Assembly (NCBI GenBank): GCA_963965975.1
Contig: OZ014412.1
Coordinates: forward strand, 11,670,849-11,734,848
Direction: 5' to 3'
Length of the DNA: 64,000 nucleotides
From: Xestospongia bergquistia
Lineage: Eukaryota; Porifera; Demospongiae; Haplosclerida; Petrosiidae
Positions 1-64,000 of this stretch are shown piece after piece (the stretch's first letter is position 1; every line of letters starts with the position of its first letter). The notes under the pieces were generated by a model that saw nothing but the letters and a program-made list of their open reading frames with translations, was not told where the DNA came from and did no database searches. The position numbers were made by a program, and so were the translations under genes.

Positions 1-2674
1 AGTACAAGCTAAGGTATATAATTGTCTAATGTCTCCTTCAGTTAACTGATGGCATAGAGTAACACTGTCTGTGAGAATCTGAAATTAAATAATCAACTTA
101 AAACAATCATTTATTACCAAAATACTGGATTAGCATTTATAAGATCTATTTTAAATTATGTAGATAAGATTGAGAGTTACAATAAATGAAATAAATCCTT
201 ACTTCAGTTAATAAATGAGCTACAGGTGCCACTCCAGTTTTGACTTTTAAGAAATCTCTAAAGTTATGAAAAATCTCCTTTTTGACCTGAAATAATGATT
301 ATAGTTATCATTTATGTGCAATGAATTTTAAACTATTTACCCTATCATTTCCACGAGACATGCATTGAAGTGTTTCACAAGCACTTTTAAGTAATCTCTC
401 TTCCATTCCAGTTTCAATTTGGCAAAACTTTACTATGAAGGTCAACAGAGCTGAAAAGATACCTGTAGGACATGACATAGTCAAATGGATTTGTAGATTA
501 TTTTAATAACTAATATAACTGTCAACAATTGGTCATTTAAATGAATGTGGACTTATAAATAATAATCATATCTTTGATATAACACCAATTAAATAAATAT
601 TCCTGTACACAATTTATGACATTACATACAACAATCAATGTAATAACTAATAAATTTTGTACTTACCAGTAGAAAAGCCAATGTTTTGGTTACAAAATTT
701 CACCTCTGTATCATCAATTTGGCAGACAAACTTCATTTTTAATCTTTCAAGGAAATTTAATTCTTCCTTAAAAGGTTGATCTTTACTACTCATTGGTTCT
801 GCAAGGAAAACACAATTTGATTCATTATACATCACTAAATGTTATAGAACATACCTTCATCAGAACCTCTTATCATTCTTCGCAAATGGTTATACTCTGC
901 CTCAGATTCAGAAAAGGAAATGTACTTGTGCATATTATCATCATCAACTTCACCAACAACATAAGATTTCAGAGCCATTTCAAAAAGTATACGCTCTTTC
1001 TATTGACAAAGTATGTACAGTTAATTTAGTTTTAATATCACATGCAGTTATGTAATGGTTTGTATTATGAGAAGAAGCTCATTGTTTTCCTTATTTCAAC
1101 AAAATAACATACGACATATGAAAGATATACACTGTTAAATGGTCTACTAAATTCTGTGGCATAGTTACATAAAGTTTTCATGTTTGGATATGCTAGCAAA
1201 ATCATGTATACAACAAATATTGAGAACATTAGAGGAATGCATCGCTGAGACTGTTTTACTAATATGCAGGGTTTCCTTTACCATCAATAGCAGTGTATCT
1301 AATAATATTAAAAGTGGCTGAGGAATTTGTTTCAGAATCTGAGCTGTGCCTCTTGTTGCCAATCTCTGTCAGATCACTTAAAAAAACATTTTATTGAATT
1401 CTTTTAAAAAGCAGAAAATATATTAAAATTTTTTAACTGGGTGCCATTTCATTTGATTAACTACTACATCATCTACTGTCTAAGTCCACTTTGTTTATTC
1501 CCATTTTTTTCCACTAATATGTAATTACATTATCATTTATTAAGTATGCTTGGCAGTTCTATAATTGTTTATAATATGCTAACTAAAATGTTATGTCCAT
1601 CCACATGCAACAATTGAATGCTACAAATCATATACTTCACCTTATGAATATCAAAAAGTAATTTGGCACAACAAATATTTAGTTCTTCATGACCTTTATT
1701 CATTAAACCTTGAAGTATTTGAGCAAGGTTGTCACTTTCAGTAAAACAAGTGTATTCTTTCTCCACAAAACACTCCTGTAGCTCATTATGATCAGATATC
1801 CTTTAAAAGAACATCTTTCAATCATCACAGAATAAAATAGCCTAACATCAACGCACCACAATAGTAGGTGAGAGTGTAAGCCTGAGTTATCTTCATCAAA
1901 GTATTTGTAGAAGTTGTCCTTATTTTCTTTCCAAAAAATAAGGAATTTCTTAATAAAAAAGAAACTTCCATAATGAAAATGACATAGCAAAAGAAATAAA
2001 GAAGGAGCTAATTATAATCTTACTTTTGTGGCAATCTGACAAAGTTGACTAAAAAATAGATGTAGCAACTTCACAATTCTACAAGAAACACATCATCCTT
2101 ATAACTCAAAACAACAATTCACTCAACTTAAACATATTATGTTTAATTTAAAGATATACAACTGATTTGATACCTATAGGCTTCATATGTTTCAAGTGAT
2201 AAACTATATATGACTTTTAGTTATATGTAGCAATTTATATGGGAATGAACAAGAAAATCAAAGCTCTGCAAATGTGTATAGTTCATTATTAGGCACTATA
2301 CCTTATTTTCACTTCAATGATGGAATTATTACTGTCTTCGTCATGACAATCTGTAGTTATGAATAACATGGTATCGAGTGAAGTGTACTAACCACTACTA
2401 AGTACAACAAATTTGGTCTGTATTTAATATATTTGGAACAGTAGAACACTAAGTTTCATACAACCTGACATGCATGCATACATATTTATGTATGTCTGTA
2501 TGTTCATGTAGTTTTGATTTTTTTCTATGCAAGTTTATAAAGTAACATGTGAAAATAATTAACAAATGTACTGTAATAGCTGACATGCTTAACAAATGAA
2601 TTACTCTTCCAAAATTGCTTCCATGTTAGAGATCACTGATTACAGCTTTAACATTCTGTATGTGATTTAAATAG

Positions 2675-2722
<48 letters not shown>

Positions 2723-5700
2723 ATAATAATCATAACTTTTGTCAGTTCTTTAGTCTCAACATCACAAGAAAAGCACTAGCCTAGCTTCTATGTCTACTAT
2801 ACTTAAAACAAACCTTATCCTAATTTTTCCAATTAGGAATTTTCTTTATAATGTAGTTTGTTTACAATATAATATCTGGAGCCCTTACCTTGCAATGGAG
2901 GAAGGAACGTGTGTGTAACTGACATTTAATAGCCATATGTAGTAGTTGCATGTTCCTTCCTCCTTTGTGATGTTATGGGGACCGGATATTATATAATATA
3001 TTATGGTTCTGAAGTACACAGCCTGATGGTCATATCTCTGACACTTAATTATATTGCCCAGTATCAATCAGTACATTAGTCATGAAAGCATTGTGATGGC
3101 TTCTACATCTTATGGTGCAACCAACAAACTATTATATATTGGATAAATCAACCAATCAATTTTGCTAGTGATATGTAACTGAAAAACTACAAAGGATATA
3201 CACAATACATATATACAATTAACGTACCAATTTCAGTTTTTTCACCTAGCATTTTCACAAGATTTTCAAGTTTGAAATTATTTGGTTGTGTCTCCATGTC
3301 CCAACAATAGCCATATGTCACCCACGGCTCCAATGCTGCTAACATTTTGCTTAGATGTTTAATTTCAACAGTTGGTCCATGAACTTTCAAAGGCTTTAGT
3401 AAATAAAATATTTTGTTACTTTAGACATTAATATTAAAGAATATAAGGAACATATTAATCAATAAGTACACCACCACATATTTCACTTGTGTAATATATA
3501 CATACATAGTATATCATCTCTGTACTAATAGAGGCATGCAGAAAACCTAACTGTTAATGCCATTGAGAATATTTTAGGCTAAACATTGAGCTGACAATAA
3601 ACATTAGCAAAATCTTACTGACTTCTTTTTGTATCTGCTTTTTAACCAAATCAACAAACTCCACTACTTGCTCCCATTTTACATTGTCCAAGACTTTAGC
3701 ACTTCTACCTGGTTGCAGACATGCAGACTGAAGTGACAGTTCATTCCATTTCTGTAACAAAATAATAAATTGTTTATTTGAGAATGTAATCCTATTGGCA
3801 TAACAAAAGCAACCAAAATAAGGTGTATTAAATAAAACAACTTACATAACATTGTGTTAAAGCATGTATGTCAACACCTTTCTCTTGAAATATCTCATCA
3901 AAATATGCAGATACAACAAAGTCCAAATAAGCTGATCGAACTAATGGATGAACATCATCATTCTTTAGGATTGCCATGTCTTCATTAAAAGGGAGCCACT
4001 TCTCAACTTGTTTGATTGAGTTCTTATTTATACCCTATACAAATTAATGAACATATAGGAATACTTTAGGAAAAGCAGATATAAGCAAAAGATGATAATG
4101 ACAGCAAATCTGGTTGATTAACACAGTGCATCCATGACATTAATGATGGACACAAGCTAAATATCTTTAGTAAACACTATATAACAGTAAACATACCTTG
4201 CAAATACTGCTAAAAAGATTGACTTGTGCAAGAAAAAAGTTCTGCTCTTTTATGTACCTCGACTCCTCTTTGGAAGGAAAGACAGAACTGACTTTTTGTC
4301 CTTTGATTTTATGAGCATCTGGAGGTACTTCACTAAACACAACATCTCCATACCATAATAGGCTGGTGTGATAAAAAATAACAGCAATATTGCCCTAGTA
4401 TAAAGAAATATTTTTTCTTCTTTAATAGCTGAGATTCATACTGATAACAATAATACATTAAAAAACTTTTTATAACATCGGATACATAATATATATATAA
4501 TTATATATATATATATAATTAGTGTTTACTTGGTGTTGATTTTCAGTGAAAAAAGAATTACAAATTGCATCTATACACATAGGAAAACATGGAATCAGAT
4601 TTAATAGTATTTTATCATATACCTTGAAGACTTTTAACAGGATGACCACCAGTAAAGCATAGCATGCTTAACAAATCAAGAGCTGCTATATTCTATGAAA
4701 GATGTTATTCAGTAAAATTTATAAATTCCAATTGGGATATTATTACTATTACTTAGCCTTAGACATAAACTTACTAAATTCTCTTTAAGGCGATTAAGTG
4801 AACCATCTGATTCCAATTTTCTAACCACAATTTTTGCAATTTCACTACACAACAAAAATTACTTAATAATATAACTCTATATAGTTACAAGCAAATAAAG
4901 TAAAGGTAGGGATGGGTAATATCAAAGAATGAAAAAGATTATAAGGGTTGAAAATGGTATCATCTATACATAACAGCACAGGCACAGAATGCAACAATAT
5001 ATCACAGATATTATTTTAGTGATTTAGATAGTTGGTGTATATCCTTACTTGTTTGTGTCACTTATGCTATTATTTAGAAGTGACACAAGCAATTGCATAT
5101 CTACTGTCTTGATTGCATTCTTTGTATTGGACTGACATTATCCATTACTATATTTACTTCATTTTTAGAAAATATTTTTGTGTATCTGTTTGCTTAATTT
5201 TTTAAAATGCAAGTGTTGGGATAGTCAATAGCAAGAGATTTCGTGCTTAACGGTCATATAAAAATGTTCTTATAATTAGAGATTGTGATTAAGATATTAT
5301 TAATAATAAACTAAATAAATTAAATAAAGTGATGACAGGAAAGTAGTTTCCACCGTCAGTTCAGGAAATTCAATGCATATTGTAGCTAGGGTTACAATCA
5401 CTGATATATCAGCCTTACAATAATGCTTTTGGATTTTCCTTTAAGGTGAACATCAAAGCAGGAAATAGTCTATACTTACAGCTACAAGCAGGTGACTATG
5501 CTTCAGTTTAGCTCAAACGAACAGTACATCTGCGTCTTCTGTTAATATTAATTATTCATAAAAATGGCTTCCTAAGAGTAGTGAGTTATTTTTATTTATA
5601 AAACGCTCAAAACAAGACCTACAAAGGCTATCTGTATTATTTGAACATGTCACCTCTGTGAATATAGTCTCCTAACTGTTTATAGCTATTGAGTTACCAT

Positions 5701-7060
5701 GAACTTGGAAAGCAGATGCATAAGAGGCAGAAAGATGAACAAGTTCAGCATTTTCTGTCCAATTGTTGAAAGAAATATTGCAAAGAATTGAAAGATTGTG
5801 AGATATTCATTTGTTTTCTGCTAATACATTTCAATGGACAATTGGGGCCATCACTACATAGGTACTGCTATCACATGCTTGATAGCATATATACATGACT
5901 ACTATTCAAAGTGTTTGACCTTTCATCTTCAACTAATGAAGTTAGCACTTTTTCAATGCCAACATCACACCCAACCTATATAAAAGAAACGTATTATTTA
6001 ACACAAATATTCTCACATCATACGTTGTTACCTTTTCAAATAAAATGTGTAACACGTTATCTCCAGCTAAATACATGTGTGATCTATGACTCTGAACTTT
6101 AGTAAGACACAATAATACTTCAGACACCTTCTTCATTAGTTCCAGACTATTTGAGAGAGAAGTAAGTTCAAGTAAAATGTACTGAAAAAACACTTTGCTA
6201 TTCTTAAATTTGTAAGAATGCCTGTTACTTACTTTGTCTGTTCCAATGACATTAACTGGAGCAACAAATCAAGTACCTATAAAAATGTTGCATTGTTTAG
6301 TTAATTTAATAACACAACATATATGTTATTATAGCCATATGCTCATCAGCAAATACTATACAAAGTTTGATCTTTCAATGCATACAAACAATAAAGATGT
6401 TAGTATGTATAGCCTAAAACAAATACATTGCAGATAAAGGTTATATATCAGGCAATAAAGTATCTGTTTGCATATGTCAAACTGACAAACAAGGCACTAG
6501 CTACCTGAGTATTTCGCATCATTTTGACTTTGGTCTTTGGATCTAGAGAAGGTTGTCGTATCCATTTTGTTAAGTTGTTTAAAATTGTCATGAGTTCTTC
6601 TGTAGGCTTGTCCAGCTAATATATAGCAAGAGAAAGTAAATTCAACATAAATAATTAATCTATTAATAAATTTCATTCTATGCATGTTATTGATTATTAA
6701 TAAATAGAAAAAATGTGATCAATTTATTTTGACCTAAAAATATATAATATAACATATTATACAACAACTTACCATAGCCTTTGAAATTTCCATAAATTTT
6801 CTCAGAAATGTTTTGACACTCAACACATAATACATTGCATGTACATGTTTTGGTTTGACCTATAGTGTATATGATAATATCATCTCTACTATGTGCTCTG
6901 ATATCATTGTCATAGTAAAGTCTACATACATATGACAGTTGATGACATTTTAATTAACACTGGAATAGAATAATTAAAGGTTACTTACTTCATCAATTCT
7001 AAATAATTCCAACTTCTCATCAAATTCCTGATCACAAACAAGGCGTAGCTATAAAAACTT
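1..7060 (-). CDS. ITPR: IP3R copy A exon block: RIH/ARM helical repeats
   Basis: Exons read LRLVCDQEFDEKLELFRIDE (7.05 kb), then at 6.62-6.50 kb a stretch starting LDKPTEELMTILNNLTKWI, which aligns with the RYDR_ITPR (RIH) region near '..KPNRERQKLMREQNIL' of animal IP3R. Next come VLDLLLQLMSLEQT (6.28 kb), a helical exon at 6.19-5.95 kb, SEIAKIVVRKLESDGSLNRL (4.85 kb), FFLAQVNLFSSICK (4.2 kb), DDVHPLVRSAYLDFVV (3.96 kb), KWNELSLQSACLQPG (3.75 kb), PLKVHGPTVEIKHLSKMLAA (3.38 kb) and further exons to position 1. Exons at 1.0-0.65 kb and below 0.47 kb continue the helical solenoid. Nearly all of these recur in copy B with high identity. Confidence 0.72.
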
Positions 7061-10000
7061 TAGTATTTAATATTCAGTTTAATAGTTACATTATTTTATT
7101 AAGTTTTGTATCTAAGGGAACATATACTGTATGAATGAGGAACTATAGTGTTTATTATACCATTCATAAAAATTCCAAATCAACTACCCTGTTAATTAAA
7201 AAGGTTATCCAATTACCTTACAGCTAATATTAAATAATGCATATTTATAATTTTATCATTAATATACTGACATTAAACCATTTGCTTCCACTTTTTTTCT
7301 TTTCTGTTGAATCAGTGAGAAAAACACTGGAATCACCTTAAATAAGAATGGAAAGTGATATAATAGTACACCCTATGATCGAGCTAATATGTTGTTAAAA
7401 GTCTTGATGATAAACAATCATTATTCCAAAAAATTATTTTACCTTCAATTGCTAAGTACTTCTCATTTAAACAGTGCCGTAATCTTATATGATTTCCTTT
7501 CTTGATATTATCCACCTATAAAACATACTTATATATTATACAATAGAACATACAGTAACTTACTTCTTTAGGATTCCCTGATGTGATTTCAAAAGTTATA
7601 TCAGGCATATTGTGGATCTTCTCTAAGTCAATTAAAGTTAGCTACACACAGTTCAATATAAATAGTAATCAAATATGCTACATGATCATTACAATGTAGT
7701 TAAAGACCAACCTGAATATTTGAAGATTCTTCAGGTTTTACACAGACTAAATATTTCTCTGTGAGAATGTGTTTGATACAACATTTCTCATTGAATTTGA
7801 ATGGAGAGCCTATTGTTAAGTTCATCATGTAATCCAATATATTAATACATAAAATTTAACGATAGATAATACAACAATCTACTTCACATACCATCCATTG
7901 GGTGTGGTTGTGAATGTGAAATCTTTTCTAGTTGCCACCAACTGTCTCCTGATACAGGAGGTTGTCTCTGTATATCATGAAGAAGTCTTTTCTTTCTTGT
8001 TCCAACTAATTCTAAAGTGTATAATAAATCAGAGAAATTATAATTTGTATTCCACAATTATATATGTGACATGTCTGATGAAAAAAGTGGTCATGATCAA
8101 TGAAATTGCTCTTTACATACCTCCATTTAATTTATTATATTTAATAGCATTGCTTGAAGCAATGTAAGAATCAAGTTTCACATTATGCAACCGAACTATA
8201 GACCCTCCCTATAATAGAAGAATCTAATATAAAAACTGTATACATGCAATTAACTTTTATGCAAACAAACACGATTGTATGACACACAGCTTTATTATAG
8301 CATATTAATACTTAATGCAATATTCTAAATGGTTGCCTTGCATCTTTTGTGTATGAAAACATGGTCTGAGCAATGTCTTTGGATGTGTTATATTTAAGTA
8401 TAGACCATGGATTTACAGACTATTATAGCTAAAAAAATTCAAAGATACAATTTTTGGCAAATTGCATCAAGGAAATTTGGCAAATAAACTTTGCCTGGGT
8501 AGACTTGCACAAACTTATGGTTTACGCAAAACAATTTTATTATTTGTGTCCATTTGCTTAAGTGTTGAATGTAATAACAATAATGTTAAAGGTTAGTCCA
8601 ACCAACAACATACCCTAATTGCTTTGTGTGGTATTGGAGTGTGAGTACTTGTTTGTGGTTGAATAGTAAACACAGAATGTGTCACTGCCAATGTAAACTC
8701 ATATCTAAAAAAAATATTACAAGCTAGACATAAGAATTGAACAGTTAAGTTAAAAGTTAAAGTATTCTGAGCTCTTTTACATATTCAAACTTCTTTTTTC
8801 ATTCATTTCTTTCCAGCCCAATTACACAGTGGAACAGATTGCCAAATCAATGTAAAACTCTCATCTTCAATTCACATCAACTAATAAAGACATTTCTCTT
8901 TATAATACTCTCCTAATATGCAATGTAATTATACAATAGTGATACACACTACACCAATATTATGCAATTTATATATAAGTTTCCAATCTTAGTTATTGAA
9001 ATTGGAGGTGTAAAGAAATAAATTAAATCTGGCAGTAGTATGTCAATAAGAGTATATGTACATGTTATCAAGATGCATTTTAGTAGCTTGTAACATACTT
9101 AATTATGTGACATTACTTTTCAGTTAAAGTGTTATGAACACATAATATATGGTAATTCCCCTTTTGTTGCACTGACTTCAGAATAAGCTCGTCACCAGGA
9201 TAAATCTAAAATGTTAATGTATTATATGAGTAAAAGCAAATAAATCCTTAGCTACAATTTCTCCATTGTTTTTTCCAGAAGTAGAGGGCAGAATTTTAAA
9301 TAAGCAGGCATCATCATACTGTGTAAGAGTAGCCTGAAAAATGAAGGCAATAAGATAGTGATGAACACAAAAGTATTTATTTCAGCAGAACACATATATC
9401 ATCAAAAGCCAATAACATACTTGGTTGTTCTTGCTAACATCTGATGAAATAAATGGTAGATGGAGATACAAATTGGAAGCAACATGAAGTAACTACGAAT
9501 AAGAAAAATATCTTGGATGTCAACAAGTCAATAGTATAACCTTCATACCTTGATCTTTCTGCCGTAAACTAGTTTGCGGTGAAAATAGTGCTTTTCTTCT
9601 TCCTATAGTTAAAGATATGAATTAAAGATTACCTATATTTATTCTACTTATTATGTAAATATTACCTTTGGTATTGTTAGTGGAGAAGGACTGTAAATGT
9701 GAAGAATAACAATTTAATATTGCAAAATACTTAACTAACTTGTTTTCTGCATATTCTGGTAAAACTTGAAACAAAGCAACTACAAAAGTATAATTATTAT
9801 AATTATGGCAAACTCTACAACTTGTTTAAATTATTAAGTTTTGATATATTAATTACTCAGTTGTACATCATTTGACAACATTGCATATTTTCTATGAATA
9901 TTTTCAAAAAGAGCAGTTCAATATTTGTAGTGAAGAGTACTGAAAAGTCATAGTTTTCAATATTCTCCAACAAAGTAAGTGGAATATTTAAGTAACTTAC

Positions 10001-11866
10001 AATGAACAGAATTAGAATAAGGTAGTGGTTTAGACTGAATAGTAACATGTCCATAAGAATCAGAACTATTAACAAAAGAAGTGAAGACAATATATCATAA
10101 CAATTATTTCACATTTTAGTATATAGTATTGTACAGAACAATATTTATGAGGTGTTAACTTTCATGTTTTTGTGATTTCAGTACATATATACTGCAAAAG
10201 TTTTAATGCTACAATTTTTCTCATTTATTTGGTATCACTCATGACCTGAATCAATTGGTTTTAATATTGGACAGATTGTACAGGCTACAATAATAAAAGG
10301 AAAGATGGTAGATCCTCACAAGTGTGGCTCTCTTTACAGAACCTACCAACTGTTTAAAGACTAGTCATGCAAGACTAACTATCTAGGACATTGTCACAAT
10401 CTCCATTGACAATGTCCCTTGTGAAGAGATAATAACTGTCTTGAAAAAAAGAGCTGTGAGTTGATTTTCCCTTTATTATATTGAAATAGTGTTATAACTG
10501 TTGATCATAAAGCTATAATTAAGCAAGTATATATATTGATGTGATTTCTTTAGTATCTGCAAAAAGTTATTTCAAGAATTGAGTTTTTAGAAGCAAACTA
10601 TGAAAAGCCTTTCTCTCAAAAATTTCCTGGTAAATAATTGTCAAAGAGGACATTGTAAAATTAATAAGTCACAGATCAATATATGCTTGAATACATATTA
10701 CCCATACACATACATTCATACACTATAGTATGGCAAAGAAATGCATGCATTATACATTTAGATTTTTATTTTGTCAATCACTACAAGACAACTGTCTCTA
10801 GTTTGTTGTCATTTCATCATTGAAGAATGCATATAAATTTTGACAAATAATTATTAGAGGAAAGGTAAGACAAATCTGGTTTTGTCTTCATATTTACAGC
10901 TCTTTCAAAGTGACATTTTAAGGAAATTGAAATGGATCATAAGATGCACAAGTAGACTGTCCAAAGTGTGTAGAGAATGTATTAATTAATACACACTGAG
11001 CAACTTCCTGTATTATATGTGTGACAATGTTTACATTGTCATATGGATTGATGGTGGTTTATTTGCATGCTATCTCCTAAATATAGGTTAGGTATCTGTC
11101 TCAGGTTTGTTAGTGATTTAGACCACCAAGGGATTGTTTATACAGTAACCAAAGTGGAGCCACAGTTTCTATATAAATAAACAATCCTTGAGGTGGTCTA
11201 AATCACTAAGAATCCTGAAACAGGTATCTAACTAACTCAGACTACAAAGCATTTAACTCCCAGTAATTAATGCATTTTTATTCCATTTTTTGAACACTGC
11301 TTGTTATTGATGTCAGTATACTAGATATTGTTTCCATATGCGCTTGTCATGTTTTCAGTATATTAGCTTTGGTGTTTTGTTCTAGTAAATACAAACTCAA
11401 GAAAGAATAGAATGAACGATGAGTTTTAAAAAATTGCTGAATGTCTTCAAAAGGAAATAGTCAGTCCTTCACCTATTTTTGATGACATTGATGAAAAGTT
11501 GTGCCTCCAAGCACTTTACTGTATGAAGAAAGTGATTGCACTAGGCTGTCTAGTTAACAGTGATGGTGCTGAAGTAAGTAGTGAAATAGATGTAGATGAC
11601 CAAGAAAATGAAGCTCCAAAATGATGCAAGTCTAAGTGTACTCACATTGTTTCATCCACAGCATAGGATATTCCAGAAGTTTTTGCATTATCTTGCTTTG
11701 TTTCTGAGCCACAAGAAAAATTTGCAAAAGTTACTACTAAGCTGTGAATATCACAGTGTTTTACTTGTCCTGTTACACCATAGCACATTTTAGTTGCCAA
11801 AGAAAGCAAAGTACCAGCAAAAACTAAGAAAAACACTGACTGGGTTTTGACTATTCAGTCTCATCA

Positions 11867-11905
<39 letters not shown>

Positions 11906-12127
11906 TGAAGTATCTAAGTCTGTTGAAGAGTGCTCGATGTCGTTTTAGACAGAGCGGGTTAGAACAGAATTAAAGGACAAAAGAACAGAGCTCTCGCTGT
12001 GTTGCTGTTACTCCGAGTTTCACGCGTTATGCGATCGTCAGCTGTCTGACGATCGCATAACGCGTGAAACTCGGAGTAACAACAACACAGCGAGAGCTCT
12101 GTTCTTTCTTCCTTTAATTCTGTTCTG

Positions 12128-12166
<39 letters not shown>

Positions 12167-14921
12167 TACATTGGCTCATTGTTTTTTGAATTAGTCTTAC
12201 TCCAAGATGCCTACTCACTAATGCAAAAAAGGTCATCTGGCACACTTAGAGCGCTTTATTGATGTTGCACGAAAGCAATAATTTGATTGGTCATCTGAAA
12301 CTCCTTCGAATTCTGACTGTAGCATCCGGTGCAAGAAAATGTTTGAAGTATGCCAGATGCCCTTCTTAGATGGATGTCTGGGGATAGACTATTTTTAAAT
12401 AAAACAATTGGATTTGACATTTTAAATTGATAGGTGTATTATGAAAAAATTCATATATAACGACCTATTTGCTGGTAAGCCACTTCTGAATTTATTGATA
12501 AATGTCTTACTAGGCATTAATTTTTAAAGTCAATATATCGTAGTCATGTACAACAATAATTATAACATTTAGTTCAGGTATGTATGATGGCATATATTAG
12601 AAAGGCAAAAATGTTATTTTTCTTCAATATAGAAACTGAGTTGTCTGAATGGTATATTATTCACTACAAATAAACAAAGAACAAATTTCTGTAAATTCTC
12701 TATGTACAGTTAGCTCCATATTATTTGTGCTTCATACATGAACTTTTCTTGATATGGCTGGCAGACTTCTATTAAAGGGATGGTATCATGAAAAATCACT
12801 AATTTTTTTTACTTAAAAATAATCATTAGGTGGTATATAGCTCAGAATATTTTTTCCAGATTTTTTCTGGCTACCATTAGCTAGAAAAAAATAGTTGTTT
12901 CCAGCTAGGATGTAAAAGCACTTCCTGTTGAGGTTGAAATCGGGCGGGGCCGTTATGTGATGTCATCAAAGGGAGAGAAGTAAAGCGTTGCAATGGAAGA
13001 AAGCGACAACTCGATCAGTTTTTCTGGCACCAATGATGCTGACAGCTATGCAGCTAGTGAAATAAGACTGTCTTGCTCCTTTTCCAGTTTTGAGGTAGAA
13101 AATCCAGATCCTATAGAGAGCAGTCATGAAGATACAGGCTCAGAAATCATAGAACCATACAGTTTTGAGCCGATTGCAAGTGGTGAATACTCTCCATCCC
13201 ACTCTCCAGTGGAATATGAAAGTTAATTCTCCAGGCTTGACAATACAGACTGTTAAGTCTTTCAAATAATACAAGTATAGTCCTATTTATAGTACTGTTC
13301 TGCCTTTTTGTAGGTGTCAATGTGGACAATGTGAAGTGATGGCAACAGGATGTGAATGTGTGTGTTGCTGTGAAATAGACATTGTAAAAGACAAAGATGA
13401 AAGAGAGTAGCAATGAGATACATTGTATCACAGACCATGAAGGGTTTCAATCTGTGTGCTTAAATGTATGGGTGCTACAGACTGCCTATTTTAGTTACAG
13501 GAGTCATTATGGGGACACTGAAGAAAAATCTGTTCATGAGTAAGTTTGCCCACACATAATATTATTATACATCACTTCACATTGCATTCTTATTTCATGC
13601 AGACGTTACCGCTATATGGCATACTGCCAGCTAACCAGTTGGTGCTGGGGATGGCTCGGGAAAAGAGTATAAGAGTAATTTTACCAAGTTGTGCAGTAAA
13701 GAAGATTAGGAACACTTTTCCATCTGATTTTAGTAACTACACAGGTTTCAAATATCCACATTTGTGAAGTTTGTTTGTTATGCATACAATAGTTATTATT
13801 ATGACAATCTAAATCTACTCTTATGACTTGAAATGGCAGTGTCCTTGTCTGGCCTTGTGTATTGACTACTTAATGGTGCTGGCTCCTCATCATATACACT
13901 TGCATCCCCTCTACTGCCATCTATACAGATACAGCTAACTGGGAATCCACCTCAAATGACTCTGGAGTGAAATGCTTTCCAGTTGGCTCACGTCCTTTGA
14001 CTTGTTTCTCCCACTGAGCTTTTAAAGCAGGGCTTTTTGGGAACTTGAACAAACTTACTGTATCACTTGGTACATTAGAACATCCAGCAGCCACACAGTA
14101 ATTCACCATTTTCACACCTTGCTGTGTAAAAGGTCTATACTTGTATAGATGCACATGCATTAGCAGAAATCTCTCCCTTTGATGACATCACATAACGGCC
14201 CCACCCAATTTCAACCTCAGCGGGAAACGTTTGTAGCTTATTGAAAAATAGCTGGAAACAACTATTTTTTTCTAGCTAATGGTAGCCAGAAAAAATCTGA
14301 AAAAAATATGCTGAGCTATATATCACCAAAAGATTCTTTTTAAATTTAAAAAAAAATAGTGATTTTTCATGATACCCTCCCTTTTAAATATTCAGCCAAA
14401 TATAAACATTTAGATTTACTTTGATTCAGTTGGTTAGACCCTCTTATGACAAGTGGAAGGACAATTTAAGAGGTATCAATTAGCAACTCTCTATTTAGTT
14501 GAAATCTCCTATGTCTTGGCTGCAGTATGTTGTGAAATCAAAAAATCTTGCCTGAAATCTTAAGATTTCACTGTTTGATAATTTTTGTATACTCTTTTGT
14601 GTCACAGTTTATGTATAACTTGTCATACAGAAATTGAAATGTCTGAAACCTCATGCATTTTCTGGGAATTGTGGACCTATTGGTCTAGAACAATGCAATC
14701 AGTTTGTTTAATGCAAACAATTAAAGCTGCCAGCCAGCCCCATTTCTAAGCCACCAGCTCGTTTTAAGATAAAATTTGCAATAGGGCTTTAATATAAAAA
14801 TATAATATCGTTACATTAACATCATTTAATTCACTTACGTTGGGACTAGTGAAAAAACGTGCCCATTCGCTTCGGCACATGACAGTAGTACCGTATCACC
14901 CTCGTAGATAGGACTAGACAT
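1..14921 (-). CDS. ITPR: Inositol 1,4,5-trisphosphate receptor, copy A (5' and middle part; runs off the left edge)
   Basis: Encodes the N-terminal and middle part of an IP3-gated calcium-release channel of the endoplasmic reticulum. The ATG is at 14921, followed by a first exon that reads like the start of the IP3R beta-trefoil (MSSPIYEGDTVLLSC). After a 4.7-kb first intron come many small exons: beta-trefoil and MIR pieces (about 10.1-7.3 kb), then helical RIH/ARM repeats (about 7.1 kb to 1). Recognisable IP3R-like stretches include LLHVASNLYLHLP, GSIVRLHNVKLDSYI, KKGNHIRLRHCL and the RIH segment around 6.5-6.6 kb. The remaining introns are mostly 45-100 bp with GT/AG ends. The channel domain is not in the window for this copy. 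The same exons recur in copy B (34-40 kb). RyR was considered, but the domain order and the pore region of copy B fit IP3R. Exact exon ends are not all resolved. Confidence 0.82.
2678..2730. repeat. (TA)n / (TAA)n microsatellite
   Basis: Simple AT dinucleotide run followed by TAA triplets, inside an IP3R copy A intron. Confidence 0.95.
5440..5880. repeat. Segment shared with 34960-35450 (IP3R A/B paralogous block)
   Basis: A diverged direct copy of 34960-35450. Shared landmarks are the string around 'gaaatagtctat' and 'tttcaatggacaat'. In copy B this segment abuts exons that correspond to about 0.65-0.85 kb of copy A. In copy A it lies next to exons of the RIH block, so the two genes are not simply collinear here. 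No clear exon was recognised inside it. Confidence 0.6.
7280..10075 (-). CDS. ITPR: IP3R copy A exon block: beta-trefoil and MIR domains
   Basis: About a dozen short exons. In coding order they read VALFQVLPEYAEN (9.77 kb), HYFHRKLVYGRKIK (9.6-9.55 kb), LLHVASNLYLHLPFISSDV (9.5-9.42 kb), ATLTQYDDACLFKILPS (9.34 kb), YPGDELILKSVQQKGNYHIL (9.2-9.13 kb), YEFTLAVTHSVFTI (8.7 kb), GSIVRLHNVKLDSYIASSN (8.21-8.11 kb), then MIR-like FNEKCCIKHILTEKYL (7.8 kb) and GNHIRLRHCLNEKYLAIEG (7.5 kb). The order follows the known layout of the IP3R suppressor domain and IP3-binding core. I did not verify the individual basic IP3-contact residues. Confidence 0.75.
8635..10840. repeat. Left arm of a large inverted duplication (partner 16700-18495)
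   Basis: This stretch of IP3R copy A, with its beta-trefoil exons and introns, reappears reverse-complemented at about 16700-18495. Both exons and introns are shared, with scattered substitutions and indels. The partner is therefore a genomic DNA duplication and not a retrocopy. The arms are separated by about 5.9 kb. Confidence 0.9.
11086..11233. mobile_element. Short foldback element (MITE-like)
   Basis: Two arms of roughly 55 bp, starting 'gttaggtatctgtctcagg' and ending with its imperfect reverse complement, surround a loop of about 40 bp. The arms share the core 'agtgatttagaccacc'. No coding capacity. It lies in intron 1 of IP3R copy A. A non-autonomous foldback transposon is the simplest reading; no target duplication was established. 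Confidence 0.7.
11870..12172. repeat. Paired (TA)n tracts flanking a GC-rich hairpin
   Basis: TA runs occupy 11870-11904 and about 12131-12172 on both sides of the hairpin at 11961-12126. The unit between the runs starts with 'actgaagtatctaagtctgt'. That same tag occurs next to the broken 5' end of IP3R copy B at about 39758-39781. Confidence 0.85.
11961..12126. mobile_element. Near-perfect GC-rich hairpin (foldback element)
   Basis: Two arms of about 80 bp, from 'agaacagaattaaagg' to its exact reverse complement 'cctttaattctgttct', face each other around the 4-base loop 12042-12045. The inner part of the arms (for example 'tcacgcgttatgcgatcgtc') is strikingly CpG- and GC-rich in this AT-rich window. 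It has no coding potential. It looks like a foldback MITE that inserted into a TA tract. Confidence 0.85.
12993..13767 (+). pseudogene. P2X7-type cysteine-rich (ballast-like) domain gene, decayed
   Basis: Exon 1 starts with ATG at 12993 and encodes an acidic, Ser-rich N-terminus ending ..SYSFEPIASG-like, then EYES. The downstream pieces match the cytosolic Zn-binding domain at the C-terminus of vertebrate P2X7, a domain also found as stand-alone proteins in many invertebrates: RLDNTD (about 13231-13250), CQCGQCEVMATGCECVCC (13313 on), CITDHEGFQSVCLNVWVLQT (13428 on) and, after an intron, RYRYMAYCQLTSWCWGWLGK then RVILPSCAVKKIRNTFP and TGFKYPHL with stop at 13767. There are at least three lesions: a frame change after EYES, a TAG or frame slip after KDERE, and a one-base slip between GWLGK and RVILPSC. 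The first donor also reads TTAAGT where GTAAGT is expected. The conserved W-C-x-C-x2-C and ECVCC motifs make the family call firm; function is doubtful in this copy. Confidence 0.72.
13921..14109 (-). pseudogene. THAP zinc-finger domain fragment
   Basis: Starting at the ATG at 14109 the frame reads MVNYCVAAGCSN, followed by LFKFPK and W, which is the N-terminal C-x4-C half of a THAP (C2CH) DNA-binding domain. It ends with HFTPESFEVDSQLA, the usual end of such domains. The intervening segment that should hold the third zinc ligand in C-x2-H is missing: the sequence jumps to GKHF, so the histidine is present but not the cysteine. This points to an internal deletion. The upstream 17 residues are in frame but are not part of the domain. 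It lies inside the TIR element, opposite to the P2X7-like gene. Confidence 0.7.
14839..14921 (-). CDS. ITPR: IP3R copy A, first coding exon
   Basis: The ATG at 14921-14919 opens a 28-residue segment ending ..HVFSLVPT, followed by a consensus GTAAGT donor (reverse complement at 14833-14838). It resembles the first strand of the IP3R suppressor (beta-trefoil) domain, which begins MS..LYIGDIVSLYAEG in animal receptors. The next exon (about 10.07-10.0 kb) reads SSDSYGHVTIQSKPLPYSNS, so intron 1 is about 4.76 kb, unlike the short introns elsewhere in the gene. That intron holds most of the transposons of this region. Confidence 0.7.
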
Positions 14922-16220
14922 CTCGAGTTTTGATTTTTATCCAAAACAGTTTATATTAAGCAACTGATCGTGAAGTTAGCCACACTGTGAAGGATTAGAT
15001 AGAAGAGGTCTGGTGCTACACAAGCACAGTTAGTCACCAAGTTGACAGGGTAATTGTAATATCACAAAAAAGACTATTTATTACAAAAAGAACACAGTTT
15101 AAATAGTGTACAAAACAAAGAACAGTGTAAATGAAAAGTATCACTAGAGAAACTAGCGCTAATAAATATACATCAACACACTTAACATAAATTACAAGAA
15201 CAATAGAGGTGCAAGTAACAGTTATTAACACTAATCCAAATAAATGATAACTAAAATAATATACTATCACACACAATAACAACTACCACATCAATGAGTC
15301 CATCACACACACCCCTCATTAATTATTATATACCTTACAAAATATATCTACAATTTTACTTCAGTTACTGAATGAATCCTACTATTCAGAGTGAAGCTAA
15401 GCCAAGCTAAGCTAGGTAGCCTATTTAGTAGTTATTATTACTATGATATTTTCCTTATAGATTGCCATCTTTGTCATAATTGATGTATAACTAAACAGGA
15501 GACATTATTTTCTTGTGTTTGTTATGCACCTATATATAGTTGAAGAAGACCTGACAAAAGAACTGACTGTGTATATATGTTTAAAACTGCTGGCCTGTTT
15601 CAAAACTGCCCAGTCATTGCTACTTAATTAATTGCACATCAATTAATAAACAAAGTGCACCTGTGCATGCCCACAAACATACGTCATACATTCAAATAAA
15701 TTAAGAAGTACTATATCCAATTCATTTCCCTGTTTGTTGAAAGGCTTTGTTGTGGCTGCAGCAATATAAATGAAACCATAAAAATAGAGATCATAGTATT
15801 TCCTTGTCTGCCATATGTTCTAATTAATGTAGGACTAGCAGGGAATACATTGTGTTTAGAATTCCTAAAGATAGTTCATGCCCTTTTCCTTCACACTATT
15901 TACTATTCTCAGTTGTAAACAGGAAAAGGGAGATAGCTATGATTATATTGATAACAAAGTATTAACATATATCAACCCGACAGACGTGAAGTCCACATAT
16001 ATTTTTCACATGGCATTAAAATTATGACCTAGACCTTAACCTTGTATTAATTTTTACATTAAAGAGTAGGACCATTCATTTAGAAAGAGAACTATTTCAT
16101 TTTCAGATAGGATAGTAACAACACCAATGATCACATATTTAACAAATAACAAATGAAGTGTTTACGTGTAATTATATTTATAATAGTTAATAAACAAGAA
16201 CAAGTATTAGTACATTAATT
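14922..16220. other. Intergenic interval between IP3R A start and TFIIA fragment
   Basis: Upstream side of IP3R copy A. No exon, RNA gene or clear repeat was recognised. It presumably holds the IP3R A promoter, but no convincing TATA element was placed. Confidence 0.5.
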
Positions 16221-16224
16221 TTTA

Positions 16225-16329
16225 CTAATCAGCTTCACCATTGGTCTTTGTAAAAATATAATCATAGCCTTTGAGATGCATAATACCATCTTTAAGAGCA
16301 AACTTCCACTTTGCTCTTACACGATAAAC
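16225..16329 (-). CDS. GTF2A1: TFIIA large subunit, last coding exon
   Basis: 35 codons from an acceptor CAG (16330-16332) to a TAG at 16225-16227. They hold the WKFALKDGIMHLKGYDYIF beta-strand motif diagnostic of the TFIIA beta-barrel C-terminus. It lacks the terminal tryptophan seen in many animals. Confidence 0.78.
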   Translation of the reverse strand, partial: VYRVRAKWKFALKDGIMHLKGYDYIFTKTNGEAD

Positions 16330-19300
16330 CTGTAAAATAAAAAGAAATACATGACCAGAGAAGTCTACATATAAGAGTTCTCAGTAATAATAAGAGTAAC
16401 ATTATCATAGGACTACTGTGATAGTACTAATAGTGGAATCAGTTAATAATTACTTAAAAATAGAAAATTAGAATAAGCTGGATATGATACTGAAGCTGAA
16501 ACCTAAGTCTACCATTAATTGCATGTACCAATGTTAGCATTTTAGAGGTTACTATAATAGCTGAGGATAACAATCATCTTGTTTTGGAAGACACTGACTT
16601 CACAATAAAATACCAAATATAGCTATAGAGGTTGGAAAACTAGCTATAGTGTCTGTGAAAGACTATAGAATGCTAGAAATTATTGTGTATGGATAATAAT
16701 AAATTGATATGCATTCTTCAATGATGAATTGACAACAAACTAGAGACAGTTGTCTTGTAGTGATTGACAAAATAAACATCTAAATGTATAATGCATACAT
16801 TTCTTTGCCATACTATAGTGTATAAATGTATGTGTATGGATAATATGTATTCAAGCATATATTGATCTGTGACTTATTAATTGACAATTATTTACCAGGA
16901 TATTTTTGAGAGAAAGGTTTTTCATAGTTTGCTTCTAAAAACTTATTTCTAGAAATGAATTTTTGCAGATACTAAGGAAATTACATCAATATATATACTT
17001 CCTTAATTATAGCTCTATGATCAACACTTATAACATTATTTCAATATAATTAAGGGGAAAATTAACTTAGAGCTCTTTATGTCAAGACAGTTATCATCTC
17101 TTCACAAGGGACATTGTCATTAGAGGATACTAATGGTGTCCAAGATAGTCAGTCTTGCATGTCTAGTCTTTAACAGTTGGTAGGTTTTTCTAAAGAGAGC
17201 TAGTGACAGTCTAGCATCTTTCCTTTTGTTATTGTAGCCTGTACAATCTGTCCAATATTAAAACCTATTCATTCAGGTCATGACTGATACTAATATTTGC
17301 AAGTAAATTGGAAAAAAATCTGGTATTAAAACTTTGTGGTATATACATACTGATATCACAAAAACTTGAAAATTAACACCTCAAAATAATAAATAATATT
17401 CTGTACAATACTTTATAAATAAACTGTGAAATAATTTTTATAATATGTTGTCTTTTCTTCTTTTTTAATAGTTCTGATTCTTATGGATATGTTACTGTTC
17501 AGTCTAAGCCACTACCTTATTCTGACTCTGTTCACTGTTTTCACCGCAAACTAGTTTATGGTAGAAAGATCAAGGTGTGAAGGAATATACTATTGACTTA
17601 CTATTGACTTACTGACATCCAAGATATTTTTCTTCTTCATAGTTACTTCATGTTGCTTCCAATTTGTATCTCCATCTATCATTTATTTCATCAGATATTA
17701 GCAAGAACAACCAAGTACGTTCTTGACTTTGATGATGTGCTGTATGTGTTCTACTGTTACATGCACTTTTATCTTTATCATTATCATTGTTGCCTTTATT
17801 TTTCAGGCTACTCTTACGCAATATGATGATACCTGCTTATTTTAAATTTTGCCCTCTACTTCTGGAAAAAAAACAATGGAGAAATTGTAGCTAAGGATTT
17901 ATTTGCTTTTACTCATATAATACATTACGATTTTAGATTTATTCTGGTGATGAGCTTATTCTGAAGTCAGTGCAACAAAAGGGAAATTACCATATTATGT
18001 GTTCATAACACTTTAACTGAAAAGTAATGTCACATAATTAAGTATGTTACAAACTACTGAAATCCATCTTGATAACATGTACATATACTCTTATTGACAT
18101 ACCACTGCCATATTTAATTTATTTCTTTACACCTCCAATTTCAGTAACTAAAATTAGAAATGTTGAACTTATATATAAATTGTATAACATTGGTATAATG
18201 TGTATTAATATTGTATAATCACATTGCATATTAGGAGACTAGTATTATAAAGGAAAATATCATTCTTAGTTGATATGAAGATGATGATAGTTTTACATTT
18301 ATTTGGCAATATGTTCAAGTGTGTATTTGGGCTGGAAAGAAACGAATGACAAAAATAGTTTAAATTAATTCGTAACTTAATTGTTCAATTCTTATGGCTA
18401 TCTTGTAATATTTCTTTTAGATATGAGTTTACATTGGCAGTGACTAATTCTGTGTTTACTATTCAACCACATACAAGTACTCAAACTCAAATACCAACTG
18501 ATATACATTGGTTCATTGTTTTTTTTGAATTAGTATCGCTCCAAGACACCTACTCACTAACGGAAAACAGTCATCCTGCACACTGAGGGATTACTATGAA
18601 AGCCCCAGATGGACATTCCAATTCCATTTTCTTATTTCTCCCGCAAACCTTGGCGTATTAAAAAATCCCAATTAACGACCACTCATTTGAGTTCCAATTT
18701 CTTATTTCTAATTCCATTTTTGGCATGTGCGCCATTTCTAGGCCTTTTTTGATACTTAATAAAATACGGAGCATGAGTACCATGAGCCATCTCTTACAAT
18801 TGAGCACTAGCGAGATGTTTCCAATTAGGTTGGTTCCCTGACTTTGATTGTATGTTGTAGTTCTATTATTTAGGGAAGCTGAGGATGGACATTTAAACTC
18901 CGTATAACCTTGTTATATTGAATTGGAAATAAGAAGGTCTGTCTGAGGCTTCCGTACATTACATGAAGTATGAAAGCGGTTCTAAGTAACCATAAAGTAA
19001 AAGCAAAAATAAAGTGTATCAGCTGCCTCAATAATCAAAGCACTTCTTGAAACAGACACTTGTAGTATTGGAAATTTCGAATAGCCCTCTATCTTAGTTT
19101 TGAGCCAATGCATTCCAGTGATTCCAGTGTGTGAAATATATGATGTCGTATGAAAGCAATAATTTGATTGGTCACCTGAAATTCTTTCAGGCTGAAGCAT
19201 CCGGTGACAAGAAAATGCTTGAAATATGCCAGATGCCTTCTTAGATGGGTGTCTAGGGATATACTATTTTTAAATAAAACAATTGGGTTTGACATTTTAA

Positions 19301-21283
19301 ATAAATAGGTGTATTATGAATAAATCCATAGATAACTTACCAACCTATTTGCTGGTAAGCCACTTATGAAGTTATTGATAAATATCTTACCACCTATAAT
19401 AGTTAATCAAAATTCATAAGTGATTTGGTAAATTTAGCACCTCATTACTTCAAAGCCTAGCTTCATTCACACTTTAATGACTCCAGAATTTTAGGAACAG
19501 CTAGAAAGGTAAGTTTATGAAAAGCTTGGCACTTACTGCCTGGTACACAACATTATGTTGAAACATACATGTAGTGGGATTAATTTATTATTGACTACAA
19601 ATAAACAAAGAGGATATTTCTGTAAATTCTCTATGTACAGTTAGCTCCTTGTTTGTGCTTCATACATGAACTTTCTTGATGTGGTTGCCAGATCTGTTTT
19701 AAATATTAATGGCCCAGCCAAATATAAACATTTAGATTTATTTTAATTCAGTTGGTTAGACCCTCTTATGACAAGTGAAAGGACAAGAGGTATCAGTTGT
19801 CAACTCTCTATTTAGTTGAAATCTCTTTATGTCTTGAGTGCAGTATGTTGTGGTATCACAAAATCTTGCCTGATATCTTTAGATTTCACTGTTTGATAGT
19901 TTTTGGTATGCTCTTTTACTCTTACTTTGTGTATATACTTGTTAAGACATAATATTTAGAAATTGAAATTTCCTGCATTTTGTAGGAACTGCCCTATTGG
20001 GTCTAGTACAATGCAATCAGTTTGTTAATGCAAACAATTAAAGCTGCTAGCCAGCCTGGAATAAGCTGGATATGATACCAAAGCTGAAACTTAAACCTTC
20101 CATTAATTCCTAAAGATAACAATCATCCTGTAATTGTATTAGAAGACACTGACTTCACAATAAAACACTGACTATAGCTATAAAGATTGGAAAACTAGCC
20201 AGTGTCTGTGAAAGACTATAGAATTTTAGAAATCAAGCTACTGAGATGATTAAAGCCTTCATATCATGATAAGCCACACTAGTACTCATATTTTATAATA
20301 GTACTCACACTAACAGGTTAATAAAATTAATTTTATTGGTTGCCATATGCATTGGCAGTTAAAGGACATGGTTAAATTTATTCATTGCTTTCAATTGTTC
20401 CATACAACTACAGAGTAAATACATTTTGAATAGAGTGCTAGTTCTATATAGAGTAAAGCACATAGACTTACTATTTGAAAATATAGAATCTAACAGCTTA
20501 AGGGATCTAAATCACCTTATGTTATAACTACAGTATGTAATTTCATTATGATACTGCTTTAAAAGCTAAGACTCTGAGGCAAAAGACTAGAAAAATATAA
20601 AAAGTTGAAAGAAACTGTAGCTATAGTGCTGCAACACAGAAAAACACATTGAGAGACTGGTACACACAATACCAGGTTTTGCTTTGACATAAAGGTCCTA
20701 TGGAAATACAGTAAATCAGGCAACTTAGAATTTTAAAATAATAATGCTAAAAAAAACTACATGTTATTTTAAGGAGAAGTAATGGAAGGTTAGTATCTCA
20801 TGATAAGTTATATCAGAAATATCATGGTTATATAAACGTAATAACTTGGCATTTTGTAAAAGATATCACCTTTGAGCCATTAACACTCAGGTGTTGGGTA
20901 AAACTTTAACAAATTTATTATAGTCATAGTAAAGAAAACTGAAAATATCCAAACTGGTAGGGCATCTGTTAACCCTTGTCTACATACAGCCTTGGTTTAC
21001 CTTACATGTTGTACCAAGAAAATATGAAATTCACTTTTGAAATGGTACCAAATAGGTTAAAAATTTGGGCAATTTCTGTTTAAAATAAATGCAATGGTTG
21101 TGGGTGTGGCAGCAAATGTTTGGCTACTCAATTCACTAAACTTACTCACAAACAGTATTATAAACAAATAAAATGCTTACTTTTTCAAACTGACAGACAA
21201 TAGTATTGTCTGTTCTCCATATATCCTCTTCCTCATCACTTTCAGCATCATCATTAGAATAAAAGGATCTTCATCACTACCCT
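16225..21283 (-). CDS. GTF2A1: TFIIA large subunit (alpha/beta), C-terminal two exons only
   Basis: TFIIA stabilises TBP on promoter DNA; its large-subunit C-terminus forms the beta-barrel with the small subunit. The exon at 21181-21283 reads an acidic stretch NDDAESDEEEDIW then TDNTIVCQFEK before a GTAAGC donor. The exon at 16225-16329 reads VYRVRAKWKFALKDGIMHLK, GYDYIFTKTNGEAD, stop. This matches the end of animal TFIIA-alpha/beta (..VVVCQYDKIHR..NKWKFHLKDGIMNLNGRDYIF..). The exons join in frame across a 4.85-kb intron, far longer than the neighbours. The N-terminal helical domain and linker were not found upstream, and in-frame stops lie just before the acidic stretch unless the exon starts inside it, so this is probably a truncated or relic copy. 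Confidence 0.72.
16472..16685. repeat. Direct repeat bordering the inserted 16.7-20.05 kb block (partner 20048-20240)
   Basis: Starts 'aataagctggatatgatact' and recurs at 20048-20240 in the same orientation. The two copies bracket the block that carries the inverted IP3R exons and the 18507-20047 repeat, as if that block had been inserted with duplication of about 200 bp of the TFIIA intron. Confidence 0.8.
16700..18495 (+). pseudogene. Inverted duplicate of IP3R copy A beta-trefoil exons
   Basis: Reverse-complement copy of 8635-10840. On the plus strand, exon sequences corresponding to SSDSYG, LLHVASNLYLHL and ATLTQYDD appear near 17470, 17645 and 17810. They are separated by matching introns, but with point changes and indels: part of the exon/intron near 17540 is rearranged and the HYFHRKL exon is fused to the preceding one. 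There is no start exon and no continuation of the receptor, and it sits within the intron of the TFIIA fragment on the other strand. It is a gene fragment. Confidence 0.85.
18507..20047. repeat. Direct repeat copy 2 (partner 12169-14740), with empty transposon site
   Basis: Same orientation as 12169-14740. The site 'ctgttttaaatatt' near 19694-19707 has no insert and a single TTA, which documents the transposon insertion in copy 1. Copy 2 also contains about 250-400 bp of extra sequence (18590-18980, 19390-19570) not present in copy 1. No gene was recognised. Confidence 0.8.
20048..20240. repeat. Direct repeat, right border (partner 16472-16685)
   Basis: See the left partner. Shared landmarks are 'ggatatgatac' and 'gaagacactgacttcacaat'. 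Confidence 0.8.
20241..21180. other. TFIIA-fragment intron sequence, nothing recognised
   Basis: AT-rich non-coding sequence. No exon or element seen. Confidence 0.45.
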
Positions 21284-21955
21284 AATGTACAATATTACAC
21301 AAAATAAAACTATATATTTGGTATACTCTATTGAGAATGAACACTAACTTGGTGTTATAATTCTGGCTAGGAATGAACTAGTGAGAAATGGTTTGCACTA
21401 TTCAAAACACCTTGTAAGTCAACAAGTTTTATTAAAAAAGAGTGCTAGCTATTTTGTAAAGTTACAAACTCAAAATCCATATAAAGTAAATGGTGTTATC
21501 CTTGACTTGATATCATGCATACCTTTGTGTATTATTAATGAATGCTCATGTAAGCATTCTCTAGCTTCAGCAGAAAAGTTTAGAAACTATCAAAAATAGC
21601 TTTAATAGTAAAAGTAAACTGATCAAGAGATAGCTGCATAGAACCAATGAGTCACAAAAAGTTGCAACTACGACACCACACCCATTTAGGTTAATGACGT
21701 TGAAATTCCACTAAATCTCAGTCATTCTTCACGTGAACAGAATCTCTGTATTCACTATACAAAAGTAATCGAATATAGTGTCATGATATTTCACATAACT
21801 CAGTCAAATAATATGCTAAATTAGGGGTTAAAGTATATGCTTATTAAATTATATGAGTAAATTAAATTCGTTGAAGTCTGTTGTAACAAAAATTTCCAAC
21901 TAGGTTATTTATACTAGTATGACATAGTAAAGGTTATTTACCAGTTGTTATAGTT

Positions 21956-21971
21956 AGAGAGAGAGAGAGAA

Positions 21972-22035
<64 letters not shown>
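21956..22035. repeat. (GA)n microsatellite
   Basis: About 80 bp of GA dinucleotides with two AAT interruptions. Confidence 0.95.
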
Positions 22036-22037
<2 letters not shown>

Positions 22038-22188
22038 GGCAAAAGTTAAGTAATCAAGTCGTTCTAGATAAACGGAAAGCAAAGCTTGAAAATTCTGAAA
22101 GACCTTTAAAAAGTACAGACAATACAGAAGGAGTGTTTGCTACAATAAAAGTAATGTGGGGACAAAATACAATTATAATTGACAGCTT

Positions 22189-22234
22189 AGTCTCGCATAG
22201 CTAGCCCCTTCATCTTTGCTGAAGAAAGCGAGAC
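22189..22234. mobile_element. 46-bp micro-insert with GTCTCGC/GCGAGAC ends and 12-bp flanking duplication
   Basis: The flanks at 22177-22188 and 22235-22246 are identical (aattgacagctt). The insert begins agtctcgc and ends gcgagac, a 7-bp inverted repeat. It has no coding capacity. Confidence 0.7.
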
Positions 22235-22683
22235 AATTGACAGCTTTCTTTACCAACAGTTGTAGCAATAATTAGATGCATCTAAAAGGAGTTGTTGCTG
22301 GCATGAGACTATCAATATAGTAAAAGTTAGAAAACCCACACTAAGTCTACAAAGTATGCAAGTTAGCAAAAGAACAGAGTCTTAGAAAAATGTCACTTGA
22401 CTATGACTGTCACTGCCCCACCCATTATGGTTAAGGCACAGCTGTAGTTTAATATCATCTGTCTGCAGTGAATAAATCATCTGAACACAGCTCGCAACAA
22501 CAATGTTTAACATACTCTAAAGACATTAATGTGCACATACTGGTCATGGTTTAGTTTCGTAAGCACTTAGCTTAAAAAAAGTATATACTTTCTGAGATAT
22601 TGACGATTTAGACCTTCAACCTTTTCAGTTTATTGTGGCAATTTTTAGCATGCAGCATATTATAAAGTTGCTAATATCTCTCT

Positions 22684-22725
22684 CTCTACCTATATATAAA
22701 TATACATATATATATATATATATAC

Positions 22726-22788
<63 letters not shown>

Positions 22789-22793
22789 GTATG

Positions 22794-22825
<32 letters not shown>

Positions 22826-22829
22826 TATA
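22684..22829. repeat. (TA)n / (TATG)n microsatellite
   Basis: Long TA run with TG and TATG variants. The Tyr/Ile-rich frame across it is meaningless. Confidence 0.95.
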
Positions 22830-23560
22830 AATGTATTATAAATATACATAATTATTATTTGTCACTTAAGTAGTTTTAATTTGATGTTTTGATCTTAAGC
22901 AGATTTTCACACAACATGTATTTTTCTTATAGGGTAATTAGAATAATTTCTGGATCACTAAATTTTACCTACATCAAATAAACAAGCAATAAAATTAATC
23001 TGTTATTATCTGTTGCCTTTTTCCAGTAGCCTGTTGACTTAGGCCACACGCCATACTTAATTTATCATAACCAAGATAGTTTATCTGTACCAATTGTGAT
23101 GTAAAAGCAATGACATGTCAAAAGTTAACATCTCATATTTTATTGCAAGGATGGGGTCAATTAATGCACTATTATTATCATTATAACAAAATAATACACA
23201 AGACTTTGAACATAATACTAGCTAGTGTCTTAAATTAATATCTTAGATATTTTTTTAACATCAGTATAATTTGAATTATAATCTGGTATTGTCATTAATA
23301 TAAAAATGAAATATCCCTGGTTTAATTAATAATATTTCATTGCAAAGTTATATAAGAGAATGCTACTTTTCTAATATCTACAGTACCTAATGTCACATCT
23401 AAAGCATAAATCTAGAACAAAAGAGCTATCCTTAATATACATGCTAAAGGCAAACATATAGAATCCTGAAAACTCCTGCTCAGCTACTTCTAATCCATTT
23501 GGTGTTACTAACATGAAATAAAGGAGAAAGAAGCATGCATGCAACTGCCATTCAAAAGCC
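22830..23560. other. Interval 3' of IP3R B, nothing recognised
   Basis: No exon similarity or clear repeat apart from AT richness. Confidence 0.4.
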
Positions 23561-23565
23561 ATATG

Positions 23566-23990
23566 TAGTAGTTACATGTTCCTTCCTCATTTCAATCAGT
23601 ACATTAGTCATGAAAGCGGCGTGATGTCTACTACATCTCAGTATCTTGTTGTGCAACCTATTAATTATTATATATTGGTTAAATCGACTAATCGATTTTG
23701 TCAATGATATAAACATGTAACAGAAAACCTACAAATACATGTATACAATTAACGTACCAATGTCAGTTATATGAAACATGTCATTTAACACAAATGTTCT
23801 TACAGTATACAATTTCCAATTATCTTATAGCTATAATATTCTTAACAAATAATATGCATTTATAATTTATCATTAATATACTGACATCAAACCATTTGCT
23901 TCCACTTTTTTTCTTTTCTGTTGAATCATTGAGAAAAACACTGGAATCACCTTAAATAAGAAAGGAAAGTGATTTAATAGTACATCCTAA
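23566..23990. repeat. Scrambled copy of two IP3R A segments
   Basis: 23566-23765 is a copy of about 2931-3230 (shared 'gccatatgtagtagtt' and 'cagtacattagtcatgaaag'). 23820-23990 is a copy of about 7200-7380 (shared 'ccatttgcttccactttttt', part of a MIR-region exon). Segments that are 4 kb apart in gene A are adjacent here, so this is a recombined duplicate with no reading frame of its own. Confidence 0.8.
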
Positions 23991-24352
23991 GATTGAGATA
24001 CTATATAGCAATATAATTATCATGGCATTTTAATAGAATAAAACATTAGTAAACTCAAGGATTAAAACTGGAAGAGTGGACCTACTATGGGTATAAAGCT
24101 GTGCTTTTTTTCAAAAGTTTTTCAGACTTTTAAAGCTTTCTGTTCATTTGACTCTCCTTTTGGCAGTATTCTTAAGAAGTACAGAAGTTTTGCTACCTTT
24201 TGCTACCTTGAACATTCTAAAGACAACGTTATTTATGTACTATGCTACATAAAATAATCAGCCTTCTAATATAACACTACAATATAACTATATCTAAAAA
24301 TATAAAAAGTAATTACAGTGACAATAAACTGTAAATCAAAGAAGGGCTGTCT

Positions 24353-26480
24353 TCAATTAAGAGGTTGTTGTGTTGGGACAGCTAGCTTATCATTTTCTTT
24401 TTTTTCCAAACTTGTAAGCAATGTCTGTAGAGAGTGTTGTGTATCAGAAACAGACACACAACCACCTAGTTCTTTAGCTTTTCGAAGTGGGAAAAATTTG
24501 ATACTTTTTTCTCCATCTTAAATTAAAAATGTGATCACAATATATTGTGCTGTAATTTGGAAGGCATTAACTTACAGATTCATAGACATACTTCTCTACT
24601 GCATTATGATCTTGAGTTCGCATTGAGTAGATGTAAAGTGTATAATAGATGTAGTTGTACATGTTATGACTCCCATGATAATGGTCAGAGAATGACTACA
24701 TGAGTTAAATTACTAAATGACACAAATTATTTATGGAATTATAATACCGATACAGCTCTGTTCATTTCTTAGTACTATACTGTCATATCATAAGTTCAAT
24801 TCCTAGTTCAATATTTGACCATGCAGGTATGCCTTGTACATAATTATGCTATTAAAATGATGCATCAGATATATGTGTCTTTATTACCGTTCCTTTCTTT
24901 TCGAAGACATCACTCTCAATACCACAAATGAAGCAGTAATCATTCTTATCTTTTAGAGCCTCATCCTGCATTAAAAATTAAAACTTGAAAATTAATTATA
25001 TAAAACCCTCACCTTTTTGCACGAAGTTCAGAGAAACTGTCCACAAAAATAGCTACAATAACATTTATGATAACAATAACCACTATGACAAGGAATGACA
25101 AATCAATAAAAGATCTCCAAGTATAGGTTTGAAAACAAGATTCAAGCTGACCATCATAATACACAGGAATGGATTGTAGAAATAATTCAAAACATAAAAA
25201 CAACAATTTTGTCAACTTACACCTCCAAAAGAGTTTAGTAAACCTTCTCGTATTACAGTGACATAGCATTGCCATAATGTTTGACAAAAAAAATTGCTGT
25301 CAGCTGGATCAAATAAGTTACGCATAAAGGCAAAAGAGAAGACAGCATAGATGAATAAGATAGCTAATGTTAACAGTCCAATGAAAATCAATTGTTCCAC
25401 TAGGTATGAAAAGATAAACATATATTAATTGAAGTGATTTTGTATAACATTTTTGTACCTTTCCCACTCACAGCTTTTACTACATGTCATATTACATCGA
25501 TGTTAATGATGATATAAAGTAAGCAAATACAGTAGAAATATCCCGAAACAATCAAACTGAGAATTGACTTTTTCTTCTTATCATCAAACTGTTCAGGCTG
25601 CTGAGTGCTCTTTCCACATGTACAACATGCTTTCTCTTTGCACTATTATTCCAAATGGTTATTTTCTTTAAACTATTTCTTCACTTTATATCTGTACAAA
25701 AGAAAACAATAGAGTTCTATTTTTTTATTACAATGATTTTATTTATTGACAAGGATGAGCAGAGTCTGTGCTTATTTCAGATCACAATATCTTATACTTA
25801 CAGTTTCCCAAGGAACAGTAAGGATGAAGTTAGGTTTTTCTCTGAGTATGTATTCTGATAACATTAATAGACTAAATATGAAATGGAAACTTCCTAGAAA
25901 GTAATGTAAGTAGTTCTTAAACCAGGTAGCAATATATGGCTCTGTCAATTCAGCAGTATTGTTTGTAATGTTTGGAAAACTTCAAAAGAAAAAAATACAG
26001 AATTATTTGGTTGCATAATACTAATTGTACCTTTGGTCTTGTGGAGCTTTGTCCAGGAACAGAATGAAGAGGTTCAACAGAATTGTTAAAATAATCAAAC
26101 CCAATGAAGCAGAATTCTAAAAGCAATGAAACGGCTAAAATAAATGTTTGAACTTACGATCCTTCTTTATAAAAGGGAAGCTTGCTCAAATATTTAGTCT
26201 AAATTATGAAGATGATAAATAAATTTAATTTGGTGCTTTAAATATATATAGGAAATACTTGTACATATGCATGCATTACTAGTCTGGCACTTTGTATGAA
26301 GAACAATGTCAGACAATACACATATATATTGCTTACTTTGTGGGCATCATTTTTCTGGACAGATTTAATCCAATTTAAGAGATCTTTTACTTTCTCTTCT
26401 GGTGTATCACGTTTGATGTTAGTCTGTATTTTTTCCTTGTCATCATCTAATAACTTTCTCTGTAATTTTGTATATATTTG
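24353..26480 (-). CDS. ITPR: IP3R copy B exon block: channel domain and C-terminus
   Basis: In coding order: VKDLLNWIKSVQKNDA (26.4 kb), TM1 LGLIILTILLNLFILFL (26.1 kb), a second hydrophobic exon (25.98-25.83 kb), KKSILSLIVSGYFYCICLLY (25.6-25.5 kb), pore-lining LIFIGLLTLAILFIYAVFSF then TLWQCYVTVIREGLLNSFGG (25.4-25.22 kb), TM6 FIDLSFLVIVVIVIINVIVA with FVDSFSELRAKR (25.1-25.0 kb), the zinc-type linker NDYCFICGIESDVFEKKG (24.96-24.89 kb), HYHGSHNMYNYIYYTLYI (24.7 kb) and FFPLRKAKELGG to the stop (24.5-24.35 kb). The FICG..HNM linker with C-x2-C and H residues is diagnostic of the IP3R/RyR family. Confidence 0.85.
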
Positions 26481-29400
26481 ATAATAACATTGTGTTTAAT
26501 TAGACAAAATAACAGATCTATTTAAACAATTCTTATGAGATAACTATTTTGTTATGTACCCAATTTATTATAAAAGAATGTAATGATTATTATATCAAGA
26601 ATATACCTTGGGATCAAGGGGAAAATAGACACTAGTTAAAATCTCTTCATTATTCTTTGTTACATAATTAACTTCAATGCTCATTGTCCAATTTTTCACA
26701 AATGTCAACATGTGATGTTTGGTTAGCCATTTTTCTATTCCTTCAAAGTATATACTATATCATTGGGATAATTTGAAGGAATAGAAAAATGGCTAACCAT
26801 AGCTTTCGAATTTTATGTTATGGTAATCCTAACTTACAGGAAAGCAATGCTTTTGACTTTGCAAATCATTTTGCATTTTTCTATTTTGACCATCAGTCAT
26901 AGCAGCAACTAGTTCTAAAACAACTCTAATTCGAGTAATAGCAATCATGTCTTCATGATCACAATCATTATCTCCCTATATGAAATTAATACAATCATCA
27001 ACACAGACTAATTACAGTTTACTTTTACTGATTGACAAACAACTTTCAAAGCTCTTTCATCAGCTATGTTGAAGTAACCTTTTGCATTAGAGGACATTCT
27101 CTTTTCCTTTTTCTTAGGCTTTTCTATGTAAGTGTAAATAAATAGACTTATTGTCAAAATATTAATTGAAAATGGAGATATTAGCATTTACAAAACATTT
27201 TCTATTGGTATTGAATACTTGACTAAAAGTATACCTTGGGTTGTTTCACTAAATGATGGCTAAGCAATATGATGGGTAAGAACTTGATACTAAATATTAA
27301 ACAAATTTAATCTTAATTTATGTAATAGTAGCCATGGATTAGTTCATGACATAAATGATACTTGGCTGACTGACCTTTGACATAAAAATAAGACTATTTT
27401 CAATCTACAGAAAGATATAAGTAATGTGTATATAAAAGTTTCCTTATTTGAGTTAGTAAATTATTACTTACAGGACATGTTTCTATTTCTGTCTGAGTTT
27501 TATGGAGACGACATAGCAGATCAGAATTTTCATCAACTATTAACTAAAAACATAACATATAATTGTTAGAAATGAAACATACAATTATCATCATAGTAAT
27601 TACTGAGATTTGATTTCTTTTGCATGTATCATCTTCACCAATTTCTATTTCATCACCAACTGTTACAGTTTTGTAGTCTACTATCTCACAAATTTTTTGT
27701 TGCTGAAATGTTGGAATATCATTGCTTTTAGTTACAGCAAAATAGTCATCTTCAGCAGGCATTTAAAGTACAACTTCAGCTAGTTCTAAACTTTCGTCTG
27801 CTAGAGATACATTTTCATGATGTTTTTCAAACAGCATTGGGTCATCAAGTGAATATTTGCCATCATAACTCTATAGTAATTATTAAAAGCAGTAAGATAG
27901 TAAGTAACAATTATGCCATCATTGGTGGTGCTTACATCAGCTATGGACACTTGCCTTCTTAAGTCCAATGTCTAGATACATGGGTAAAAAGATACTATAT
28001 AATAGAAACAGTGGGATAATTGTTAATTTTACATTTGAATCAGAAGTAATCATAAGCTCAGTTTCTTCTTTTTTATTAAGATTCTGTCAATCAAACATAG
28101 TAAAGTTATAAAACAAGTAGAATGCACAATATTTATAGCTGTACTTAATGACAAATGATGCATTTTAATTAATAACTTACGTAAGTTGAAGGTGATGTAG
28201 TAACCACTGAAAATCTGAACACAATCATGAAAAATTAATAACACAAAAAATAGAATCTACACTTTGTTATCATACACAATATTGTTGTGTTTATCACAGA
28301 TATTTATTATTTATACATGCATTTGGATTATTACACATTATATTAACTCACTTAAATTCCTGACTGAAGTCAAATGTAGCACTGATGATTAGTTTATGAA
28401 GCTTTAAGAAGAAATTTGAGTCTTCAGTTATGAGTTCATAGATTTTTTCTAGAACATCTTCATTACCATTGTAAAGGAGTGTTGTAAAAAAGGCTAACAC
28501 TTGTGCAGCAATGTCATCATTTGAATGAGAAAGATATAATATTGCCTAAGAAAGCCAGTAAAGAAATACAAAATTAATGCATGTAAATACACATTAACTT
28601 ACTTTTTCGTGGAAATGACAGAAACAATATTGAAGTGGCTGTACATGTTTCTTATAATGTCAACATTTATAACATTTATAACATTTAGGCCCTCTGCACT
28701 ACAAACACACCCCACTCAAGCTCGTTCAAAGGATAGGGCCTCCAAAGCAGCAAATGTTGTTGAAGAAACAAGTCCGTCTTCTTTAGATGACCTACACCAG
28801 GTTTTTCGAGTTTATTCTATACAGTCTAGAGTTGAACCACTTAGAGTTACAGTTATAGCCTATGGTCACAAGCTCGACATGAAGCTGGATACAGGTTCAG
28901 CAGCGTCTATCATCAGTGAGGACACCTTCAAGTCACTTTTTCAGGAGTGAAACCCAAGATTTTTGTACTACCCGAGGCTCAGTCTCACTTCTTCAAACCA
29001 TGTCCTTTGCCATACACTCTTAAGAATTGGGTTGAGGCCGAACTTGAGTGACTTGTACAAGCTGAAGGTATCATGCCTATGCAGTTTTCAGATCAGTCAG
29101 CACCCATCGTCCCTGTTATCAAGGCAGATGGAAACATCCATGTTTGTGGAGACTACAAAGTAACTGTCAATGCTGTTGCAAAACCAGAGGTTTACCCACC
29201 CCCCAGAGTGGATGATTGTTTCACTGCCTTATCAGGAGGTATATTATTCTCCAAACTTGATTTGTCATATGCTTACCAGCAACTTGAATTAGATGGGGAG
29301 TCAAAAAATACACTACCATTAATTCTACTAAAGGAATACCAACGGTTGTCATTTGGCATATCTTCTGCCCCGTCCATTTTTCAGAGGACAATGGAAAGTT

Positions 29401-32400
29401 TAATGCAAGGCCTATCAGGGGTTGTCGTTTACATCAATGATATTCTCGTCACTGGGAAACTCTTGAAGAACATCTATGTAACTTAGACCAAGTGATGCAC
29501 CAGCTAGAACAGGCAGGTGCCACACTAAAAGAGTTGAATTTTCCCTTTGCTTCACCATCAGTCGAATAGCTTGGCCATATCATAGATGAGGATGGACTCC
29601 CTCCATCTAAACAGAAACTCCAAGGAATACAATTAGTACCGGAACCACAGAGCATAACTGAACTCAAATCTTTTCTTGGTTTACTAAATAATTATGCTAA
29701 ATTTCTACCTAACCTTCCTGTTATTGTTATCATCTACAGGTTGTTCCAAAAATATGCGAAGTGGGAATGGACGGAGGAAGAGTTACTAGTGTTTAACCAA
29801 GCTAAGAAGTTGCTACAATTGTCTACCTTGTTAGTTCATTATGATAGTCAGAAGAAGTTATTATTATCCTGTGACGCCTTGGCTTACAGACTAGGGGCTG
29901 TTCTAGCGCACTGTATGGAGGATGGGTCAGAGAAACCCATCGCTTTCATTCACGTACTTTGACATCTGCAGAGAAAAATTACTAGCAACTAGAGAAGGAA
30001 GGTCTGGCTGTGGTATTTTCTGTAAAAAAGTTCCATCAGTACTTGTTAGGGGGGAACTTTATGATATATTCCAATCATCAACCTTTGAATTATTTGTTCA
30101 GTGTGAAGCGCCCATCCCTAAGATGGTTGCTCGTAGGATCCAGTGATGGTCTCTATTCCTAAGCTCTTATCAGTATGTTATCCAATACCGACCTGGTCAC
30201 AAGATTGCCAATGCTGATGCTTTTAGCAGACTACCTATATCTAACAAACAGTTAAATTTTAGTTTTGAGGGTGGAGAGGTTCTTAATCATCTTTCAGAGG
30301 CAATAATCAGACACTGAACCAGTAATGATCCAATTCTCTCTCGTGTACATCATTTCATTCTACATGGTAGGAATACAGCAATTCTGGTGATGATTTACAA
30401 CCCCATTTTAATCAGCGAAATGAATTAAGTGTCGTGGACGGCTGTGTACTATGGGGGTCATGTGTCGTGATTCCACCTCAAGATCATGCCATTGTATTAG
30501 AAGAACTTCATGACACTCATCCCGGCACCAATCAAATGAAAAGTTTGGCTAGATCATATGTCTGGTGGGCACATCTTTATTCTGATATTGTTACTAAAGT
30601 AAGTCACTGTCACATTTGTCAAACCAATCATTCATCACCCCTGAAGGCTCCTTTACATCCATGGGAATGGTCTACTGGACCTTGGCCAAGATTACACATA
30701 GACCATACCGGACCCTTTCATGGTAAACTTTTTCTAGTAGTTGTAGATGCACATTCAAAATTGATTGATGTTCAGATAGTAAAGTCTACATCTTCCAATT
30801 CAACAATTGCAGTCTTACTTAACCTTTTTGCTACACATGGCCTCCTAGAACACATAGTATGGGACAATGGAACTGGTTTTAGAAGTTCAGTATTTCAGAA
30901 GTTTATGTCCCAGAACAGGATAAAACACTCTTTTATCATTCCCTACCATCCAACTTCAAATAGGTTGGCTGAACGTGCTGTCCAAACTTTTAAGCATGCT
31001 GTCTTAAAAATGGAAGGATCCATGGAACTTAGGTTAGCTCAATTTTTGTTGAAATACCGTGTAACACCTCAGACTACCATGGGAGTTTCACCTTCTGAAC
31101 TATTAATGGGAAGACGACTCTGTACAGCATTAGATTTACTACACCTAGACACTTCATGCAAACTGTCAGAGAAACAAGACAAGTTGATTAGGAATAAAGC
31201 TCCTTATAAGTTTGAAATTGGTGACAAACTTTTTGTAAAAAACTTCCATGGAACGAAATGGATACCTGTTAAGGTTACAAAAGTCACTGGCCCACTTTCA
31301 TATGAGGTACAAACTAACACTGGCATTATCCTAAGATGTCATGTTGACCACCTTAGACGTAACTATTCTGACAACATTTTGAAGATTGGTGTATGTCAGA
31401 TGTGTTCAATCCAAATCCAGATCCTCCTGCAGTTCAAGTCGATATACCACCACATGCACAATTTCGTCTAGTTGCTGTTTGCCATTCTACTCGTGTACCT
31501 CGACCTGTTAATTGTTTTGCACCCCTACTTCAAACTTAAGAGGGGGGGGGAAATGTGATAGCCTTGAATATGGTAATAATTTATGAATATTGATATATTC
31601 CAGAATATTCTAGAACGAACACATGTACATATTGTGTGAGTACGTTTTTGTACATGTTGACTCTCCCTCTTGATTCTTATATATAGTTGTTGTTATATGT
31701 TGAATCTATCTCGGCCAGGTTGCAACAGATTAAAATTAGAAATAAGAATTAGAATTTCTGTCTGTGGCTTCTGTATGTATCTCTATCAATCTTGCTTATT
31801 CCAAATGACAAAGTTATCACAATTGGTGATGAGGGTAACCAAATGTCTATTGTAGGGAAACTTCAGGAATTCAAGCCTGAGACTGAGCAATTCTCTACTT
31901 ATGTTGAGAGACTAAAATTATACTTTGATGCTAATAGCATCAATGAAGAGAAGAAAGTGCCTGTTTTTCTTACTGTTATATGAGCAAAGAATTTTGTCCT
32001 TCTTAGCGACTATTACGTGCCCGGCAAACTTCAAGACCAGTGTCCAGAGGACTTGATTAAGACAATGGAAGGTAATTTTGAACCCATTCCTGTCATTTTT
32101 GCTGAACACTTCCATTTCCAAACGTGACCAAAAGTTTGCAGAAAATACTGTTGATTTGTGGTAGAGTTGAAATGCTTTGTTCCAATTGTAAATATGGAGC
32201 TGACTTGGACAATGCTTGATGTGAATGCTTCATTTGTGGTCTTAATAGTGATGCAATACAAAAAATGCCATTATTTGAGAAGGATCTCACTGTTGACCTT
32301 GCCTTAAGTCTGAAATGTGCAGAGAAAACGTCCCAAGTTATGCATCCTGGCAGATTGTCTGATTGTAGCATTGGAGTGCCGAAGGCCTCCTCACAACAGA

Positions 32401-35400
32401 AGCCGTGTCACTGTTGTGGCAAAAAGCGCATGCCTCAATCAATGTAAATTTAAACATGCCACTTGTCATTCATGTAGCAAAATAAGTCAAATTGCTCCTG
32501 CTTGTATGAAAATTGGGGGTGTCTGTTTCAATAGTGTCTTTAACTTAGGTCAACTAGAATCACTACCTCTGCTGCTAAACAACTAGCTTTAGCAACATTT
32601 TTGACAGTATTTTGTCTAAGGTTCTCAGATATACTGAAAGTGGTTGGCCTAGTAGTGTACCTAATGAGCTTAAACCTTATTTTAATCATACACATAAACT
32701 TATATTGTAGGAAACTGTGTTATGTGGCGTATTTATGCACTTGTGCCTCTAAAATACAGGGATATAGGAATAACGTGTTAAGTGAATTGCACCAGATCAT
32801 CTTTGTATTAGTCAAATGAAAGCTATTGCAAGAAGTCATGTATGGTGGCCAGGACTGGATTTCAATGTAGATTCCTTAGTAAAATCATGTGAGCCTTGCC
32901 TATTTGTCAAACCATCTCCTCCTAAATCTTCTTTAAATCCTTGTTTATGGCCTGCTAAGCCTTGTGTTAGAATCTACATGGACTTTGCTGGTCCACTGTA
33001 TGGCAAAACTAATTTTGTTATAGTCGACACTCATTCCGAGTGGCCAGAAGTCTATAAAATATCTCTACCACCACCTCAAAGAGAATGGACATACTAAGAT
33101 AGGTATTTGGCCCATATGGCTTGCTGGATCAATTAGTCTCAGACAATGGTTCACAATTCAGTTGCAAGCAAGTAAAGATATTCAAAAACTATTTAAGTCA
33201 CTTAAAGTTTTTCAGTGATTACATGGTTTCATTCTGTGCCTGTGCTATTATGTAGGAATAATGCCATTACCATCCCTACTGTCTGTTTGCATTCTTTGTA
33301 TTGGACAGATATTAGCTATCCCTACATTTATGTGTTTTTAAAAAAAATGTTTTATTTATTTATTTAGTATGGTTTTAATAACTTACACTGTATTCCAAAA
33401 TTTCAGGTATCAAATCATTAATGCTATGAAGACCAAATTTCCAAAAAGTAGCCTGAGATTGAGTTGTCATAAAAATGTGAGGATAATCTTTTAAGAGTGT
33501 CTATAATAAAAATGTAAGTCATTAAATAATAAAACATACAATAGAAAAACTCAGTGTTAATATTTTTTGAATACTTACTGAAACAGTAGATCCAATATTG
33601 TCAAGGTCTTTCATTCTACCTTCTATGATTACTTTGAATTTACTTTTTGTAAGTTCAGAATGTTGAAAGGTGATTACTTTTGTACAGAATGAAGTGACCA
33701 ATGGAATTAGACAGTTAACTAAATAAAGTCAGTTCAGGAAAGTACTTATTTCTTTTGTTTATAGAAATTACATCAGTCCAACACTAGAAAAGGAAGTAAT
33801 TTATAATAGCAGTTTTTCTATAATATAATCTATTTGAACTTGCTAAAACAAGAATTTTTGAGCAAACTGGTCTAATCATTACAATTGATATAGATGTTAA
33901 TCAATATATACCTTAGCCTCGTATCCAGATGTTGATAAAAGAAAAGAGCGCCTGATAACTTCTATTCGCGCATGTGTTTAATTTCCACAGATTTTTTGGA
34001 AAAAAGTACACTCAAGGATCTAGGAATCCTCCGTCAACTACCATGTCAAAATGTCTTTTACTGCAATCTTACACTATTTGTGATGGCTACTTTCAGTACT
34101 GAGAGAAACTTTTCTGCTGCTGTACTCTATGTTCTAAAGCAGCTAGGAAGGCCAAATGTATAACTTACAAAAATTTAATAGTAACTCTTGTCTGTTTGAA
34201 GCTAAATATGACAGAAAAGATGTCTTCTTGTGGTTTTGTATCCCAACAGCACTGAACAAGTTTGTCAAAATTTTGGCTTCCACAAAATCACTACAAAACC
34301 CACAAACTCGAGTATAGCCATGCTTAAACTCGTGTAATGAATGAAACATCATCAATATCCAGCTCATTTATTCATCATTTAAATTAAAATGTTGTTATTA
34401 TGATGTCACTATGTTGTATAAATTACAATAACTACGCTCATGTGCAAGCAGTATAGTTACCAGGTGCTCTTTTCTTTTGCAAACTCCTGGGTACTAGGCT
34501 CAATATACCCCTGCATGATGTGATACAAATTGTATTATTTCTTTACGAGATGCTGAGAAAATAATTTCCTGAGCAAGTTTTTTAAATGGCTTTTTTGCAT
34601 TTTCTTAGGTAGTAATTTCATTTCCTCTGCAATTTTTTCAATGTGGTTCCAGAATTTTCTAAGTGAAGAGACAAAAATGAAAGGATTTAGACAATTATAT
34701 GGCAGCCCACTTCTCCTTTGACAATTTGTCTACTGAAGAAAGAGAGTCTTTTTCAGCTATTATGTATGACCAAATGAGAAGACGAAAAATGGTTCCAATA
34801 TCCACATCATCATCTGTTATTATTCTGTGCACAAGAAATATATATGGTGTTAGGAAATGAAACATATTTATTCAAGAAATTTCAAGCTTAGAGACAAGAG
34901 CTGCAAGCACTAATGGTAATAATGTATATACATAATAAATATATTCTTTTAGGCTAAACATCAAAGCAAGAAATAGTCTATTCTTACTATGACAAGTAGG
35001 AGACTAATATTCTCCATTTGCACCCTTTTTTTCTCTTAATATTAATTATTCACAAGAAAATGACTTCTATAAAGGTAGCTCTCGAAAGTAAATTACTGAA
35101 ATTGCTTCATTTCATTGTAAAAACACTAAAATTTGTAATATAAAAGGGGATAGTTTGTTTCAAATTATGCTGTATCTGTGAATTCATAAATGATAGCAAA
35201 TGTTCTTTTACTTTATGAGTTATTGCTGTGAACAAGTCATAAAGAAGTGTAAACAATTCAGTATTTTCACCAACGTCTACTGTAAATCTTAGAAACATAA
35301 CTTTACCCTATAAATCAGTCAAAACATGGGTACTATCCTAAGGAGGAAGATTGGCAAGTAATGAGATATTCTGATGTGTTCTGGCTGAGATATTCTTTGT

Positions 35401-38400
35401 TTTGCCAGTAGATTTCAATGGACAATCTGGTCCATCCTAATGTATGCACTGCTATTGTGTATCTGATGATGCATTTTGTACTTACCAGTAGAAAAAGCAA
35501 TGTTTTGGTTACAAACTTTCACCTCTGTATCATCAAATTTGCAAACAAATTTTGTCTTTAAACTTTTAAGAAAATTTAATTCTTCTTTAAAAGGTTGATC
35601 TTTACCATTCATTGGTTCTGTAAAGAGAGACACATTTGATTCATTATACTTCACTGAAGTTATAGACCATACCTTCATCAGAACCTCTTATCATTCTTCG
35701 CAAATGGTTATACTCTGCCTCAGATTCAGAAAAAGATATGTACTTGTGCATCTTATCATCATCAACTTCACCAACCACATAAGATTTACGAGCCATTTCA
35801 AAAAGTATATACACTTTCTATTAAAAAGAAGACAACATAGCACATATAATTGTTGAATGGTCTACTAAATTTCATAGCATGGTCACATAAAGTCTTTATG
35901 TTTGGAAATACTAGCAAAGTCATGGATACAACAAATATTAAGAGAGTTTAAAGAATCCTTCTGCTGAGACATTTACAGACTTTACTATCATGAAGGGTTG
36001 AAATATTGCTTCCTTTACCATCATCGGCAATGTTAAAATAGGTATTTATAACAAAGACTCTGAAGCAAAGTACTCAAGATTAATACTTTTTAAAGTTGCT
36101 AGAGGATTTATTTCTGAATCTGAGTTATGCTTCATGTTGCTAATCTGATAAATCAATCAAAGAATAATTTTATATAAGCGCCTTCAAACAGTAGATTTTA
36201 TAAATTAAGAAAGTAACTAGTTTTTTCAATTCTTACTCCTATATCATTAAATATATAGATCCACTGTCTATTCCCATTTTTTCTACTAATGTATATTTAC
36301 TTAATTATTGTTTATTAATTATGGTGGGTAATCCTATAATTGATTTTGGTCACATGCTAACTAAAACATTATATCCATCTACATGAATTCGAGAAACCAC
36401 CAAGGCACATTGCAATGTTAAAACAGGTATTTATAACTTTACTTTATGAATGTCAAAAAGTAATTTGGCACAGCAAATGCTTAATTCTTCATCACCATAA
36501 TTCATTAAATCTTGAAGTATTAGAGCAAGATTGTCATTTACAATAAAACATTTATATCCTCTCTCTTCAAAACACTTCTCTATTTTATCATGATCAATTA
36601 TCCTTTAAAAAGAACATCTTACAATAATCATGGAATAAAATAACCTAACGTCAGCGTACCACAATATTAGGTGATAGTGTAAGCTCGAGTCACGTTCATC
36701 AAAGTACTTGTCCAAGATGTTCTTATCTTCTTTCCAAAAAATAAGGAATTTCTAAATAAAAGAGAAAATTGCATAATGAAAATGATCAAGCAAAAGAAAA
36801 TTTAACAAAGGAGCTAATTATAATCTTACTTTTGTGGCAATCTGACAAAGTTGTTTAAAAAATAGATGTAGCAGCTTCACAATTCTACAAGAAACACATC
36901 ATCCTTATAACTCAAACCAACAATTCACTCAACTTAAACAATATTGTAATTAATATAGAGATATACAACTGATTTGATATCTATAGGTTTCATCTGTTTC
37001 AAGTGATAAACTATGCTACTTTCAGTTACATGTAGCAATGTACAAAGCAATAAGCAAGAAGATCAATGCTCTGCAAATGTGATTAGTTTATTATTAGGCA
37101 CTATACCTTATTTTCACTTCAATGATGGAATTGTCACTGTTTTCATTATGGGAATCTGTTATGAATAAAACAAAAATTGAGTAACATATATTAAGCACCA
37201 CTAAGTAGAGTAACTTGACTTGTGTCTAATATATTTTAAACATTCGAACAATAAGTTATAACATAACATGCATACATATTTATGTACGTCTTTATGTTTG
37301 TCAATTTAGTTTTGATTTATTTTATTGTTGTATGCAAGTTTCAAAAGTGACTTGTAAAATAATTAATGGATATCGATACATTGAAACAGCTGACATGTTA
37401 ACAAATAAATTATTATTTTAGTTTTAATGTTAGAATTTTCATTACTTTAGGTGCTTTAAGTAAAACTGTCTATAATAGCTTCTGTCAGGTCTTCAAAATC
37501 CTGAGTTGATACGTTAAGATAATGCATATAGATCGATAAACTATTATGTATCTGATATAACTTATTTGTGTTAAACTACCACTATTACTCAATAAATAGG
37601 ATGTGGTTGGCCATCGAGCATAATCTTTTAAATCCTAATTTGTCAAATTGACAGTTTATATAATGCTTATTGACCCATACACAATAAAGCTTAAAGGTAT
37701 TTTTAATTCCTAGGTTATTTTAAAGCTGTTTAGCTGGTTCCACCTGATTTACAGCTGTTGGTAAAGTAATTTCATGTATGTATTAATGTTATGTGTGATT
37801 ATTATTTTCTATTTAGTTGATTTGACAATATGAAAAGCAAGATTAGTAAAAATCTTAACTCAATTTTGTTCAGTTTTTGCATATAAATGGTAATTTTATA
37901 TGCTATAGTGTATACTTGAAAGAAACAAAACTGTTGACACCAGTGTCGTTTGAGCTACAGTACAGTGACTGACTATGAGTATATATATGTATGCCACTGT
38001 TAAATCAGATCGGTTGTTTTTACCAATTCATAGACACTTAGATGACATACATATGCATACCTACAAAGTACTTTTAAGTTGTTGGCTACATCTACTGTTT
38101 TAATTACTAATTACTTCAAAATTTACAGTTCATGTACTTTAAGAAATGACTTCTCAGAATGGTGTAGTATGTAGAACTGTTCCATTTTTAATTCCATGGT
38201 GACAGCCCTCCAAACATAGCCTAGCATCTGTGAAGATTCTTTTGGCTAACAAATGAGGATGTTAAACAGAATATTCAGCTCTGACATGTAACTATAAATA
38301 CAATTGCTAGGTGTCAATCTGTATAATGGCTATAAAAACAGTGTTATGTTTATTATTTCTCAGTGTCTTATTCTGCAACCTAAATGCCCATGTAACCAAT

Positions 38401-39842
38401 CATGAAAACCTAGCTACAAAGAAAATACAAAATACATGTATACAATTAACATACCTATATCAGTTTTCCTATCTAGCATATCTACAAGGCTTCCAATATC
38501 AATTAGTTGTGTTTCTATGCCCCAGCAATAGCCATATGTGACCCATGGCTCCAATGCTGCTAACATTTTGCTTAGATGTTTGTTATCACTGGTCTGTCCA
38601 TGAACTTTTAATTGCTTTAGTAAAATAAAATAATTATTCTTTAAAACGTTAAAGAATATAAGAAATATATCAATCAATAAGTATACATCACATATTTTTA
38701 AATTTATTATATAGAATATATAATAAATTATGTCTACATTAATAGAGGCATGAAGAAAACCTAGCTGTATAATATCATTAAAAATTCATAGGCTAAACAG
38801 TAAACTAGCAATCAAACTTTAGCAAAATTTGACTGACTTTGTTTTTATGTATCTACTCTTGTACCCATTTCACAAATGCCACTACTTTCTCCTATTCTGC
38901 TACTTTCTCCCGTTCCACATTTTTTGATGAATTAGCAGACTGAAGTGACAGTTCATTCCATTTCTGTAACAAAATGATAAATTGCTTATTTGAGAATGTA
39001 ATCTTATTGGTATCTACCAAAATAAGGTGTATTAAATAAAGCTTACATAACAATGTGTTAAAGCATGTATGTCCATGCCTCTCTTTTGAAATATCTCATC
39101 AAAATATGCAGATACAACAAAGTCCAAATAAGCTGATCGAACTAATGGATGAATATCATCATTCTTTAGGATTGCCATGTCTTCATCAAAAGGGAGCCAC
39201 TTCTCAACTTGTTTGATTGAGTTCTTATTTATACCCTATACAAAATGAATGGACATATAGGATTGCTTTTAAGGGGCCAACAAGGAGCTAGAAACTATTT
39301 ATAAGCAGATATAAGCAATGGAAAACCTGGACAGCATTTCTGATTGATTAACACAAGTGCATCCATGACATTAATGATGGACACAAGCTAAATATCTTTA
39401 GTAATCTCTATATAACAGTAAACATACCTTGCAAATACTGCTAAAAAGTTTGATTTGTGCAAGAAAAAAGTTCCGCTCTTTTATGTACCTTGACTCCTTC
39501 TTCTCTTTGGAAGGAAAGACAGAACTGACTTTTTGTCCTTTGATTTTATCAGCATCTGGAGGTACTTCACTAAAGACAACATCTCCAAACCATAATAGTT
39601 TGGTTTGATAAAAAAATGACAGCAATATTGTCCTAGTATAAAGAAATACATTTTTCTTCTATAATATATAGCTGAGCTTCATACTGATATTAAAAATATA
39701 TTATAAAAATTTTTATGACATTGGATACATCATAATATATATATATTATATATATATACTGAAGTATCTAAGTCTGTTGACTCTTTAAGGTGATTAAGTG
39801 AACCATCTGATTCCAATTTTCTAACCACAATTTTTACAATTG
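24353..39842 (-). CDS. ITPR: Inositol 1,4,5-trisphosphate receptor, copy B (3' complete, 5' truncated)
   Basis: Exons from about 39.8 kb down to the TGA at 24353-24355. The upstream part repeats copy A: FFLAQIKLFSSICK (39.45 kb), KWNELSLQ-type and PLKVHG-type exons (38.9-38.4 kb), and NGKDQPFKEELNFLKSLKTK (35.6 kb). Beyond what the window shows of A come RIH and RIH-associated exons (33.5-26.8 kb), then six transmembrane segments and the C-terminal linker. The gypsy element (28.7-33.2 kb) lies in one intron on the other strand, so splicing around it is conceivable. The beta-trefoil, MIR and IP3-binding exons are absent: homology to A stops at 39.78-39.84 kb, where a partial exon (KIVVRKLESDGSLN) is joined to unrelated repeats. 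Either a truncated pseudogene or a receptor lacking the ligand-binding head. Confidence 0.75.
26600..28560 (-). CDS. ITPR: IP3R copy B exon block: RIH-associated region
   Basis: Exons read QVLAFFTTLLYNGNEDVLEK (28.5-28.35 kb), aligning with the '..ALLEGGN..Q..F' region before the RIH-associated domain. They continue as an acidic linker (27.87-27.55 kb), ENSDLLCRLHKTQTEIETCP (27.53-27.47 kb), GYFNIADERALKVVCQSV (27.08-27.03 kb), ITRIRVVLELVAAMTDGQNR (26.93-26.86 kb, the '..LLCENHNRELQNFLR' equivalent) and NWTMSIEVNYVTKNNEEI with YFPLDPK (26.69-26.6 kb). A TAA appears in one frame near 27770 at the edge of the acidic linker; whether it is exonic was not resolved. Confidence 0.65.
26721..26798. 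repeat. 27-bp perfect inverted repeat at an IP3R B exon edge
   Basis: Arms 26721-26747 and 26772-26798 are exact reverse complements, separated by 24 bases. Arm 1 lies within coding sequence (..EGIEKWLTK on minus). Arm 2 is a reversed copy in the adjoining intron. Confidence 0.85.
28609..28950 (+). pseudogene. Gypsy aspartic protease fragment
   Basis: From about 28690 the frame has a basic, Ser-rich linker, then VTVIAYGHKLDMKLDTGSAA, with the retropepsin active-site triplet D-T-G. The first 27 residues of the open frame are host intron and not element. The frame ends at a stop at 28948 before the linker to RT. Confidence 0.75.
28963..29486 (+). pseudogene. Gypsy reverse transcriptase, broken
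   Basis: Two overlapping frames. RT motifs run from SAPIVPVIKADGNIHVCGDY through FSKLDLSYAYQQLELD (motif with the first catalytic Asp) and LSFGISSAPSIFQRTME to VVYINDILVTGK. The catalytic box reads YIND where YIDD or YVDD is expected, so one of the two metal-binding aspartates is Asn. A frame change precedes SAPIVP and another follows VTGK. Not functional in this copy. Confidence 0.8.
29487..30290 (+). pseudogene. Gypsy RT connection and RNase H region, broken
   Basis: Pieces in different frames: HIIDEDGLPPSKQKLQGI (29580 on), FLGLLNNYAKFLPNLP (29670 on), WEWTEEELLVFNQAKKLL (29765 on), SCDALAYRLGAVLAHCMEDG (RNase H start, 29865 on), and QYRPGHKIANADAFSRLP (30183 on), the usual end of RNase H and the start of the tether. 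A TAG near 29568 and several slips break the frame. Confidence 0.75.
30434..31471 (+). CDS. Gypsy integrase (long open frame)
   Basis: Longest open frame of the element, 345 residues. It has an N-terminal zinc-binding HHCC motif (H..H in LHDTHPGTNQM, C-x2-C in SHCHIC). The rve catalytic core has D in LHIDHTGPFHG, D in IVWDNGTGF (usually SDNG) and E in NRLAERAVQTFK, and the C-terminus is a GPY/F-like module (KVTGPLSYEVQT). After LRRNYSD the frame slips: the expected tail DVFNPNPDPPAVQV to the stop at 31537-31539 is one base out of phase. The D,D,E residues are present, so the core may be intact apart from the tail. Confidence 0.85.
   Translation: MDGCVLWGSCVVIPPQDHAIVLEELHDTHPGTNQMKSLARSYVWWAHLYSDIVTKVSHCHICQTNHSSPLKAPLHPWEWSTGPWPRLHIDHTGPFHGKLFLVVVDAHSKLIDVQIVKSTSSNSTIAVLLNLFATHGLLEHIVWDNGTGFRSSVFQKFMSQNRIKHSFIIPYHPTSNRLAERAVQTFKHAVLKMEGSMELRLAQFLLKYRVTPQTTMGVSPSELLMGRRLCTALDLLHLDTSCKLSEKQDKLIRNKAPYKFEIGDKLFVKNFHGTKWIPVKVTKVTGPLSYEVQTNTGIILRCHVDHLRRNYSDNILKIGVCQMCSIQIQILLQFKSIYHHMHNFV
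31554..31821 (+). repeat. Gypsy LTR (268 bp)
   Basis: Begins TGTGATA directly after a G-rich polypurine tract (31540-31553) and ends TATCACA. These are perfect 7-bp inverted termini of the TG..CA type. A primer-binding-like leader 'attggtgatgaggg' follows at once. It contains a TATA-like 'tatatatag' near 31680. Confidence 0.8.
31843..32586 (+). pseudogene. Gypsy gag, degenerate
   Basis: Opens MSIVGKLQEFKPETEQFSTY then RLKLYFDAN and KKVPVFLTVI, the standard start of metazoan gypsy Gag. A stop at 31981 and several slips follow. Recognisable pieces continue to FICGLNSDAIQKMPLFEK (about 32225-32280) and a knuckle region CHCCGKK..HATCHSCSKIS near 32407-32500. Non-functional. Confidence 0.75.
32816..33240 (+). 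pseudogene. Second gypsy integrase fragment
   Basis: Reads MKAIARSHVWWPGLD, SCEPCLFVK (C-x2-C), VRIYMDFAGPLYGKTNF (first catalytic Asp) and, after a small deletion near 33090, GLLDQLVSDNGSQFSCKQVK (second catalytic Asp). Sequence differs clearly from the integrase at 30.4-31.5 kb, so it belongs to another gypsy lineage. The catalytic Glu and C-terminus are missing. Confidence 0.75.
33912..34500. mobile_element. hAT-like TIR element, about 590 bp
   Basis: Imperfect inverted ends of about 47 bp carry 'aaaagaaaagagc' and 'gcctCGTAtCCAG' / 'GCCTaGTACCCAG'. The flanks are 'caatatatac' on the left and 'caatatac' on the right, compatible with an eroded 8-bp target duplication. An internal open frame resembles a hAT C-terminus. 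It lies in an IP3R copy B intron. Confidence 0.65.
33972..34163 (+). pseudogene. hAT transposase C-terminal remnant
   Basis: 63 residues. The central segment LFVMATFSTERNFSA resembles the hAT dimerisation motif (..LTIPVSTASAERSFSALRRLK). Too short to be functional, and the similarity rests on this motif only. Confidence 0.5.
34960..35450. repeat. Segment shared with 5440-5880
   Basis: Diverged direct copy; see the partner. In copy B it lies just upstream (in transcription) of the FKEELNFLKSLKTK exon. Confidence 0.6.
39750..39781. repeat. TA tract plus 27-base tag shared with the hairpin element at 11.9 kb
   Basis: After a TA run, 'actgaagtatctaagtctgt' occurs here and at 11904-11923. It replaces about 270 bp of IP3R sequence (4515-4790 in copy A, including one exon). 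Confidence 0.8.
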
Positions 39843-40013
39843 TATATGTGATGATAATTAATTCAATGATTGAATTATTAATGATATAACATTGTAAAAG
39901 CAATACAAATGATACATTGTTTTTCTTTAGTAGTCCTACAATTGTATATGTGATGATAATTAAATCAATGATTGAATTATTAATTATATAACATTGCAAA
40001 AGCAATACAAATG
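39836..40013. repeat. Two-copy tandem repeat, period about 102 bp
   Basis: 'acaattgtatatgtgatgat' begins at 39836 and again at 39938. The second copy runs to about 40013 and leads straight into the 92-bp minisatellite. Confidence 0.85.
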
Positions 40014-40015
40014 AG

Positions 40016-41430
40016 GTCTCTCTATATACAGAGATGAATATTACTATATGTTATATAATTGAGATTACTTATTTTAATTCTCTCATCATCCTTAATTATT
40101 GGTGTTAGATCTCTGTATATAGAGGTGAATATTACTATTATGTTATATAAATTGAGATAATTCCTTTTAATTCTCTCATTATCCTATAGTATTGATATAA
40201 GGTCTCTGTATTGAGAGGTGAATATTACTATTATGTTATACAATTGAGATGATTTATTTTAATTCTCTCATCATCCTATAGTGTTGACATCTGGTCTCTG
40301 TATTGAGAGGTGGATATTACTATTATGTTATATAATTGAGATTACTTATTTTAATTATTTCATCATCCTATAGTCTTGACATTAGGTCTCTGTAATGAGA
40401 GGTGAATATTACTATTACGTTACATAATTGAAAAAACATTTTTTTCTCTAGTCATCCTATAGTATTGACGTTAGGTCTCTGTTTTGAGAGGTAGATATTA
40501 CTATTATGTTATGTAATTCAGATTACTTGTTTTAATTCACTCATCATCCTTAATTATTGGTGTTAGGTCTCTGTATAGAGAGGTGAATATTACTATTATG
40601 TTATATAATTGAGATAACTCATTTTATGATCCTATAATATTGACTTTAGGTCTATGTTTTGAGAGGTGGATATTACTATTATGTTATATAATTCAGATTA
40701 CCTATTGTAATTCACTCATCATCCTATAGTATTAATATTTGGTCTCTGTATTGAGAGAGAACTATTACTATTCAATTGAGATTATAGATTGAGATGAGAG
40801 AAGTTACTATTCAATTGAGATTAACGTTAGGTCTATGTATTGAGAGGTCAATATTACTATTATGCTATATAATTGAGATAACTTATTTTAATTCTCTCAT
40901 CATCCTATAGTATTGACATTAGATCTGTGAATTGAGATGAATATTACTATTATGTTATATAATTGAGATTACTTATTTTAATTCTCTCATCATCCTATGT
41001 TATTGACATTAGGTCTCTGTAGTGAGAGGTAATATTACTATTATGTTATATAATTGAGATTATTATTTTACTACTCCCATCATACTATAGTAATTGATAT
41101 TAGGTCTTTGTATTGAGAGGTGAATATTACTATTATATTATATAATTAAGATTATTTATTTTAATTCTCTCATCATCTTATTGCATTGACATTAGGTCTA
41201 TGTATTGAGGACGAAATATTAATATTATGATATGAAATTGAGATTACTTACTTAAATTCTCTCATCATCCTATATATAGTATTGACATTAGATCTCTGTT
41301 TTGAGAGGTAGATATTACTATTATATTATATAATTCAGATTACTTATTGTAATTCACTCACCATCCTATAGTATTAACATTTGGTCTCTGTATTGTGTTA
41401 AAAATATTACTATTATGTTACATAACAATC
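40016..41430. repeat. Minisatellite array 1, about 92-bp unit
   Basis: About 15 diverged units. Unit landmarks in order: 'attgacattaggtctctgta', 'ttgagaggtgaatattacta', 'ttatgttatataattgagat', 'tacttattttaattctctca', 'tcatcctatagt'. There are no unique spacers and no coding frame. Confidence 0.92.
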
Positions 41431-41995
41431 CCATTTTACAGTGAATCATATAAGTGTTAGCATTAATAGAGAGACTGTAAAATGCTAAAAGGCAGAAAAC
41501 CAACAAGCTAGACTTGGTTGAACTCAAATATATTTAGTTTAAAACAAATAAATCAAGACACACCCATCATGTAGTCCCACCGTAAATTCTAACAAAATTC
41601 AGTGATTGTCATATGAGTCAATGGTCAGCATATATAACTCAATTTAAAACACAACAACAATTGTAATATCATTTTATAATTTTAAGACACATAATGTCAC
41701 AGTAATATCTTGTGTGTGGAAGATAAAAGAACTAACAAAAGTTATGGAAGACTATAAAAACTAGAAACATGACAAGTCATACTTATCATATAGTGCTCAT
41801 AATAGAGGTTAATAAAGTTCATTAATTGTCAAGTGTGTAAGATTGTTGATGGATAAAATTGGCAGTTTAATTTTCTCACTTTAAATTGTCAGGTATAACA
41901 ATAATAGAATAAAATTATGTAAGTACAAGTATATTTATATCATGTGGTTAAAGATAACTAAAATGGTACATGGTGAGTAAAGATTTGACAAGTTA
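41430..41995. repeat. Block between arrays 1 and 2 (copy at 56490-57055)
   Basis: Shared landmarks are 'gagactgtaaaatgctaaaa' and 'atgtggttaaagataacta'. In the third unit the same block lies between the Rpt4 copy 2 N-terminal exons and the minisatellite. This shows the repeat period of the locus. Confidence 0.85.
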
Positions 41996-43110
41996 TATTT
42001 TATATAATTGAGATTACTTACTTTACTTCTCTCATCACCCTATATAGTATTGACATTAGTTCTCTATATTAAGAGGTTAATATTACTATTATGTTATATA
42101 ATTGAGATTACTTATTTTACTTCTTCCATCACACTATAATAATTGACATTAGGTCTCTGTATTGAGAGGTCAATATTACTATTATGTTATATAATTGAGA
42201 TTACTTATATTAATTCTCTCATCATCCTATAGTAATTGACATTAGTTCTCTGTATTGAGAGGTGAATATTACTATTATGTTATATAATTGAGATTACTTA
42301 TATTAATTCTCTCATCATCCTATAGTAATTGACATTAGTTCTCTGTATTGAGAGGTAGATATTACTATTATGTAATATAATTGAGATTACTTATTTAAAT
42401 TCTCCCATAATCCTAAAGTAATTGACATTAGGTCTCTATATTGAGAGATGAATATTACTATTATGTTATATAATTGAGATTACTTATTTTACTTCTCCCA
42501 TCATCCAATGGTTTTGAGATTAGGTCTATGTATTGAGGAAGGAATATTACTATTATGATATATAATTTGAGTTTACTTATTTAAATTCTCTCATCATCCT
42601 ATAGTATTGACATTACGTCTTTGTATTGAGGAAGGATTACTACAATTATGTTATGTAATTGAGATTGCTTATTTTAATTCTCTCATCATCCTATAGTATT
42701 CACATTAGGTCTCTTTATTGAGAGGTCAATATTACTATTATGTTATGTAATTGAGTTTAATAATTTTAATTCTTTCATCATCCTATAATAATGGCATTAA
42801 GTCTCTGTAATTAAGAAGTTAATATTACTATTATGTTATAAAATTGAGATTATTATTTTAATTCTCTGATCATCCTATAATAGTATTGACATTAGGTCTC
42901 TGTATACAAAGATGAATATTACTATTATGTTATATAATTGAGATTATATATTTTAATTCTCTCATATTCCTATAGTATTGACATTAGGTCTCTGTATTAA
43001 GAGGTTAAAATTACTTTTATGTTATATAATTGACATTAGGTCTCTGTATTAAGACGTTAATATTACTATTATGTTATATAATTGAGATTATATATTTATA
43101 TCATTTATGA
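41995..43110. repeat. Minisatellite array 2, about 92-bp unit
   Basis: Same unit as array 1, about 12 copies, ending upstream of the first homeobox gene. Its last third is nearly identical to the end of array 4 (58100-58810), including the same variant units. Confidence 0.92.
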
Positions 43111-43372
43111 TCCATATGGCTAGTTGCTATCAAGGAAACATGATTAAGTAATGATGAAAGAAACTGATGGTATGTTGTCTTTAAGATATTCTTGTGAAGT
43201 TATCAACATCTACTCGAAGGTGATAATTGTGTTTTAAGATATTAAAATTCTAATGTAAAGCAAAAGGACACCTGCTTTGACTCTAACTTTGTAATGGAAT
43301 GTGATAATAGGAATAAGAATACGGCTTTCTTTATCTCATTAAGGCTGGCATGCTTTCTTTATCTTATCAAGG

Positions 43373-43389
43373 CTGGCATATATAAAACG
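43373..43389 (+). promoter_or_regulatory. TATA-box promoter of the homeobox gene
   Basis: 'ggcatatataaaacg' lies about 55 bp upstream of the ATG. It is preserved in all homeobox units (about 51237 and 59087) together with 'gagcgagttctgtgttcat'. Position and conservation suggest the core promoter with a very short 5' leader. Confidence 0.6.
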
Positions 43390-43434
43390 AAGAGCGAGTT
43401 CTGTGTTCATTATTTATAGCAACTAAGAAATATT

Positions 43435-44140
43435 ATGGCTATGTCCTTTAGTGATAGCTTCTTAATTCGCAATCTTCTTGAATTAAAAGAAGAAAAAGGT
43501 GCTACATCGTCTTCAATTTGTAAAGTACGAACTCGTACTTTGGAATCTGAACTAGGTACAATAGACCAATAATCTCTTTGTTTTATCCACATGTATAATT
43601 GATTTTCAGATGAAGGAAGTAGCTTTAAATCTGATAGGAACAAGATAATAACATCACCCAGTGATGATGATGACAACGAGAAAACTCCAAAACGTCCTCG
43701 AATAACTTTCACAAAAGATCAGAAATTTGAACTGGAAAGCAGTTTTATTGGATGTCATTATCCTGAGAAAAAAGAAGTTCATGAATTAGCAAATATAACT
43801 GGAATCCGTCCAGAAAAAATCCAGGTAAAAAATTATTAAGTTAAGCATAATTACTCTGCATAAATAATAGGTTTGGTTTCAGAATCGTAGAGCACGTTTT
43901 CGTAAGCGAGAAGCACCCAACCCACCCCCTGAACATCCTCGCTTCTATTCAAGCTTCCCTCCAACAGGTGGTTCTTTCTTTTATGGAGGAGTGTTTCCTC
44001 CAACACCTGAACAAAACATGTACCACTTTCCTTATGTCTTCAATAACATTGCTACTACAAACAAAGAAGACGAAAGCATCAGCCAAAGTGGTCAATCTAC
44101 TCAAAAGGCAGGAGAAAGTACCAGTCCCGGCCAAAAATAA
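43435..44140 (+). CDS. PRD-like (Q50) homeobox transcription factor, intact copy
   Basis: Three exons: 43435-43555, 43610-43824 and 43871-44140, all in frame with GT/AG introns of 54 and 46 bp. The protein (about 200 residues) starts MAMSFSDSFLIRNLLELKEE, then has an acidic linker. A complete 60-residue homeodomain begins PKRPRITFTKDQKFELESSF and ends VWFQNRRARFRKRE. It has L16, F20, W48, F49, Q50, N51 and R53. The C-terminus is rich in Pro, aromatic and Ser residues. The intron inside the VWFQ region and the YP/RKRE signature favour the PRD-like class over ANTP, but the exact family is not clear. Expected role: nuclear DNA-binding regulator. It is copied twice downstream (51.3 and 59.1 kb). 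Confidence 0.85.
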
Positions 44141-44859
44141 GTTCTGAGTCTAGTAAAGAAGAGTCAGAAGAAAGTACTAGTTGTTATCAAAACTTAGTAA
44201 CCTACACTTACTTAACTGTCATTTATTACTTATAAAATACTTCAGTATTTAGAGTTATGACAGTATATTAAAAGTTTACTGTTGCTACATAATAATTACA
44301 GAAATACACAGTAATGCTATTAATAATGCTAGGAGCCAAGGTGTAACTATAATTATTGAATGACAAATCTCTTAATAAAGAGTGTTCATAAAGTCGTAAT
44401 GACATCATGTTTATTTTACCTAGTAGCTAATAATTATGATTGTGGTTATTCAATTGTTGGCATGTATCAGTAGTGACAAACTCTATTCCTAAGCAACAAG
44501 CATACTCATATAATATATCAGAGTTAAGTTTATACATATTAATATCGATCTTTAGCAATTGAAGTTGCCTATAATAAAACAAGTAGTATATTTTATTTAT
44601 TTAAGTTTTATATAAGAATTGAAGAGAACATGAACGAATCCTAAGTCAGTACAACCTTCTTCTAAATGATCTCTTTCGTATACCAAAGGACCTGGATCAA
44701 GTGTTAGGGAGGACTTAAATATTTAATACGTCACGCCATTCCAAGTACGTATTACGTATTCTTTGTGGGTGTGGTGATTATTAATTAGCTGCTCGTTATC
44801 TGTTTTGGTGAAACGTCATAATTTGGAGGCTAATTCTCTACTACTTCGTGTGCTTATAC

Positions 44860-45000
44860 TCTGGCTTAGACATAAGGGGGGAAGGGGGGCTGAGCCCCTC
44901 CTAATTTAAGACTCGGGGCATAGCCCCTAATTTGAATGATTCAACAATTTCAAAAAATCCATTAAAAATGAATAGTGTCAAAAAATTTAAGAGTTTTGTA
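44860..45000. repeat. G/C-rich 'ggggctgagcccc' remnant
   Basis: A short G-run plus two 'gcccc' inverted motifs near 44878-44930 in otherwise AT-rich DNA. Possibly the end of an old DNA element; not classified. Confidence 0.35.
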
Positions 45001-45044
45001 CCTGATAGTGTAAATGATGTACATGTATTTGTAGGTGATCAGTC

Positions 45045-45334
45045 AAGTCACTGATAAAGATATGTGTTACAGTAAAATTGTGTATATAGGGATTTTGCGA
45101 AATCCCTGAAACTTTTAGGGAGTTTGTGAAATCACTTTAAAAGTGATTTCACAAATAAATAAAAAATAATAAATAAATAAAATAATAATGGGAACTTTTA
45201 TTTAGGATCTTGTTTTTTTCACTTAGGGAAAAAGCGATTTCACAAACTCCCTAAAAGTTTCAGGGATTTCGCAAAATCCCCATATATATAATCTTACTGT
45301 AACATATATAATACATATCTTTATTAGTGACTTT
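45045..45334. mobile_element. Foldback MITE, about 290 bp
   Basis: Ends 'aagtcactgataaagatatg' and its reverse complement. Inner arms carry 'gggattttgcgaaatccctg' and 'cagggatttcgcaaaatccc', with 'gtgatttcaca' repeats in the middle. No coding potential. Absent from the third unit, where the homeobox 3' flank joins directly to the sequence corresponding to 45685. Confidence 0.8.
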
Positions 45335-45679
45335 AGAATATCAGAAAATTAACCACATTAGTAACCAAAGAATATCTATGATAAAAATTACGCAATGTAT
45401 TATTTAAGCATAGACTTCTGAATACCTTATGTTATAGGCTTATATTATAACTAACCAGTGTATACTCTTATTAATAATGTATGTAATTGTATATTATAAT
45501 AAACAGTTGATTACTGCTGTATATTTTGTCTTGTCGTTTATTGAATGCAGTATTATCAGGCAGGACATCCATACTTTCCTCGGTATATAAGTTCAGTTTG
45601 TATTGTGAGTTTAGAAATGTGAATCAGAACATAAATAACAAATATACTAGTAACCATACTTAAATGCTGGTTCACTAGC

Positions 45680-46640
45680 TACGTGGCATATATTAATGAA
45701 ATCTAAATGTGTATGATGTATTACTACATCAGTTCCAACTATTAGTATACCAGTTTCATCTATTAGTACACCAATACCATGTATTACTACACCATTGATA
45801 TCTATGAGTAGAGCAGTTGCATCTATGGTTATATATTACCTTTGCATCCAATCTAATGAGATAGCTATTAGCTCCTGGAAGATGCTTGAAAAAAACATCT
45901 ATTTTATTCATTGTGATCAGAATTGACACACAGGTATTGTTTTGCCTTAAAATTCCTCTAATTAAGTGATTATTTGGGTAATTATAAATAACAGATTGGC
46001 TTAGATATATGTAACCTCATGTTATAAAAATAGATACTATTCTTAAGGCTGAAGCCAAAAAATTAGTTTATGTATACTTTCAGGAATTGAAAGTGATAGG
46101 ATGATAGTAAGGATGAGGTGGTAGCATTTTCAGTAAATCTGGTACATTTTGTATTATAAATATAATATGTAATATGTGGGAGATACATCACAATACTGTT
46201 AAGTGTTAGTGAAAAAAAACAAGTATTTACAAGTCATCTCCTCCTCCAGACTGTCCTTATACTTGGGATAGACTGCGGGAGACACTGCTACAAATACTAC
46301 AATCACAACGTCCACACAAAAATACATTGGGAAAAATCTTAAGACAAAATTCAAAGCAAGTGTATATATCTGTAGTCTTCATCATTAATTTTATATTGAT
46401 AACTTCATTAGGAAATTGAGGATTATATAGGAATTGAAGCACTATATTATAATTTGAAAACTTGTCATAATTAATTCATGGCCAAAGTTGTCAACTATAC
46501 TAAATATTAATTATAAGTATTTAAGAAAATATCTTTATAAGTATTTTGTACATTATAAAAAGAAAATACATAATTAATTATCAATATTAAGGAATGTAAC
46601 AGATACTGTTGATTATGGAATACATGAACATTATTAATTG
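45680..46640. repeat. Non-coding block repeated in all three units (also 52880-53530 and 61335-62180)
   Basis: Starts near 'gtggcatatattaat' and includes 'atgtattactacacca'-type TACTA repeats and 'aggatgatagtaag'. It lies downstream of Rpt4 copies 1 and 3. In unit 2 it is joined to a truncated Rpt4. No gene was recognised. Confidence 0.85.
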
Positions 46641-46649
46641 TAAATCAAA

Positions 46650-48935
46650 TTAAACTTGTTTATAGTCTAGCTTGGTTTCTAATTTCTTAGTGTCAGCCAC
46701 TTTATGAACAACCTTCATGAAATCTTCATTAACAACATAATCACGTTCAGCATGAATAGCAAACATTCCTAAAAGGAAATATTTAGAATGTAAACAATGA
46801 ACATAAATTAAAGAAATAAGATTATAATTTAGAGAGTCAGTGTTAAATTTTTGTTTTGGAAATGTATAAACTAAAGAATTACAATAAGCTATGGAGCAAA
46901 CAAAAACCAAATACAATTAAGCATCAAATCAAGCCATTATGTACTGTCTGACAAAATTTGTTTACCCATATTTTAATTATTCATACAAAAACAAATGAAC
47001 ATAGGCAATCAAACTGTAATTTATCACATGATACAAAACAATTATTAATAAGACACAAAAATACCAGGCAATAAAAATACTATAATGGCTTTTCCAACTT
47101 GGCACGCTTGACTATGTTCCTCTATGTAGACTTTCTCTTTAGAAAGTATCTATTCTGTGACATTTTAACACACAAAACTATGTATATATGTTAGTGTACA
47201 TACCTGCTTCAGTGCAAACATTTCTAAGATCAGCACCATAAAATCCTCAGAGAGTTTGGCAACTCTTTCATAATCTACACATGATATTTAAGTAACATAA
47301 CTATATATGATCAATAGTATACAACTTACCTACTTCTCCCATTTTAATAATAGGAGCAGCATGGATCTTAAGTATATCTAGTCTGGCTTGTTCATTAGGA
47401 AGAGGAATCTCTACCTAATAAATACTATACATATACATGAATATCATCATATACCTATTTTTCTATCTAATCGTCCAGGTTGAAGGAGGGCGGGGTCAAG
47501 GACATCAGGTCTACTAGTTGCCATTATCATTTTAACCTGAGTACATGCACATATACATGTACATTTTCATGTATCGTATATACCTGTCCAAGAGTATCAA
47601 AGCCATCCATTTGATTCAATAATTCCATCAAAGTTCTCTGAATTTCACAATCAGCGGATCTTTCCTTGGAAAACTGTTTACCTCCTAAAAAAGAGAAAGT
47701 ATAAACATGCAGAATGAAATGTTAAAATCTTTGAAAATGTCAATAACACATGTAAGTACATAGTAAGTAAATATTGTAAGTATTGAATAGGACAATGTAC
47801 TTACCAATGCCATCAATTTCATCCATAAATATAATGCAAGGTTGATGGTCTTTTGCATAAGCTATGTATAAAAAGACATTAAAAATATCTATTAGTTAGC
47901 ACAGACAGCTTTATTTAATATATCACAATTTTCACATCACATTTATATGATATCTATAATACACTATATTACTAATTTAGTAGTAATTATAGCTAAATAC
48001 AAAATATAGGACACAATAGACAATGAAATCCTCAGACTTACTTACTTACCATACATTTCTCTTATAAGACTAGCACTCTCTCCAATGTATTTATCAACAA
48101 TAGCACTAGATACCACCTTCAAAAAATTAGCATCTAATAGCTTAGCTACTGCACGAGCTAACAAAGTGTTTCCTGTCCCTATAATATGAAGAGTTAAATG
48201 ATACTATCCTATCTATATTGATTTATATTATTACCATGTGGTCCATAGAGAAGACAGCTTTTAGGAGAGTTAATCCCTACTCGTTGAAACAATTCAGGAT
48301 TCAATAAAGGTAACTCAATAATCTGTATATAGTATAGAGTTGTTAATATTTGGTAATGATGGATTTCCTTTCTCAAAGTGAACAGTATATTTAACAATTC
48401 CAAATTAATAAGGATCTTACCTCTCTTAGTTCTTGTATATGTTCACTGAGTCAACCCACAGATGCATATGAGACATCACCAGTATCTTCTGCTGTCATAT
48501 TATAAACCAGAGGATCTACTTCATGAGGTAACTGCCACATAATGGTCAATGTGGTCATATCTAGAGCTACACGAGATCTTTGTTTTAGCTTGGGTGAATC
48601 TTATCAACTGAGTATAGCATGAGCTCCTCCTACATTACATATGACATTACACTGTATGGACTATTTACATTAATTAAATGAGTATTAAAATAAAAAGTAC
48701 TTCTTTCCATTATTATTAATTACAATATACCACCTGGTAATTATAGAAACTAGTAAAATAGTAGAGGTAAACTTTAATTCATTCAAATCAATAATACATC
48801 ATGTAAATTGAACAGTTTATGTATTATGCATGTCACACTGAACTGTGTATGTGTTTGTGTGTGTGAGAAGGTGAATGTTTACCTGACGACGACAACCCAT
48901 AACATAAAACGGTCCAATAGAAGCCTTTACAATGA
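46650..48935 (-). pseudogene. PSMC6: 26S proteasome ATPase Rpt4 (PSMC6) copy 1, inactivated
   Basis: Exons, coding order: IVKASIGPFYVMGCRRQ (48.93-48.89 kb), [20 protein letters not shown] (48.6-48.5 kb), [20 protein letters not shown] (48.3 kb), [20 protein letters not shown] (48.17-48.11 kb), [15 protein letters not shown] (47.85 kb), [17 protein letters not shown] (47.65-47.59 kb), [17 protein letters not shown] (47.5 kb), [20 protein letters not shown] (47.4-47.34 kb) and [20 protein letters not shown], ending KLDYKQV (46.73-46.65 kb). Rpt4 is the call because the C-terminus and the [11 protein letters not shown] stretch match it best. Lesions: TGA in place of Gly in ASVG*LSEH, Walker A GPHGTGNT (Lys to Asn), ALLQPGR (first arginine finger to Gln), and a one-base deletion near 47241 in the NGADLRNVC region. 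N-terminal exons are absent. Confidence 0.88.
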
Positions 48936-48939
48936 CTAT

Positions 48940-49585
48940 AGCAAATAAAAAATTAACAATAAAAATGTAGAATGTTCCTCATAATAACCGAATTACAACA
49001 ATTAACAAGTTATTTGATATATTATTAGAATAATAATAAGCTATTACTAACTTATTAATTAATTATAATAACCTGGGACATATTTACAGGTTAGTTTTAT
49101 AGATTTAACTGTATCTAGCTACATCATAAATCATAGCACTCACAGATTGAACAATTAAATTAACTGGTTACCATTGCAGTCAGTATACAAACTTTGATTT
49201 TTTAAAAGCAGAGATAAATTTTTGAACTGGTCAAAAGTATTCATGCAGGTCATTCATCATGAGCAGTGAACAATTTTATTCAATATCACAATGATGTGAC
49301 GTGAACAACATCTATTAGAAATGATCATTAACTTGTGATTTGTTGTTAAGGTACATGAACAAGTTTCATTTTAAGCTGCCTTTTAAGGCTTCTAACAAAT
49401 ATCATGTTAAATCTTATCATTTATAGTAACATTCTGTCCGAAACTTTGTTATAAGAATTGTCAATAAATGATAATCTTATTAACATTCATAATTTTATAG
49501 CCCATAACCATAAAATAATGACCTTTAATAAACTATTAAGTGACAAAACTCTGTTTTTGAGCTAAATTAAAGTACATTTATCAGC
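48940..49585. repeat. Rpt4 intron-like sequence copied at 55280-56100
   Basis: Nearly identical to the intron between the N-terminal and next exons in copy 2. In copy 1 it ends at 49.58 kb in the minisatellite just where copy 2 continues to its N-terminal exon, so the truncation breakpoint is here. Confidence 0.8.
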
Positions 49586-50880
49586 TTACTTATTTCAATT
49601 CTCTCATCATTCTATAGTATTGATATTATATCTCTGTATTGAGAGGTGAATATTACTATTAAGTCATACAATTGAGATTACTTATATTAATTATCTCGGC
49701 ATCCTATAATGTTGACATTAGTTCTCTGTGTTGATATTTGAATATTACTATTACGTTACATAATTGAGGTTACTTGTTTTAATTCTCTCATCATCTTATA
49801 GTATTGACATTAGGTCTCTGTACACAGAGGTGAATATTACTGCATTGAGGGAGGAATATTACTGTTATGTTATATAATTGAGATAACTTATTGTAATTCC
49901 ATCATCATCCTTTAGTATTGACATTAGGTCTCTGTATTGAGAGGTGAATGTTACTATTATGTTATGTAATTGAGATTATTTATTTAAGTTTTCTCATCAT
50001 CATATAGTAATTTTCATTAGGTCTCTGTATCAAGAGGTGAATATTACTATTATGTTACATAATTGACATTAGATCTCTGTATTGATATGTGAATATTACT
50101 ATTACATTATATAATTGAAGTTACTTATTTAAAATCTTACTTATTTAAAGTAATATATTATTTTTGTTTGGTGAAATAAAATGAATATTGAAAACACTAA
50201 TCTACCCAAACACCCAGGTCTTTTTCTCAGCATTACTATTATGTTATATAATTGAGATTATATATTTTAATTCTTTCATCATCCTATAATATTGATATTA
50301 GGTCTCTGTATTGAGAGGTAAATATTACTATATATAATTGAGATTACTTATTTTAATTCTCTTATCATCCAATGGTATTGACATTAGGTCAATGTATTGA
50401 GGAAGGACAATTACTATTATGATATATAATGGAGATTACTTATTTTACTTTTCTCATCATCCTATTGTATTGATATTAGGTCTCTGTATTGATAGGTGAA
50501 TATTACTATTATGCTATAATAGTGATTACTTATTTTACTTCTCTCATCATTCTATAATATTGACATTAGGGCTCTATATTGAGATGTGAATATATCTATT
50601 GTGTTATATAATTTAGATTACTTATTTTAATTCTCTCATCATCCTATAATATTGATATTAAGTCTGCGTAATGAGTATTATTTTTATGTTATATAATTGA
50701 CATTATTTTAATTCTCTCATCATCCTATAGTATTGACATGTCTCTGTATTAAGACGTCAGCATTACTATTATGTGATATAATTGAGATTACTTATTTTAA
50801 TTCTCTCATCATCCTATAATATTGACATTAAGTCTCTGTATTGAGAGGTGAATATTACTATTATGTTATATAATTGTAAA
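49585..50880. repeat. Minisatellite array 3, about 92-bp unit
   Basis: Same unit as arrays 1 and 2, about 14 diverged copies, with one interruption around 50140-50230 by unrelated sequence. Confidence 0.92.
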
Positions 50881-51303
50881 GTAATTTGTTTTGCTTTCTT
50901 TACATTGTTAGCTTTATATTGTGTGTTAATAATAAATACTCTTTAATGTTTTATTTACTGATTGATTATGGCAACTAGACAACAACTAATTGAAAATCGC
51001 TTACTGAACTAAATTATCCACTATTATTCGTATAATATTGAATAATACGAATGTGACTTGTCAACAAACAAAAAGGGAATAGCTTTATTTTATTAATAAA
51101 AAAAATTTAAGCATACTATATTTGTTATTAGAGTGTGTATATCACTTATGGTTCATAGGACACAACTCTGACTCTAACTTTGTAATGGAATGTGATAATG
51201 AGAATAAAAACACGGCTTTCTTTATCTTATTAAGGCTTGCATATATAAAACGAAGAGCGAGTTCTGTGTTCATTTCTTTGATTTATACCAACTAAGGAAT
51301 ATT

Positions 51304-51640
51304 ATGGCTACGTCTTTTAATGATAGCTTCTTAATTCGGAATCTTCTTCAACTAAAAGAAGAAAAACGTGCTACACGGCCGTCTTCAATTCGTAAAGCAC
51401 AAAAACGTCTCTCATCAACATCTGAAGCCCAATCTGTTTGTTTTATCCATATGTATAATTGATTTTCAGATGAAGGAAGTAGCTCTTCTAAATCTGATAC
51501 GGACAAGATAATAAAACCACCCAGCGATCATGACGACAGCGAGAAAACTGCTAAACGTCCACGAATAATTTTTACAAATGAGCAACAATATCAACTGGAA
51601 AGAAGCTTTATTGAATCTCATTATCCTGAGCAGCTTTCGT
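51304..51640 (+). pseudogene. Homeobox copy 2, truncated in the homeodomain
   Basis: Starts MATSFNDSFLIRNLLQLKEE. Exon 2 reads DEGSSSKSDTDKIIKPPSD, then the homeodomain start KRPRIIFTNEQQYQLERSFI. After SHYPEQ the sequence jumps into a copy of the promoter/leader region ('ggcatatataaacgacgagc'), losing helices 2 and 3. The exon 1 donor region has also changed (no GT at the expected place). Not a working homeobox gene. Confidence 0.85.
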
Positions 51641-51712
51641 TATTTCTGGCATATATAAACGACGAGCGAATTCTGTGTTCACTTCTTTGATCACTACCAA
51701 ATAAGGAACATT

Positions 51713-51960
51713 ATGGCTGCAGCTTTTAGTAACAACTTCCTTATTGAGAATCTTCTTGGACTAAAAGAAGAAAAACGTTCTACATCATCGTCAATTCGTA
51801 AAACACCAAAGCGTGACTTTTGAATCAAGGTACAATCGACTAATTTACACCACCCAGTGATAATGACAGTGAGACAACTCCAACCGCTAAACGTCCTCGA
51901 ATATTACAAATGATCAAAAAGTTCATCTGGAAAGCAGCTTTGCCTTCTGTACTAACAGAC
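51713..51960 (+). pseudogene. Homeobox copy 2b, fragment
   Basis: Directly downstream of copy 2 a new start reads MAAAFSNNFLIENLLGLKEE. A short linker piece follows, then PPSDNDSETTP and AKRPRI, and the frame is lost near 51900. A nested partial duplicate. Confidence 0.8.
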
Positions 51961-52879
51961 TCTATTCCTAAGCTCCAAATGTATTCATATAATACATCAG
52001 ACTTTAGTTTATAGAAATAAAGAGCAATTTTTAACAATTGAAGTTGCCTATAATAATAAAAAAATAAGTGATTATATACTATATACCTGAAACAGTCTAT
52101 ATTTAATAATACTATAATAATACTACAAACTTTCTTTAAGAACAACTCAACTCAGAAGGTAATACACTGAGAAAGTGAACGAAGAACCTCTACTTATATA
52201 GCCCAAAAAATGATGACACAGCAATTACACTCAGCAAAATGATAAGATGACAATAACAGATGGATATCATTAAAATTAAGTCATATGCTAATAAATAAAC
52301 ACTATGAAAATAATAAATAAACACTATGAAACCTACTAGCAGTTTTAGGTCATACTTAGGACAATTTATTTATGCAGATTATATTTAGTAATAAGAGAAT
52401 ATACCAATCATTACTTATCAAGTGGCAATGTAATTTATCACTATAAACAAAATCAATCATCACCATCATTATTATATGGTCAAATTATTTATTTTAAAAA
52501 CAGAAACTGTTTTTAAGTTGACATGTGTGGACGTGCATGATATGCATTACTTAATAAAGAATATATCAATAATGTTCGACAAAACACATATAGTTAGTTA
52601 TATAAATAATACACTAACAACACAACAGAAACCAATATATATATATGTATATATACTTGTTTAACAGTATATGTGACTAATGTATTAACTAAGCCATATA
52701 GAAATAATGAAGAAGCCAAAACTTAGTCTTTGTATAAATGTGCTTCAGCCATGGAAAACTTGATAAGTATATATTATTTCAACAAAGTATATTTATTTTA
52801 AGTATATATTGTTACATATATTGGTAAAGTGTTCCATTGATGTGACACTACAGTGTCATAATATAAGTGTTGGCTTTCT
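51961..52879. other. Non-coding interval downstream of broken homeobox copies
   Basis: Begins with a copy of the 44480-44580 3' flank ('ttagcaattgaagttgccta'-like) and continues AT-rich with a short TA run near 52640. No gene seen. Confidence 0.5.
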
Positions 52880-53552
52880 AGCTACATGGCATATATTAAT
52901 GAAATTTAAATGTGTATGGTGTATTACTACATCAGTTCCAACTATTAGTATATCACTATTAGTACACCAATACCATGTATTACTACACCATTGCCATCTA
53001 TAAGTAGAGCAGTTACATCTATGGTTATATATTATCTTTGCATCCAATCTAATAAGATAGCTTTAGCTCTTGGGAAATGTTTGAAAAGGATCTATTTTAT
53101 TCACTCTGATCAGAGTTAACACAGGTGTTGTCAACACTTGTCATTGCTTCCTCTTAAGTAGAGCCAAAAAATAAATATGTATACATTCAGTAAATGAAAG
53201 TGATAGGATGATAGTAAAGATGAAGTGGTATTTCCAGTAAATCTAGTACATTTTGTATTATAAATACAATATATAATATGTTGAAGATAGAATACATTAT
53301 ACTACTATTAAAAAATGTTTGAATCATCATTCAGAGAAGACACTTAGAACTTTATAAATCATCTCATTCAGACTGTCCTTATACTCGGGAGACACTGTTG
53401 CAAATATTACAATCACAAAGTCTACAGAAAAATGCTTTGACAAAAAACCTTAAGACAAAATTCAAAGCAAGTGTACATATCCATATCTCTAGTCATTGTA
53501 ATATTAATAATTTTATCATGGAATTGTAGATTAAATAGGTATGCAGATCAAA

Positions 53553-56500
<2,948 letters not shown>

Positions 56501-57054
56501 ATGCCATTTTACAGTAAATCGTATAAATGTTAGAGTTAATAGAGAGACTGTAAAATGCTAAAAGGCAGAGAACAAACAAGCTAGACTAGGTTGAAATCAA
56601 ATATATTTAGTTTAAATCAAGCCACACCCATCATGTAGTCCCACCATAAATGCTAACAAAATTAAGTGATTGTCATGTGAGTCAATGCTCAGCATATATA
56701 ACTCAATTTAAAACAAAGCAACAATTGTAATATCATTTTATAATTTTAAAACACTAATGTCACAGTAATATCTTGTGTGTGGAAGATTAAAGAACTAACA
56801 AAAGATATTGAAGACTATAAAAACTACAAACATGACAAGTCACACCTATCATGTAGTGCTCACAATAGAGGTTAATAAAATTCATTAATTGTCAAGTGTG
56901 TCAGACTGTTGATGGATAAAATCTGTGGTTTAATTTTATTTTTCACTTTAACTAATCATGTATAACAATAATAGAGTAAAACTATGTCAGTACAAGTATA
57001 TTTATATCATGTGGTTAAAGATAACTAACATGGTACTTGGTGAGTAAAGATTGA

Positions 57055-58812
57055 CAAATTATATATTATGTAATTGAGATTACTTATTTTCCTTCTGTCA
57101 TCACCCTATAGTATTGACATTAGTTCTCTATATTGAGAGGTTAATATTACTATTATGTTATATAATTGAGATTACCTATTTTAATTCTCTCGTAATCCTA
57201 TAGTATTGACATTAGGTCTCTATATTGAGAGGTGAATATTACTATTATGTAATATAATTGAGATTACCTATTTTATTTCTCTCGTAATCCTATAGTATTG
57301 ACATTAGGTCTCTATATTGAGAGGTGAATATTACTATTATGTTATACAATTGAGATTACTTATATTAATTCTCTCATCATTCTATAGTATTGACATTAGG
57401 TCTCTGTATTGAGAGGTGAATATTACTATTATGTTATATAATTGAGATTACCTATTTTAATTCTCTCGTAATCCTATAGTATTGACATTAGGTCTCTATA
57501 TTGAGAGGTGAATATTACTATTATGTAATATAATTGAGATTACTTATATTAATTCTCTCATCATCCTACAGTATTGACATTAGGTCTCTGTATTGAGAGG
57601 TGAATATTACTATTATGTTATACAATTGAGATTACTTATATTAATTCTCTCATCATTCTATAGTATTGACATTAAGTCTCTGTATTGAGAGGTGAATATT
57701 AGTATTATGTTATATAATTGAGACTACTTATTTTAATTCTCCCTTCATCCTATAGTATTGACATTAGGTCTCTGTTTATAGAGGTGAATATTACTATTAT
57801 GTTATATAATTGAGATTACTTATTTTAATTCTCTCATAATCCTATAGTATTGACATTAGGTCTCTGTATTGAGAGGTGAATATTACTATTATGTAATATA
57901 ATTGAGATTACTTATTTTAATTCTCTCATCATTCTATAGTATTGACATTAGTTTTCTATATTGAGAGGTGAATATTACTATTATGTAATACAATTGAGAT
58001 TACTTATTTTAATTCTCTCATCATCCTATAGTATTGACAATAGTTCTCTGTATTGAGAGGTAAATATTACTAATATTATTAAGTTATATAATTGAGATTA
58101 CTTATTTTACTTCTCCCATCATCCAATGGTTTTGAGATTAGGTCTATGTATTGAGGAAGGAATATTACTATTATGATATATAATTTGAGTTTACTTATTT
58201 TAATTCTCTCATCATCCTATAGTATTGACATTACGTCTTTGTATTGAGGAAGGATTACTACAATTATGTTATGTAATTGAGATTGCTTATTTTAATTCTC
58301 TCTTCATCCTATAGTATTCACATTAGGTCTCTTTATTGAGAGGTCAATATTACTATTATGTTATGTAATTGAGTTTAATAATTTTAATTCTTTCATCATC
58401 CCATAATAATGACATTAGGTCTCTGTAATTAAGAAGTTAATATTACTATTATGTTATAAAATTGAGATTATTATTTTAATTCTCTGATCATCCTATAATA
58501 GTATTGACATTAGGTCTCTGTATACAAAGATGAATATTACTATTATGTTATATAATTGAGATTATATATTTTAATTCTCTCATATTCCTATAGTATTGAC
58601 ATCAGGTCTCTGTAATAAGAGGTTAATATTACTTTTATGTTATATAATTGACATTAGGTCTCTGTATTAAGACGTTAATTTTACTATTATGTTATATAAT
58701 TGAGATTATTATTTTAATTCTCTCATCATCCTATAATAGTATTGACATTAGGTCTCTGTATACAAAGACAAATATTACTATAATGTTATATAATTGAGAT
58801 TATATATTTATA
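57055..58812. repeat. Minisatellite array 4, about 92-bp unit
   Basis: About 19 copies; the most homogeneous array of the four. The middle part (57100-58070) consists of nearly identical units and contains higher-order repetition of two or three unit types. The 3' end matches array 2. Confidence 0.93.
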
Positions 58813-59146
58813 TCATTTATGATCTATATGGCTAGTTGTTATCAAGGAAACATGATTAAGTAATGATGAAAGAAACTGTTGGTATGTTGTCTTTAAGATA
58901 TTCTTGTGAAGTTATCAACATCTACTCGAAGGTGATAATTGTGTTTTAAGATATTAAAGTTCTAATGTAAAGCAAAAGGACACCTGCTCTGACTCTAACT
59001 TTGTAATGGAATGTGATAATAGAAATAAGAATACGGCTTTCTTTATCTCATTAAGGCTGGCATGCTTTCTTTATCTTATTAAGGCTGGCATATATAAACT
59101 GAAGAGCGAGTTCTGTGTTCATTATTTATAGCAACTAAGAAATATT

Positions 59147-59856
59147 ATGGCTACGTCTTTTAGTGATAGCTTCTTAATTCGCAATCTTCCTGAATTAAAA
59201 GAAGAAAAATGTGCTACAGCGTCTTCAATTCGTAAAGTACGAACTCGTACTTTGGAATCTGAACTAGGTACAACCGATCAATAATCTCTTTGCTTTATCC
59301 ACATGTATAATTGATTTTCAGATGAAGGAAGTAGCTCTAAATCTGATACAAAACAAGATAATAACATCACCCAGCGATGATGATGACAGCGAGAAAACTC
59401 CAAAACGTCCTCGAATAACTTTCACAAAAAATCAGAAATTTGAACTGGAAACCAGTTTTATTGGATGTCATTATCCTGAGAAAAAAGAAGTTCATGAATT
59501 AGCAAATATAATTGGAATCCGTCCAGAAAAAATCCAGGTAAAAAATTATTAAATTAAGCATAATTACTCTGCATAAATTATAGGTTTGGTTTCAGAATCG
59601 TAGAGCACGTTTTCGTAAGCGAGAAGCACCCAACCCACCTCCCCTGGAACATCCTCGCTTCTATTCAAGCTTCCCTCCAACAGGTGGTTCTTTCTTTTAT
59701 GGAGGAGTGTTTCCTCCAACACCTGAACAAAACATGTACCACTTTCCTTATGTCTTCAATAACATTGCTACTACAAACAAAGAAGACGAAAGCATCAGCC
59801 AAAGTGGTCAATCTACTCAAAAGGCAGGAGAAAGTACCAGTCCCGGCCAAAAATAA
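59147..59856 (+). pseudogene. Homeobox copy 3, frameshifted before an otherwise complete homeodomain
   Basis: Same three-exon structure as the gene at 43435: exon 1 from the ATG at 59147 (MATSFSDSFLIRNLPELKEE), exon 2 from about 59322, exon 3 from VWFQNRRARFRKRE to the TAA at 59854-59856. Exon 2 has one extra base after KSDT (gatacaaaacaag here, gataggaacaag in the intact copy), which leads to an early stop if exon 1 is used. The homeodomain itself is open from an ATG at 59322 (MKEVALNLIQNKIITSPSDD..), and exon 3 is intact with a 3-base in-frame insertion at PPPLEHP. Either a fresh pseudogene or a shortened protein from the internal start. Confidence 0.8.
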
Positions 59857-60034
59857 GTTCTGAGTGTACTAAAGAAGAGTCAGAAGAAAGTACTAGTTGT
59901 TATCAAAACTTAGTAACCTACACTTACTTAACTGTCATGTGGCATATATTAATAGGGCTGTTACGCGGAAGTAATTAGTAGTAGGCGGAACATCCTGTCC
60001 GCCATGTTGGCTGGCAATAAGTCTAATAATAACT

Positions 60035-60743
60035 ATGGTGGTATCGTGCTGTGTCGTTGGTTGTTCAAATAGAGCAAGCAAAGGAACGAACAAGCGATTT
60101 TTCAGGTTTCCCCGAGTATTGAAAAACCAGGGTGAAGCTGTGGAGAAGCTTACAATGAAAGGTAAGGTTTGATTGTATGAGAAAACAATGATATAGAGAT
60201 TCTTGTCTCAGATTCAACCTGTGGATATCACCCATAAACAGAAAAGACTGGTATCAATCAGAACATAGTCGAGTCTGTTCAGACCACTTTGTGTCAGGTC
60301 AGTAACTACCCCAGTGGAACTTGCTGCATGGTGTTGGTTACATCTTTTCATATAGGAAAACCATGCAGATATCATGAATCCAATAACCCCAACTGGGCAC
60401 CATCTTTAAGTCTGGGATATAGCAGTGGTTGTTGTTCAAGTGCTAGCAAACGGTATTTATGACTAAAAAGCCGTAGACAACGAAAGAAAGGCTTCTCAAA
60501 AGTTCATGATTCAGCAGCAAATGATGCCTCAGCTGATATAAATGATGGTGGAGGCAGTGGAGTTGACTCAGATGATGACAATCAAGGAAATAGTGTGCAG
60601 CAAAATAATAGTGTGTCTGTTGGTTGTCAGACGGATATGACATTTACTGATATAGCAGAGCTTGAAGCCAAGTTATCACGAATGAAAGATGAACTCGAGA
60701 TGATACACACACTGCACACTAACCCAGCCATACAAGTGCAATG
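60035..60743 (+). CDS. THAP-domain N-terminus of an ISL2EU-type transposase (fragment)
   Basis: Exon 1 (60035-60161) reads MVVSCCVVGCSNRASKGTNK then RFFRFPRV (C-x4-C half). The next exon reads WISPINRKDWYQSEHSRVCS then DHFVSG, giving the C-x2-H half, so all four zinc ligands are present. NWAPSLSLGY and, further on, SVGCQTDMTFTDIAELEAKL (a coiled-coil) are typical for THAP transposases. Joining exons 1 and 2 needs an AG inside the stretch near 60200; the obvious 'gtctcag' acceptor is one base out of frame. A TGA/TAA interrupts near 60460. The catalytic domain is absent. Confidence 0.72.
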
Positions 60744-61007
60744 ACATGCAAGAATATCTCCTGTCTCACTAACTACCACCCATGGCAACAAAGGTGTTGC
60801 AGTGGTCCTCTGTGAATGGTTTACCTTTAAACAAATTTAGCTACATATCGATAATGATACTTCATTTACCTTAGCCTTTATTAAAAAAAAGTTTTTTGAC
60901 TGATGATTATAGCAGTGCAACAACAAGTCATGTACCCATCCAGAAGATACGAAACCATCCGCATCCAACATCCCTTTCCAGGCCTAAACAAGCAAATTTT
61001 AAATGGT

Positions 61008-61223
61008 TCACACAACAGACGGTTTTGCCTTAACAGATTCTTTGGTGTAGGGACTTGGTGTTGCAACCATATATATCATAACATCACTCCAAGTCAATGA
61101 AGGCAATCTTTCAGGATTTTTTTCCCACTCTCCGTCTTGCAAACAGTATGGATCAGTGTTTAGACCAGCTAATGTCACTTTTTCTACATATCTCTGCTTT
61201 GAAATTGCACTCAACTCCTTCAA
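61008..61223 (-). CDS. N-terminal piece of the YqaJ/SWIM-type protein of an ISL2EU element
   Basis: 71 residues starting MKELSAISKQRYVEKV, then DPYCLQDGEW, LPSLTWSDVMIYMVATPSPY and TKESVKAKPSVV. The 'DPY..LPPVTYPDIVNYLV.TPSPYT.E.LKAYKSLE' pattern is common at the start of long invertebrate proteins that carry SWIM zinc-finger and YqaJ-like nuclease domains in ISL2EU elements. It faces the THAP gene from the opposite end, and the rest is deleted. Confidence 0.62.
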   Translation of the reverse strand: MKELSAISKQRYVEKVTLAGLNTDPYCLQDGEWEKNPERLPSLTWSDVMIYMVATPSPYTKESVKAKPSVV

Positions 61224-61334
61224 ATACTCCTATTTGTTTCGTAACTCCATATGTCAACATAGACTTAATGCCAACCAACATGGCGGACAGGATGGTCCGC
61301 CTACTATTAATTACTTCCGCGTAACAGCCCTATG

Positions 61335-62180
61335 AAATTTAAACAGTGTATGATGTATTACTACATCAGTTCCAACTATTAGTATACCAGTTTCATCTAT
61401 TAGTACACCAATACCATGTATTACTATACCATTGCCATCTATAAGTAGAGCAGTTGCATCTATGATTATATATTACCTTTGCATCCAATCTAATGAGATA
61501 GCTATTAGCTCTTGGAAGATGTTTGAAAAAAAATAGAATTAGCTATTCTCATCAAAGCTCTACTAGATACTATTCTTAAGGCTGAAGCCAAAAAATATAT
61601 TTATTTATATTTTCAGGAAATGAAAGTGATAGGATGATAATAAGGATGAGGTGGTAGCATTTTCAGTAAATCTGGTACATTTTGTATTATAAATATAATA
61701 TGTAATATGTGGGAGATGCATCACAATACTGTTAAGTGTTAGTGAAAAAAACAAGTATTTACAAGTCATCTCCTCATCCAGACTGTCCTTATACTTGAGA
61801 GACACTGCTACAAATACTACAATCAAAATGTCCACACAAATATATATTGGGAAAAATCTTAAGACGAAATTCAAAGCAAGTGTACATATCTGTAGTCTTC
61901 ATCATTAGTTTTATATTGATAACTTCATTAGGAAATTGAGGATTATATAGGAATTGAAACACTATATTATAATTTAAAAATTTGTCATAATTAATTCATG
62001 GCCCAAGTTGTCAACTATACTAAATATTAACTATAAGTATTTAAGAAAATATCTTTAAAGCTATTTTGTACATTATAAAAAGAAAATACATAATTAATTA
62101 TCAATATTAAGGTATGTAACAGATACTGTTGATTAAATAAAAGTATGGAATACATGAACATTATTAATTGTAAATCAAAT
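61335..62180. repeat. Third copy of the 45680-46640 non-coding block
   Basis: Closely follows copy 1, with the transposon at its left edge and a small deletion near 61530-61560. Confidence 0.85.
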
Positions 62181-64000
62181 TAAACTTGTTTATAGTCTAG
62201 TTTGGTTTCTAATTTCTTAGTGTCAGCCACTTTACCAACAGCCTTCATGAAATGTTCATTAACAACATAATCACGTTCAGCACGAATAGCAAAGATTCCT
62301 AACAGGAAATATTTAGAATGTAAACAATGAACATAAATTAAAGAAATAAGATTATAATTTAGAGAGTCAGTGTTAAATTTTTGTTTTGGAAATGTATAAA
62401 CTAAAGAATTACCAAAAGCTATGGAGCAAACAAAAACCAAATACAAGTATCAAATCAAGCCGTTATGTACTGTCTGACAAAATTTGTTTACCCATATTTT
62501 AATTATTCATACAAAAACAAATGAATGTAGACAATCAAACTGTAATTTATCACATGATACAAAACTATTATTAATAAGACACAAAAATACCAGGCAATAA
62601 AAATACTATAACTGCTTTTCCAACTTGGCACGCTTGGCTATGTTCCTCTATGTACACATTCTCTTTAGAAAGTATCTATTCTGTGACATTTTAACACACA
62701 AAACTATGTATATATGTTAGTGTACATACCTGCTTCAGTGCAAACATTTCTAAGATCAGCACCATTAAAATCCTCAGAGAGTTTGACAACTCCTTCATAA
62801 TCTACACATGATATTCAAGTAACATAACTATTATGATCAATAGTTTACAAATTACCTACTTCTCCCATTTTAGTAATAGGAGCAGCATGGATCTTAAGAA
62901 TATCTAGTCTGGCTAGTTCATTATGAAGTGGAATCTCTACATAATAAATACTATACATATACATGAATATCATCATATACCTATTTTTCTATCTAATCGT
63001 CCAGGTCGAAGGAGGGCGGGGTCAAGGACATCAGGTCTTTTAGTTGTCATTATCATTTTAACCTGAGTACATGCACATATACATGTACATTTTCATGTAT
63101 TGTATATACCTGTCCAAGAGTATCAAAGACATCCATTTGATTCAATGATTCCATCAAAATTCTCTGAATTTCACGATCAGCAGATGTTCCCTCAGGAAAC
63201 CATTTACCTCCTAAAAAAGAGAAAGCATAAACATGCAGAATAAAATGTTAAAATTTTTGAAAATGTCAATAAACACATATAAGAACAATACATAATAAGT
63301 AAATAATGTAAGTATTGAATAGGACAATGTACTCACCAATGGCATCAATTTCATCCATTAATATAATACAAGGTTGATGGTCTTTTGCATAAGCTATGTA
63401 TAAAAAGACATTAAAAATATCTATTAGTTAGCACAGACAGCTTTATTTAATATATCACAATTTTCACATCACATTTATATGATATCTATAATACACTATA
63501 TTACTAATTTAGTAGTAATTATAGTTACATACAAAATATAGGACACAATAGACAATGAAATCCTCAGATTTACTTACTTACCATACATTTCTCTTATATG
63601 ACGAGCACTCTCTCCAATGTATTTATCAACAATAGCGCTAGATGCCACCTTCAACAAATTAGCATCTAACTGCTTAGCTACTGCACGAGCTAACAAAGTC
63701 TTTCCTGTCCCTATTATAAAAAGAGTTAAATGATACTATGCGATATCTATTGGTTTGTATATTTACCAGGTGGTCCATAGAGAAGACAACCTTTAGGAGA
63801 GTTAATCCCTACTCGTTGAAACAACTCAGGATTCATTAAAGGTAACTCAATAACCTGTATATAGTATAGAGTTGTTAATATTTGGTAATGATGGATTTGC
63901 TTTCTCAAAATGAACAGTATATTTAATATTCCTAATTAATAAGGATCTTACCTCTCTTAGTTCTCGTATCTGTTCACTGAGTCCACCCACAGATGCATAT
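62180..64000 (-). CDS. PSMC6: 26S proteasome ATPase Rpt4 (PSMC6) copy 3, open as far as seen (runs off the right edge)
   Basis: The TAA stop is at 62180-62182. Exons, reversed: [12 protein letters not shown]-terminus and [19 protein letters not shown] (62.3-62.18 kb), [20 protein letters not shown] (62.8-62.73 kb), [20 protein letters not shown] (62.93-62.86 kb), [18 protein letters not shown] with both arginine fingers (63.03-62.99 kb), [20 protein letters not shown] (63.2-63.1 kb), [12 protein letters not shown] (63.37-63.33 kb), [20 protein letters not shown] (63.7 kb), [20 protein letters not shown] (63.85-63.8 kb) and [13 protein letters not shown] (63.98-63.95 kb), with the Gly-Gly that copies 1 and 2 lost to TGA. 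No stop or frameshift was seen. Several family-conserved positions differ (F to L before the Walker [27 protein letters not shown]), so function is uncertain. Confidence 0.82.

Follow-up and report, generated by a model that had tools for sequence, protein, structure and literature searches.

Structure and Insertion Site of the Element

The window analyzed here is a stretch of 64,000 nucleotides from the sponge Xestospongia bergquistia (contig OZ014412.1), and at positions 12776-14382 it contains a copy of a DNA transposon with terminal inverted repeats, within which lie the remains of a P2X7-type gene on the forward strand and of a THAP domain on the reverse strand. The left terminal inverted repeat, which starts AGGGATGGTATCATGA, occupies 12776-12978 on the forward strand and the right one occupies 14170-14382 on the reverse strand, where the end of the element is the reverse complement of AGGGAGGGTATCATGA. 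Both were delimited by arm comparison, end alignment and an end scan. The inverted ends, of approximately 204 and 214 bp, are 87% alike on full-length alignment, and their arms pair in three segments (12774-12811 with 14347-14384, 12803-12907 with 14249-14353, and 12913-12978 with 14170-14235) that are 88-95% complementary. A preliminary description of this DNA had proposed a transposon with inverted ends, and these ends together with the ten copies found in the genome bear this out.

The same description gave the target site duplication as TTA. There is indeed a target duplication, but it is TTAA rather than TTA, because the sister copies show TTAA. In the window sequence the left copy (12772-12775) abuts the left end of the element, while on the right one extra T (14383) separates the element from the second copy (14384-14387), which is indicated by the sequence, the empty-site comparison and the end scan. 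TTAA exactly adjoins both ends at 19 other loci among 38 that were scanned in detail, these having been picked by a match to the element, to the P2X7-type gene (KolX, see below), to THAP or to the transposase, so that they are not a random sample.

An empty paralogous insertion site, which had been suggested to lie near 19699, was located by flank comparison on the forward strand at 19693-19714 (about 19693-19715). Pieces of the flanks of the element match 19141-19390, 19586-19692 and 19715-20056 at 84.5-89% identity with no element between them, and the insertion reading is sound. At the empty site TTAAATATT is present once, where the element has its two flanking TTAAs, the right one of which is followed by ATATT. 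The empty site also has a second TTAA a few bases further on, and there are small sequence differences there.

The Two Genes of the Element

The P2X7-type gene has three exons, the limits of which were inferred from GT-AG borders retained in sister copies, and the second and third exons together make up the P2X7 C-terminal domain. Exon 1 (12993-13252), assigned by comparison with the sister copies, would encode an acidic N-terminus, but it is interrupted by a stop codon (13224-13226) and its splice donor is altered. Exon 2 (13314-13539), found by tblastn to KolX and through the P2RX7_C match of a sister copy in which the exons are joined, represents the first, cysteine-rich half of the P2X7 ballast-type domain, and exon 3 (13603-13767), recognized by the P2RX7_C match in sister copies, represents the second half and closes with TGFKYPHL and a stop codon. 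Relative to the sister copies both of these exons are frameshifted. In the exon-joining copy, at C1:18981651-18982010, a deletion brings exons 2 and 3 into a single reading frame, and this KolX matches Pfam P2RX7_C (E 2e-11) and solved P2X7 chains (E 4e-6 to 1e-5), with its CQCGQC start and LPSC cysteine, some of the seven cysteines of the domain, aligning to P2X7. Exon 2 alone has no Pfam match in the window (46 aa), in the C5 copy (89 aa) or at the C10:3077 locus (107 aa), and the identity of the window gene was assigned via its 92-96% DNA identity to the sister copies. On these comparisons we assign the P2X7-type gene to KolX, the accessory gene of Kolobok transposons of the Kol0 lineage.

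The THAP domain on the reverse strand is partly deleted (13891-14109; 13960-14097 in the genome profile scan). It matches Pfam THAP (E 6e-7), scoring above the curated cut-off, and the THAP of the C7 copy matches at 1e-14. The window fragment is missing a stretch that in the C7 copy holds a cysteine and hence, with the stop, frameshifts and changed donor of KolX, both genes are decayed, as had been noted before. Running from the right end of the element, the THAP is followed only by a short tail, SSQYTRPDKDTAISSHKSRF (13811-13870, reverse strand), with no transposase middle. By sequence comparison this tail resembles SSYDHPDKSEAISQHKSRF, the end of a transposase open reading frame that finishes at C10:3077271, and we identify it as the C-terminal tail of the Kolobok transposase. 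The THAP fragment is accordingly assigned, from sequence, as the transposase's own N-terminus, joined by an internal deletion to its last residues. The preliminary description was right that P2X7-type and THAP genes are present on opposite strands, and profile searches recover both domains (THAP in the window fragment, P2RX7_C in the sister copy), but its view of them as cargo does not stand, the one being KolX and the other the N-terminus of the transposase.

Copies of the Family in the Genome

A search of 146.5 Mb in 21 contigs revealed ten copies of the window family including the window itself, the nine others being 1.6-2.0 kb in length. TTAA is exact at both ends in six of them, the window has it with the extra T, and three have it exactly at one end. 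The element is not a chance arrangement, because there are ten genomic copies and seven of these, the window counted, have TTAA at both ends. There is also a partial copy at C1:15793058.

The copies represent two types of deletion. The window type, in which the THAP is kept, has one further copy (C7:605366-606956), while eight of the ten have lost the THAP and retain the transposase from the SSLEAYHSV region to the same tail, so that each type preserves the end of the transposase gene that the other is missing. The region of the last E is the sole part of the catalytic core kept in the window family (8 of 10 copies), a DDE core was found in none of the ten copies, and no complete copy of this AGGGAGGGTATCATG family was present among the best candidates scored in the genome searches. 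With no DDE core in the ten copies, the link of the window family to a transposase rests on the N- and C-terminal pieces together with other families.

Fuller Relatives and Other End Families

Relatives were found using the C-terminal piece, Pfam THAP and a relative's transposase as queries. Four further end families (TTAA|AGGGTAAC) bear the same convergent THAP/KolX pair, giving five end families in all, and the termini are AGGG...CCCT in the window family and AGGGTAAC...GTTACCCT in the four others. At approximately C10:3074402-3077727 a THAP, a DDE region, a C-terminus and a convergent KolX with a stop codon are arrayed in order, with no ends recognized in the scan of this locus, and at C1:639914-643078 a THAP, a partial DDE region and a convergent KolX lie inside TTAA-flanked ends. 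The element at C1:21456039-21458922 contains THAP, DDE and C-terminus within TTAA-flanked ends and is without KolX. Its ends, AGGGTAACAGAAATG, are common to C7:6895910-6897861 and C2:2132026-2133923, both of which have THAP, C-terminus and KolX with no DDE. Further matches to the transposase middle are found at C1:16757224, C1:16767081, C1:16774266 and C5:4117886.

In the C1:21456 relative the exon at C1:21458 matches Pfam THAP and the DDE exons come next on the same strand. The candidate DDE stretches are GDGRADSPG, TDRR, YDIWH and SSLEGFHSV, with the roles of the residues assigned by eye. DxxH (YDIWH) comes after the second D, in an exon with a weak MULE match (E 9e-5, below the curated cut-off), and the exon with the first D, at C1:21457, is not recognized by Pfam. 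The earlier question whether a full copy also carries a DDE transposase is answered in the affirmative by relatives outside the window family (part of the core at 3 of the 38 loci) and in the negative by the ten copies of the window family.

Association of KolX With THAP

When Pfam matches are used for both domains, 8 of 16 P2RX7_C matches have a THAP within 3 kb, all of them convergent, compared with 0.06 expected, a count that uses all 89 THAP matches. The KolX protein as query gave 70 matches that represent 56 loci, and 21 of these have a Pfam THAP match within 3 kb, again all convergent, with 0.2 expected. The other 35 have no Pfam THAP match within that distance, and they include the eight window-family members that lack THAP, along with nine loci of foldback-like repeats (KolX pieces on both strands). 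It had been asked previously whether the two genes recur together, and by this test they do so at the 21 loci and not at the 35. Both pairing lists are lower bounds, and the KolX loci C1:23300, C4:6127, C7:1904 and C7:1908 are outside the 56-locus list.

Among the 38 scanned loci KolX is present at 36, THAP at 26, both at 24 and DDE (part of the core) at 3. TTAA adjoins the ends on both sides at 20 loci (including the window), there is one such end at 12, at some of which the stretch of sequence examined stops short, TTAA is mutated at one, and the ends are unrecognized at five. Ends were located by TTAA anchoring and then by family ends, as a 12-base-seed scan for inverted repeats had missed several, and the counts are from the family-end scan, the anchored 20-base test having chosen internal TTAA pairs at several loci. 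Four of the 38 loci have KolX without THAP or recognized ends, and three of these are beside retrotransposon-like open reading frames.

A transposon that by chance captured two unrelated host genes, one P2X7-type and one THAP, would resemble the window copy, which taken alone is without a catalytic core. However, five end families share the THAP/KolX pair in this convergent arrangement, and it is for this reason that chance capture of host genes is rejected as extremely improbable. In addition, THAP precedes DDE exons on the same strand at C1:21456 and C10:3074, some fuller copies linking THAP, DDE and KolX were found, and KolX is a Kol0 accessory protein according to PMC9587614.

Relationship to Kolobok Transposons

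As described in PMC9587614 (2022), the Kol0 families of Kolobok encode a transposase and KolX, the latter resembles residues 476-595 of P2X7 and has the ballast fold, and the lineage is known from vertebrates, annelids, cnidarians and sponges. The conclusion of that paper is that P2X7 originated through fusion with KolX. The element studied here has the 4-bp TTAA target site duplication, 5'-RR and YY-3' termini, a THAP in the transposase (in the window fragment, the C7 copy and the C1:21458 exon), and a second gene, KolX, with a P2X7 ballast-type domain as matched in the sister copy. It shares with the Kol0 Kolobok of the Kolobok-1_XT type in PMC9587614 the TTAA, the 5'-RR/YY-3' ends and the combination of transposase and KolX, but the window copy is internally deleted and decayed and its transposase consists of end fragments only. 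The two genes are convergent here, whereas neither "opposite" nor "convergent" appears in the main text of PMC9587614.

Kolobok transposases usually have a THAP, with a TTAA target and RR termini, according to PMC6004289, which also names an H2CH putative zinc finger in the Kolobok transposase. The Xenopus XKol/T2-MITE Koloboks of PMC6004289 have in common with our element the TTAA, a THAP-bearing transposase and AG ends, and one of their ends, AGGGGAACTATCATGA of subfamily A5, closely resembles that of the window element. They are from a different host, and P2X is absent from the main text of that paper. The P2X7-type zinc-cysteine domain is described across animals in PMC7016195, which also mentions a mite protein whose N-terminal domain it spells TAHP and in whose main text "transpos" is absent. 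The sister-copy KolX has the same zinc-cysteine domain as the P2X7 ballast, NANOR and ZCD proteins of PMC7016195 but differs in that no P2X channel part is seen here and the gene is inside a transposon. Beyond PMC9587614 and the review PMC9319628 we found no literature linking at least two of KolX, Kolobok and P2X7.

A TTAA duplication also fits piggyBac, and PMC9587614 contains a statement in favor of such a reading, yet membership of that superfamily is highly implausible. The ends are AG...CT (5'-RR), and the transposase begins with THAP and displays the SSLEAYHSV and DxxH motifs. The three transposase exon stretches of the C1:21456 relative have no piggyBac match in Pfam, and piggyBac was rejected on this relative, the window family being without a core. 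Moreover, the piggyBac proteins concerned are without most of the seven cysteines according to PMC9587614, whereas here the CQCGQC and LPSC cysteines align to P2X7.

The ends, the TTAA, the empty site, the gene identities, the convergence, the complementary deletions of the sister copies and the DDE relatives in the same genome are all documented above, and the element almost certainly arose by deletion from a two-gene Kolobok DNA transposon of the Kol0 lineage and is now non-autonomous and decayed. In the parent, two genes would have faced each other tail to tail between long inverted ends, with KolX and its P2X7 ballast-type zinc domain read inwards from one side and a THAP-DDE transposase read inwards from the opposite side. 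The transposase would then have lost its catalytic region through an internal deletion, possibly originating by gap repair, that fused the THAP N-terminus to the C-terminal tail. The deleted copies were presumably moved in trans by the transposase of a fuller copy, by cut-and-paste into TTAA, and would have decayed later.

The P2X7-type domain is genuinely associated with transposon ends, and this is already explained in PMC9587614. The idea that such elements spread the P2X7 C-terminal domain, put forward in the preliminary description, is supported by a gene located within TTAA-flanked ends in five end families, and was published in 2022 in PMC9587614. Our analysis provides one-genome support for the published origin of the P2X7 tail from a transposon gene, to which it adds a clear convergent layout of THAP-DDE transposase versus KolX and deletion copies that jointly show both ends of the transposase. 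The element is an example of a described kind rather than a discovery, and by itself it raises no new question.

Possible Selection on Deleted Copies

The short core-less derivatives (with THAP and/or KolX) of at least five Kolobok end families might form a class of satellites that regulate themselves, their THAP-only protein and KolX acting at the ends of the parent, with KolX retained for a role in transposition, but we consider this very unlikely. KP repressors are made by deleted P elements, and it is in our estimation quite improbable that the derivatives are maintained for a comparable reason, with KolX and the truncated THAP protein influencing the transposon they derive from in the manner of KP. 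The likeness to KP-type elements is the internal deletion that leaves a THAP N-terminus; they belong to another superfamily, and the truncated protein here is without a clear sign of selection.

THAP and KolX without DDE do recur over five end families, and in 8 of 10 copies of the C4:6127 family an open THAP frame extends over 128-150 aa. For the THAP exon of this AGGGTAACTGAAATG family (ten copies), counting all cells, 24 of 68 changes are synonymous versus 24% expected (p 0.046), with shared changes counted repeatedly. Against maintenance of this type, singletons in the same exon comprise 20 non-synonymous and 10 synonymous changes (24% synonymous expected, p 0.28), and of the distinct changes in the KolX exons of the window family 43 are non-synonymous and 12 synonymous, where 22-23% synonymous would be expected (p 1.0). 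One of the three codon counts leans towards constraint and two do not, all on small numbers, and we see no clear indication that the proteins of the deleted copies were under selection once these had amplified. Furthermore, the THAP is lost from 8 of 10 copies of the window family, and the ends survive internal deletion anyway.

KolX Sequence in Other Repeats

Inverted pairs of fragments of the exons of KolX, the accessory gene of the Kol0 Kolobok lineage that encodes a P2X7 ballast-type domain, occur with a spacing of ~600 bp at nine loci in the genome. At the three of these nine that were examined in detail (L082, C7:4997587-4998274; L083, C1:2754934-2755648; and L084, C6:5444855-5445548, on contigs of the same genome), the KolX fragments lie between the arms or at their inner edge, and the arms are 94-99% alike, measure 400-450 bp and reach the limit of the stretch examined. 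The three loci are 93-96% alike over the ~1.5 kb compared. The KolX-bearing inverted pairs are a separate, foldback-like repeat.

Single KolX exons at C4:5018013-5018183 and C13:2995023-2995193 each adjoin an ORF that by eye is Copia-like, and since these two loci are 97% identical across 2.25 kb, KolX and the adjoining sequence were copied as one. The KolX exons at C4:5503595-5504022, around which ends were not recognised, adjoin a long ORF that by eye is gag-like with zinc knuckles.

Surroundings of the Elements

The source of the empty paralogous site is a duplicated segment of ~0.9 kb, in which window 12260-12774 and 14384-14756, the flanks of the main element, are matched at 19141-20056 with 84.5-89% identity in the matched pieces. 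A near-perfect palindrome, with 81-nt arms that are 96% complementary and 4 nt between them, is present at 11961-12126 and is adjoined by AT-repeat tracts. On contig C1, ORFs judged by eye to resemble a BED-finger hAT-type protein (C1:21455538-21455984) directly adjoin the Kolobok relative lacking KolX that begins at C1:21456039.
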